This document shows, one piece after another, positions 1 through 64,000 of a stretch of DNA of 64,000 nt (position 1 is its first letter; every line of letters begins with the position of its first letter). A program made the translations under genes and the position numbers. The DNA is from Spinellus fusiger (Eukaryota > Mucoromycota > Mucoromycetes > Mucorales > Phycomycetaceae). Where the stretch lies: the NCBI GenBank assembly GCA_025094145.1, contig JALLLS010000004.1, forward strand, positions 186,001 through 250,000, in the 5' to 3' direction. The notes beneath the pieces are model-generated. The model made no database searches and was not told the origin of the DNA. It was given only the letters and a program-made list of their open reading frames with translations.

Positions 1-176
1 GGCTGTGGTGGTGGTGGTGGCTATAGAGAAAAGACCGGCCATAGGAAAAGAGAATCTCTCTATGTGTGCCATTGGATAAAGATGTGTGTATTGAAGAGAA
101 AGAAAACGAAAACGAAAAAAAGAAAAAGAAAAAACAGCTCATCCATACACACAAGAAGAGAGAAGGAAGGACTGCC

Positions 177-1490
177 TTAGCCACCAATCAAGATCATAGG
201 CCTGTTCTTCTGCTTGGCTAGCTCAAACATACCTGCATGCTGCTTCTTCTTCTTCTTTACAGCGGCACCAATGACATGAAGGAGATCTTGTTCAGACTTG
301 CCTTGTCTTAACAAATCACGCAAAGAGACTTCTGCATTACCAAAGAGACACACTTTGATGGAGCCATCGGTAGTGATGCGCAGTCTATTGCAAGTACCAC
401 AGAAATGGTCTGTCATGGAAGTAATAAATCCAATGCTGCCTTTATGACCTGGGACTTGGTAGGCCTAAGGAAATGTCCCTTCTTCAATACAAAAAAAAGA
501 AAAAGAAAATAAAGAAAATAAAAGAAAATAGAGAAAGGACCTTCTTATGCTTACCTTTGTTGTATCGTTCTCATCATCGGTCTGTTTGATGAGATGGCCA
601 TAAGAAGACTCAATGGTCTGTAGGAGTTCTTTGTAAGGAACAAGCTTCTTCTGACTCCATGAGTTGCCTGTGCATACGACATTAGATGCATCCTCCTCGA
701 TTCACCCACCATCAAATGGCATGTATTCAATAAAGCGTACAACGACAGGATGCTCTTTTGTATATTCAACAAAGCGCAGGATCTGATCTTCATTCACACC
801 ACGCATGACGACAGTATTCACCTTGACACGGGGCAGGTGGATGGAGAGGGCTTCGTCAATAGCACCAAGAACTCTGTCCAATCCTGGTTCCATCAACACA
901 ACTCTCTTCTGACCTCCATTGCGTGTACTCACCTTGTCGACGTGTCATGATATTAAACATAAAGGGATCCATGGTGTCCAGACTAACATTCAATGTGTCC
1001 AGACCTGCCTCCATAAGGGCAGGAAGGAGTCGCTTTACAGCAATGCCATTGGTTGTCATCCCAATACTCTTCAGTCCATGCTGCTTCCATTGTCCCAGTC
1101 CCCTAACAATCTCAAGAAGATCAGGCCGCATGGTGGGCTCTCCTCCTGTCAGACGTATCTTGGTGGTGCCTTGACGAACAAACAGACCAGCAAGGTGCAG
1201 GATTTCTTCAGTTGTGAGGAGCTGGGATTTTGGCGTGAGAGGGACACCTTCAGCAGGCATACAGTACGTGCCTATAAACAGTGCCTATGCGTTAGACACA
1301 GTAGTAACAGGAGCAGGCGAGGTGTGTTTGGAGGCGTGAACTTGCATCGTAAATTACACTTTTCAGTGAGTGAAATACGCAGGTAGTTATGGTGACGGCC
1401 AAAGGTGTCTCTGAGAGTGTCAGGAACAGTGCCTGAGTCTGCTGTTGCTATGGATCGAGACGGTCTTTGTGCCTGTGTTTCTTCTTTTTT
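177..1490 (-). CDS. MOCS1A: Molybdenum cofactor biosynthesis protein 1A (GTP 3',8-cyclase, MoaA/CNX2/MOCS1A)
   Basis: Radical-SAM enzyme that, with the MoaC-type partner, turns GTP into cyclic pyranopterin monophosphate, the first step of molybdenum cofactor synthesis; the eukaryotic enzyme is mitochondrial. Exons read on the minus strand: 1346 to about 1480, 933-1271, 710-883, 555-667 and 177-464. Spliced, they give the N-terminal 4Fe-4S motif CNLRCTYC, the SAM-binding [10 protein letters not shown] segment, the C-terminal cluster motif [10 protein letters not shown] followed by C, and a terminal Gly-Gly at the stop. That Gly-Gly tail is required in MoaA proteins. The intron at 1272-1345 has a GC donor (GCAAGT) and sits inside the first cluster motif; the introns at 884-932 (49 nt), 668-709 (42 nt) and 465-554 are GT-AG. 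The N-terminal exon, probably a targeting sequence lying between 1490 and 1840, could not be joined with confidence. Unlike animal MOCS1, no MoaC domain follows. Confidence 0.93.
1272..1345 (-). other. GC-AG intron in MOCS1A
   Basis: The reading frame across the first 4Fe-4S motif is closed only by a 74-nt intron that begins GCAAGT and ends TTTATAG. Splicing here gives C-N-L-R-C-T-Y-C. No GT donor nearby restores the CX3CX2C spacing. A CTAAC branch-point candidate lies upstream of the acceptor. Confidence 0.8.
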
Positions 1491-2276
1491 TTAGCCTTGT
1501 TCTTTAGCAAGGGGAGTGGACTTGCCTGTGCTGAGAGTGACTTGAGATACCACTGAACCTATAAGAGTAGTGAGTTTTTCTCTCTGTTCTTTTCCATGTG
1601 TATTATCTACTCCTTGGGATCCATTTACCCTAAAGGGCGTTGTTCTTAGTGTCTTGCTGTGAAATGAGAGCAGCATAGCAACCACCAGGTAAAGAAAGAA
1701 ACAGAAACAGGAACAGAAACAGAAACAAAAAAGAAGGCAGGACAAAGAAATCATGTCCCACACCAGCAAGATCTGTTGTGTGATTGGAGTTGAAACGGAG
1801 GCCTAAAGAAGGGAAAGAAGGGGTGTACAGACCCATCCACGGGATTTGATGAAACTTGACTTTTTTATTTTTTATTCAATTCCTAGTTATTTTCCCTCTA
1901 TGAACAAGTACAATAAGAAATACAGCTATGGATACCTATAGGCGAGTGAATGAGTGCTATTGTTTTTATTAGCTATTTGGATTGAATTGAATTGAATTGA
2001 ATTGAATTGAATTGAGTTGGCTATTTGAATTGAATTGGATTGAATTGGATCGAGTTACTTATGCAGTATAAGAAAAGAGAAAAATGTATTGTTCTCTTTA
2101 TACATATAAAATGAAAAAGATGGGTGGGTATCAAGGGTGCCTGACTTCCAAGGCGGGTGATATATAAAGTATCTCTACTTTATAGCATGGGATAAACTGC
2201 TTTTCTTCTTTCTTCCTTTCTTTTCCATGAAGAAAGACAGATCAATGAAAGATGCCAATTAGAAGGAAAGAGGTTG
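1491..2276. other. Intergenic / 5' region of MOCS1A with GAATT repeats
   Basis: This stretch lies between the 3' end of the Opy2-like gene and MOCS1A. It may hold the unplaced first MOCS1A exon: a minus-strand open frame runs from about 1683 to 1491 and begins MLLSFHSKTLRTTPF. Positions 1979-2016 are a (GAATT)n tract with degenerate copies to about 2050. No other gene was seen. Confidence 0.5.
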
Positions 2277-3480
2277 TTAAGGGGGAGGAAGAGGCAGTGC
2301 TATAGGTGGCCATGGGAATTCCCCTGCAAAAGTGGATTCCATTGAATGCATTGAATCACATCTCTCCAGTCTTTTTGACTTTGATAGAGTGGAGAAGGCG
2401 CTGGACTTTCTTTTGGGTGTGGTCGATCCATGCACTGGAGAAGAAAGAATACTGTGACTATCATGGAACGGATCCTCGCTCTTCTGCATTAGTGCTCTTT
2501 CTTGCAGCAACTCATCCATCTCCTGCAGCAGTACTCTTTCTTGCAGTGGTTCGGATGGGGTGGGTGTGAGGACTCTTTCTATGGGAGATGCAGTGGAGTG
2601 TGGATGCAACAGAGAACTCCTGTAACTCTCACTCGACAGGCTTGTCTCTTTGGTGAGGATCGTCCGAACAGATCCATGACGACGGACAGTGGCATTGGGA
2701 GAGATGCTACGAAGGGTGTTGACACGCATTACCTGTGGTTTAGTATAGACTCCTTTTGCAGCCTGTGTTATGGTGGCTCGTTGAACAGACAGACTGAGAT
2801 GGGAGCTAGTTGAGCTGCGGCAACTATCAGTTTCCATTCTATTCTGTAGGACTACTGCTAGATCAGCACCTGGAGGAGGAAATGCTATGGGATGAAGAAA
2901 AGACAGTGGATGGACAGACGAGGCCAGGCCTGCTTCTGCTTCTGTGTGAGGATTCCCGGTAGACAGGGGGGCAGAGGCAATAGAGAAGGTAGGATGCGAT
3001 GTTCTCTATTCAATCAGTCATTATTCACTCATTATCCTCTCATTATCCTCTCATTATTCACTCATTATTCACTCATTATCCAGTCATTATCCTCTCATTA
3101 TCCTCTCATTATCTTCTCATTATAGAACTGTAGATTACCTTTTCTGATAGGGAAGGCTGGTGTGGGCCTGTGTAGCTCAATGGCCACTTGTTTCGCTTCT
3201 CCTTGTACCGAACTACAAGGTATCCAATGGCCATAAAGACAAGAGCACCACCCACAAATCCACCCACCATACCACCAATCAGAACAGCCTTATTCTCCGT
3301 GGCCCTGGGAGAGGGAGACGGAGCTGATGGAATGCCCAGTAGAGTGCGGCTGATACAGGTGGGAGTGGGACAGACACCACACTGAGTCATGGTCTCCAAG
3401 GTACAGACAAGAGTGGAGGAACATGCAGGAGAGCATTGGAGAGGACAGTTGGAAGGTGTGCAGCTGGAAGTATCCATTGA
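2277..3480 (-). CDS. Opy2-like single-pass membrane anchor protein
   Basis: Two coding blocks on the minus strand. The first (about 3480-3139) starts MDTSSCTPSNCPLQC and has eight or more cysteines in about 45 residues, then one membrane span (AVLIGGMVGGFVGGALVFM) followed by basic residues VRYKEKR. The second (about 2965-2277) is a Ser/Thr/Pro-rich cytosolic tail ending PLPPP. A short cysteine-rich ectodomain, one span and a disordered tail is the layout of Opy2, the HOG-pathway anchor that binds Ste50 in yeast. The assignment rests on layout and cysteine spacing only. The intron of about 200 nt between the blocks carries an 11-bp minisatellite (about 3006-3122), and its acceptor could not be fixed because the obvious splice choices differ by one base. 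It could instead be another WSC/Mid2-like sensor. Confidence 0.55.
3006..3122. repeat. 11-bp minisatellite in the Opy2-like gene intron
   Basis: About ten tandem copies of an 11-bp unit, CATTATCCTCT alternating with CATTATTCACT, sit directly inside the intron next to the donor site. Confidence 0.85.
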
Positions 3481-3539
3481 CCCCGTGGCTAGTAGAGCAG
3501 GCAAATGGCAAACACAGTAATTAGATAGCAATTAGATAG

Positions 3540-4982
3540 CAAACACAGCAAAAATATCAGTAGGACGTCTAGGAGGTGTAGTTTCCCCCCTTCAAAAAGA
3601 AAAAAAAAAGTAGCTGTTACCAGGGACATTGGCAGGGGAGAAGGATAAAGACATAACCTCCGCCACTAAAGCAGTGCGTAAGAAGCCAGCAAAAAAAAAG
3701 GGGGGAGTGTATATGTGTAGATAGGTGTGTGTAGTGTGTGTGTAGATAGGTGTGTAGTGTGTGTAGGGCTCAAAAAGAAACACTGAAATAAAAAAGAAAT
3801 AAAAAAAAAGAAAACTCAGGTGTGAGATATGAAGAAAGTTAAGAAAATGCCACGGGAAAAGTGAGGCTTCTTCTCCATAAAGTGGATCGTCCTCTCTCTC
3901 TCTCTCTCTCTCTCTGTGGGTGTGGGTGAGTGTGAATATATTTGGCAGTAACAAAGAAATATCCTCCATTCTTCACTCTCCATTTTGCAATTCTATATTT
4001 TGCAATTTACAATAGAGTTGCCTATCAAGGACACTCCACACACTTATAAAACACACACACCAATCTACACACACACACATACAAAAGACACAAAAGTGAC
4101 ACACAATATACCACTGAGCCCATTGTCCCTTGTAGGCAGTGAAGAAAGAAGTCGAGGAAAGTAAGTGAGGAGATCTGTAGGAGACACTTCATTGGAGCGC
4201 TGTTGCTAAGGAGCGCTCTCTTTGGTAATGTTCTGTGCTATCGGAGTCTAGTCTCAAGAGGATCTTTTCATCATTGGAAGTCCTACGCCTCTTATCAGTG
4301 ACACACTCCAGAAATGAATCAGGCATCCATACAACAGAATCACCACGTTCAAACTACGCCCTACATTCAATCTCCTACGATGGAGAGGGTGGGACGGTCT
4401 GAAAAAGAAAAAAAGACATAAACACTAAGTCAAGTATTTAGTTAGGCCAAGGATTCTGTCTTTAAGCGTGAGAATCTCTCTCTCTTTCTTGTATCAATGT
4501 AGACTGGACTCAGTGGATAGGAAATGAAACAAAGGACAAAAGGATTCTTTATTATTATTATTATTATTCATAAGAGATCAACAGAAAGAGGCATTTTCAT
4601 AAGAAATCAACAGAAATACAGCCAGGAATGGCAGTGATTCCAATGGCGGAGAGTAAAAAAGGAATCATCTCGTTTCTGTGGAGACAACGGAAAGAGAGAG
4701 ACTGAGTTTAGAATATCACCATGGAGAGGAATCATTTCTATTTTACTTTATTTATTTATTACTTTATATAGAGTAATGGACTGATGGATCTTTTCCTATG
4801 ACGTTGGATGGGCATTTGAATAGATGTTTTTCTGTGACGTTGAAGGGGGACATTGGAAGGGGGAGGAATATGTCTTTTACATTGGACAATCAGGATGAAA
4901 TGTACATGAGTGTCTATTCTTTCCTTTTTATTCTTTCCTTTTTTATTCTTACATATGAAAGCTACTACAAATACTACAAATA
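3540..4982. other. Intergenic region, microsatellite-rich
   Basis: Between the Opy2-like gene and the 3' end of the BTB gene. It contains GT/TG tracts (about 3710-3770), a CT run (about 3892-3916), an ATT run (about 4549-4568) and a short ATG-led glutamine-rich frame at 4314 (MNQASIQQNHHVQTTPY) that may be part of a 5' leader. Long open frames on the minus strand here are low-complexity products of the repeats. No supported gene. Confidence 0.5.
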
Positions 4983-6580
4983 CTACTGGTAAAAGGGGGT
5001 CGTTGTAGAGATCTTTTTCACTACAATGGATTTAATCTCACCCGTGCCTTTCTCAAGTGTGTTGGGTGAGGGTGGGGTTTTAAGCACTGATTTGGACTTT
5101 GTTTCCATAGGCCTTGTGCGTTTCAGTGGACAGGGAGCAGTGAACACTTGCTTAAGAAACAGTTTGAATTTCTCCAAGTGTTTCTTATGCTCTTGTTCCT
5201 GGACTGACTTTCTTTTGACGGGGGGTGGTTGTGTGGGTTTTGTAAAGAAGGTGTGTTTTGGGAGTTCAGGGTCCATAGGAACAAGATCCTTGGGTAGTAA
5301 TGCGAGATCTAAAAGAGATACAATAAGATACAGCAAGACGAGAAAGATGAAGATGGGATGAAGATGAGAGGATGGAAGGGGCGGTTGAGTTTTTTTTTTC
5401 CATCTCTTTCTCCATCTCTTCTACTGGGATAGTTACCCTGGGCCAGTGTCTCTAAAAGATCTTTGTTGAGTGTATCAAACACATGTTCTTCTCGTAGGGT
5501 ATCAACATGGGCAGCAATGTGGTTGACGACTGTCTCCTTGGCTGCTTGTAAAATGGTTCTCACTCTCTCACAGTGTTGGACAGCATGGCGGCACATAAGG
5601 TGGCGGACAATGCCAGTATAAAATGTAATCACCTTGTCACCCTCCATGTCCTGTGAGAGGATTTCTGTGAATAGATAGGCTAGGAATTCTGGTGTATAGG
5701 AAATGCCGTCCACACAGGAAAGTAGACTGGGGTATTGTGAGCAGTAGAATCGAAAGTGGGTCGCAATCATCTGCGTAGTCATTGCATGGACAGCCTCTAA
5801 TGTTGTGTGGAGAGGAGCACTCCAATCCTTTGTCCTGTCCACTGCATCAAGAGTGTTGATGCCTACAAAGCACGCATACAGAGACTCAATGGCATTGCTC
5901 TTGTTGATACGAGACAGGATCTTCTCCTGAAGATGATGTTGAACCTGAGGAAGATCGCTGAGCTGTTCAGCAAGGGAGGGACTGGTATAGTAGGTTTGCA
6001 ATGTCCTGTCAGGATCATGCGTCATGATTTTGATAGCAGCTTGGGCCAGCAGGAGCATGTTCTGATCTCCTTGTTGCGATTGCCCATGTGTGCGACATAC
6101 ATCGAGAATGTGGGGAACATTGTCCTGACACGTCTCGCAGTAACAGGTAAAATGGTGGGCTAGGGTCTCTAGACGATCCGCTACGTTTCGACAGAGAACA
6201 GGCATCCCCAGGTAATCAGCAGCAAAATAGATATCGCCCAGTAGCTGCGGTGTGTCTGCCTGCAATTCATCCGCATACATGGAGTGCATGATTGTATCAA
6301 GAGCCCCAAGGGTAAACATCCCACGCGGCAGAAAAACAATCGTGGCTCTTGACTCGCTGAATTCACTGTCAAACATGGCAGCAAAGTAGGAGGAGTGTTT
6401 GGCAAGGACGGACTTGTGGCAGGCCCACTGTGTTCCTTCGTGGTTGTGTCCGTCGCTGAGGGGTCTTTTGTGAGAGAGAAGAGACAGGCTTTGGTCTTCT
6501 CTGTCTGGTATCCGCTGCTCAGGACCCATAGCAACAATGACATTGGGTAATGAGCCTTCAAGGTGGAATTGGCGTCTCAT
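4983..6580 (-). CDS. BTB/POZ domain protein
   Basis: Two exons: 5437-6580 and 4983-5308, joined by a 128-nt GT-AG intron (5309-5436) that gives ...LAQ-D-LALLPKD. Near the N-terminus the motif ACHKSVLAKHSSYFAAMF and a following hydrophobic repeat match a BTB/POZ fold, in which the HKSVL part forms the dimer core. The middle is helical with several Cys/His residues (HHFTCYCETCQD). The C-terminal exon is basic and proline-rich (VKRKSVQEQEHKKHLEK). BTB proteins of this sort in Mucoromycota are often unassigned; a CUL3 adaptor role is possible but is inference. The start at 6580 is the first ATG after a likely splice acceptor (TTGTTCAG), so an upstream exon may exist. The open stretch at about 6870-7068, which ends in a good GTAAGT donor, is one candidate. 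Confidence 0.75.
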
Positions 6581-7724
6581 GAGGTGGTGTCTGAACAAGT
6601 AAAGAGGTAAACAGGTGAAATGGTAAGGGAGTGATAAAGAATGGGGTTTCACATAACTTGAAAAAGCAGTGCCTAACTTAAGATAAATGCGAATCTACAA
6701 ATGGGAATACAGACTCCACCAAGACATAGCCATTTTGCTATGTTGTGGTTCCGCCTGTAACAAGTGGGTGTGGATGTAAGCATAGATGGAGGTGTGGGTA
6801 TAGATATAAGCAGAGAGGGGGTGTGGATATAAGCATAGATGGAGGTGTGTAGTGCCAACGGACTTACTTTTCTCTTTCCAGGCTGCATGTAGGGATGCTT
6901 GAATATGACTGGACACCAGCAGAACCAAAGGAGGAAGAAAGACCCTTTCACAAGAGGTGAGTGACTAACTTGTTTTAGTGGTGATATTGTGGCTTTTTCT
7001 TTTGTATTTTTGGTGTTGCGTGGATTCCCTTTATTCCTTATCACTAGAAAAGGCAGTCGTACATCCAAGAGGAGGTTAAGAGTGTGTCTATAACATGACT
7101 ATTCATTGATAAGAGAACCACTGATTTGGTCTTTTTTTTTTTTTTTATATTTTTCTTTTTTTTGCTTATTAGCCTACTGTCATTGCTGTTTGTGGGTAAT
7201 AAGACAAGTGGTGGTATATGATTGTGATCACTGTCCACTGATACTGCATGACCTATTATTAATGTATAGTTATTAATGTATAGTTATTAATGTATAGCTA
7301 TTAATATACAGTCATTAATATACAGTCATTAATACAAACATCTTCTTGCTATTCTCTAGTCATTATTAAGGCTGAGAAGGCTGCTTATTGACTGCCTATT
7401 TCTAGTGAATGCTGATCTTTTCATTTGTCAACTCTATATGGATATGGAACATTGAATTTTATTTGTCTGTTTCAAACTAATCATAAATGATAATCCAATG
7501 ATTATTCAATATTACACTCATAAGTGGTCATGATCTTATTCTTTGTTTTGTTTCATATCACTACTAATAATAATACTTACATGCTTCATATTTATAGCCT
7601 ACATCAATAACTTGTATCAATACCATTTGATTTGTTTCGTTTATTATACACTGGTAAATAAGAAGAAGAAAAAAGAAAAGCCACTGCCACTCATCCATAG
7701 AGTTATTGAAGACACAGTGTCCAT
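6581..7724. other. Upstream region of the BTB gene
   Basis: It contains a minisatellite-like TGGATATAAGCATAGATGG repeat (about 6765-6845), a possible 5' exon of the BTB gene ending at a GTAAGT donor near 6870 (minus strand), and a run of TTAATGTATAG-type repeats (about 7255-7335). Nothing else is supported. Confidence 0.4.
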
Positions 7725-9661
7725 CTACTTGCTATGTCTAGTATAATACCACCAGGCCACACCAGACACAGCAAGGGCAGATCCAATCATCCACAAGACA
7801 GGCAACCCACCCTGGTCCTTGGTCTTTCGAGATCTTCTCTTACGATGCACTCTTTTCTTTGGCTGAACACCAGGCACTGCATTCACACTAGCATCCCATT
7901 CTAGCACCTGAATGCCATTGGGAGCAACAAGTTTACCAGTAGAATCCAACTTGCCAGCACGCCCAAACCATTTCCCAGCCTCCACTCTATCCGCCTCCAC
8001 GCCCATACCATTGGCATACACGATTCCCAGATTATAACACGCCTGAGCATGGCCCAACACACCTGCCTCTTTCCAATAACGAATTGCTAAAGCAGGATCC
8101 GCCTCGACACTTGTCACAGAGTGAACACGCTCCCCTTCAGGAGAAGATCCATACAGGTACATCAGACCGGCTTGAAAGGCAGAACCACAAAAGTGGCGTT
8201 CGTCTTGTCCATGAGGCGGATGAGGACGTAGCATGGACTTGGGGATGGTTCCGTCCAATGCACTGAAGTCGATGTTGATCCGAGAAGAAGTAATGGCCAT
8301 ACAGCGATTGAAGTATTTCAACGCCTCCACGTAGTTCTTCTCTACATTGGCTTCAGGAGAGCCCGAGCCATACTGTGTGCCCACAATATAACAGGCAAGC
8401 GGGTCAGGACCGCTGCTGCTGTTGGTGCTGGCTGCTTGTTCTGGCATGTCTGCAGCTTGTTGGTACCATGCAAAGGCCTGGACAGCATCACGGGGCACTG
8501 TGTTTTTATCTAAAGAAGGAGAAGAAGGAGAAGAAGAGGTGGTGGAAGCGGTAGGATCTTCAATCTACAGTGTTAAAGAAACCCATGCCCTTTTCTTCCA
8601 ACGGGGCTTACCTCATACAAAGCAGCCACTTTGATCATGGCCCGCGTGTAATTGCGTTTGGCTGCACTGAGGTAGTAGTCCAATGCCTTCTATTGTAGAA
8701 AGGAGGGGAGCCCACAGGACATTGAAGGGTCAGTACCTTTTCTTTCACGTTCTTATTACTATTTACCTTGTTGTACTTCATGCGCTCTTCTAACCACAGA
8801 CCAATATGGAATGCACTGGTAGGATCCACATCAATGGGTCCTTCTTTTTCACTGCCTGAAATTGGGATGGCCCAGGTCAATCCCTCTTCTTCCTTTTCTA
8901 AATGAATGGTAAGAATACAGTATTTCTTGGTCGACTGAGAAGCAGTATGTCCTCTCTGCATAGGGGGGGTTTCAATGGTAGGCGGTGTGGCTAGTACAGG
9001 AGATGCTGGCTGAGAAACATCGGGGGAAGGTGAGGAAGAGCCCAAGGCCTCTGTTTGTTGCAGCAGGTCGTCCAATTGCGTTGAAGAAGGATCAAGGCTA
9101 ATGGATTCAGCAAGCGCCGGCGCCGGCAAAATCATGGAGGAAATGGGTGAGTGGTTGGCAGAAGACATAAATGCATAGGAGGATGCAATAGAGAGAGAGG
9201 GAGAGGCTGTAAGAGAAGAGAAGGAAGACAAGGGATTCTTCTCTAATTGCCACAGCGAGTCAAAGTGGTTGATGGGTGCAAATAGTTTTCCCTAGAGATA
9301 TGCAGTAGAAGAGGTAAGCCAGCCGTCTATTGACCAAGCATACACTACTATGCTACACTATGCTACACTATGCTATACTACATTATGCTATGCTATACTA
9401 TGCTATACTACATTATGCTATGCTATACTATGCTATACTACATTATGCTATGCTATACTATACTAGACCGCAGTATAGTAAGAGTACCTTGATAACAGGT
9501 TCTTGACCTTTTATGCCCACTTTCACATATTGGGGCTTGATGATGATATCAAGGTCCTTTGAGTGGCAGGACTCTGGAACAAGAAACGACAGTGTGACCT
9601 GGTCATCACTCTGACTCCAAATGTAGGTGTTTGCCTGTAGCTGCTCATCAGAGTCCACCAT
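7725..9661 (-). CDS. CS-domain (p23/NudC-like) protein with Sel1 repeats and a C-terminal membrane anchor
   Basis: Four exons on the minus strand: 9488-9661, 8767-9291, 8612-8689 and about 8512-7725. The start MVDSDEQLQANTYIWSQ leads straight into a CS/HSP20-like fold (YIWSQSDDQVTLSFLVPE, then KPQYVKVGIKGQEPV across the first intron to FDSLWQLE), typical of NudC/p23 co-chaperones. A serine/proline-rich linker follows. From about residue 230 come tetratricopeptide-like Sel1 repeats (KALDYYLSAAKRNYTRAMIKVAALYE; AGVLGHAQACYNLGIVYANGMGV; VEAGKWFGRAG). A basic stretch and a tail anchor (GLPVLWMIGSALAVSGVAWWYY) end the protein. Tail anchoring with Sel1 repeats resembles the Hrd3/SEL1L or Chs4 type of scaffold, but the CS domain is extra. 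The exon 3-exon 4 junction is one base out of frame with the best splice sites, so that boundary is uncertain. Confidence 0.78.
9343..9466. repeat. Intronic minisatellite
   Basis: Tandem TATGCTATACTA / CATTATGCTATGC units fill most of the first intron (9292-9487) of the CS/Sel1 gene. The same roughly 35-bp block is repeated at least three times. Confidence 0.85.
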
Positions 9662-10094
9662 GACAGGTTGTGATAATGTCTAAAAAAAAAAGAACAGCAA
9701 GTGTAGAGTCTATTTTTTATTTTTCATTTTCTCGAAACTATATGTGACTGTTGTTTACATGGAATCTACTCCGAAAGAAGTATCGATTACACTCTATTCT
9801 CTCCTTGAGTGTGCTTGTTTATTAAGATTGGAAATGAAGTGAGGGAATCCCGAGTAGCTTCAGCACCAGTAGAGAGAGTGGAAGGTGACTGTATGACCGT
9901 GGAAAAGTAGACAGTCTATCTATCCTACAGAAAACAAAACACATTTTTATCTAGGATCAGTAGCTCTAACTATAACAGATAGTTTATACTCGCCTAGTGT
10001 GGATACAGTTGTGCTGGTATAGACCGACGTCACCAAGCCATATTACTAGAAGGAAAGATAACAGAAGCAGTGTCTTCATGAGGAAGAGAGGCAT
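9662..10094. other. Intergenic
   Basis: A short gap between the bZIP gene 3' end and the CS/Sel1 gene start. I see no gene in it. It should contain the promoter of the CS/Sel1 gene. Confidence 0.4.
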
Positions 10095-10508
10095 CTAAGA
10101 TGCATTCTGCTGTTGGTGAAGGAGGTTGAGTTTCCTCTCAATGGGCCTGGCATTACCTTGCATAAGAGGATCCCAAAATAGCTTCCACTTTTCATTCTCT
10201 ACAGTAGCTAGTGACAGTCGGTGGGTGAGCATCTTTATCTGTAATTCTAATTCAAGAACATGTTTCTCTGTTTGGTGGCGTTGGAGAATAATTGCTTTAC
10301 AAAGGGTCTCTAGTTCTTTTATTTTATTTTCCATAACGACAATTGCCAAATCTTTTTTCTTTGAGTATTCTGCTTGACGACGACGAAATGCAGCCTGTGC
10401 CGTACGGTTATTGTTCTGACGCTCTTCTTTAGATATCATTAGTGAAGAAACAAATGGATAGAATATGTGACTGTCTATGTAAGACAAATATAGAGTTTTA
10501 CGCGGCAT
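10095..10508 (-). CDS. Small bZIP transcription factor
   Basis: A single open frame of 137 residues. The basic region RQNNNRTAQAAFRRRQAEY has the bZIP signature Asn-x7-Arg and resembles the AP-1/Yap or Gcn4-like fungal class (compare RKAQNRAAQRAFRERK in the family). It is followed by heptad leucines/isoleucines (IKELETLCKAIILQRHQTEK, LELELQIKML) consistent with a coiled coil. The 40 residues before the basic region (MPRKTLYLSYIDSHIFYPF) look unlike a transcription factor and may include unspliced leader. A start at the internal ATG (MISKEERQ) is equally possible. The protein lacks the C-terminal cysteine-rich domain of Yap1. Confidence 0.75.
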   Translation of the reverse strand: MPRKTLYLSYIDSHIFYPFVSSLMISKEERQNNNRTAQAAFRRRQAEYSKKKDLAIVVMENKIKELETLCKAIILQRHQTEKHVLELELQIKMLTHRLSLATVENEKWKLFWDPLMQGNARPIERKLNLLHQQQNAS

Positions 10509-12883
10509 AGATTTTAATATATGGGCTGTGGTGACTGGCCTAACCAGGAGAACGTCTGCTCGATAGTATTCTCCACACTGCAGCAGTGTTCATTGAATCG
10601 CCGTTTATGAGATGACATGTATCAAATAGTGTGCATCTACCAATAGATTTAACAAGATGGAATAGTGTATTATAACGCCATAGCTCACTGATGTTTCTTT
10701 ATAGGTCTATTGCATTCAAAACAATAGAATCTACACTCTATAGACTGTTGGTACTATAGAAAGAAAGAAAAAAAGAAAGAGACCAGACTGTGTCCATCCT
10801 AAACCTTTGGCTGTGACCAACATCTACTTTGTTGTATGGCCTATCATCAGCAATAGCAAACTTATTTCACTCTCAAGAAAGAGTAGGTCTTCTTCTGCTT
10901 TGTATCAATGCATAGATCAAATGTTTATTATTATTATTATTATTATAGAGTGCAAATAGTGGATCTGTTGAGTGCAGCTCATTCTTTATTGCAGTAGGAT
11001 AGCCCTTATTTACACATCTACAGGTGTAGGTGCTGCCGCTTTCCTATAGAATTAAACAAGGAAGAACCATAACAATAGGTTGATGGCTAAAACACAAGCC
11101 ATTGTTATCCAACCCCCGACAGACACTCTTTTAACTGTGGAATGAAGCAAAACTCCTTTTGTAGAAAACATTGGAGAATAGAAAACAAGGAAATATCATA
11201 GGAACACAGTTACAAACATAATGAGCTTCCTAGTCAGTGTTTCACCCTTTATTATTGATGATACATACCATCTCACTCTATATAAATAAAATAAATAAAT
11301 AAAGAGAATGTATTCAAGTGAGAGAGATAGAATAAGGCATAAATGAGAAAATGACTCATGAAATAGATCCTAAATCATTAACTTCCTAAAAAGAAGAGAG
11401 AAGGAAGAGAGAAAGAAGAGTCTTTTTATACTATGGTTCTGCTATGATTGGAATTAGCTAGTAAAATAGGGTCTTTCTCATCTACTCTTTTTATCGTCAG
11501 ACCATGTTATTCTATTCAACGAGTTTCTTCCTTACTGTCTGTAATGGTGGACACTCTCTATGCTGATCTACAGAACATCGCTGATGCTTCATGTAGTATT
11601 CAATGTAACAATCTAATGCTGAGCTTGTGCTTTTAGTGTGTTTATTTGTAGAACTTACCCAAGCTAGATAAGAGTACAAGCAAATGACATATTGGCTCAT
11701 TCTTTTGTCTGACAAGGTATGCAGTGGAGCATTATCTCTTGCTGAGAAGGTTTATCCAGTGAATACTAAACTATAAAAGTGGGTTGGATTGGTCTTTTTC
11801 ATATTTCCTCAATTGAATACGTTAATTACATAATAAATCAACTTTTTCATAAATGAGTAGGCTTTCATTTTTGGCTTATTTCTGAGAAAACACACTGAAC
11901 CAACTGCTTTTGTAAAAAAATAAGAGAAAGAAATGCATCATCTTGGGTGTTTTTTGTAAAGTAAACTGTGATATTGGCTATACTAGGTTATTACTATTAT
12001 TTATCCATACCCATTCTTTTCAAGTCTAGATCTATTCAAGGATAGTTTATTACACATTCCTCTCATTTGTACCTTATACTGTGTTGGCTATGCCATGACA
12101 TAATTTTCATCTGTCTATTCTTATGGTGTCATCGTCCCTTGCCGCTGTTAGCTCTAGTCTCTCTTGTTTGCTGTTCCTATAGCAACTGTACATGCTAGGG
12201 CGACACTTGTATCTTCTCTTTATGAAATCACCCTACATGCTCTAAGAATCCACCTATTTTTTTGTGTTTTACTTTTAAGAATTTAAAAATTAAAAATTAA
12301 AAATTAAAAATTAAAAACACACATTTCCTGGAATATGTATGTTCTTCTGATCATTCTGTGGACTACTTACTGTCAATTGAACATCAATAGATCTATGAGC
12401 CCCAATTAATCTAATGACACCATCGCTGTTTAAATGCCAGATATCCTTGTATGAATACAGGCCAATCAATAACAATTCTATCTCCGAGCCACGAGTCCCT
12501 TATGTGGTAAAAATCTAGGTATTATTATATTACACAATACTCTAAAACAGAGAATAAACTTTAATTGAATAAATGCACCAGGATTATTCACGTGACTTAT
12601 TTACAGACACTGTAGCCTCAAGTCCAATGCCCTTGAAATGACAGTCTAGTTTTCCTTTTGTTTTGTATCAGGTTTGCCTTGCCCCTTGTTTTATTTCTTC
12701 CTGAGGATGGGGTAGGGTTTATAATGATGAAGAATGAGTTTATCTTTAGAGAGAAAGATTTTTCTTCTCTTTGTTATAATAATAATACTAAGAATAATAC
12801 TAAGAATAGTCTTCTTGGCAGTCTCAGTGCTAAAGATATATAATTCACAAAGAGTAAAATAGATCCGGTTCTTCAATTGAGTA
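10509..12883. other. Intergenic, AT-rich
   Basis: No convincing gene on either strand; open frames are short and have no recognisable domains. It contains an ATT run (about 10928-10946), AAATA runs (about 11285-11303) and an AAATTAAA repeat (about 12282-12317). A transposon insertion bounds it on the right. Confidence 0.45.
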
Positions 12884-13123
12884 CAGTACGGCTGGTAAAT
12901 GTTGTCACTGAAAAATAATTCCCAAAAACCATAATGTCCATTTAGGCAAATATGATTATCAATTTAAATAAATAAAATAAATAAATAAATAAATAAATAA
13001 AATAAATAAAATAAATAAATAAAATAAATAAATAAATAAAATAAATAAATAAACACCTTGACAGATTTTATTAAAAGTAAATAGCGAATTTTATAGCAGA
13101 ATGTCAGTTATATTATGGAGGTT

Positions 13124-13355
13124 TATTCTTGATTTTGAATCGCTAATTGCTTCTACTAGTCTTGGTTGTTTAAGTGTATTCGCCAGCGTAATCAATCAAT
13201 CATATTCGGTGATCTGGGTATTAATCAGTCCCGTCTGCAAGGTTGTTGTGTTTTGCAAGTTGATCTGATGATGGTGCAAAGTTAAGATATATAGATGTTA
13301 AACAGTTGCATCACTACCATACAGATTATCTTGAATTGACAGACAGAGATTGCAG
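13124..13355. repeat. Left arm of 232-bp perfect palindrome
   Basis: This is the exact reverse complement of 13481-13712: paired coordinates sum to 26836 at both ends, so there is no indel. The 125-bp spacer is 13356-13480. It abuts the left transposon arm at the short shared sequence ATTC. Confidence 0.9.
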
Positions 13356-13480
13356 ACTCTCAGGCATTCGCCCATACTTCTGTAGGCCATGGGCAGCAGA
13401 GTGTTTTATTATGTGTTTGGCTAGTCTCGGTCAAAATTTGAGTAGTCCACTTGACCCCTTAATTGCACTTGGACTGTTTC

Positions 13481-13712
13481 TCTGCAATCTCTGTCTGTCA
13501 ATTCAAGATAATCTGTATGGTAGTGATGCAACTGTTTAACATCTATATATCTTAACTTTGCACCATCATCAGATCAACTTGCAAAACACAACAACCTTGC
13601 AGACGGGACTGATTAATACCCAGATCACCGAATATGATTGATTGATTACGCTGGCGAATACACTTAAACAACCAAGACTAGTAGAAGCAATTAGCGATTC
13701 AAAATCAAGAAT
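13481..13712. repeat. Right arm of 232-bp perfect palindrome
   Basis: This is the inverted partner of 13124-13355. A 74-residue open frame (13642-13866, MITLANTLKQPRLVEAISDS) starts inside this arm and runs into the element's unique interior. It has no domain I recognise. Confidence 0.9.
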
Positions 13713-14698
13713 ATGTATTACGAAAAGAGAGTATGCAGATTTGCTCGCTACTGAGACCGCATTTGATACAGAAGCACTTGATAATAATGAAGAGAACGAT
13801 GATTTCCTTAGTGTTGTAACCTCAGATAACTCAGCATCCGATATAGTAGTTGTGACAGGGAAATAAAGACGAAGATTATGAAGCAGCGATGAATTTTGTA
13901 GCTAAATTCAAGCAAGAAAGAGCAGAAAAGAAAGAGCAGAAAAAGGAAAAAGAATGGATTGGGCAGCCTTTATGAAAGAGGGAAAAGATAGATTGAAATA
14001 CAAAAATCCCAACTCACTTCGTCATCAATTTTATAAGTACATTAAAAGCAAAAGCAAAAGCAAAAGCAAAAAAAAAAAAAAACTAGTGTTTTCTCTCCCA
14101 AACATTTAATAAAAATCATCTATAAGCTCTATCATAGGATTACCAATATCTTGCAAATATGTTAACGCAGTCACACAAAGAATCAAAATGTGTATACAAC
14201 AAAAACGGCCACAACCGCAACCACACAAATCCATACACATTATGATTGGCGGTATTTTAATTTTACTCATTAGATTAAGTATTTAGTAGTGCAGAGTGTT
14301 GGAGTTTTGGAAGTCTTCCAATGTACTAGTTAGCGATCTGTATGGCTTTTGCAATCACTCCAAGCGGCAAACAATAAATTACTATCACAACTTACATCTT
14401 GGTATTTTTACTCGAATAAACTTCCATAATATAACTGACATTCTGCTATAAAATTCGCTATTTACTTTTAATAAAATCTGTCAAGGTGTTTATTTTATTT
14501 ATTTATTTTATTTTATTTTATTTTATTTATTTAAATTGATAATCATATTTGCCTAAATGGACATTATGGTTTTTGGGAATTATTTTTCACAGTGACAATC
14601 ATTTTTGCCCAAACTGACAATTAATTTCAATAACTGCCATTTTATTTTGGCTTAGTGATATTTATTTTTCAGTGACAACATTTACCAGCCGCACTGTA

Positions 14699-16013
14699 TA
14701 AAGGTATTGGTGTTTATGTCTATCACTTGCCTGTGGATGGTTTTTAAACTGTTTGAGAGTAGCCAATAGCAATTCACTCATGTTTTATTCTTTTATGCTA
14801 TTCTATCTTAATTCATCATCGCCACCAAGTGCCCCAGAGTGAGTTCTGCAGTAGACCTATAGAGTCAATGCACTTGTCTACTTATGAACACCATGGAACC
14901 TGGTATTGTGTTTCTGAATGGAAGACGGGTGTTGAATCCCTCTTCTTTGGAGCTTATAATGTATCAGCTGTGTTTTCATTAGTCAAAGTCTATTCAGCGT
15001 AGGCTAAACAACAAAAGATATTCATGCAGTTATAGATAACAAAAAGGATATTGTAACATGTTTTCATTCCACAGCTTGGACCTATTTTGTTACACCTGCT
15101 CTCTTGCGTAGTACTGTTTGGATGTCTCTGATGAGAGGATTTATACTTTTATGATCAAATCTGTTGATATTGTTTTGCCTTTTGTTGAATCCATTCAAGC
15201 TAGAAAGAAAGAAGAAACAATAATACTAAAACCAACACTGCTAATATTATTATTATTATTATTACTACTACTACTATTATTACTACTATTATTACTACTA
15301 CACACTAACCACCACCACACTGTCTCCTTTCTCCTTTCTTTCTTCATGACTGGCCAAGTACTGCTGTGCATTATCACACCAATATCATTGGTGCTACTAA
15401 GAATAAGAGAAGAAATGACCCTCTTTATTGCACCTGTCTCTCTGCAAGGCTAATTATAGAAGGTACCACTCTTTGTCCTACCAGCAAAAGGCGCATCGGC
15501 CATGCTCGGATGACTAGCGTCAGACTCGTTTTCTGTTTCTGTTTCTGTTTCTGTTTCTGTTTCTGTTTCTGTTTCTGTTTCTGTTTCTGTTTCTGTCCAT
15601 AGATTCTGCTATTTTTTTATTTATTTTTTATTTCAGTGAAAATATATATTTATAAAAACAAAAGACCCTACCCTGTTTATTTTATATTTTATATTTTACT
15701 AATAACAAGAAAGAAAGAAAGAAAGAAAGAAAGAAAAAAGCAAGTAGCCTGCCAATGAACCGTCTCAATGATAGTCAATGATAACAAATGATAACAAATC
15801 AACAGTCAATCAACAGTAAATTACGGTTTATCCTTGGAAAAATAAAAAAGTTGTGTTACAAAATGCGAACAAAAGAAGAGATTTTATTGTACAGAGCTTG
15901 GAATAAGAATATATAAAATATATAGAATATATATAGAATATATATAATATATACATATAAATATAAAAAATAAAATAAAAACAAAATAAAAAAAGAGCAT
16001 CAAAATAGGAGCA
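14699..16013. other. Intergenic with several microsatellites
   Basis: Between the transposon and the 3' end of the CSL gene. It contains TTA/CTA trinucleotide runs (about 15241-15302), a TTTCTG hexanucleotide tract (about 15530-15596) and a GAAA tract (about 15708-15736). Very AT-rich DNA follows to 16010. No gene supported. Confidence 0.5.
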
Positions 16014-18327
16014 TCAAAACTCATAAAAGCTTTCTGTCTTGAAGACAACCCCATCGTTTCTTACAAGCACCAAAGGCAATTGATGATGTGTGCCTTCATT
16101 CATAAAATCAATAAAAGGACTTTGAAGCAGTTCATTGGTACTAGGCACAATGCAACAAAGTGTATTGTTGTGGTACTCTGTCACCATCTGGATGTTTCCA
16201 ATCCACACACATATATCACTTGAGAGATTTTCTCCTGTGAGCACAAGCTTATTGCCTCTACTAGTAGAGTTTCTGTGAGGGGTTGTGTCACTGCCAGTGT
16301 TGGGAGAGGTAGTGTCACTGGGATGGCTGCTGCTGCTGATGGTGGGAGAACCTTCTTCCTCTGTGAAATACACCTTTTCAGATAGCATTGGGAAGGGTGT
16401 CATCGACTGGATGTCCGTTGTGTTGGAAAGGGGAGAAGGAGTCCAGAAGGTATAGGTAGCACAATCAGTACCCACAATCGTCCAAATGGCAGCATCCGAG
16501 ACATCTTCTGTCCAACAGGCGCCATGTGTGCCTTGGACATCCGAGGAGAGCAGACGCTGATGAATGTTGGAGTGACTTCCTCTGCGGGGGGCAGGATGCT
16601 CAAAGTCTGTAGAAAGAACATCATTCAAGGAGTTGACACGACGGCGATTCTTGGCCATCACTGAGGAATGAAGTTTAGCAGACATGGAGGTGGATTTTGT
16701 CACATCACAAGAGACACGGCGCTTACGCACTGCCCTGCCATTCTCCTGAGACACCACAGAAGAGAGAAGATCTTGGCAGTAAGGCACAAAACTGTGGGGT
16801 TCAAAACAGGGTGGAAACATGCGAGGAGTTGTTGTTCTGTGCATGCCCACAACATCGTTCAGACAGGCAAGGTACGTAATGGGGTCTGTTGTGTGAGGAA
16901 GGGACCAAGCAAAGGCCTCATTGCTGGTGCTACTTGGAGGAGGAGGAGGAAGTGGTGGTGGTGGAGATTCCTTTACGAGAGGATCTTGTACAATTTGAAA
17001 TGCAATCTTGTGGAGCTGGGAAACAGGATCCCCTAGGGCTTCATCGCCATGTTCGCCTCCTGCATCACACAAAGGACCCAATCGATTACCACCTTGGACA
17101 AGACTGCCGCGATCTGCCTTTCGAATGATCATCACTGGACTCACAAGGCCCGTCGTGACACATTGGAGAACAATGGCTTGATTATAGAGAATGGCCGTGG
17201 GCTGGTCGGAAGAGAGTCGGAGAGCAACGGCAGGAGGAGGTGGCAAGCCAGCAGTTGCATGGGCAGAAGAGGAGGACGCTGGCTGAGAAGGCATGGATGT
17301 GTCAGTGCTCTTTTTATCGGCTATCCAGATAATAAAGGGATCCCATGAACCTGTACGGGTGACGAAGCACGCTCCTGTGTCTTTGCTTCCCATTGACACA
17401 CAGAGATACTTGGTGGATACTGTTTGGGATCGTATGCGGTTGAACAGAGCCACTGTGGTGCCATGGTGGATGCATAGCTCCATATTGCGTGCACTCTGTC
17501 TTTTCTTGGAGGGTTTGCTAATGACCTTGATGCCCTGACTAGCGAATGTCCCCAGATACAGTCCATTGGTCAATTGAATCTTGACATTCACCTCCACTCT
17601 CTTGCGCTTCTCATCTACATCACTGATGTGCAGTTGTTTTGAGACGCACTTCCCAGACAGTGACTTTTCATCGGCTGCAACAGCTGCACTGCTTTCGGCT
17701 GCATCGAGAATGCCACCCGAGGCATACCAGTCAATCATGCCTACTTGGGACGAGGCCTCTCCTGAGATGTGGACAGTGATCTTGGGAGGGTATTTAGCGT
17801 GGTCTTCTCGAGGAGTCTTGCAGCTGCGAGTCCACCAAGCAGAGCCCTGGAGCAGTGTAGAGGGAGGGGGACAGAGGAATCTATCAAAGTCAGCAACAGG
17901 CGTCTTTTGCTTGTTCTACCTTTTTTCTGTTCCATAGCTCTTCTGTGCTACCTTACTGGTTAATATCATGATGGTATGTTCGTTTTGTAGGCTGGTGGGG
18001 TCTCTCAGGAGATAGTCCTGGACTGCTGATTGTATGCAAGAAGAGGACATCCATAGGTTGGTGTTTTCAGCGAGGGTGATAAGAGGGTCTTCAGGTGCTG
18101 TAAGAGGAGTGATGGGAGGAGAGGAGACAGGGGAGAGTGACATCATGGACATCATGCTAGGTGTGTGAGGCTCTCTCTTGGGTACGATGGCGTGTTCAGT
18201 AAGAGAGAGAGGATGGGAGGGGTGGAGTGGGTAGAGTGATGGGTGGTGGTAGAGTGTGTTTTTTAAGTCTTCTTCCTGCTTTATGGGAGTGGGTGGGTAG
18301 TGGTATGAATCCATGGCCTGTGCCTGT

Positions 18328-18380
<53 letters not shown>

Positions 18381-19264
18381 TAGGCTATAGTCCATAGAAC
18401 TGATTCTGTCCAGTGTGTCCAGTGTGTCCAGTGTGTCCAGTGTCCAGTGTGTCCAGTGTCCAGTGTGTCCAGTGTGTTGAATTTGTCCATTGTGTTGACG
18501 GACTCCATAGACTCCATAGGCTCCACTACTTCCATTGACTGTAACTGCACTGGATCTCTTTCGCCTTGAGTCGGTTGATTCAACAGCCACTCTGTAATGC
18601 CCTGTAGCTCATTAATTTCAAAGGACAGGTCAGTGGGCTGGGAGCAAAGAGGCATTGGCTGAGGATGAACACGTCCCTCGAGCATGTCATCCTGCATAGG
18701 ATTCTGCATCAGATAGGAAGAAAGAGAAGAGACTGGAGTGTCATAAATGCCCAGTGAGTTCATCTGGAAGCTGCCCTGCTCCTCCTCTGAATTGAGGGCT
18801 TCCAAGAAACTAGGTGTAAAAAAAACAGGTGTGCTTGGACCTGCCGACACTTGTGACAGTCCATCGAGCCGAAGAGAGTGCATACAGGACGGGTGGGTCC
18901 TATGGAATGGTGTTGTGTAATTCGAGGAGGAAGAAGACCACGATGAAGGCATAGAGTTCAGCATTGGATGCACCTCTGTTTCCCATGCATGTTCATATTT
19001 TATAAAGGGAGGTTCTTCCAATTCATTCACAGCTGCTACTGAGTGACGCCGCAAGACATCATGCATTGACTCGGTTTTGCCTTCTTCCTGCAGAATGGAC
19101 TCGGTCACCGCCAGACAGCCATAAGGATCCATCGACAGTTGAGGGGAGTTGGGAGAAGAATTAACATAGTCAGACCAAGAGGAGAACGGCTTGACGTCAT
19201 TAAAGTCCTGTTTTCTCTTACGGGACATGTCTGCAAAGATATCAGCGGTATTTAATGTTGTCAT
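16014..19264 (-). CDS. CSL-family transcription factor (CBF1/Su(H)/Lag-1)
   Basis: A sequence-specific nuclear DNA-binding protein. The Rel-like N-terminal domain starts at KSYGTEKRFLCPPPS (across a 46-nt intron near 17890-17934) and continues through TVHISGEASSQVG. The linker and beta-trefoil keep SKPSKKRQSARN, GTTVALFNRIRSQTVSTKYL, GSKDTGACFVTRTGSWDPF and DAGGEHGDEALGDPVSQLHK, all hallmark CSL segments. A long fungal insertion separates this from the C-terminal Rel-like Ig domain (NKLVLTGENLSSD ... SFYEF stop). The N-terminus (start 19264, MTTLNTADIFADMSRKRKQ) is an extended, Ser/Pro-rich region. The N-terminal frame and the DNA-binding frame differ, and the switch lies at about 18390-18590 in or beside a tandem repeat; an intron or a repeat-length frameshift must explain it. 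Fungal CSL proteins exist without Notch; their role in this organism is unknown. Confidence 0.9.
18303..18478 (-). repeat. Coding hexanucleotide (Gln-Ala) and adjacent Leu-Asp-Thr minisatellite in CSL gene
   Basis: About 18310-18378 is (CAGGCT)n on the coding strand, encoding alternating Gln-Ala. About 18415-18478 is a run of CTGGACACA nonamers with two copies shortened to seven bases (CTGGACA). Those two shorter units shift the reading frame through the array. Confidence 0.85.
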
Positions 19265-20128
19265 CTGTCTATCGCCAGCGATTAAAAATAAAAAGGCACA
19301 GCGCAAGCAATACGAACGGACGCTAAAGAATTTCTCAAAAGAAGATACAATGTTGGTTATAAAAGAAGATATAAAAAAAAGACAACCAAAGAAGCGTATA
19401 AAATAGAGAAAAATAGAGAGAGAGAAAAAGAAGCGTATAAAATAGAGTAATAAAAAAAAAGACAAACCTTGTCAACCCAAAAGATCATCCCATTTTTAAA
19501 CAGAAAAAATAAGGGCATGACACCAGCACCAAAAGAGTGCCCGCTAGCATTGGCTTTGGAATGGAACGCCGACATGAGGAAAAAAAAAAGAAAAGGTGGA
19601 GGACTCGGTGCTGATAGACAATCATATGATATTTATGCTTGAATGACACTAGTAGAAATCCTGCTAGAAAATGAAGGGGAGATGAAGGGGAGATATTATA
19701 AGTATAGACAAGTATAGACACTAAGAATATAGACACTAAGAATATGGATACTATGCTAGATAATAGAATAGATAATAGAATAGATAATAGAATAGATAAT
19801 ATAAGTGTTATTATAATAGATACTATGATATATACTATGATATATACTATGATAGATAATAGAATAGATAATAGAATAGATAATAAAGATAATAAATAAT
19901 AGACAATAGATAACAGATAATAGACAATAGATAACAGATAATAGACAATAGATAACAGATAATAGACAATAGTTAACAGATAATAGACAATAGTTAACAG
20001 ATAATAGAATAGTTATTACAGTTATTATCATGACAAGTATAGCTATTATCATTATCACTATCATAATGATCATAACATCATTAATAATAGTTAGTCTACT
20101 TATCAGCAAATGGACTGTTAAAAATACA

Positions 20129-20173
<45 letters not shown>

Positions 20174-20245
20174 CTTATTCATGCTACTGACTCCGAACCA
20201 ACACCAGTCGCTCTTCTTTTCTCTTCTTCTGTCTATCCGTTGGGC
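19265..20245. other. Divergent intergenic region between CSL and KICS2
   Basis: Head-to-head promoter interval. About 19744-20010 is a degenerate tandem of TAATAGA / ACAATAGATAACAGATAATAG units, and 20129-20172 is an (AC)n dinucleotide run. Apparent open frames here are repeat artefacts. Confidence 0.6.
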
Positions 20246-21957
20246 ATGGAGCTGTGTGTCTGTAATCTGAAAGCACTCGGTGCGTTTGACTATGTGGCTG
20301 CTACCAAACTAGCCACCCGCCTTATAAAGGTGTACCAGCCACTTGGCAACCTCTTCATTAAACTTGGCAGTGGTGAAGGTCTCTACACTCAACTGTCTTA
20401 TATGAAGCCAAAGTGGTTTATGAGAAAAGACTCTGTAAGGCACTCTGGGTGTCCATGAGAAAAAGACTCACCACAATAGTTTGTGCTCTCTCATTACGCC
20501 AACCTCACAGAAGACATAACACGAGAAATAACAGTACTGGAGGCGTCTCCTATGCTTGTTCTTCCCATGGCAAAGTCAACACTTGTTTTGCTACTCTATA
20601 GTATGAGTGAGTTTTGTCAAGCACGACAGCGACTTATTGCCATGTAAGAGAAAGAAAGAGATGGATCGATTAGCAGGGACAAACGGGTAGTGAACAAGGC
20701 AAGAACTTACTTTATGTATGTGTGTATGTGTATGTATTTCTATTTCTATTTCTATGCACAGATACCAATCCATGGCAGCTCAGAGCAATTACACAGCTAC
20801 AACTTCAATGATAAAAGAGCTCGTCTCTATTGATATAGCCTATAAAGAAGCCTGTATTGGAGACACATTGGATCTATTAGGAACAGGCATAGAGAAAGAG
20901 ATCAGTATTCTTCTCTCTCTGCTCAGAGCACGCATTGCTGTCATTGATTATGCGTTTCAAGATGCCTGTATTGCTCTGTTTGTAGCCAAACAAGACATCT
21001 ACCATTGGAAGATGCTCTGTGAAGAACAAGACTATCTAGAGGTAATCGTGATAGGTGAATCCCCTAATAACCTCTTCTTCTGCTGTAGAAAACCCTTCTT
21101 TCTCATGAACAGTCCCGAGATACCCTGTCTTGGCGATTAACACTGTTTGGAAACACATCCGATGTAAGTCAGTCTTCTTACTCTAATATATAAGATAGCA
21201 AATACATTAACACACATACAAGATGAAACAGAAACAGGGACATTCCTGGCCTCATACTCTGCGATGGATGGCACGCTACTTGGATAACCTGACTGCCAAA
21301 ATGACCCTCTATTTCAGTTCATTGCTTGTCCCCAAAGAGAGTCTCATAACAGAGGAAGATCCTGAAAAGGCACTATGGAAAGGACTGCAGGTGGACTACC
21401 ATGACCAGTAAGTAGGGAAAACACATCCTAGGGGTAGGTGTGGATTGCAGCTTATATTCAGTAGCTGTGTTATGCCAGGATTTGTACTTTTAGCAGACGT
21501 TCCAATGCATTCAGCATCAGTTTAGTCTATGAAGTCACCTCTACACCCTTTTATCCTCAAGGCTATGTTTGCTCAGACACACCCTATGAAGCGCCTCAGG
21601 GAATTCACTCTTTCCCTTTCATTTACTGCTATCCAAAGGTAAGCAGTATCTGCCAACCATTACAGCTCACACACAAGGCAATAGCAACCTCCCAAAGATC
21701 ATCTGCCAAATATCATCTCTATCATTCAAGGATGTCACCAGAAACTCAATGATCCCAAGGGAAGCCCTGTCTATTTCTATGATAACAAAATCACAAGTAC
21801 CTATTACTTTATGCGTGTGGATGAGCATGTTGTTTTTGTGATTATCTATCTGGACAGACATCTCCATGCTGAGCCCCCCACCAGTGACTTTATGGTGTCC
21901 GTTGTGTCTTCTCTGCGCGGGTCTGCTGTGATTGCAGAGCTAGTACGGATGGACTGA
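20246..21957 (+). CDS. KICS2: KICSTOR complex subunit 2 homologue (KICS2 / C12orf66 family)
   Basis: A multi-exon plus-strand gene. Splicing yields an N-terminal helix set (LGAFDYVAATKLATRLIKVY, YMKPKWFMRKDS), then after a 45-nt intron FVLSHYANLTEDITREI and FCQARQRLIAIYQSMA. Next come DIYHWKMLCEEQDYLE, a conserved MTLYFSSLL segment, PYEAPQGIHSFPFIYCYPK, HLPNIISIIQGCHQKL and the C-terminal FYDNKITSTYYFMRVDEH ... SVVSSLRGSAVIAELVRMD stop. The order and the FYDxKxxSTYxxxR block follow the human KICS2 family. In animals KICS2 is part of KICSTOR, which holds GATOR1 at the lysosome so that TORC1 can be shut off when amino acids or glucose fall. The start at 20246 is the first in-frame ATG in an open exon; an upstream exon is possible. 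Confidence 0.85.
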
Positions 21958-22184
21958 TGGGATAGCTAGTACTAGCATGGCTCGTAGAATGCTGCGATTA
22001 AAACAGACACTCTAGACACTCTAGACACTAGGAACAAAGGAAGATTGCTGCTGTTTTTATTGATTTATGGGTTAAGCTACAGGAGTGCATAGATTTCTTA
22101 CTAGTAAAATGAAGGATGCAATGGAAAGAAACAAGAGATGAAAGAAAGAGAGAGAGTGTGTGTGTATTTTATAGATCTACAAGA

Positions 22185-24511
22185 TTAAGACCGTCGCTGT
22201 TTTCCTTTGCCTGGTGCTTTTGCTTTTGGCTTAAACGTCATCTCCATGCCTCCCATAGCAGTACGAGAAATCTTATGGCCATCTGGCCTACGTTTGGCTT
22301 CGTTTGACTGAACTCGACTGCCAAAGGATTTGCGTGCATCTCCTCTACCTGAGGCTCTACCTGTCTCACCACCCATACGCATCTCAGGGGCACGGCGTGC
22401 AGATCTATTTTTCTTATCCTTCACATTGCGTGCATTGGTTTGAGGCTTCTTATCACGTATAAACAGCCCACGCTCTTTACGGATCTTGGCGACCAAATCA
22501 TCTTCACTGTCACTGTCACCCACCATCCGATCACTGTCTGAGTCATCGCTGTGCTGTTCTGCAGTGTCCATGACTTCATCCTCAGAATCCTCTTCATCAG
22601 AATCAGCCACCTTCTTCTTCTATACATAATAAAGAGAAAGAGAAAAGAAAAAGAGGAGGGGTGAATATCCATTGGACTAGAATCCAATCCACAAAAGACA
22701 TGACTTACACTGACAGAAGGATGTAACAATTGGTACTCTTTGGAGGCTTCATCCACTTGGAATTCAGGATCAGCAAACAGTTCACTGAAACGACCATCAG
22801 CCAAAACATTCACATTCTCCTTCTTCTTGTTCTTCTTATTGTTGCCTTCTTCGCGTAACTTCTTGGCGAGGTTCTTGTTAACAGTAGGCAATTTATCGGT
22901 GGCTCGAATACGTGAACCACGTTCCTTTTCAAGCTTATCTCGCACTGTACGCTCCTTAAAGTCATCATAGGCAAAGGGATTGGCAATCAATCTTGCCTAT
23001 CGTGGAGAATAGATTCCCATGGTAAATAAACATTTTTCCCCCTTTTGATACCGTAAGAGATAAGCAACCATTACCTTTTCATAGAGACGCAAATCAACAA
23101 AGAAACCATGCATGTACGCTTTGAGTACATTGGTACCCATCAGATGCTCCAGACCAAGCACAGCCAATTCCTTACGAGTAACAAACTTGTACTCATCATA
23201 CACATCTCGATTGGGATTCTCTTCCATTTCTTCTGTGATGTTATCCAAGAAAGAAGCCCATCGAGGTGCAGATCCCAGCTGAGGAATATAATAAGCACCC
23301 ATCTGTACACCTTCTTGAGCAGTGAACAGCATGCCACTGTTCTCCACAACACACACGTCATTGATATCTGTCTCTGGCTCAATAGAAGTAAAGTGTTTTC
23401 CACTGATGCGATCCCACATTTTGATAATCTTGCGATCCGACACAATGACCTTGTCATTACCATTATCAATATCTCCTGTGCCTGCTCCTCCATCATGGAA
23501 ATGCAGTGTCTTGATAGGAAATCCGTACTGATGATCCTTCACAATAAATGGCACAGAAGCACGCAGATCATATAAAAGAGTGTGTCCAGTGGAGGTTCCC
23601 AGTGCCATGGTAAGACCGTCATGACGGAACTTGAGAGCTGAAATCTCAAGTGCACCTTCACTGCCAAAGGTGCTGGGGACTTGTGGCTGAGAGAGCAGAC
23701 CCACACGAGAGCGAGAACGAGGATCCCAGAACTCTACTGTACCATTGGCAGTACCCAATCCAAACAATTGATGGGCAGGGTTGATTTCTACACAGTTAAC
23801 ACCCAAGGTGGCATCTGTTGTGATGGAGTTCATGAATCTGCCTTGGTCCAAGTTGAGACGATAGACTTCGGGGCCAGAAGCACCGAGCAACAGATCACAC
23901 GAAGGGTAGTGACAAGCAAGATCACGGCCGAACTTTGGGATACGTGTGCGATAGTGAATACCTCCCTGGGTATGGAGTTCTACTGAGCGGTCGTTTTGTA
24001 AGAGAGCTACCTTGGTCCAATCGTCTGATAGAATCTATAGGAGAGGTGTCAATGCGTCTCTCTCTTTTGTTTTGTTTTTTTGTTTTGTTTTGTTTTTGTA
24101 GTGTGATGAACTAACTATGCTTTACTTCAAAATTGATAGTTTCTGCATCCATATGACGCTCGAACTTGATAGAGACTTCTGCATACTCAAACACTCGCAT
24201 TTGAGGCTTGTAAGTGCCAGTTGCCATGACGAAATTGCCATCGCGGGTGGTTTTGATACGGTTAGAAGCTTCTGGGAACTCAAAGTCCTGGATAAGGTCG
24301 ACTCGAGTACGGTACTCTGTTGAAGAAAAAAAGGGTTAGAGACACAAGGTACTGCTGATGAGAAGAGAGAGAGAGAGATTTACTTGCCAAAATCTTGCTT
24401 CAGTGCCTTTTTCTGGTTGCGTGCAAGCCAGTCAGGTACAGATCTAGATCCAATACCGCCAGAGACAGTGTAGACTTTGACATTATTGGCACTGGTGACG
24501 GGTAGAACCAT
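22185..24511 (-). CDS. ENP2: Enp2/NOL10 nucleolar WD-repeat protein (ribosome biogenesis)
   Basis: Five or more exons on the minus strand. The start MVLPVTSANNVKVYTVSGG leads into SVPDWLARNQKKALKQDF, the conserved N-terminus of the family. WD repeats follow: TTRDGNFVMATGTYKPQMRV, GLGTANGTVEFWDPRSRSR, MALGTSTGHTLLYDLRA and SDRKIIKMWDRISGK. The C-terminal NUC153-type region (FAYDDFKERTVRDKLEKERG; FSELFADPEFQVDEASKEY) comes next, then an acidic serine/aspartate stretch and a basic RKERGLFIRDKK tail ending QRRS. In yeast Enp2 is an essential nucleolar factor of the small-subunit processome. Exon 1 spans about 24389-24511, exon 2 about 24127-24318, exon 3 about 23073-24036, and the remaining exons run to 22185. 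Introns are short and some contain T-rich runs. Confidence 0.93.
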
Positions 24512-24779
24512 GCTGGAGTGCTAAATGGCCTTAGTTTATTTTCTCGTTAAAGTCACCCAGAAATTAGAGATAGCAATAGGTTAGGATGAGCCACCTGAGT
24601 GGAAAGGAAAAGAAGTCACGGGTCTATTTCTTACGGAAGATGGCAACGAAGTGGTGGACAGATAGAATAGCAGAAAAGGCCTAATGATGTGCCCAGGTCT
24701 ATTGACTTTTTCACTAGATAGAATTTTAAACTACTATTGAATAAATATAAACATCTGCTTTATTATCAATACTATTTAA

Positions 24780-25541
24780 TCACTCTGTCTTTGTAGCCCG
24801 TGCATTTTCAAGTTCTTGTGAGCTCAGACTACGTATGGCGGCCAGTTTAGGTACATCGCCTGTGAGTGTAGCCTTGGCCACATTGTAAATAAGAGCAGGC
24901 ACTGAGGAATCCTTGTAGGAGTAGCTGACAGTATCTGCACGCACAAAAATAAGAGTAATACGAGGATCTTCAGGACCTCCTGTGTGAATACCATCTCCAA
25001 GATCACCATACCAAATCTATAGGTAGTCCATAATGAAAGAATAGGCATCAGTATCATCATAAGCATGGGACACCATCTGAATATACCTTGACAGCAGAAG
25101 AGTAAAGTTTAGCAACCTTGGCTTGGTCCTGAACAACCTGGGCTTTTCCGGCTATGCTCACCCACTCCATTGAAGAATTATTAAAATAAGAGACATTGAC
25201 GTTAGGATCTTGTTTAATTTCTTGGAGCTTTTTGCTGGTTTTGTTGGCAAAGAACCAAAGATCGGCTGGTGCATTTTCACCATCAGGCTAAATACAAACC
25301 ATCAATACACCGCGTTGTTTCTCTTTGTTGATTTGCTTACCTTTCTGAGAGACATGGCACGACTAACAAGTCCTCCAGTCTCTGTGGATCGCGTAGTCAA
25401 CATCACCATTTTTATTCCACTGGTCACTTTAAACAGGTCCTTGATCTTTTGCTCAGGACTTGTGGTTGTATCTCTATTCTTGGTCATGACAGGATCAAGA
25501 TCAATTACAGCATTGGGCTTGACTTCAGTAGGGGAGGACAT
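24780..25541 (-). CDS. BLI-3-like PNPOx-fold protein (general stress protein 26 family)
   Basis: Three exons: about 25342-25541, about 25089-25288 and 24780 to about 25019 on the minus strand. The protein begins MSSPTEVKPNAVIDLDPVM. It carries MVMLTTRSTETGGLVSRAMS, DLWFFANKTSKKLQEIKQDP, NVSYFNNSSMEWVSIAGKAQ and KIWYGDLGDG, the succession of a pyridoxamine-5'-phosphate-oxidase-like split barrel that binds FMN. Fungal members include the blue-light-induced Neurospora protein BLI-3. The physiological substrate is unknown. It ends RATKTE followed by TGA. Length (about 210 residues) fits the family. Confidence 0.85.
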
Positions 25542-28173
25542 GGTAAGAGGTAAATAAAAGGGAGAATGTCTACTTGTAATGAATAAGAGTGTGAGAGATA
25601 AAAGTAATTCAAAGGGACAAATGTTCTCCTTTTATTTATTTATAATAAAGCATCTTATTTATTACAGATGGCATGAAATCTCAAGATGAAGGCTAAATAT
25701 CCCGATGAGAATAAATTGCTGCTCTATGTCTTTATCTGTTTGAGTGTACATCGGACTTGGACTACACTAGTTTCTTCTCTGATCTTCTTTTTCTTCCTTC
25801 TTATCCAATGAAGATACCTTATCTATCCATCAAAGATAGAAGGAAAGCTCATTTTTCAAGTACAAGAGTGAGTTTATACTTGGAATCATTTATTCTATAG
25901 GTATAGATGTGTTATATCCTTCATAGAAAAACAGTTACGTAGGAGAAGAGTAACAGTATTACAATGACAGTATTTTGCAGTCATTTGGTCTAGTTTAATT
26001 CTTACGCGATGTTTACTACTTACAACTGCAAAGAGCAATAAATACAGCCTTTATAGATACAGTTATATATACACAATAGCTCATAGTGCTATACATCTTT
26101 TTAATTATATTTGTTCTATAAACCAGCAACTACAGAAGAATATGTAGATAGAATAGTTTATTCAATAGTAGTCTTTTTATAAGACTCTCCCTATAGATTT
26201 ATACTTACTCTTTTTTTATGTGTAATTTTTCTATACAAATAAAAGTATATTTATTCAGGTGCATATTTCTTCTTGAGACAGAATATAGGAAATGACTTAG
26301 TATCTCAACTCCTTAGTCAATTTCTAAATCCTATAGTATTTGATATGTAAGCATATCTATCCACGTAAAAAAAAGATGTAGAATGGTATACAGTAAGATG
26401 TAATGATAATGTATAAATATAAATAACACTATTGATAATAATAATAAAATATAATAATTAAGTGATAATAATAAAATGATAATAATAAAATGATAATAAT
26501 TCTTGCAGTTAGATAAAAAGAGAAGAGTATCTCTGCTGTTTACTACCTGTGCTCATTAAACCTATTACTTTCTTTTAGTCAAGGCACATATGCTTAATAA
26601 CCTGTAGTCTTATTCAACAAAAATAAAAACTTTCTCTATCTTTGTTTGATTTTTCTATGCAAAAAGTTACATCTACTTACCTTTACATCTTGTCATCAAA
26701 AATAAGTTAAACTATGACACCACGCAACATCAAGTGATTTAGTCTGGTAAAATATCATATAAGCTCCACTATTTATTGTGACAGATAAAATATTGAGGAC
26801 AAGAGACACTTTAGGTTTTATTATAGATGTATTGATAAAGGTTTATTTTTATTTTTATAAAAAGAAAAGAAAAAAAGAAACTCATGTTTGTTAAAGTAGA
26901 ATAGCACAAGTGTAATAGGTATACTTCTTACTTGGATAATTGCTTAATTAAACTTGTATATGTGTATATGTGTATATGTATATATGTGTAATTATATGCT
27001 TGTGTGTTTGTAAGCGGGTGTGCATAGGGGAAAACTATATTTGAACTGTCGTATGACTAGAAGTTAAAATAAATAAATAAATAAATAAAATAGCCTTGTC
27101 TTTATCAAGTGATATGATCAAATTATGACATGGATATTCCTCTATCATAACAGCCTATATGTCAGTAATAGAAAATAATAAAGATGCTACAAGATACTTG
27201 AACATTGGTGTTTTCTAGAATCAATAGGCCAATATCAATAAAGACTAACCACACTTGTAATGCCAAGAAAGAGTAATAGAGTAGCATACCAAAAATATAT
27301 ATTTTCTATTGGGTATTCTTTCCGTGTACTAACTAGTATGTTGAACGAGTAGGTGACTAGTGCTGATTAATAGGCACTATAAGATAGACACTACGGTTAT
27401 TTGTCCAAGATTAAACAAGTAAATAGAATATTAGGTGGTGCTCCTATAAAAAAAACTTAATACAATTATCTACTAACATTACAATAAAGGAAAGAATATC
27501 TCATTCTTATAATGCCCTTAAATTACTCGTTTCAAATTTAAGGTAATGTTTTTGGAAAAGGAAAGAAAACAGGAATGGTAAAAAAAGAGACACATGGGAC
27601 TTCAGTCTGGTAGTCTAATTCTTCTTACCTTTGATGCAACAAGAAATCACCGGACTCTTCCTTTTTCTTTCTTTCTAAATACATGGCCCAGGCCCCACGT
27701 TGATCTTTTTTTTTTTAGTAATTTTTTGTAATGATAAATTTATAAATTTAGTATAATCCAATACACATTCATGGTACTACTTGCTTATACTATAAAGTTG
27801 TGACTCATGTCAAAGTTGTATTCATATGTGTAGGCGTAACATTTTTTCATCTTTATTGCTGTAGGCCTTTTCTGTTTCACTCTATTCTTACTAACTATGC
27901 TGTGACTGTAGCTAACAAGGCATCATGTTAAGATTTTCTTGATCAACTGATAATATATAAAACACCCAGTGAAATAGATACTAAACTACAGTAGGTCACT
28001 AGTAGTTGTAGAAGTAACAATGATAATGCTTGAAGAGAATGATGAATGAAAGATGTGCATGAATATTGACATAAATTGAGATGTGGGAATAGACTAATGC
28101 ATATTAAAGACAGAAAATATCAACGGAGATACTTTGGACTGTTTTACATGCATTGCAAATCAAGCAGGCATTA
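25542..28173. other. AT-rich gene desert, left part
   Basis: From the BLI-3-like gene start to the Tc1-like element. Base composition drops sharply towards A/T, and there are no long open frames or recognisable domains. It contains ATAATAAT microsatellites (about 26430-26500), an alternating TGTATA run (about 26955-26990) and an AAATA run (about 27066-27088). Confidence 0.5.
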
Positions 28174-29170
28174 CACCTTTTTCGGAAAGTATTCGCACAA
28201 CCTCAGAAAAAAATCGCACACTTTTTGCACAATTTCATAAATTCTTTTTGTACACTTTTCGAAATACTATTTTTTCAACAATGATCTTACAAATCTACTA
28301 TGAAGATGGACAGGGAAATACTATCGATGAACCGGGCAATGAGCCCATATTGATGGATGTAGATAAAGAATCTTTTCCTCTTCAAAACATCGTAGACTAC
28401 AGTACTTACTTGGACTTAAACCCACCCGAGAAGCCTTAGCCAAAACCCAAGGCCACCAAAAAGGATACAATTTCTACTCCAGCACCTGTGTCTTACTACT
28501 GGCCTAAAAGAGATCAGGAGCAAATCATGCAAAATATGAACAGAGATCTCGAAGTTGAGCCAGTAGAGACCCCAAAAATGAGCCGACCAGCATTATTAAA
28601 TGAAGACCATAAGGAACATCTTTCTGAAAATTCTTTTTTTATTACCCCTCTGCAACGTTGGATCAAGCAATGGACAGTCTCACTGGAACAGTTACTGGTC
28701 ATTACTTTAACTTTATTGCAAGCACGTTGGATGTTTTGGATCTTTACAATGAATTTAAAGGAACTTATATAATAATGGATAATGCACCTATCCACACAGC
28801 TAAAAGTATTAGAGCAGACTTATTGAAAGTCGTGGCTATGGATGTGTATACCTTTCACCCTACTCTTCTGAGCTTAATCCCATTGAGCAACTCTGGTCTG
28901 TTGTGAAGAGTAAGCTTAAAAGAGAAAAGCTATTAGAAAATGAGACGTTAAACATGAGGATCACTGAAGCATGTAGCAATGTTCTTATCAGTGATCTTAG
29001 GGGATTTTGTCGTTATTATTCTTCGAAATTTAAGACATGTTCAAGTAGACATATCCTTTAATAAATTTTGCACACTTTGTGCAAAAAGTAAAATATAAAG
29101 TGTGCAAAAAGTGAAAAAAAAAGTGTGCGATTTTTTTCTGAGGTTGTGCGAATACTTTCCGAAAAAGGTG
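28174..29170 (+). mobile_element. Tc1/IS630-like DNA transposon, internally deleted (997 bp, TA target duplication)
   Basis: TA flanks at 28172-28173 and 29171-29172. The first 50 bases (CACCTTTTTCGGAAAGTATT...) match the reverse complement of the last 50 bases without a mismatch that I can see. The interior still encodes the catalytic C-terminal part of a DDE_3/Tc1-mariner transposase: LYNEFKGTYIIMDNAPIHTA with the second Asp, and, in another frame, SELNPIEQLWSVVKSKLKRE with the final acidic residue. The N-terminal DNA-binding part and the first catalytic Asp are missing and the rest is split between frames, so it cannot encode an active enzyme. Confidence 0.88.
28293..29040 (+). pseudogene. 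Broken Tc1/IS630 transposase
   Basis: Remnant transposase frames. A 5' acidic segment (QIYYEDGQGNTIDEPGNEP, stop at 28439) is followed by PKMSRPALLNEDHKEHL, which precedes the catalytic core in relatives. The frame then jumps to LDVLDLYNEFKGTYIIMDN and once more to LNPIEQLWSVVKSKLKREKL and SDLRGFCRYYSSKF, the C-terminus. At least two frame changes and an internal deletion between HKEHL and the MDNAP motif are visible. Confidence 0.8.
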
Positions 29171-29172
29171 TA

Positions 29173-32100
29173 TAGCAATGGAATTAGATCACCACTGAAT
29201 TTTTCTAAGAAACTCAATATTATTGACATTTCTCCGGACCTTTAATATGGGTGTATAATGCACGCTTGTACCTACTACTACAATTCCCCAATGCGACTGG
29301 CTTGGCAGCTTGTTTGATCTAACTTTCTTTAAACACTGCTAAGACATGTACCTTTTTATTATTTATTAAGGGAATACTGGGAAAAAAGCCTTAGATATTG
29401 AAAATAGAATGAATTACTTAAAAAATAGAATAAAGTGGTATTATACTGAGAATCACTATCTATATTTTATTAGGAAAGCTAAAGTATTGAGCTAAGAGAG
29501 AAATAGATCAGGTTAGGTTTATTTAAGTTTACTTAGCTACTGTGGGGATGTTGATTTCTTCATAATAAAATCCAATAATTAACCAGTGATTTGAATTTTT
29601 ATAGCTTCTATCTGAATAGACTAAAAAAGTGCTAACCAATGTTTGTTTGATTTACAATCATGCTTCATTCTGTTATTTATTTATTTATTTATTTTGCTTA
29701 GTATATTTCTATAAGTATAAGTATTTATATCAATCTTCCTTCAGTATTAGATACGGGGTTCAATCTCTCTTGGTTGAAAATAGACCATTCTTTTTCTTGT
29801 AAACACTTCAATAAATAATTTGCATTGTCTCATTTATTTTGTAAATCATCATATAATTATTATTATGTTTAATTTTTATTACATCTTCCTACAATTAATA
29901 GAAAAGTCTTTCATACATCAAATGTTATTTTTAAAGTAAAAGCTATATGTGCACAAGTGTGTTTATTCTTTATTAAGAATTCTTGGTAAGTGATTGAGCT
30001 ATTAAATAATCCTTAGATGCTTCTCAAGACACTATAGATGACTATAGACAATACTTAAGTGCCACTAACGTATTCTATCTTTAGATATGATACCTCAATA
30101 GCCAATCGGAAACATCCCTGAAGTGTCTATTTGTCAATTATGACTGATCTTCACTGACTTTACTTAATTTTCTTTCATTTTTGAATTCTGTATTTCGTTG
30201 ATCACTGTCTAAACTATTTCTTCACATTCAATTAAGTCGTATGCTCATCAGGGAAACACCCTTTTATTAATCAAACAGCCCAAAATTTATTCATTGCATT
30301 GTATCTAGTCAAGGCTTCAAGTAAGATCTGTCAGTTAGTAAATCCATTCAGTAGAAATACTAGCATTTCCATAGAGTATCAAGAATTTCCTGTCAAAAAA
30401 CTTTAAAATTTCAAGCTCACCAACTTTATTTCTTATTTTTTTCTCTCCAGAGCCTATCATTTCGTTTAGCAGAGAAAAAGCTACTAGTGTAGTTGTTATA
30501 ATTGTGTCCTCAGAACTTTCTGGATCACTGATAAGATATTTCATTGGATCTTTGATTGTTCTAGAAAGATTTTTTTTTCCTTTTTTTTTAGTTCCTTGTA
30601 TCGGTTGATATGGATCAATGAAAGAATAGCAAAAGCTATACCAAGAAAAGTGCGTTGAAGTGAATATAATGATATAACAACCGCTCTTCAGATTTTAGAC
30701 AAAATAAGCTCAGTAAGAAGAAACAATGTCCAGGACATCATAGAGTGATATGGCATAATTCTTTCCGGATAAACACTCACTTGATCAAAAACCATAGTGG
30801 AATTAAGGAATGAAATTCTTAATTTGAATTAAACCTAAGGATAGGTTTATATAAACTAGGAAGTGCACAAATAAAGTCTTTTCATGAGCAAGATAGAAAT
30901 TGAACAGAAGAAATTGATATGTGCAGATAATATTTCGTTGATAGACTCAATGTCTACACATAGACTCCACTAAACATTTTTGGGATACTATGTAGAATCT
31001 CCATCGAAAAAAAATTGTTGAAAACCACTAATATGCTTATGTGATAAATAGATACTAAGGAATATGAACCCTGTTTCATCAATACATGAAAAAGATACCA
31101 GTCGACTGTAGACCAAAGACCTGTACAAAGATTTTTATTTTCAATTGATAAATAAATTGATTGTCGATTGATATTAGATGTCTAAATCAGTAATATAAAG
31201 ATATATTAATAATAAAACTATTTACAATATGCCACATCAGAGATTTAGAGAAATCATTAGCTCTAAATAAAAATCCAAGTTCTCTACATACACTAATTTT
31301 TTTTTAAAAAAAAAACCATTCATTTTATAAACTAGCATTAGTCACTAGTATTTCTCTTTAATGAAAACATTTTTAAAATCCATAGAAATACTTCTTTTCT
31401 TTACTATTTAAGTGAAGTTATGAGATTTTCAGATAGTTTTATGTGCTAAGCTTCAGAAGTCTAATGATTTAAAAGTGCGTCCTATCAGAAAAGAGACCAT
31501 CTGTAGTAAAAAAAGATTTCAGGTTTTCAATGTGAAAGTGTGAAATATGACGGATATTGAATCGTAAAATGATAGATTTGCTCTGTGTAATGGCCATCCG
31601 TACCGGGGCTTATATATTGCCTTTTATGTTTACCTGTATATTTCAAAGTGATAGTATTGCTCGTTGTTAAAGTGGACAAGAGAAAGATAATTTCCTGCTT
31701 ATCATATCTGTACTCAAATTGTATTTTACCCGACTGGGTTTGTCTTGTTCTTATCTCGAGTACTGCTTTTTATTTATCAATATCTCTTATCTGCCCCTGT
31801 CATCATAGTAGCCTCTTATATAAAGTATATTCCATTTGTTTATTAAACACTTACAGGTTAGATAATTAATCAATTAATTATATCCCGTTTCTTGTGAACC
31901 TATTTACTTTGAATCAATTATATGATATTGGATTTTATATTAAATATATTTATATTAATAGATTACAAAAATGTTATCAATTTTTAATGAGGATTTACGT
32001 TTCAAATTTATTTTAACTTTCGATGGTCGTAAAAATAAAATAGCACTTTGCCCGTTTAATTATTACTGTCCTAAGGCTATCAGATCTATTATCAGATATT

Positions 32101-32538
32101 TAAAATAACTAAAGACATTATATTTATTATTAAGCACTGTTACAAAATATTAGATTTTTTACTATATATTTAATAAAAACAGTTCATATGTATTCTTTCA
32201 TCCTACCTTATTTATTTTATGTTGATTAATATATCTAAAATTGGCCGGTTAATACAGGCAGAGTCAAGTTCGACAACTAAAAATAAAGAGGCAAGTTATA
32301 ACAATTTAACCACTATAAAATATATTAGTATTGACTAATCGTCATTATTTTTACAAGTAGTATCCTTAGATTATATTAATTTATATTTATTATAATAATA
32401 ATTAATCGCTAAATCAAGTTTTCTAAGTTATTGTCCATGTATTTCTTCTTTTATTGTAGTAGTTGTACTCTTTGTCTCTACGCTGCATTTCAATGTAATA
32501 ATGAGGATTTTACAAAATACTTAATTTTTGATATACAA
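29173..32538. other. AT-rich gene desert, middle part
   Basis: I see no gene, RNA or intact mobile element here. Open frames are at or below about 70 codons and lack domains. Confidence 0.5.
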
Positions 32539-32587
32539 GCCCAGTTAGCTTAGTTGGTAGAGCATGGAGTTTCATTCTCTCTGTAGT
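32539..32587 (+). pseudogene. tRNA-like 5' half (tRNA relic or SINE head)
   Basis: The sequence from 32539 reads as a tRNA 5' acceptor strand, D-arm and perfect A box (TAGCTTAGTTGGTAGAGCA), then a weak anticodon-like hairpin (GGAG-TTTCATT-CTC). The T-arm and a 3' strand complementary to GCCCAGT are absent downstream. It therefore looks like a truncated tRNA copy or a tRNA-derived SINE fragment, not a functional tRNA. Confidence 0.4.
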
Positions 32588-33190
32588 TTTTATGTTCTCT
32601 TAGTTCACACCTTTCCCTCATTCTCTATATTAATTCTTCATAGAGCTGAAGTATTCTTGTGTATATTTCTATTATAAAATCATATTTCATAGACTATCTA
32701 TTATACACACTGAGTGTATGGCTATAACACAGCACCTATAAATAACTGTTTTAGACTTTATTTTGACAACAGTCGTTTGAAATATTATATGAAAGTTGTC
32801 TTATATACTCATGGTTCACAGTTAACAAAGTCTTACTATAAATTTACTTCAAATACACTAAGAAATACTTAATGGCTCCATAAAAGAATGAATCAATGGA
32901 AGAATGACCTACTATCTTAGCACATATACTTGCTTTTGATGGAGACTGGCAAAAAGGAGATATTTGATGTATTTCTATCCTTGGCTTAATAGACTTTACT
33001 AAAGTAATTACAGTTGATCAACTCTTAATTAGTCACTTTTCTGAAAAGGTTGGTCAGATCTCTAAACCTTTTTGATCTCTTATCTGAAGTCTATTTCGTC
33101 AAAGATTTGAACATAACATAACTATCTTAAAAACATGAATAGAGGCAGGGCATAAAAAATGTGTTGTTTTTTGTTTATATAATATTGACT

Positions 33191-33400
33191 TTATGTAGAT
33201 GATTCAGTCTCTATTTTATCTTCAACTATAGGGCAAATCATTGTTTTTGTCTCTTCATACAAAAACGTTTTGTAGCGCCAAGTCTCTATTTTCTGTCTTT
33301 GGATACTAATGTAAAAAGGTAGTGCAGGGTCACCATTGGTGAGCCAGACCACTTCTAGTTTAGCACCTTCTAATCGTTCTAAAGCATACAGTTTCTTCAT
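33191..33400 (-). other. Isolated 69-codon open frame in the desert
   Basis: It reads MKKLYALERLEGAKLEVVWL ... EDKIETESST. Composition is closer to coding DNA than its surroundings, with a balanced amino-acid content. I recognise no family. It may be a fragment of a decayed gene or transposon protein. Flanking DNA shows no splice-linked exons. Confidence 0.25.
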
Positions 33401-34499
33401 GTGTCATTATCATTGATAAAGGATTATTATTAAGGCGAAGGGTTAAATAAAAAAGAAAGGTGTTGGATTCGAAGAGAAAATAATCAGACTCAAGAACAAG
33501 ATGCTTTTATTAAAACAAATTTAACAAGCTTACCTATACTAAATAGACAGGTGACTTTGAACAAAGAATAATCTGTTATTGTTTTAGGATGCCTTTAAAC
33601 AACGGTCTGTTCAATTGACTTTGGTATATGGTGTCTTAACTATAGATTACATTATAGAAAGGAGATGACCTGTAACGTCCAGGATATGATAATAAAATAG
33701 AATAGGGAATAGGCAAAGTCTTAATAATATAATAGAAAGTAAGATAATTTTTATTGCGTTTTCATCTTTCACTATTTATACTAGTTCTTTGCTATGGAAC
33801 TACTAATAGTTTTCCTTCTATGACTTATTTGCTTTCAATCTGTCATAGTCTTCACAAAACTCTGTCTTAGTTTACATTTCAATCCCGTGACCCAATGGAT
33901 TGATATTTGTAATGTTGCAAGTCCAGAATGAATAAACCATTATAATGAACTGATCATTAGTCCGTGACTGGTATTGTTGTAGATGTGCGTATAACATAAA
34001 GGTTATCAATATTCATTATATTGAAAGATAGAGCTTAAACACTAAATAAAGTGGATCAAATATATAGTATTTTGTAAAGCTATTCTGGTGTTAGAAATAA
34101 GGAGACTTAGTTACCAATCCAAGAGAACGAATGATAGTAATACCATGTATGTAGAAACGTAGAATAGCATAAATAGAGGGAGCAGATGCAGCATTGCAAA
34201 TTTGAGAAATATATCTAATAATTCCAAACAGTATAATTTTTTTTGCTTAAGAATTTCGGACACTTAGCTGTCTCTTTCTATTTCATAAGGTGGCTCACTC
34301 TTTTTCATTTAACTGTCTCACTTTATCTATTTAAATAATTTTTTTTTGTAAAAGAGCAGTGCTTGTTTTTATTGTGAATTCATTATATAATGATATATCA
34401 TAACTCTTGTTTTTCTGTGTGTGTTTTGTGTTTTATAATTTAAAAGTTAGTCTTTCATGTCCAACCTAGCTTGCAGCTTGAAGACTAAGTAATATACTG

Positions 34500-35050
34500 T
34501 CTTCAAAACATGGACAGAGAAGAAGAGGTATCAAAAATAAAGGCCCATTGGTGTCTCCCAATAGCGAGCATAACACAGATAAAGAAAGAGAGAGCGAAAC
34601 AGATGTATTTTGCATTCAGTCTTGATATGGTTCAGAAGAGAATCCAGAAAATTGTTGCCTTGTGCAGCGAAAAAATGCAAAGAAAAACCCAAGTATATCA
34701 ATGGATAGGGCGACTTACCATCATGCCAATCTGTTATTTGATACTGTGAAGGTATGGGTGACCATGATGGCAATGGTGCTCCACTCAGAGAGAAGGCTTG
34801 GGTCTTGTGCATATTGATATGAGCATTGGAGGCAGCTACATATGTTTTAAGATAGGTTTGTAGACAATCCATATGTGCCATGTCCAGCAAAAGACACTAC
34901 TAAATCATCAGCATAAGCTAACAACTTGATAGGTGGTGGCTGTGGCACAAAAGTAGGAAGAGAAAGACAGGTACCAGAAAATTGGGTGTCGTGGAGCAAG
35001 TGACAAAGTAGATGCTCGAAAGCAAGATTGAACAATAGGGATGACAATTG
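34500..35050 (-). pseudogene. LINE (non-LTR retrotransposon) reverse transcriptase fragment
   Basis: Minus-strand translation gives SSLLFNLAFEHLLCHLLHD then LLAYADDLVVSFAGHG, the catalytic YADD box of reverse transcriptase. After a frameshift near 34850-34890 it continues with TYVAASNAHINMHKTQAFSL and YPLIYLGFSLHFFAAQGNNF, the thumb/palm region that follows in LINE proteins. Nothing upstream of the palm remains, consistent with 5' truncation. The copy is inactive. Confidence 0.8.
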
Positions 35051-37389
35051 TGATGACTATGCGTATCATCTTTCACATTTATCACTCTTCACCCTTCTAT
35101 CACAATAATTCTCGGTCCTTCCTGTCCTATTCTATCACTCCTCTATGCTATGGCTCATATGCTCTTTTATTTTATCACTTATCATTCAGAAATTAGATAG
35201 TAGCTTAGAAACTTCACTATAAATACTTATCTAATTGTCACAATAAAATCTGTATTATGATATCTGCTATCAGACTATAGGGTACACTATCTTCTGTCCA
35301 ATCTGAACAACACCTAGTATTATCTACCTACCTGCTCCAAGTGGTCCCTTATAACAATGAATCTCCTTAGCGCAGGCCTCTTAACTAAATAATTAATTGT
35401 AATTTTTTCCAAGTGTTTTTTTTTATTCAGACTTCTGACCAATTGAAAGTTGAGCGACTGTACACTAGATCCATCCATAAGTGAATTTCTCCCTGTTTTA
35501 TACGCGCTATCTTTGATAGGTAATTCAGCTAGTTTCTGTAAACCATTTAAATATTGTACATGTTAGATGCAGCTGAGTGATATTCAAGCATTATCTTTAC
35601 CCTAGACATTCCATCCTATCCTACTCTGTCTAAGAATATCTAAATAACAAGTCCTTTGATGTAAGCAGTGATAATTGTAGACTATCAATGATAGGTGTTC
35701 AACAGTAAAGAGCCTGTATTTACCATCAACAGTTACACTCAAATCATACCTTCCTTCTTTATCTTACTCTATAATTTGTCTTATTAAACTAACAGCCTTG
35801 TGCTGGTCTATTCTATCTAATTATAATGTATACCGATTTAAAATATAATATATATGTCTATATTATTTCGATAGAAGAGCTTATTTTGTTCCACAGCTCA
35901 TATATCTCTATTCTTCATTGCTCTAAAATAATAGTAGCCATACTAATAATAAGTTTAGTTGAATTTAAATCAATTCATATACTATAAATACATAACGCTT
36001 ATAAATACTTTTAATCAATATTTATAATCAATATTAGGAATTGTATGCAGACAATAAATGAATAATAGGCTTTTTTGTAAAGTGAAAATGATTGATATAT
36101 ATTAGACAGTCCCAACCTATTTAATACTGGTTGACTATGTTACCGTATTTATAGGAATATCTTTCAGGCCCGATACAACGACTGTCTTCGTTATTTTAGA
36201 TGATGAGCTCACTCTTATCCTTTTACCCTTTTTCTTAATTTCATACACTTGTATATTTTTACATCAATATTCTTATTCTTCCGTCTATTTTACTGTTGAT
36301 TTGTAGAACAGCCTCTATGGAGCAGCCAGACGCAATGTAATTACTGCATTAGATCCTAAAAATATGCACACATCGACATGCCTGTACTGTGCTTTGATAT
36401 TGAGCAATACATTGAGACATTGTACAATTTTTTATTTATCTATCCTACTTATTTATTTTATAAGAAGTAGAAGAACAGTCAGACACTGCCACTAGGATGG
36501 ATGTCTACTATAGTGTGTAAAATAGTTATATTCACAGATCAAATGTATACTGTTTTCTCTGTAGATTTCTTTTGTTGTTCCTGATTAAAAAATAGCCTAT
36601 GATATGCATTATCACGAGTGCTCCTGTCAAAGTCACATTGTATGCTCATTCGACAAGGCATATGCCTATGAATATTATTGAACTCCAAGGAAAACAAAAT
36701 GAACTCTTTTTTTTCCATCTTTTTCCACAAGTAATGCCCTTACCTGATCTTCATTCGGCGCATTTATCATTTCCTTTTCATCCACTCAAATAGCGACTTA
36801 ACATTAAGCGTGGTTACCTAAAACATACACGGCAGACCCTTTGCGGCCATATTTAGTAAATTGACAGTGTGGAGTGGAAAGAACAAATACGTCTCCACAA
36901 AGGATTTATTGCCAATCCCGGATACTTTCGTTTACCTGTTTCCTTTATGCAGGAGAAGCTTGTATAGAAATGGCTTACAGTTCCGCCTTATGGATTAACT
37001 GATGATCAAGTTAGATAAATAAACATAGATATAGATAAGATACATTCATTCTATTTCTATATATATATATATATATATATAAAAGACTGGTCATCAGTAA
37101 AGAACACCAACTTACCATTGATCTGGTACGACCTCACCCCAATGGTTTTATTTTACTACTTGGAAGAGATCCAATAAAGTAGGATGTGTCTCCAGACACA
37201 AGTTCTGGCATAGTCAAAGGAGTGTTTCGGAGTAAACAAATAAAAATAAAAAATAAAGATCCTTTTTGTGTGTCCTGTCTGTTGCCTAGCGACGCTATTC
37301 TCCTTTCACTTTCTTTCACTTTCCTTCTCCTCTTCTCCCCTTTCTCTCTTTTCTCGCCTGTAATTTCCCTTGTTTATTCTACCTCTTTA
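35051..37389. other. AT-rich gene desert, right part
   Basis: From the LINE fragment to the LtrA-family gene. It includes a TA dinucleotide run (about 37062-37082). Fragmentary open frames at 36539-36793 have no recognisable domain. The last 300 bp must hold the LtrA gene promoter. Confidence 0.45.
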
Positions 37390-40300
37390 ATGAGCAACAA
37401 AGAGAGAGGTCCAGGCTCCTCTCCTTCAGTAAGACGAGGCCCCACCCTAAGAGGTGACCGTAGTTTTAGACCCCCGATTGGCAAGCTCTCTATGCCCACT
37501 CGACAGAAAAGTACCAGTGAAGAGACCCAGTCTTTGACAAGTTCAACACAGCTTCCTTATACCTATGAAGAAGAAGAGGGGCCTGTGGCTGTCCACTATG
37601 ACCAAAAGACGGGTCAGCGTATGTCTATAGCCCGGCCTACGTATCACCATACAGACGAGACCTATGGACAGATCATAGCTCACCCTATTGAAGAATTCCA
37701 TGCCCACCAACAGCGTGTACATGAATACCAGGACCGTATCCATGAATGGGAGGAGCATGTACTCCACGGTGATATTGTCGAGGATCCAGAAAAGGGGTAA
37801 GTCTTTCTTTCTGTGTATGAAATAGCAAGAGCTGTCATTGAGAATACTGACTTTTTCATTCACTGATAGGCAACCTACTTCAGAGAAGACCCATTCTCCT
37901 CCTCCTCATGACAATGAGGAATTCACTATTGGTAATCCTCTGCCCACTGGGATGGCTAAGAATAGCTGGACATCTATATTAACACGGTTCTGTCTCCTTG
38001 TTTGTTTAGTGGTCCATTTCAGACAATTACGAGGCAATCAGAGTTTTGTACTAGACCAAGACAAGGCAATTGAGTTTTCTAACAAGGTAAGTAACACCTA
38101 TTTAAGTGTTCCGAGCCAATGATCGAGAGACACCCACTCCAGCCTGTGCATCTTTTCTTTCTCTGTTCTACTCATTTGCTTACTTCTGTACTACTTGTCT
38201 GCAGATCCAACTTACGCCTCAACAGCGTATCCAGTTTAACGGAGTACGGGATACCGATGGACTGACAGCCTTCCTCTATAAAACCAACAAGGAATTCTCA
38301 ATTAAAATCCACCACAAGACTGAACTGTCCAACCATGAGAAGCGCCACTCTGAAATGGACATGCACCATGTATTGGAGCATAATCCAGACCATCACACAA
38401 TTGAATTCAATGAGAATGTCTATGTTGAGTTTAAACCAGTGCATCATGCACACCACGAACTTCCTGTGGAGGCTACCCGAAGACCTTTCTTCCAGTAAGT
38501 TAGTTCATCTTTCTTTCTCTAGTGAGAAGCGACTCTTTATTTGTTCCCCCTTGAAACTGAACTTTTTTTTTCTCTTTTTTTTCTCTTTTTTTTTCTTCCT
38601 TCCTTCTGTTTCCAGACACCCAGAACCAGATCTTAGTGCTGATATTGGTCAAGAGAAAGCAGCTTCATGGCTTGAGTTGTTCTATGACCTGTTCTATGTT
38701 GCTACACTCACAGAATTCACCCATACACATGTCATTAAAGATTGGGAGTCTCTTGGCATGTATACCTCCTGGTTTATTATTACCTGGTGGGGTTGGACAG
38801 CCAGTTCATTGTAAGTTTACTATTACTATTAGTACTATAACTACCACGAGAATGACTAGTCAATACTCACTACAACACAACTCCTTTTCTTTTCTTTTTA
38901 TGATAACGTCTATTGATTAGGTATACTTCCCGTTTTGATACGTAAGTTGCTCAGATCAGTGTCCATAAGCACATCACTAACACTCTATACCACATCCCAG
39001 TGATGATGTCTTGCATCATATATGGAGATTAATAGAAATGTGTGCTGTTAGTAAGTAGATCAACGAGAAAGGGGGGTTGAGAAAATCAACAGACTTTATA
39101 GACCAGCATCTAATCTAATATTTATTAGTTGGCATGGCAGGTACAGCAGACCACTTTTTGAATTCTAGAGGCTATGTTTACGGATACCTTGGTAAGGACA
39201 TATTCTACAAACAATGGATGACTTATTCTCTTTCCTAGTACTTAAGGCTGTCCTTGTTTTGGAATATTCCATTGGTAAGACGACAAGGCTACGAATTACC
39301 CTTTTTTTTTGCCATAGCTAATTTATTTTCCCCTATTTCTTCTGTGACAGTGCTTATTGTTGCTATTATGGCTCGTTCTAAATCTCGAATGGCCTTTAGC
39401 TTCTATGTGGGTGCAAATATTATCTCCATGATACTCTGGGGAGCTTCGTTGTTGATCATTGATCAGGAGATCCATCGCTTGCTTTGGTATTTGGGAGTCT
39501 TGGCTGAGGTGCTTGTCAATGTTATTGTGCGTGATGATAAGGCACTTTCCTGGGCAGCAAGTCATTTGGCAGAGCGTCTAGGACTGCTTTCCTTGATTGT
39601 ATTGGGCGAGAACCTTATGGGATTGGTCAAACTTGTAGCTGAAGCTGGTACAGAGTTCCTTGTCATGTAAGTAAAGAAAGAGAGAGAGAGAGAAAGGAAC
39701 AAAGTACCTTTTATTATGGTGATGATGGTTTGGATTTTTGGATTTTTGGATTTTTGGATTTATTGTTAATCAACTTACATTGACTGAATGGATTAGTGTA
39801 CCCAACTTTATGGCTGTTGTTATTATCTTTGGATTCTTCTTCATGTACTTTGAGGACTTTAACAAAGAAGTAAGTGGATTCACTGCTGGAAAAAAAAGAA
39901 AAGAGAGACTAAAGACAAGCGTAGGTATTTCTTCACAGTTCATACCATCAAATCTGGGTCTACTTGCACTTCCCACTCCATCTGTGCCAGGTTGCCTTTG
40001 GTATTGCTCTTACTGATACGTAAGTCATCAAACTAAAGTTGTAGAGACACTCTTCTTTGTCTTGGAAAGAGATAAATAGGCTAATTGTTATGGATAGATT
40101 GGTTATTTATAAGCACCAAATGATTCTCAGTGGAAAGATAAAGAATGAAGAAAAGGGTGAACATGCTGCTGGTGCTGCCGGTGCTGCATCTACCGGAGAA
40201 CATGAGGCAGCCGCGCCTGCTGGAGAACATGGAGCAGCCACACCTACTGCACCCACTGAAGAACATGGCGCTGCTGCACCTGCCGCCGCCCATGGAGCTG

Positions 40301-41057
40301 CACGTAGAGATATAACAATCGAGGAAGCCCATGCACTTGCCAAGAGAGCCATTTTAAGCACCACACCCAAGGATGGAACACTACATCCTATTGATATCCA
40401 ACCCGTCAAAAATATTCATGTTCCCAGAGCCCTTTCAAAATTCAACAGTGAAGGTGGCTATCTGACTCTAGGAAAACATCTTGTAGGCAATGTTGTTATG
40501 GTCGCCTTCCAAGCCATCTCCTCTTCAGACAGTGACTCTAATGTCTCCACAGTTCATCATTCCTTTATGCGTAGAGGTTCAGAAGAAGAAGTGGAGCTGA
40601 CAGACCAGGAAAAGGTGTTTGTGTACAAGGCTTTCCTTATCTTTGGTGGTGCTGTACTTGTCATCAACTCTTTGATTAAGTTGTTGAACACCAGAGTCAC
40701 CGGTAAGCTATAATGACATAGAAATAGATCTACCTTTGTATTTGGTTTTTTTTTTCTTTCTCATTTTTTTTTCTTATTTTTTTTCTCATTTTTTTTCTCA
40801 TTTTTTTTTGCATAAGATATCTATGGAAAAATCATTATTGGATCGCGTGTATTGAATGCCGCTGCACTCTGGGCTATGTGTGCTCTTCCTTTTAGTAACT
40901 TGGGTGCGTTTGTGCTTCTGTCTGTGATGATGGGCTCATTGATCTTCCAAGGTAAGTTCTGATCATTATTTTATATTTATGTTTATATTTATAATATCCA
41001 CACCACTCATCTACTGTTTTTTTTTCTACTCTAGCCATTGTTGATTTGTTGGATTAG
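37390..41057 (+). CDS. LtrA-family multi-pass membrane protein
   Basis: About ten exons. The soluble N-terminus starts MSNKERGPGSSPSVRRGP and is rich in His/Glu (EYQDRIHEWEEHVLHGD; SEMDMHHVLEHNPDHHTI). The membrane domain carries the hallmark of bacterial low-temperature-requirement protein A relatives: KAASWLELFYDLFYVATLTE, then multiple spans and the second conserved block HLAERLGLLSLIVLGENLMG. A long loop exon (about 40090-40712) has GEHGAA-type repeats. The last exons encode KIIIGSRVLNAAALWAMCAL and AIVDLLD stop. A 21-nt microexon lies at 38921-38941 (YTSRFD). LtrA relatives are common in fungi but their substrate is unknown. The ATG at 37390 was chosen because the in-frame ATG at 37186 lies in low-complexity leader sequence. 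Confidence 0.88.
38921..38941 (+). other. 21-nt microexon in LtrA-family gene
   Basis: It is flanked by TTGATTAG on the left and GTAAGTTG on the right. The preceding exon ends ...TCATT|GTAAGT and the next starts after CACATCCCAG. Joining them reads TASSLYTSRFDTDDVLHHIW, in frame with both neighbours. Confidence 0.8.
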
Positions 41058-41449
41058 TGATCAGTCCACCCTCTTCCCATCCATTTACTAACATTTTTTT
41101 TATCCATTCCATGTGTATTTTATACCTTTCTACTGTCTTTACTATCTGCATATCCAAAGAGAATAGCAGAATAAACACATTGTGCCTTGTTAAGTTCATT
41201 TTCTCTCTTTCTCTCTTTCTCTTGTGTTTTACTGTTTAAGAATACAAAACAACCAAAAGATAAACACATCTTATAGTGTCAGAGATGGAGTTGTATTATT
41301 TACATAAGACCGAGGCAAATAACCAAACCTGGCATCACGCCAAAGATAAAAAATGAATAGTTAATAAATGAGAAAGCATCAAAGAAAGAAAGAAAAAAAG
41401 AAAAAAAGAATCAAAGGGTGGAAAGAGGAGGGGAAGATATATAGAGTAG

Positions 41450-41480
<31 letters not shown>

Positions 41481-41601
41481 TAAAAAATAAAAAAAAGTGA
41501 ATGAAAATGATAGAAAGTTTCTCCTCATCTTGCACTGTTTTCTCTTGTTTTCTCTTGTTTTTTGTTTTTTGTTTTTTGTTTTGTTTTCCGGAAGAAAGAC
41601 T
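41058..41601. other. Intergenic, convergent 3' ends
   Basis: Shared 3' region between the LtrA gene and the GATA gene. It contains purine runs (about 41380-41410) and AAAAATA repeats (about 41455-41495). No gene seen. Confidence 0.5.
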
Positions 41602-44268
41602 TGCTAACTTCTCTTTAGAAGGGTTAAAACAGCAGCTGCTTCTACAGCATCCACACCTGCCGACAGAGTAAACGGAGAGGAGCTCAGACCCATTCTCTCC
41701 ACAATGGACAAATCTGTTGTGTGTCTGCGCTGTCTTGGCATAGGAAGGGATGAAGACGTGTAGGAAGCAAGCGGAGGGCTGTAAGAATCAGAGATAGAAG
41801 AAGACCAGCTATTGGCCTCATATCTAGATCGCCTCTCACTGCCATCTTCTTGTTCTCCCATGGCAAACACAGCCATGGACGCACGCGAAATCCCGTGTGA
41901 TTTTGTTATTTCTTCTTCTTCACAAATACTCAGGTTTCTAGCAGCATCAATGTTGCTTTCCATGTCATCGTCCTCAGTGTAGGCATTTCCACAGTCCAAT
42001 TCCTCATCAGAAGTGTGCAGTGTCTTCTTTATGTCCTTTACTTTGGCCCTCTTGTCTTTCTTGGCTCCACTGCCTGTCTTTTTGCGCTTCTTTTCACTCT
42101 TTGGCAATGCATAGTTGTCCTTGGTGACTCCGGCAAGGGTGCTGGCAGCATCATTGCCACACAATATCTTACCGTGCTTCCACTTGACGCCACATGCATT
42201 GCACAGTGTGCCCGCACCCTGAGGACCTCTACGCCACATGGGTGTACTTTTTGAGCCACAGTAGAGGCATTTCTTTATGGATCCATTGACTCCTCCTCCT
42301 CCTCCATTACTACTGCTGCTGCCACCACCACGCTTTGTACTACTGGAGGAAACAGAGGCAGTGATTGACTGGGGTGATCCAAAGGAAGTCCCTGGCACTG
42401 GTTTAGGGGATAGAACAGTGTCTGTTGGCAAATAGTCAGCAGAGGAGCGTGCTTCTTCATAGACATGAGAATCTGATTCCACGGAAAACAGATCAGGAGC
42501 ACTGCAATGGAGTCTTCTCTCTTTCTTCCTTCTTACCTTTCTCCCAGCTATTATCGTCACTGCTACTCCATGCGTCCATGAGGGATGTTCTCTGGAGATA
42601 GCCTTCATCTTCCATTGGCATGGTAAATTCACTGCTTCCACTTTTTCCTCCATAGGCACCGCTTATATATGTCATGCCACTGCTTCTTTCTTCTCCTTTC
42701 ATTTTCCTTGGCTCAGAGCGACGATGAGGGTCTGCTGTGTAATTGGCTACAAGCTGAGCATGGAGCTTCATCTAATACCAATGAGCATGAGTCTTACTTT
42801 GCATGAACACTTTACCAAGTGAGTCATCTTTTCATAGGCAGCTTCATAACCAGCCACGGTTTGTTTCAATGCAATGTAGAGGTCATGCGAGACATCTGAA
42901 ATACGCATATTAAGAACATGATTTGTCTGACTGGCCTTTGCACCAGGATCTGTCATTCTTCTCTGCTGAGGAGACTCATGACGCATACTACTAGTACTGG
43001 TACCACTCGCAGCAGCAGTAGTGGCAGTAGGTGTAGTAGGTGTAGTGGTGGCAGCAGTAGGTGTAGATGTAGGTGTAGTGGTGGCAGCAGCAGCAGCAGT
43101 AGCAGTAGCAGCAGCAGCAGCAGCAGCAGTAAGACGACAACTGTTGCTACACACAGCAGCAAATTCCTCCAATTTGGTCTTGTAAGACACTTGGTAACTC
43201 CCTGCATGGCCATGACAAGAACACAGCGCATGGAGCATAGAAGAAGAGTCTACACTTGTTGGCAGATAAAACGAAAAGAACACCTAACATTACATAAGCA
43301 TTTCTGTTCCCTTGTCTTTACCTCAAAGGGTGGAGATGTCTGCCGTGTTTCTAGGACAGCATCTCGGGGGAAGATGTAGTAGGTGTGGTGTGGGGACAGT
43401 GTGGCCCAGGCAGCACTGTCAGGAGAGTCCTGGCAAAGACAGAGAACAATGTCAAAGCGCACCACTCTGTGTCGCTTGCGTTTCTTGGGCGGGAGGACAG
43501 CCAGGGCCCGTTCAGCGCCCCCACCCGTGTCGGACGAGGCTTCCATCAGCACACATGTTTCCGAGAGAGCCAGGAGAGTGTCTGCGGAGTCTGTGCTGCC
43601 GTCATGACCACCACTGTGCATGGTGCTGGGGTCGGTGGGGTCAGTGGTGCCATGACCCGAGTCTCTTGCTGTTGATTCATGTGGGCTCTCGTGGATGATC
43701 TTGGTGCGCATGTCTAAGAGAGAGGTTTCTGTCTGAATGACTTGATAAAAGGCCACATGAGCTCCATACTGTGTGCTTGACTGTAGAGATGAGATACCCA
43801 GAAAGCGAGACTGAACACTATGAACAAGTCCATGGGCGTCCATGGTCTCTTGGTCCCATGGAGAAGGAAAAGAGTAGGGCTGAAAGACATCGGCAATCCA
43901 TTCCCTACAGAAAACAACATGGAAAAAAAAGAATAGACAGGATAATGACGATTAGGGCTTGTGGGGCCAAGGTAGCAGAAGAAGAAAGAAAGAGAGAAAG
44001 AGAGAGAAAGAGAGAGAAAGAAGAGTCAATGGAGGTGGTGTGGAAAACAAGATACGTCTTTGTATGGAGGGCCGATCTATGCCATCACTCCATTGACTCT
44101 TCATTGACTCTCCATTGACTCTCCATTGACTCTCCATTGACTCTCTTTTCTCTTCTTTCTTCTTCTTCTGCTGAGAAAGAGAGGAAAGAGAGGGAGTGTG
44201 TGTCACCGTTGTTGAAGGCCGCTCCCAGACATATGGGCGCTATTCGATCTCGACCGTGCAGACGCCAT
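41602..44268 (-). CDS. GATA-type zinc-finger transcription factor
   Basis: Several exons on the minus strand. A single GATA finger, [20 protein letters not shown] followed by [13 protein letters not shown], has the CX2C-X18-CX2C spacing. It is followed by a basic tail ([20 protein letters not shown]) and an acidic/serine C-terminus ending VLTLLKRS. Upstream exons include NSWEKG (about 42530-42770), a low-complexity Ala/Thr/Pro block encoded by trinucleotide repeats, and a His-rich, Asp/Ser-rich block ([17 protein letters not shown]). The proposed start is [20 protein letters not shown] at 44268, spliced to [19 protein letters not shown], which could be a divergent PAS-like sensor region as in WC-2 relatives; that is inference. 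The WC-2, Nsd and nitrogen-regulatory subclasses cannot be separated here. Some exon joins (near 43220-43330) remain unresolved. Confidence 0.82.
43010..43135 (-). repeat. Coding trinucleotide repeat tract in GATA gene
   Basis: A mixture of GCT/ACT/CCT-type triplets in tandem on the coding strand encodes Ala/Thr/Pro runs ([20 protein letters not shown]). It is likely to vary in length between strains. Confidence 0.8.
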
Positions 44269-44902
44269 GAGAAGAACAAGGAACAAAGAGAAAAAGGGCT
44301 AATGTGTCTCGAGGATGGAAAAGAGATGAGGAGAATGATGGAGGGGGGTTTTTTTGTTGTTGAAGAGGAGAGGGATCGATGGGATTGGGGTTTGGGTGAC
44401 AAATCACAGACACTACAGCAGAACAAAGACTGAGCAGGCAAGAATGACAAGGCAATGATGACTTACGCAAGATGAGCTTCTTGAACAAATAAGACAGGTT
44501 ACAGAAGAGGAGAAGGGTGTAGAATTTGTGTGCCATTTTTTTGGGTCTCTCGTATCAGTCACACTTGCGACATCAAATTAGCACTAAAAAAAATATTAAA
44601 GAAAAAAAAAAGACTGGAGTTTCATTCCTGTCTCCCCTACACATGCAAGCAAAGGTCTATTGAGAGAGAAGAACAAGGCGTCTAGGCTAATATAATTCTT
44701 TATGAGCAGTCACTGCATTCATCAACTACACCTCATAAGAATGTAAACATAGGAAAGAAAGAGAATAAAACAGTAGAAATGGCAGGGACTTCTCCAGGTG
44801 TCGTTTTGGTTTATAAGAAATCTTGTCGTTTTGGTTTATAAGAATCAGCTCCCTTTCTTACACTCTATAATAAAAAGCCACTCTGGAATAGCACGCTGCT
44901 GT
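44269..44902. other. Upstream region of GATA gene
   Basis: Between the proposed GATA start and the 3' end of the uL15m gene. A minus-strand ATG at 44536 begins MAHKFYTLLLFCNLSYLFKK and ends at a GTAAGT donor, so it could be an alternative first exon of the GATA gene. A direct repeat CTTGTCGTTTTGGTTTATAAGAA-like unit occurs twice near 44803-44842. Confidence 0.4.
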
Positions 44903-45773
44903 TTATGCTGATACAGGAGGAGTGGCCTGTGCATAATATTCTACCAAGAAATAGATGAGTCTATTGCCGTGTTTTCTCTTACTTACTAATGTCTTCTTTA
45001 CGAATAGGAGCAGCCAATTTGGGCATTTTGGTGAACTTCTCAGGATGAATGAGTGCTCTCAATCCGAGTTTATTGTAGTATTTCAAGGAAACACTGCCTC
45101 CTGCCTTCTCAATGGCCTCGATGGCCTTTTGTGATGCTCTTGATACCTCGATATTGATAGGAAGATGGAAGGCATCTGCACCCTATGCACCCCAATGGAC
45201 TCAATATGACTGCCACACTGCCACACTGCTGTTCTCTTACCACACTGAGGATCTTGATGCCGTCCTGGATCTTATGAACACAGCGGCTGTCCAACAGATC
45301 CTTCATAGTAATCACTCGAGAAGCATCCACTCGACCCATCTGAATCCAGTACTGTAGTCGATCGAGATTCACCTCTTGGTACTCTTTACCGTGTCTGTCC
45401 AATCAACAAAGAGACATCTTCCACACAGTGCCACTTACTGGTTGAAGAATCCTCGCTTGGGAAGTCGCTTGACAAGAGGTGTCTGGCCACCCTCAAACCA
45501 AGGCACAGGCTGTCCGTTGCCTGAGCGTGCCTTCTGACCCTTGTGGCCTCTTCCTGCTGTCTTTCCCTTGCCAGACCCAGGACCACGACCCAGACGAATG
45601 CGCTTTGTTCATGATGAGAAAAGAGGACTTTGCCGTGGTTTGTTTACCTGGGACACAGCCCCCGCATTATCAGCCAGACTGGCCAAATGCACAGGAGGAC
45701 GGGTCTGGGTGGCGAATGTCCGTGCAAAACAGACGACGGGGGATATTGCAGAAAGCACAGTCGTACGCAACAT
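44903..45773 (-). CDS. Mitochondrial large-subunit ribosomal protein uL15m (MRPL10/MRPL15)
   Basis: Five exons or more. The N-terminus [20 protein letters not shown] is a mitochondrial targeting sequence. The uL15 signature follows: [20 protein letters not shown], then [20 protein letters not shown] and [14 protein letters not shown]. Later exons give [20 protein letters not shown] and [20 protein letters not shown], then [21 protein letters not shown] 46-nt intron after RKEDI removes an apparent early stop and adds [12 protein letters not shown], so the stop is at 44903-44905. Mitochondrial uL15 proteins carry such a C-terminal extension. It belongs to the mitoribosomal large subunit near the exit tunnel. 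Confidence 0.9.
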
Positions 45774-46035
45774 GGAGGAAATAGAGCAGTAGCCAAAAAT
45801 GAATAACTTTTTCTTTTTCTTTTTTGGAAGGAAGAAAGAGAGAGGGGAAAGGAGAAGGAAAAAGCCACAGATCACGTGCAATAGACAGCAGCCTGAGCAT
45901 GCTTCTTTAGCATGGAAGCACGACTTGCTATTGTTGGAAAAAGAAAACTACTACTTTATCTCTGTTTTATATATATATATATTTATTGTTGTTGTTGTTG
46001 TTGCTGCTGTTGTTGTTTTCTTGCCATTCATTGTC

Positions 46036-47544
46036 TTATCGGTCCACCTCACCAAACACAATGTCCATAGTACCAATGATAGTCACCATGTCAGGAAGCA
46101 TGTGGCCACGAGCCATAAAGTCAGAGCCTTGGAGATGGAGGAATCCAGGGGCCTTGATTTTGCAGCGGTAAGGACGGTTGGTGCCATCGGAGACAAGGAA
46201 GACACCAAACTCACCCTTGGGAGCCTCAATGACAGTGTATGTTTCTCCTGGAGGCACGGAATATCCCTCAGAGTACAATTTGAAGTGGTGGATCAATGCC
46301 TCCATGTTCTCCTTCATGGCTGCACGAGGAGGAGGAGAGATCTAGCAGAGAGGACGGATAAGAGTGCATAAATACATAGATACATAACCTATCTCGCCAT
46401 GACCACACGCTGCATGAATTACCTTCCAGTCATCCACCTTCACTGCACCTTCTGGCATCTGTCGAATGCACTGATCAATAATACGCAGAGACTGGCGCAT
46501 CTCCTCTGTACGGCACAAGTACCGGTCGTAGCAGTCACCATTCATCCCCACAGGCACATCAAACTCCATCTTGTCATAGGCATCGTAGGGTGCGTTCTTG
46601 CGAATATCAAACTTCACACCCGAGCCTCTCAACATGGGCCCACTGAATCCCCAGTCCAGGGCCTGCTGTGCTGTAACCACGCCCACGCCCTGTGTGCGCA
46701 CCTTCCAAATACGATTGGCAGTCAACAATTCCTCAATCTCATCCACACGATCAGCAAACTGCTCTGCCCACAAATGAATGTCCTTCAACAGACCGATAGG
46801 AATGTCCAGAGCCACTCCTCCAGGACGCACATAGGCAGCATGGAGACGGGCTCCCGACACACGCTCATAGAACTCCATCAGCTTCTCGCGCTCCTCAAAC
46901 ATCCACAAAAAGGGTGTCAGAGCACCCACATCCATGGCATGGGACATGAGGGACATGATGTGGTTCAGGACTCTTGTGACCTCACCAAACAACGTGCGGA
47001 TGTACTTTGCACGCTCAGGCAGCTCAATGTTCAGCAGCTTCTCCACGGCCAAGGCATAGCCCTGCTCGTTGCACATCATGGAAACGTAGTCGAGACGGTC
47101 AAAGTAAGGGAGAGCCTGGAGGTAGGTCTTGTATTCAATGAGCTTCTCTGTGCCTCGGTGGAGAAGACCCACGTGGGGATCGGCACGCATGATCTCTTCA
47201 CCGTTCAACTCGAGGATCAGACGGAGCACACCGTGAGCAGCAGGATGCTGAGGACCAAAGTTGACGGTGAAGTTGCGCATCTTGGCTTCATCTTCATCCG
47301 CCATGCCTGTCATTTCCTATGAGAACACTGTCTCTCTTTCTTTCTTTCTTTCTCTCTTTCTTTCTCTTTTACCTCTGAATGTCTCGTCTTCTGTAATTGT
47401 GGTGGCTGACATATCTCCCAGTGGCTTCTGCAGACTGGCCATGGTGCGCCATTGCAAGGGTGGGTTGGCTCTGAGAGGTGTCAGCAAACGAGGACGAGTG
47501 ACTGTGGTAAGGCGTCGACTCCACAATCTTGCTGCAATAGACAT
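46036..47544 (-). CDS. NADH:ubiquinone oxidoreductase 49-kDa subunit (NDUFS2/Nuo-49), mitochondrial
   Basis: Three exons. The targeting sequence is [20 protein letters not shown]. After a short purine-rich intron comes [20 protein letters not shown], then [20 protein letters not shown] and [20 protein letters not shown], the quinone-site region. [20 protein letters not shown] follows. The last exon ends [27 protein letters not shown], where the C-terminal DxVFGEVDR is the family hallmark. The subunit forms the ubiquinone cavity together with the PSST subunit in the peripheral arm of complex I. The presence of the nuclear gene shows that this fungus has a proton-pumping complex I. The first intron (ending at CATAG just before [10 protein letters not shown]) is a GAAA-rich microsatellite. 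Confidence 0.96.
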
Positions 47545-47975
47545 ATTCTGAAAAAAGAAATAAAGTGTGTCATAAGGAAGGTGTCTTTCTGTAGATGGTT
47601 TGGTATAGATAGATGTGTTTGTTTGTGTGTTTGTTTGTTTGTGTGTGTTTGTGTGTGTATGCCTATAGGTTTGGTAGTGCCAATAGAAAACAAAACTAGC
47701 CAACCCAACTAACAATTGAAAGAAAGAAAAAAGAAAAGAAAGGAAAGGAAAAAAAAAAGCAGGAAAAAAAAAAGTAGGAAAGGACGTGCGTACCTTTGTG
47801 TTGGCTACAAGAGCAGTAAAAGTAAAGCGGTGAAATTTTTCACTGCCCAATGTTGTTAGGAAATCTATACGGTACAAAGCCCACCTTGTTTTTGTTACGT
47901 CATTCAAAAAGGTGACGTCGAAATAGAGATCCATCTACCTGCACCCAGCTCACATATAGCCCACCCTCTGTAGTC

Positions 47976-48060
47976 TCTGTAGTCTCTCTAATCTCTATAA
48001 TCTCTATAATCTCTATAATCTCTATAATCTCTATAATCTCTATAATCTCTATAATCTCTA
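47976..48060. repeat. 11-bp tandem repeat (CTCTATAATCT)n
   Basis: About seven exact copies, preceded by diverged CTCTGTAGT units. Confidence 0.9.
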
Positions 48061-48338
48061 TGGCCCCTGAGGGATTCAAGACAGGAAAAGAAAAGCGTCT
48101 GAGGAATGAAAGAAAAAGAGGGGCTTGACCGTGTTCTGTTGAATGAACACTAGGAACCCACCACTCTAATAGGTCACTACCACTGGAAGAGTACATTTTG
48201 TAGCACAACAGGCCATCTTGTTGGTCTCTTTTGCCTTGTCAAAGAAGTGGTGCTGGCCAGTCTGGAATTGGGCCTCCGATATCCGACTACAGCCAATGAA
48301 TGAAGGAATATCGAGAATAAGAAGGTACACACCCAAAG

Positions 48339-48362
48339 ATTTTTGGGATATAAAAGGAAATA
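48339..48362 (+). repeat. 24-bp direct repeat, left copy
   Basis: Identical to 49512-49535 (core TTTTGGGATATAAAAGGAAA). The pair brackets the Fanzor-like relic. Confidence 0.85.
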
Positions 48363-48545
48363 GTCAAACTACAATTGTTTAAGAAATGACACATCGATTT
48401 GAAAAGGTGTGAAAATAAATGATGTATTCATGTTAGTTCTTAAACAAATAAAAACTATGTAGATTTACCTGTAAATATATGAATCCCGAAGGAAACCACT
48501 TTCGATGTGGCGATATATAATATGAATACAAATATCTATTCTTTT

Positions 48546-49098
48546 CTACAGAAAAGGTGCTGGTCGGTGGCGACCCTTTAATCCCTCTTCTGCAATTGTA
48601 TAGATATTCTTTGATGCATTCACATCTTTGTTCTAAACAATTCCACAACCTTGGCAAGCGCGGATATTGTTGAAATTCACTAATACCTCAGTGAGGTTAT
48701 GTGTGCTACAAGTGCGGCAGATCTTGAGAACAAAAATAAGAGTAACTGTTAGCAGAGCTTTTTATATTGGGTAAGAGGTCAATCATGTTTACATTTGATG
48801 TAAAGAACTCATCAACATCAACCACAAGAAGATCTCCATCTTTTTGTCTCTTTTTCAATGATTGATATAAAATTCTTGTCAAACCAACACAATGGCCTTT
48901 AAATTTGGCAGCATCTTTTACCTTTATTCTTGTGCCATAAGCAACGACTGGCAGTTTGGTAGGATCGTGCTCCAATCTTTTTAGGTGCCAATACCCTTTC
49001 TCACTAATAAAACAGTAAAAATAATTAGTTCGAGATATATCAATGCACTCTCTATGTGTGTCGTATTACCCTTGCACTGGCACCTTGCCTTTGTAACA
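48546..49098 (-). pseudogene. Fanzor/TnpB-family RNA-guided nuclease, C-terminal relic
   Basis: The minus-strand frame gives CIDISRTNYFYCFISEKGYW, LEHDPTKLPVVAYGTRIKVK, FKGHCVGLTRILYQSLKKRQ and LLVVDVDEFFTSN. A 70-nt GT-AG intron with a CTAAC branch point (48723-48792) leads to ICRTCSTHNL, then ACQGC and NKDVNASKNI, and a stop at 48546. The Glu in DVDEFFTS, a two-CxxC zinc ribbon and the Asp in NKDVNASKN are the RuvC-II, zinc-finger and RuvC-III order of TnpB/Fanzor proteins. In-frame stops at 49066-49068 and 48633-48635 (where relatives have Trp before the RD motif) break it, and the N-terminal RuvC-I part is missing. The family call is from motif order, not a search. Confidence 0.7.
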
Positions 49099-50138
49099 GA
49101 TTCACTGGGTTTATTAAAATAAAATAATATACAATAGAAACTGACTAACATATCAGACATAATAAACATATACTCACTAGATCACAACTATTGGTTTATA
49201 TGCCAGACAAAGGTAAACAAAATAAAGAGGGTAGAAGTTATGAAGAACAACAGACAGTGTGTTTGACATGTTTCTATATCCAAGCAGAAGAGAACAAATT
49301 GAAATTTCACAATTCATTTGCTTAATCAGAACTACCAAAGTAATGCAGACTACAACAACATTCTAGAAAGAAAAGAATTGCTTAAAGAACAGTTGCCTAG
49401 TTACCCGTTGTGATCAAGTCGTGTGTTGTGTTCCTGTTCATGTACCCTCTTTGATTTCCCTAGACCAGCCTTAAGAGGTCCTGTGTGTCTCTTGTCTCAT
49501 AGCAACATAGTATTTTTGGGATATAAAAGGAAATACATGAACAATGAAATTATGTTATTTCTTTGGTTGGCTAATGTGTTTGAAAAGAACCTTTTAACTG
49601 TCTGTCTGTTTTAGCATTGACTATTGACTGTGTATTTAAACACTAAAAGTTGGATAAAAGGAATAAGTAAAGCTGACATTACAACTCAATCACTGCATTT
49701 AATGTTTAACATGTGCTATCCATAAGCCCATACTTTTTGCAGTATGACACTGCTTAAGAAAGATTTATTATAGGACTCACACAGAATTAACTCTGATGAT
49801 TATTATCCATAAAATAGAACCAAACTCACTTGTGTTAAGAGCATTATAGACATTCATTGACTCAATATTCATAATCAATTCAACAACTATCTTATTGTAA
49901 CTGGTATTAACAATAGTACTTGATGACAACAAGGTATTGTTTCTAATACTGGGCTTTAGGCTCAAGGCAAATAGAGTATGAATTGTTTGACTTGTGAATA
50001 TTATGAGTGAAGGCTGGTGTACACATTACCAGAATAGAGAAAGAAAGATTATTATTTGTTTTGATACTTCCCTCCTTTTGTTATTTCTCACACTACACAT
50101 ACAACTTAACATCTAAGTACTCGTCAAGATGGGCATAA
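49099..50138. other. Intergenic with a possible exon relic
   Basis: It holds the right copy of the 24-bp direct repeat (49512-49535). It also holds a minus-strand exon-like segment (about 49412-49490) reading GPLKAGLGKSKRVHEQEHNT then RLDHNG, with a GGTAACT donor-like end but no start codon. No complete gene is seen. Confidence 0.35.
49512..49535 (+). repeat. 24-bp direct repeat, right copy
   Basis: Matches 48339-48362 base for base. Confidence 0.85.
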
Positions 50139-50403
50139 ATGAGCAAGGTAATGTACTATTATTAACAAAGAGAAACAATAGAAGGAGGTGATAGACACTA
50201 CCAAGGACTATTCTAGTGATAAAAAGGTAAGCAGTGTCTTCATCTGAGCTTGATCTTAGTTTAATCCACAAGACATAGTACTGACTCTTCTTCTAATAGA
50301 TGATATATGACTCATTATTCTCAAGACAAGTATTAAGTACAAGGTAAGCATACTATCTCTCTTGATTGAATTATTACTAATACACTCTTCTGTTATTAGA
50401 TAA
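50139..50403 (+). CDS. Candidate four-exon micro-gene (33 codons)
   Basis: Exons 50139-50147, 50182-50226, 50300-50343 and 50400-50403 join into one frame: MSKKEVIDTTKDYSSDKK then MIYDSLFSRQVLSTR and stop. Intron 2 (73 nt, GTAAGC...TACTGACT...AATAG) and intron 3 (56 nt, GTAAGC...TTACTAATAC...TTAG) have excellent splice and branch sites for this genome. Intron 1 is only 34 nt, shorter than any other in the window, so the first exon is the weak link. A spliced non-coding RNA using the same introns is the main alternative. No family recognised. Confidence 0.4.
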
Positions 50404-50948
50404 ATAAAGACTCTTTCTCAAGTCAGTCTCGGGTGGTCTTTTTCCTTCTATACTGTCTAAGGTGTCTAGGCTGTCTAGGGTATACTCCTGAGCATAGTTT
50501 TCTATCTCCCAAGAATAAAACACAAGACTTTTAGGTTGTGGATTCTATTGCTATGAAGGAATACGCCTAGAACAGCAGTAGCTATAGTGATAGTATATTA
50601 TTAGCTATATTATTACAATAAACAATTTTATTCATCAACAATTTTATTCATCAACAATATATTCTATTGATAATACAATTTGATATTGAGGTATCCACAA
50701 AAGGAAATAATAATCTAGATACTTGCAAACCTTTGATTTTAATCACAAACACATAAAAGGGAACTTTATATTGGGACGTAAAAGGAAGGATATATCACCG
50801 CTTAAAGGTCAGAAAAATCTCCTGGTGTGTAGAATGTCAGTTGCTAAAAAGGGAACATTCTGCTTCTGTTGGTGCTGATGAGGTGACACAATGCAGCACT
50901 GCCTTTATTGATATTCCTTCTTGAATAGCAATGCAGCACTGCCTTTAT

Positions 50949-50981
<33 letters not shown>

Positions 50982-51695
50982 TCAAGATGGATTCTTTAGA
51001 TGGGTTCCAAACAGTAGCCATGACAATAAAGAAACCAATGGCAGATTTTCTTCTAAAGCAGTAGGGTTGGCTAGGGTGTATTGATAGCAGTCTCATTTTC
51101 CAATAGTAAATAAAATAAAGGTATCCCACAACTCGGCACAAAAATAATTTCTGCTCATATAAACCCAGTCATTGCCGGTGGAGAAATCTTTTGTGTTAAA
51201 AAACCAAGCACTCCTTGTCAAATTCCAGGTCTCAATTGCTATGATTCTTTCGTGTTTTATAGTCCATTTGATTCCTGAGCCGGTTGAGCCTGCAAGACAT
51301 AAATAGACTGTCTTAGTGCCTATCTCTCTTTGCAGTAAGAAGGGAGGGCCGGTGAGTCTGATATTCTTTCTATAAGAAAAATATAATAAGAAAATAAAAA
51401 CAAGAAAATAAAAATCACTTTTTTACAAATGTAATCTGATTTTATTTTGCAAGTCCATGGGATACGTGTGGTATCCTTCCCCCCCTCTCTTCACTCTTCA
51501 CTCTTCACTTTTTATAGTTTCTTATTTTATATATTCTTATTTTTTTGGCTGGCACGGTGAACTGACTCGGTGGAAGTCTTTCATCTCCATTTGGGCAGAA
51601 GTAACTAAGCTGTCTTGTAAAAATAGAATAAAAACTAACCTTTTCTTTTTGTTCTTGTTCTTGTTCTTGTTCTTGTTCTTCTACTCTACCAATAA
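50404..51695. other. Intergenic upstream of SHMT
   Basis: It contains a duplicated GCAATGCAGCACTGCCTTTAT-type segment (about 50890-50950), a TTTTTAT repeat (about 50947-50980) and a TTCTTG tract just before the SHMT start (about 51645-51680). A plus-strand open stretch (about 50769-50923, with a CVEC motif) is not assignable. Confidence 0.4.
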
Positions 51696-53689
51696 ATGCT
51701 TCGTTCACTACTGACACCACGCACAGCAGCACCTTTGACAGCTGCTCGACAGTGGACGCGTGCCTACACCTTTCCTGCAGGACAGCGTGAGGTAAGTGAC
51801 TGCTTCCTTGCCTCCTCTCCTCCTCTTCCTCCCCAAGAAACCCACCTATCTTCTCTATGCTGCCACTTTAGCTCCTGAACGAGCGTCTTTCTGTCAATGA
51901 CCCAGAGATGTTTGATATTCTTGAAAAGGAGAGAAAGAGACAGAGAGAAAGTATTGTTTTGATTCCCTCCGAGGTAACCTTCACCTGCATAAACGCCACT
52001 TTCTTCCTTCTTGATATTCATCTCTTGAGCCCATAAGAACTTCACCTCTCGTGCTGTGATGGACACCCTGGGCAGTGTTCTCCAGAACAAGTACTCGGAA
52101 GGCTATCCCAATGCCAGATACTACGGCGGCAATGAGTTTATTGATCAGTCAGAGTTGTTGTGCCAGAAGAGAGCCTTGGAGGCATTTGATCTGGATCCAT
52201 CTCAGTGGGGAGTCAATGTCCAGGCATTGTCGGGTGCTCCTGCCAACTTGTGTGTGTATGGTGCTCTGTTGAAGCCCCATGAACGTCTGATGGGACTAGA
52301 TCTTCCTCACGGTGGACAGTAAGTTTTATATGGGTTGTGGATGCACAGCAGTGGGTGTAAAATGCAGTCTTATAGTCTGTCCCATGGCTACCAGACCCCC
52401 ACCAAGAAGATCTCTGCTGTGTCCATGTACTTTGAGACACTGCCCTACCGCCTGAACGAGGCGACGGGGCTGATTGATTACGATGCATTGGAGGCAAATG
52501 CTCTTCTTTACCGTCCAAAGATCATTGTTGCTGGTGCCAGTGCCTATTCACGCAACATTGACTATGCCCGTATGAAAAAGGTAGGAGAAGAGACAGGTGC
52601 ATGGACTTAGTTGTTGTTGTTTTACTAATGGATCATGGTTGCTATTTGCTATGGGTGGATGTGATGGGGGTACTCTAGATTGCTGACAAGACAGGTGCCT
52701 ATCTCATGTCGGACATGGCTCACATCTCAGGTAATGAATGCATGGGAATAAACTGCACAAAGGAAGGGGATTTATAAGAGCAGGAATAACATTTCTCTAC
52801 ATTAGGTCTGGTGGCTGCCAATGTTCTCCCCAGTCCATTCCACCACTCTGACATTGTCACCACCACCACTCACAAATCACTAAGAGGTCCTCGTGGCTCC
52901 ATGATCTTCTTCCGCAAGGGCACACGAACAGTCAAGAACAAAGGTAACCTGCCCCATCTACTGTTGTTATTGTTGCTACTACTACTACTACTACTATAAC
53001 CATGACTACTATAACCATGACTACTATAACCATGGGAACTCACTCATCCTCTTTCCTTTCTGCACAAAGACGTCCCCTACAACCTCGAGACACCCATCAA
53101 CCAGTCTGTCTTCCCAGGCCACCAGGGAGGCCCCCATAACCACACCATTGGTGCCATGGCAGTAGCCCTCAAACAAGTCAAATCTCCCCTTTACAAGCAA
53201 TACCAACACCATGTCCTGGAAAACGCACAGGCCCTTGCCAACGCCCTTGTGTCTCTGGGCTACGACCTTGTGTCTGGAGGCACCGACAACCACCTACTCC
53301 TGATTGATCTCAGACACAAGGGCATTGACGGTGCCCGTGTCGAGCGCATCCTTGAGCTCATCAACATTGCTGCCAACAAAAACACAGTGCCTGGCGACAA
53401 GAGTGCACTGATCCCCGGTGGACTGCGTGTCGGCACACCCGCCATGACCAGCCGAGGACTGACAGCCGAGGACTTTGTCAAGGTGGCTGGGTTCATTGAT
53501 ACAGCAGTGCGGATTGCCCAAGAGCAGAGTGCACAGGTCAAGGGCACCAAGTTGGCTGATTTCAAGGCTCATGTGGGAGACGGTGCCCAGGTGCAGGAGG
53601 TGCAGCATGTCAAGGCACAGGTGGCAGAGTTCAGCCGTCAGTTTCCTACTGTAGGCTTCTATGAGGATGAGATGAAGTACCAGTCTTAA
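51696..53689 (+). CDS. Serine hydroxymethyltransferase, mitochondrial
   Basis: Eight or so exons. The targeting N-terminus is [20 protein letters not shown]. Conserved blocks are [79 protein letters not shown], and [20 protein letters not shown]. The PLP-lysine motif is [19 protein letters not shown] (Lys in HKS), followed by [20 protein letters not shown] and [14 protein letters not shown]. The C-terminus is [10 protein letters not shown]. The enzyme interconverts serine plus tetrahydrofolate with glycine plus 5,10-methylene-tetrahydrofolate. The leader makes this the mitochondrial isozyme. Introns are short; the one after DLPHGG runs from a GTAAGT to TTATAG and splits a His codon. A (TAC/CTACTA)n run lies in an intron near 52965-53000. 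Confidence 0.96.
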
Positions 53690-53815
53690 GGAGAGAAGGA
53701 AAAGACCCTTTGTGTGTGTGTGTGTGGGGGGGGATTAGGTTCTTTATTGTCTCCTATAAAATAAAAAAGAAAAGAAAAGAAAGAGAGAACAGAGAGAGTT
53801 GTAAAGTTGTAGTGT

Positions 53816-54092
53816 CTATGGGACACTGGTCTCGGGTGAACAGTCATTGGTGGTGGTGGTGGTAGCAGCAGCAGCAGCTACTTGGCAGGGCTTACAGGTA
53901 GTAAGGTCGGCTTGCTTCTTTCTAAAGACGTCTTCCCATGAGTCATGAGCAAGTCATCTTTGCTTACTTTTCCCGGCACTGCTGTTGAAACGCATCCCAC
54001 TCCTTCAAACACTTTTCTCTGTTATTGCTATTGGCCAACAAGCACTCTTGCAATGGAGTGGCATCGCATGGACTCTTCTTTGTCAGTGACAT
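53816..54092 (-). CDS. Small CHCH-like cysteine protein, probably of the mitochondrial intermembrane space
   Basis: Two exons, 53968-54092 and 53816-53921, with a 46-nt GT-AG intron. The product is 76 residues: MSLTKKSPCDATPLQECLLA, NSNNREKCLKEWDAFQQQC, a basic REKKKQ stretch, then CKPC and an Ala/Thr tail. Cysteine spacing CX7C-X10-C-X9-C resembles CHCH (twin CX9C-like) assembly factors imported by Mia40, although the spacing is not canonical. No longer frame exists because the intron hides it. The gene is convergent with SHMT (127 bp apart) and tandem with actin. The specific orthologue (COA4-, MIC19- or COX-assembly-like) cannot be chosen from sequence. Confidence 0.65.
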
Positions 54093-54323
54093 ATAGAAAC
54101 AAGAAACAGAAACAAGAAAACACCAGTCACTTGCTCCTCTCCCTTGTCCTGTCTCTCTACCGAACAGAACACCCCGGCTTAGGTTGATATTCTCCTATCG
54201 TATCCATGTTCTTTATAGAGTCTATGTGTTTGTTTTGTTTCTTTTTTTTTTGTTTTTTGTTTTTTGTTTATTGTTTATTTCTCCTTCACTATGAAACTCT
54301 GGTATATAAAAACACTGTACACT

Positions 54324-55793
<1,470 letters not shown>

Positions 55794-56055
55794 TTTATAA
55801 TTTGATAACAAGAAGAACCAACAACACGCGAGGCCCACCTTGCCCTTTTTAAAAGGACGAGTCCTGACCACCCAGCACAGTGACGCATCTCATTTCTGAG
55901 ATTTGATTGGCTTACGGACTCAGCTGTGTGAACACATCCCAAAAGAAACAAATCAAAATAATAAGTGAAACTCCGAGGCACGGATTCACCAACAACTTTC
56001 TTTGTGCCCTGCCCAACTTATTTATTTTATTTCTTTATTGGGGACTACGTAGGAA

Positions 56056-58018
56056 TTAAAGGGGAGGAATTTTGAGTTCTTCGGTAGGAATGGGATCGAA
56101 TTGATGGACATTGATGCCTCTCTCCAATAGACTTGCCTCACAGTGCACAGGCACTAGGCGGTGAATAAGATCAGGGCGAATGGACAGTTCTGTAGAAAAA
56201 AGTCAGTTCTTTGTCTTTGTCTTTTTTTTCTTTCTTTCTTCTTTTGTGTGTGTGTGTGTGTGTGTGTTATTTTTGCCTTACCATGCCTGGAAAAGTCAAG
56301 CACGGGAGGGAGCGGTCCGCCATTTTCCAGACGCGTGCTGGGATCACGAATGGGGTCAAAGAATGGGTGGCAGAGGGCTTCAATGGCAGTGATTCGTCGC
56401 TGGGGGTGGTATTGCAACATGCGGGACAGCAAATCCACTGCTTCTGTAGTGGCATTCGAGAAGATCTACATGCTTTTGTTGGTGGACATGTTCTGATAGG
56501 TTCTGGTAGGTAGGTTGGATGTTGCTTCTATCTCTCTTTCACTCCTTTTCTCTTATTCTATTTCTACTGTCTCCATAGGTGTGTGTAGTTGTGTGTAGTT
56601 GTATGTAGTTGTATGTAGTATGTGCCCGCCACCTTTTTTTCTTTTTCTTTCTTTTTATATCTCTTCTTACCTTGTGAAGTGGGTGGGGCTTGATCTGGGG
56701 GAACTTGTGCTCCACATAGCTTGCATTCATGGCAGTAATCTCCTGCTTGGAGGGTGTTCCAAGAATCTTGATGATCTCCACCAGCTGGTCAATGCCACTG
56801 TCACCAGGAAAAAAGGGCTGTCCGAGAATCAGCTCTGCCATGACACATCCTGTTGACCAGATATCAATGGTAAGAGTGTAGTTGGTGGCGCCAAAGATGA
56901 GTTCAGGGGCACGGTAATAGCGAGAGCAGATGTAGGAGACATTGGGTTCTCCCGGGACAAGGATTTTGGCACTGTTCATAGGTGAGTTAGCATTCACTCT
57001 TTTTCTTTTAAATAATAATAATAATAATAGTAGTAGTAGTAATACAACACTACACACATACTTGTTGTTCTATTTTCTTATTCTCTCTACCAAAGTAATA
57101 ATGGTAATAGTAATAGTAATAGTAATAGTAATAGTAATAGTAATAGTAATAGTAATAGTAATAGTAATAGTAATGGTAATGGTAATAGTAATAGTAATAG
57201 TAATAGTAATAGCAATAGTAATAGTAATAGCAATAGTAATAGTAATAGTAATAGTAATAGCAATAGCAATAATAAATAACAATAATAAATAACAATAATA
57301 ATAATAATAATAAATAACAATAATAATAATAACAATAACAATAATAACAATAAACAATGAAACGACTAACTGACCTGCCAAAATCACACATCTTGCACAC
57401 AGCACTCTCTGCATTCAACAAGACATTCTGTGGCTTAATGTCTCGATGGCAGATACCCAGCGAGTGAATGTAGGCAAGAGACCTAATCACTTGGTACATG
57501 TACAGCTGCACACGTAGCATGGGCATGGGCTGCTTCATCTTGCAGTAATGACGAGTAGCACGGTAAAGAGTGTCAGGCACATACTCCATCACCAGGTTCA
57601 AATACACTTCATCTTCCTAATGCGTCATAGTCAGCCACATCTTCTCTTCTCTCTCTTTTGTTGGGCTCATAGGAGGCCTCATGAGGACTTGCCTTGTTCT
57701 CCACTTGGTTATAAAAGTACGACTTGAGACGACACACGTTGGGATGATCCACGAGACGCATAATTTGCAGTTCTCGGTTCTGCCCCTGTCAGCTCTCATA
57801 TAAAAACTCTCTGGCCTTACCTTGAAGCGTCTGTCCTGAAGCACTTTCTTAATAGCAGCATCTTCATCTGTATCTGTCAGTCGTGTTTGGTAGACAACAC
57901 CAAATGACCCATTGCCGGTGATCTTTTTGTTAACGTAGTTTAATTTGATTTGCTTGGCTGTTTTAGCATCCTTTGCTACAACACAGACTATTTTGGTATC
58001 GTTGTTGGCTGCAGTCAT
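56056..58018 (-). CDS. Glycogen synthase kinase-3 (shaggy-type Ser/Thr kinase)
   Basis: Exons on the minus strand give the glycine loop [10 protein letters not shown], the catalytic Lys in [28 protein letters not shown] and [20 protein letters not shown]. The catalytic loop is [13 protein letters not shown] and the DFG motif is MCDFG. The activation segment is [20 protein letters not shown] with the GSK-3 signature tyrosine, then [20 protein letters not shown] and [20 protein letters not shown]. The C-terminus is [16 protein letters not shown]. The GSK-3 class is clear from [13 protein letters not shown]. The intron between CDFG and SAK carries one of the longest microsatellites in the window. 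Role by family: nutrient, stress and developmental signalling; substrates here are unknown. Confidence 0.95.
57005..57360. repeat. Large compound microsatellite in GSK-3 intron
   Basis: About 350 bp of AATAGT hexanucleotides with AATGGT and AATAGC variants, flanked by AAT/AAC triplets. It sits between the exons that encode DFG and SAK. Confidence 0.95.
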
Positions 58019-58360
58019 GAGTTAGAATTTAAAATAATAAATAATAAACAAGCCATGTGTCATTCACTTGCCAGACATGGAAGACTACAAAGAAGGAAAC
58101 TTGTCTTGCACACCCTATGACGTCCTGTGACTCTTTAATGTGGAATCCAAAGGGAGAATTTCCAAGGGTGGAGTTTTCTCTCTCTCCCTTTTTTTTTTTT
58201 TTCCTTTTCCTTTCTATTTTTCATTTTATTGTTATTAATATTAATTATAAATGTATATTTTTCATTTTAGAGATAATAATAATATATACCTATGCCTATA
58301 TTTATATCCAATCTATCCATCTTTTTATACGTATAAGAAAGAAAAAAAAAGAAAAAAAAC

Positions 58361-60652
58361 TCAAGTAGCACGCCTGCTGAGGAATTCCATGACAGCCTTT
58401 GTTCCTTGGTCAAGAAGCGCAGGACGAGGCACTCGGAAACTAAAAAAAAAAAAAAAGGACAGTGGATCAGATGCCTGCTCTATTCTACTAGCGTTGGAGG
58501 ACAGACATGGCGCATTTTACCTGTTGCCATAGAGCGTCAACTCCTTCAGGGTATGGACCAGCCCCAGCTCAGGCGGAACATCGTCAATAGCATTGAATCC
58601 AAGGTCAAGGATCTCCAGATGGTCAAAGCACTTTGGACGGAGGGTGACAAGGCGGTTGTTGTCGACCTTGAGGACTCTGAGGCGAGGGAGACATGTAGCA
58701 AGGGTGTCTGGGAGATCCACCAGATGGTTGTGGCTTAGGTGGAGTTCCTCCAGACAGGGGAATGAGCAGTGTGTGCCTGCTGTGAGGGTTTTCATGCTGT
58801 TGTTGGAGAGATTCAGGGCCTTGAGACAGGGCAGTACCAGTGCATCGATGCTGAGGGATATGTCTTGTAGGGCATTGAATTGAAGGTGCAGATTCACAAG
58901 GGTAGTGGCAAAGCACCCAAGAGAGGCAGGAAAGACAGACAGTGCGTTGTGTTCTACAGCATGCATTTGGGTTAGTTGAGGGAGTGGCGAGGATGGAGCA
59001 GAGACGACCTACGCAATTGGATGTTGATGGGAGAGTAGGTGAGCTGGAGAAGCATTGGGGCAGGCAGTTGGTGCAGGTTTTGTTGAGCCAAGTCAAGTGT
59101 CTTTGCAGTGATGGATCGTTGGGACTGAGCAGGAAGAGGAGGGCCTGTGTAGGGTGGTTCTGTTGGAGGGGAGGGTGTTTTGCTTGGTGTTTGTTGGACA
59201 GGAGCACTGCCACCGAGAAGAGCAGTGTCTGTTTTCTCTTCTTCTTTCTCTTCTTCTTCCTTCCCTTCTTCTTCCTCACACTCTCCTGTCTCAATGGCAT
59301 GCCACTGTGCTCTCAGCTGTCCAATAAGCTCCCCACTGGTGGTTCCCTTGGGAATCGACCGCATCAGATTCCCCTCCCATGTCACCACCTCCAATTGAGG
59401 TAGACGTCCTATACCCACAGGCAATGTCATGAACCGATTGGACCCCAAGTCCAGTCGCTTGAGGGTCTCCAGCTGGAAGACAGCCTCTGGTAAGGTGTTC
59501 AGATCATTCCAAGACACATCCAGGGTCTGGAGACAGGGTGCTCCCTGCAAGAGACGGAGATGGGCCTGGCCCAGTTGGTTATGCGACAGGAACAACTCCA
59601 GCAGCTTGGGCAGGTGAGGGGGCTGGGGTTGCTGAGAGAGCTCCTCCAGTGCATTGTGGCGGGCATCCACGCGTGTCAGTTGAGGAAAGCGTCCCTCTAC
59701 ACCACCACCCACAACATGAGCAACCCATTGGCCTGTGTTCCCTCACTTACCTTGTAGAAGCACCCTCAGTCGGTTTTCACTCACCCGCAGCTCCTCTAGG
59801 CACACCATGTCCTTCATCTCAGGCAGTGCTGTCAGCTGGTTGGCATTGGCGTGCAGTCTGCGCAGCTGTGGTCCAAGCACAGGCAGTGCCGTGAGCTGGT
59901 TGTTCCCCACCAGAAGAATCTCCAGACACTGTCCCAAACCACTCGGGAAACATGTCAATTGGTTGTGCGACATGTCCAGCTCACGCAGCTGGGACATCTG
60001 AAGAAGGACATCCGGCACCGTCTCAAATGCATTGTGGGGCAGGTGCAGCACAGTGAGGTGCTTGAGAAGAGCCAGGGTGCTGGGCAGTGCCTGCAGTCGG
60101 TTGTTTCTGAACTAAACACGCCCCCCATACCAGCCAATGAATAAGTCCGTGGCAGGGTACATGACTCACATCCAGCACAGCAAGAGCACCAAACGCCTCG
60201 CCAAGACGGGCATCCACCTCCACCAGCTGGTTGTCGTTGGCCAGCAGCTTGGTCAGCTCCACCTCATCATACCACGCCCCTGCTGAAGAAGAGAAATCAA
60301 CCACTATCTTGTGGGGATCGACGTGGTACATGGTCAGCACCTCTTCAGGGAGCCGCTGTAGGCCGTTGTTGCCAATACTCAGCTTGCCAGAGTGTTTGGC
60401 CTGAGCAATGGCGGCCTTGATGGGGAGACTTGGCTGGAGTATGCCGGTGCCAAACGCCTCGTCTCTGTCGCAGTGGGCGTTGGACGTGTACTGCTGGCGG
60501 CCTGTCATGACCTGTCGTGTTCTGACAGGGGCTTCTTTCTCTGCTACGTGGCTCTGTTTGGGGGCTCTTCTCTGTTGAGCAAGGAACTCGCGTAGTCCCT
60601 CAGTAGCACTGACAGGCTTCCCGTTGACTTTGGCTGGGGTACGTGGTTGCAT
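58361..60652 (-). CDS. Leucine-rich repeat protein, LRRC40-like
   Basis: Exons on the minus strand begin MQPRTPAKVNGKPVSATEGL. A family-specific N-terminal block follows (KLSIGNNGLQRLPEEVLTMY; AWYDEVELTKLLANDNQLVE), then about 20 leucine-rich repeats such as LTVLHLPHNAFETVPDVLLQ, LRELDMSHNQLTCFPSGLG, LKRLDLGSNRFMTLPVGIG and LKALNLSNNSMKTLTAG. An acidic linker (EEEEGKEEEEKEEEK) splits the repeats into two groups, as in LRRC40. The last exon reads FRVPRPALLDQGTKAVMEFL then SRRAT stop, matching the LRRC40 C-terminus. Its function is poorly known in any organism; LRR proteins usually bind other proteins. The promoter is shared head-to-head with sestrin, and a pure-purine run (60654-60760) is directly upstream. 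Confidence 0.87.
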
Positions 60653-61121
60653 ACTAAAAGAGAAGAAGAAAAGAGAAGAAAAGAGAAGAAAAGAGAAGAA
60701 AGAAGAAAGAAGAAAGAAGAAGAAAAGAAGAAAAGAGGAAAAGAAGAAGAAAAAAAAAAAAAGTGACGCAGTGGCCACACAGCACACCAACAATACACTT
60801 CTTTTCTTTCCCTGCTTCCCTTCCCTGCCTCCCTTCCCTGCCTCCCTCAGGCGCCATTTCTTATGGCTCAAATGCTTGGGCTGGTCGGGATATGAATCCA
60901 TTTTTCCCTTTCTTTTCTTCTTTTTTCTCTTTTTTCTTCTTTTCTTCTTTTCTTCTTTTTGCACTCATTGACAGACTGACGTCTTCTGACATCACCATTA
61001 ACAAGTCACAGTAGATCTCTCTTGTTCTTCTCCTTCCTGTACTTGTTCCTCTTGTTCTTCTTTCTCTTCTCTTGTATTCTACTCTCTCTCTATTTCTCTA
61101 TTTCTTTGCCACGGACGAGTC
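60653..61121. promoter_or_regulatory. Divergent promoter region between LRRC40-like gene and sestrin
   Basis: 469 bp between two start codons pointing apart. It has a GAAAAGA purine tract (about 60654-60760), pyrimidine-rich direct repeats CTTCCCTGCCTCC (about 60810-60850) and a TTTTCTTC tract (about 60905-60960). No specific factor sites are assigned. Confidence 0.45.
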
Positions 61122-63678
61122 ATGAGCCAAGATCTTCACGAACAGCAGCATGTGGAAGAGCAAGGTAAGCAGCACGCTCTTCTCCCCCTTTGTCACCAAG
61201 AACACATAACAACCAACGTCCGTTCTAGCCCGCGACACCCGTGCACGCCAACTCCAGTCCTCTCGCCTCAGAATCGCCCTGTTCAAGAATCTCCAAGTAG
61301 AGTCTCCGTCCGAAAGAGGCCATGCCTTGGAGAAGATTATCCAAGTGGTCAAGTCATTTATGCGAGTGGCTCATTCTCCCTCTGCATCAGACACTGGCGC
61401 TGACACGGACGAAGACGGCACGGACGAACAATTGCAGTATCTGCTACTGACCATGCTACGTCTTGCCCACACATGTCCATTCAGCGACGTGCGACAGACA
61501 TGCCAGGAGTTTCTTGATAGAACAAAAGCAAGTGGATGTCCTTTTTATTATTGTTTTTATTGTTTATTGTTTATTATTATATATATATCTATATATATCT
61601 ATATATGTCTATATATATATATATCTATATTGATGATGATTGTTTATTTCTCTCTTTCATGCTATTTTGCAAGGCACCACCTACCCACCCACTCACCATC
61701 CAAAAGAGAGAGTAGAACACTAATACAAGTGTTGCTATAGAACACGTCGATACCCGTGCCCCACCCTGCCCATCGATCGCCCTCTTCTTTCATCAGTGCA
61801 CAGGACATCTTCTCACTTGAATCCACCAGCTCCTATCCTCTGGTGAACTACCCACGCCCCGCCAATCTGTCGTTCTCGCCCTGGTCCCATGAGGCCGAGA
61901 CAGAGGGCATGGACGAGCCCTTTGACGTCAAACTGCCACAACGACTGACTCGCAAAGACAGCAAAGAGGCAGGCAGACCAGCAGATGAGTATGTACGGCA
62001 ACTGATGGTCAAGACATTTGTGGACGAAGGCAGACTTCTTCATCTGTTCCGGGTCATGGTGTTCTTTCCTACCTTTTATGAAATCTTCAATGTCACCTAT
62101 ACCAAGACCGTCAAAGCCACCATTGGACCACTGCATAGAACATGGCGGTGCTATCTAGGCATCATGGTAAAAGAAAAAGAAAAAGAAAAAAGAAAGAAAA
62201 AAGAAAGAAAAAGAAGAACAAGAAAGGGGCTCACTAAAGGACATCAAGTAGACAGCAGCCGAGCAACAATGCCAATACCTTGTGTCAATACTGAAGCTGG
62301 ACTTCTTACAGGCAGGAGGCGATCCTGCATGGCTACAGGGCCGTGCCTGTCCCCCTAAGCTCTGGAAGCTGTCGGGTCTGATCAAGAGAATGGCCCGCCA
62401 GCCATGGAAGTTGCATCCACGCGACCTGAGTGAGTGGATGGGGGCGGCTGCTCCTGGTCTGGCATGGACCAAGGGAGAGCTCGTCCATGCTGTGTTGGTG
62501 ATCACTACCTTTTTGGGTCTCAGCAGTTTTGTGCTTGGGTGCGGCATTTCACCCGAGCTGGACATGCGAGGAGGATTCACTGTCAGTGGAAACAGTGCCA
62601 TGGATGGGATTGAGCAAGAGTTGAGCCAGCACTGCTGTTTTCTTCCCGACAAGGAAGAGCAGGAAGAAGCAGAGGAGGAATCGGAAGAAGAGAGTCACGG
62701 TGCCACAGGTTGGCAGGGAGAGACGCCTCTCCATGGTCCCCGATTAGAGAAGAAGGAAGAGGAAGAGGAAGCATTGGATTTGGATCTGGAAAAGAAACGC
62801 ACAGTTGAACTGATTCACCGACTCAAGGCCAAGGATCCAATCAAAGAGGAGTGGCAGGACACTCTAGGGAAACTGCAGCTATCTGAGGCACAGGAAACAG
62901 CCGGGCCATGTCTTGGTAAGGGCGGTGTGGGGTTTATTTATAAATCCATCCAGTGATTCCAGTGGATGGATGACTCCCAAGAATATTGGCATAATAAATG
63001 AATGTGTATTTATAGAGACACCGTCCACCACTCACGACAAAGACCATGGACTGGCCAACCGGGTGCTAGAAGACCTCACCCGATTTGCTCCTCCACAGCC
63101 ACAGTGGGAGGAAGAAGAGCCATTCACATCGCATCCCAACCACCAGGAATTCATGCTGAGTGAATACTGCTGGGAGGACCATGGCTGTGATCTTGTCAAT
63201 CACTTTCTGCCTGAAATAGGTGATGATCTTGACGATGAGTTTAATGAAGCCCTCAGTATCACCGACTGGAGGTAGTGTTTCTATTTATAGCCTCCAGTGA
63301 GAATAAGAGAGAGAGATCTCTGGAGTTGTAGAGTGTGTGTTTTTACTTTTTCTCTTTGTTAGTATTTTCCATCCTGTCGCTGACGGTGCAGTGGACACTT
63401 CTCCCCTCAGACATGCTATCTGGTTTTATGTCCAGCAGCTGTATGGTGTGACAAAGGAAGACTACCACTACCCCGACATTGCCCTGTACTTGAGCCAGCG
63501 CACAAAAGAGTACATTAACAAGGTGTGTCGGCAGCCTCATCTTATCCAGCGCAGTGACTGGCATTCGATGGGGATTTCATTCCGTCCTGAGGAAAAGTGC
63601 CATATGAATTTGCTGATAGCCTCTGCCAAGAAACAAGCCCTGTTGTGCTATGGGCTTTGGCTCATTTCCGAGGTCTAA
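61122..63678 (+). CDS. Sestrin
   Basis: Six or more exons. The start is MSQDLHEQQHVEEQ. The N-terminal domain reads LLLTMLRLAHTCPFSDVRQT, EYVRQLMVKTFVDEGRLLHL and GPLHRTWRCYLGIM. After an intron it continues TAAEQQCQYLVSILKLDFLQ then AGGDPAWLQG, the sestrin A-domain with its active-site Cys and Tyr, but Leu sits where animal sestrins have the relay His. The B/C part has GELVHAVLVITTFLGLSSFV then LGCGI, an acidic linker, and the C-terminal domain SITDWSIFHPVADGAVDTSP, LRHAIWFYVQQLYG and EEKCHMNLLIASAKKQALLC. The intron after DRTK has a GC donor (GCAAGT, 61527 to about 61803) and an AT microsatellite. In animals sestrins bind leucine and GATOR2 to control TORC1. Confidence 0.92.
61527..61803 (+). 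other. GC-AG intron in sestrin gene
   Basis: The exon ends CTTGATAGAACAAAA and is followed by GCAAGTGG. The acceptor is GTGCACAG before GACATCTTCTC. Joining reads LDRTKDIFSLEST in frame. The interior holds an (AT)n/TATC tract at about 61576-61632. Confidence 0.65.
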
Positions 63679-63915
63679 AATAAGCCCTTTTTTTTTTCCT
63701 AATAAAATAATAATCACTCGTTTCAACAGCAGAGAGCAAGCGGACTTGAAGACTGGGGTTTTTGTAGAACATTGAAAAGGTTTAAAAATAGCGGGGGGAA
63801 ACCATGGAGACCAGTTCAACGTCTCTTTTCTTCTTCTCTTCTCTTTTTTAAAGTTTATTCTTTTACTACTACTACTTCTACTACTACTTCTTCTACTCCT
63901 CCTCCTCCTACTACT
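63679..63915. other. Intergenic
   Basis: A tandem gap between sestrin and the next gene. A CTACTA/CTCCTC trinucleotide tract runs up to the next start codon. Confidence 0.4.
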
Positions 63916-64000
63916 ATGAAGTTGTCTTTCTTTGTCGCTGGTGCTTTGGCCCTCTTCTCTACAAGCAGTCTTGTCAGTGCTGACAGTCTCCAGGATCAGA
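63916..64000 (+). CDS. Secreted or ER protein, 5' end only
   Basis: An open frame from ATG to the window edge, 28 codons. MKLSFFVAGALALFSTSSLV followed by SADSLQDQ is a textbook signal peptide with a likely cleavage after VSA. The product cannot be identified from this fragment. Confidence 0.6.
   Translation, partial: MKLSFFVAGALALFSTSSLVSADSLQDQ

Follow-up and report, generated by a model that had tools for sequence, protein, structure and literature searches.

The window, that is, the whole 64,000-nucleotide stretch of Spinellus fusiger DNA analysed here, contains a sestrin gene on its forward strand at positions 61122–63678 (ATG to stop; sestrin features below are on the same strand). Six exons (61122–61164, 61229–61527, 61741–62166, 62252–62915, 63016–63271, and 63363–63678) encode a protein of 667 amino acids. 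Introns 1, 3, 4, and 5 are of the GT-AG type, and intron 5 (63272–63362) splits the codon of S563. Intron 2 (61528–61740) is of the GC-AG type, with the donor AAA/GCAAGT. The NCBI protein "PA26 p53-induced protein-domain-containing protein [Spinellus fusiger]" (P0001) shows a 98% match to the window protein and is derived from the same gene. The two proteins are identical save for 13 residues just before intron 2, which are missing in P0001; an in-frame GT donor at 61489, replacing the GC donor at 61528, would yield the shorter protein. The 13-residue segment carries VRQT..EFL, which is kept in the consensus of the relatives, and the GC-AG model is therefore preferred. The sestrin family search of the 38-Mb genome of Spinellus fusiger, which a taxonomy look-up places in Mucorales, Mucoromycotina, gave a match at this gene only.

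A single Pfam family, PA26/sestrin (PF04636), matched the protein (residues 196–664, E-value of 1.2e-86, 291.9 bits against a cut-off of 29.4), and the best relative of solved structure in the PDB was human SESN2 (E-values of 3.9e-52 to 5.4e-52 for the three best sequences). Matches of this strength in Pfam, PDB, and NCBI exclude chance resemblance. The single chain contains the two AhpD-like helical halves of a sestrin: Sesn-A (residues 196–364; 61984–62575, interrupted by intron 3) and Sesn-C (residues 522–664; 63147–63666, interrupted by intron 5). By family and by place, the protein is an ordinary sestrin, and the earlier note had read it correctly from the raw sequence. In the predicted model, the lid is of low confidence (pLDDT below 50 at residues 563–567 and 569–571). 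Foldseek superposition without trimming gave rmsd values of 10.9–17.9 Å to the chains of 5dj4 and 4.2–6.0 Å to the GATOR2-bound chains, so that the relative placing of the parts in the model is uncertain.

Other features were observed in the window. Exons of a homologue of KICS2/C12orf66, a KICSTOR subunit and hence a further TORC1-pathway component, lie at 20694–21954 (forward strand), some 40 kb before the sestrin gene; one exon matched PF09404 with an E-value of 5.7e-13 (48.8 bits, cut-off of 22), and a second frame, at 5.3e-4, was under the cut-off. A leucine-rich-repeat gene at 58975–60652 (reverse strand) is divergent from the sestrin gene. Its part at 58975–59742 matches Pfam LRR models, and the frames upstream of it, judged by eye, place its likely start near 60652, roughly 470 bases away from the sestrin ATG. 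The start of an open frame at 63916–64000 (forward strand), signal-peptide-like by eye, is cut by the window end.

Two protein searches yielded 49 different proteins, from fungi or unnamed. The three named organisms that were looked up belong to Mucoromycotina, as presumably do the remaining named organisms among the sestrin rows. The first alignment comprised 43 proteins and the window protein (44 rows). The fungal-type set consists of the window protein and P0001 to P0048 (49 rows); counts over 50 rows add P0049, which was kept apart because it is a metagenome protein with animal-type latch residues. Several fungal-type rows are unnamed proteins or fragments, some species are doubled (e.g., Radiomyces spectabilis and Chlamydoabsidia padenii), and the rows are related and do not represent independent events. 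The vertebrate set consists of the 120 proteins listed of 1383 matches, all vertebrate where named. No row was named as protist, chytrid, or invertebrate among the matches listed. The numbering of the PDB chain corresponds to human SESN2 numbering, with which C125, Y127, H132, T374, T377, T386, R390, D406, D407, W444, and E451 all fit.

The N-terminal helical domain

The protein begins with a helical domain at about residues 14–113 (61161–61524, spanning intron 1), a feature absent from the earlier note. Four helices are present over about residues 3–114 in both predicted models, and in the second model the mean pLDDT of ten-residue blocks in this domain is 77–93, except for the loop at 59–63. 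Forty of the 49 fungal-type rows possess the domain; the remaining nine, of which eight are unnamed and one is from Jimgerdemannia, begin further downstream.

A profile of these 40 rows matched 67 of the 69 vertebrate sestrins of at least 530 amino acids at E ≤ 1e-3 and none of the 51 shorter ones, among the matches listed; the vertebrate set is rich in birds and near-identical sequences, and the 67 are not independent cases. In the controls, the best E-values were 0.18 for 600 shuffled sequences and 4.6 for the vertebrate proteins from residue 131 on. Removal of the PSxFI segment, which also occurs in the short forms, left both counts unchanged (best E-value of 2.1e-11, median of the 69 of 5.2e-5). 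Comparison of the fungal and vertebrate N-terminal profiles by hhalign gave 98% probability over 87 columns (E-value of 2e-13), and P0049 has the domain too (1.7e-6). The matched vertebrate proteins are mostly named sestrin-1, and two (P0076 and P0153) are named sestrin-2.

Residues 1–65 are not defined in the SESN2 crystal structure (PMC4674687), and a review calls the N-terminal tails of sestrins less conserved and disordered. No description of the domain was found in the literature searched. Our results suggest that it is an old part kept in fungi and in the long vertebrate sestrins. A role in binding a partner is a guess.

The Cys-Tyr-His site of the AhpD-like half

C263-Q264-Y265 (62270–62278) contains the counterparts of human Cys125 (C263) and Tyr127 (Y265), and L270 (62291–62293) occupies the position of human His132, in agreement with the earlier reading of a leucine seven residues after the active-site cysteine. 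Of the trio Cys125, Tyr127, and His132, which a Sesn-A-type alkylhydroperoxidase is expected to have, the last is therefore missing. His132 was replaced in all 44 rows of the first alignment (Leu in 23, Met in 15, Phe in 3, and Gln in 3), while Cys125 and Tyr127 were kept in all of these rows and in 50 of 50 rows including P0049.

A catalytic histidine conserved elsewhere, which the earlier note had named as evidence against its view, was sought at positions −14 to +14 of the cysteine in every row; no column with a conserved histidine was seen, and a displaced histidine was rejected. Of the 49 fungal-type rows, 14 have a histidine two residues before the cysteine, and so does P0049. Since human SESN2 and 120 of the 120 vertebrate rows among the matches listed also have it, it is no substitute for His132.

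These data bear on whether the protein is a working peroxidase with a relay through other residues, in which case the missing histidine would say little. The constancy of the cysteine and tyrosine, together with a glutamate at human position 122 in 37 of 44 rows, would fit such an enzyme. However, no conserved histidine lies near the cysteine, and position 113, a member of the proposed relay of Tyr127, His132, and His113 (PMC4674687), is mixed (Cys in the window protein; T, C, S, I, and others among the 44 rows). In addition, the C125S, Y127F, and H132A substitutions each lowered the in vitro activity of human SESN2 to that of the inactive control, with suppression of TORC1 undisturbed (PMC4674687). 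We therefore consider a working peroxidase improbable, and the AhpD-like N-terminal half, with its cysteine and tyrosine but no relay histidine, is probably structural or weakly redox-active.

The absence of His132 is not peculiar to Spinellus. In a survey, 213 non-metazoan sestrin entries had His132 in only 1.9%, Cys125 in 90.1%, and Tyr127 in 91.5%, and metazoan sestrins had His132 in 82.2%, from which the authors suggest a metazoan gain (PMC11429811). The missing histidine is therefore not an event of Spinellus; a residue other than histidine at 132 is the usual state outside animals, and a loss is not attributable to Spinellus fusiger. The earlier note had proposed that amino-acid sensing is kept and oxidoreductase activity lost; sensing stands as the most likely function (see below), but a loss in this fungus does not. 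Taken as written, with leucine sensing intact and the activity secondarily lost in Spinellus, that proposal is very unlikely. In its favour, the AhpD-like relative YP_296737.1 has a histidine at the place equivalent to 132, and the relay was described from AhpD (PMC4674687), so that the histidine may be ancestral at depth. About 98% of the non-metazoan entries, however, are without His132 (PMC11429811), which ties no loss to this lineage, and the pocket has been rebuilt, not left intact. Given the histidine in YP_296737.1, regain and repeated loss of His132 are both possible.

The amino-acid pocket and the TORC1 setting

In Sesn-C, the lid T560-D561-W562-S563 (63261–63363, with intron 5 inside) corresponds to human T374-Y375-N376-T377. 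The stretch from T575 to R579 (63397–63411) holds the counterparts of Thr386, Leu389 (L578), and Arg390 (R579), and E640 to H643 (63592–63603) correspond to Glu451 to His454. The clamp of a leucine-sensing sestrin (Thr374, Thr386, Arg390, and Glu451) is thus present as T560, T575, R579, and E640, and the changes of Thr377 to Ser (S563) and Tyr375 to Asp (D561) were also found as the earlier note had described them. Its shift of Trp444 by a few residues can now be specified: G633 takes the position of Trp444, and W629, four residues upstream, that of human Tyr440 (63559–63573). F636 corresponds to Phe447. F223 (62065–62067) replaces His86, the latch partner of Tyr375; this change, as well as those of Asn376 to W562 and Asp406 to E595, is absent from the earlier note. 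The protein consequently lacks the His86-Tyr375 latch and the pocket Trp444 of a leucine-sensing sestrin (F223, D561, and G633).

These replacements are uniform. Positions 86/375/376 are Phe-Asp-Trp in 49 of 49 fungal-type rows; among the 120 vertebrate matches listed, they are His-Tyr-Asn in 116, His-Tyr-His in 3, and His-Tyr-Arg in 1. Glycine replaces Trp444 in all 42 fungal-type rows with letters there, and in the same 42 rows tryptophan replaces Tyr440. None of the 41 rows with letters departs from T386, R390, D407, E451, and H454 (the three other rows of the 44 are without letters). P0049, from a metagenome contig, carries Ser at 132 and Gly at 444 alongside the animal-type latch His86-Tyr375-Asn376. 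The latch and His132 are hence separable, and P0049 would help to establish polarity if its organism were identified.

In human SESN2, the contact between His86 and Tyr375 seals the lid, and Leu389, Trp444, and Phe447 lie under the leucine side chain (PMC11429811, PMC8533411). Since W444E is part of the apo-locked triple mutant W444E + E451Q + R390A (PMC12136191), the change of Trp444 to Gly could make the binding of leucine weaker. That the clamp is so constant speaks against a dead pocket, and a fixed clamp combined with a changed lid and floor means that leucine specificity is not assured. As judged from the residues, the replacement of both latch partners, the aromatic residue in the lid, and the displacement of an aromatic residue by four positions suggest a lid that still works but closes differently. 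Among the non-metazoan entries of the survey, 45.1% have Ser at 377 and 25.4% have Glu at 406; its main text mentions Tyr375 and His86 a single time each, with regard to animals, and leaves Asn376, Tyr440, and Trp444 unnamed (PMC11429811). The headline of a missing histidine and a partly kept pocket is thus already known as family statistics, and the uniform change of lid and floor goes beyond the literature consulted.

The GATOR2 motifs are kept. WTKGE (W328, T329, and E332; 62465–62479) corresponds to the human WSLAE motif, a proposed GATOR2 contact, and EDYHY (E595 and D596; 63457–63471) to the GATOR2-binding motif DDYDY. All 41 rows with letters have the acidic pair expected of a GATOR2 binder, Glu or Asp followed by Asp. 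D364, another proposed contact, is Asp in the window protein but Val in 22 of the 49 rows, which counts against the reading proposed below. Matches over the cut-off were obtained in the genome for Mios (GATOR2), NPR2 and IML1 (GATOR1), KICS2 (KICSTOR), and LeuA. Castor1_N had no match in the genome, but since the control likewise matched nowhere, this result is no evidence that CASTOR1 is absent. A further point against the reading below is that SEH1, part of the SESN2 docking site, is reported to be absent from Mucoromycota and three other early fungal groups (PMC11836306).

We consider it probable that the protein is the sestrin of a mucoralean fungus of the Spinellus type and works as an amino-acid-released GATOR2 binder with an altered lid. 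With an empty pocket, it would bind GATOR2 through E595-D596 and the WTKGE surface, leaving GATOR1 free to switch TORC1 off. A free amino acid in the pocket, its amino and carboxyl groups held by E640 and R579 under the T560/S563/T575 lid, would release the sestrin from GATOR2. The lid would close without the His86-Tyr375 latch over a recut side-chain floor, and the affinity, perhaps also the specificity, would differ from those of human SESN2. The gene, the family, the predicted fold, and the residues with their conservation are established here; ligand binding, GATOR2 binding, the effect on TORC1, and the redox state are inferred. Amino-acid sensing through GATOR2/TORC1 is most likely the function; the literature searched yielded neither binding nor genetic data on the protein.

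The same residues could also belong to a GATOR2 binder that senses no amino acid, a constitutive or stress-induced inhibitor set by its amount. The kept GATOR2 motifs, the uniform loss of Trp444, and the replaced latch agree with this, as does a proposal in print according to which metazoans alone refined the sensing of leucine. Yet the invariance of R390, E451, and T386 in the rows with letters and the constant Asp-Trp lid exceed what a dead pocket needs, even though related rows are not independent, and we regard such an inhibitor as rather unlikely. Because the genome has a match of the LeuA type for leucine biosynthesis, it is not evident why the fungus should need to sense leucine. That the mucoralean sestrin is a TORC1 sensor of another amino acid or a broader set, with the clamp kept and the lid and floor recut (Asp and Trp in the lid, Gly444, and a Trp four residues away) in leucine-making fungi, is a tentative proposal to which we assign a low probability. 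Leucine sensing in early fungi has been concluded, in a 2025 paper, from the fact that they have sestrin (PMC11836306). With lid and floor altered so uniformly, that conclusion becomes testable, and the case could reveal how the ligand of an amino-acid sensor is changed. As additions to what is known, the altered lid and the N-terminal domain are modest, though open to test.

Comparison with known systems

Human Sestrin2 (PDB 5dj4, 5t0n, and 5cuf; GATOR2-bound 9lvj and 9lwf) is without the replacements H132L, H86F, Y375D, N376W, and T377S. The window protein further differs from it by W444G with Y440W, D406E, and S190T, by a lid loop longer by three residues, by the extra N-terminal domain, and by a longer inter-half linker with acidic runs. 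The long vertebrate sestrins (at least 530 amino acids, mostly sestrin-1) have an N-terminal domain homologous to that of the window protein, whereas all 120 vertebrate rows among the matches listed keep His132, His86, and Tyr375.

The sestrins of other Mucoromycotina (Phycomyces, Mucor, Rhizopus, Umbelopsis, and others) share Phe-Asp-Trp and a residue other than histidine at 132 in 49 of 49 rows; within them, position 132 varies (L, M, F, Q, and others) and Phe447 is mostly Leu, unlike in the window protein. The presence of sestrin in Mucoromycota is already in print (PMC11836306). Among the prokaryotic AhpD-like peroxidases (2prr, 6k40, and 3c1l), 2prr, which is YP_296737.1, has a cysteine pair and the relay histidine, whereas the window protein has a single cysteine and no such histidine.
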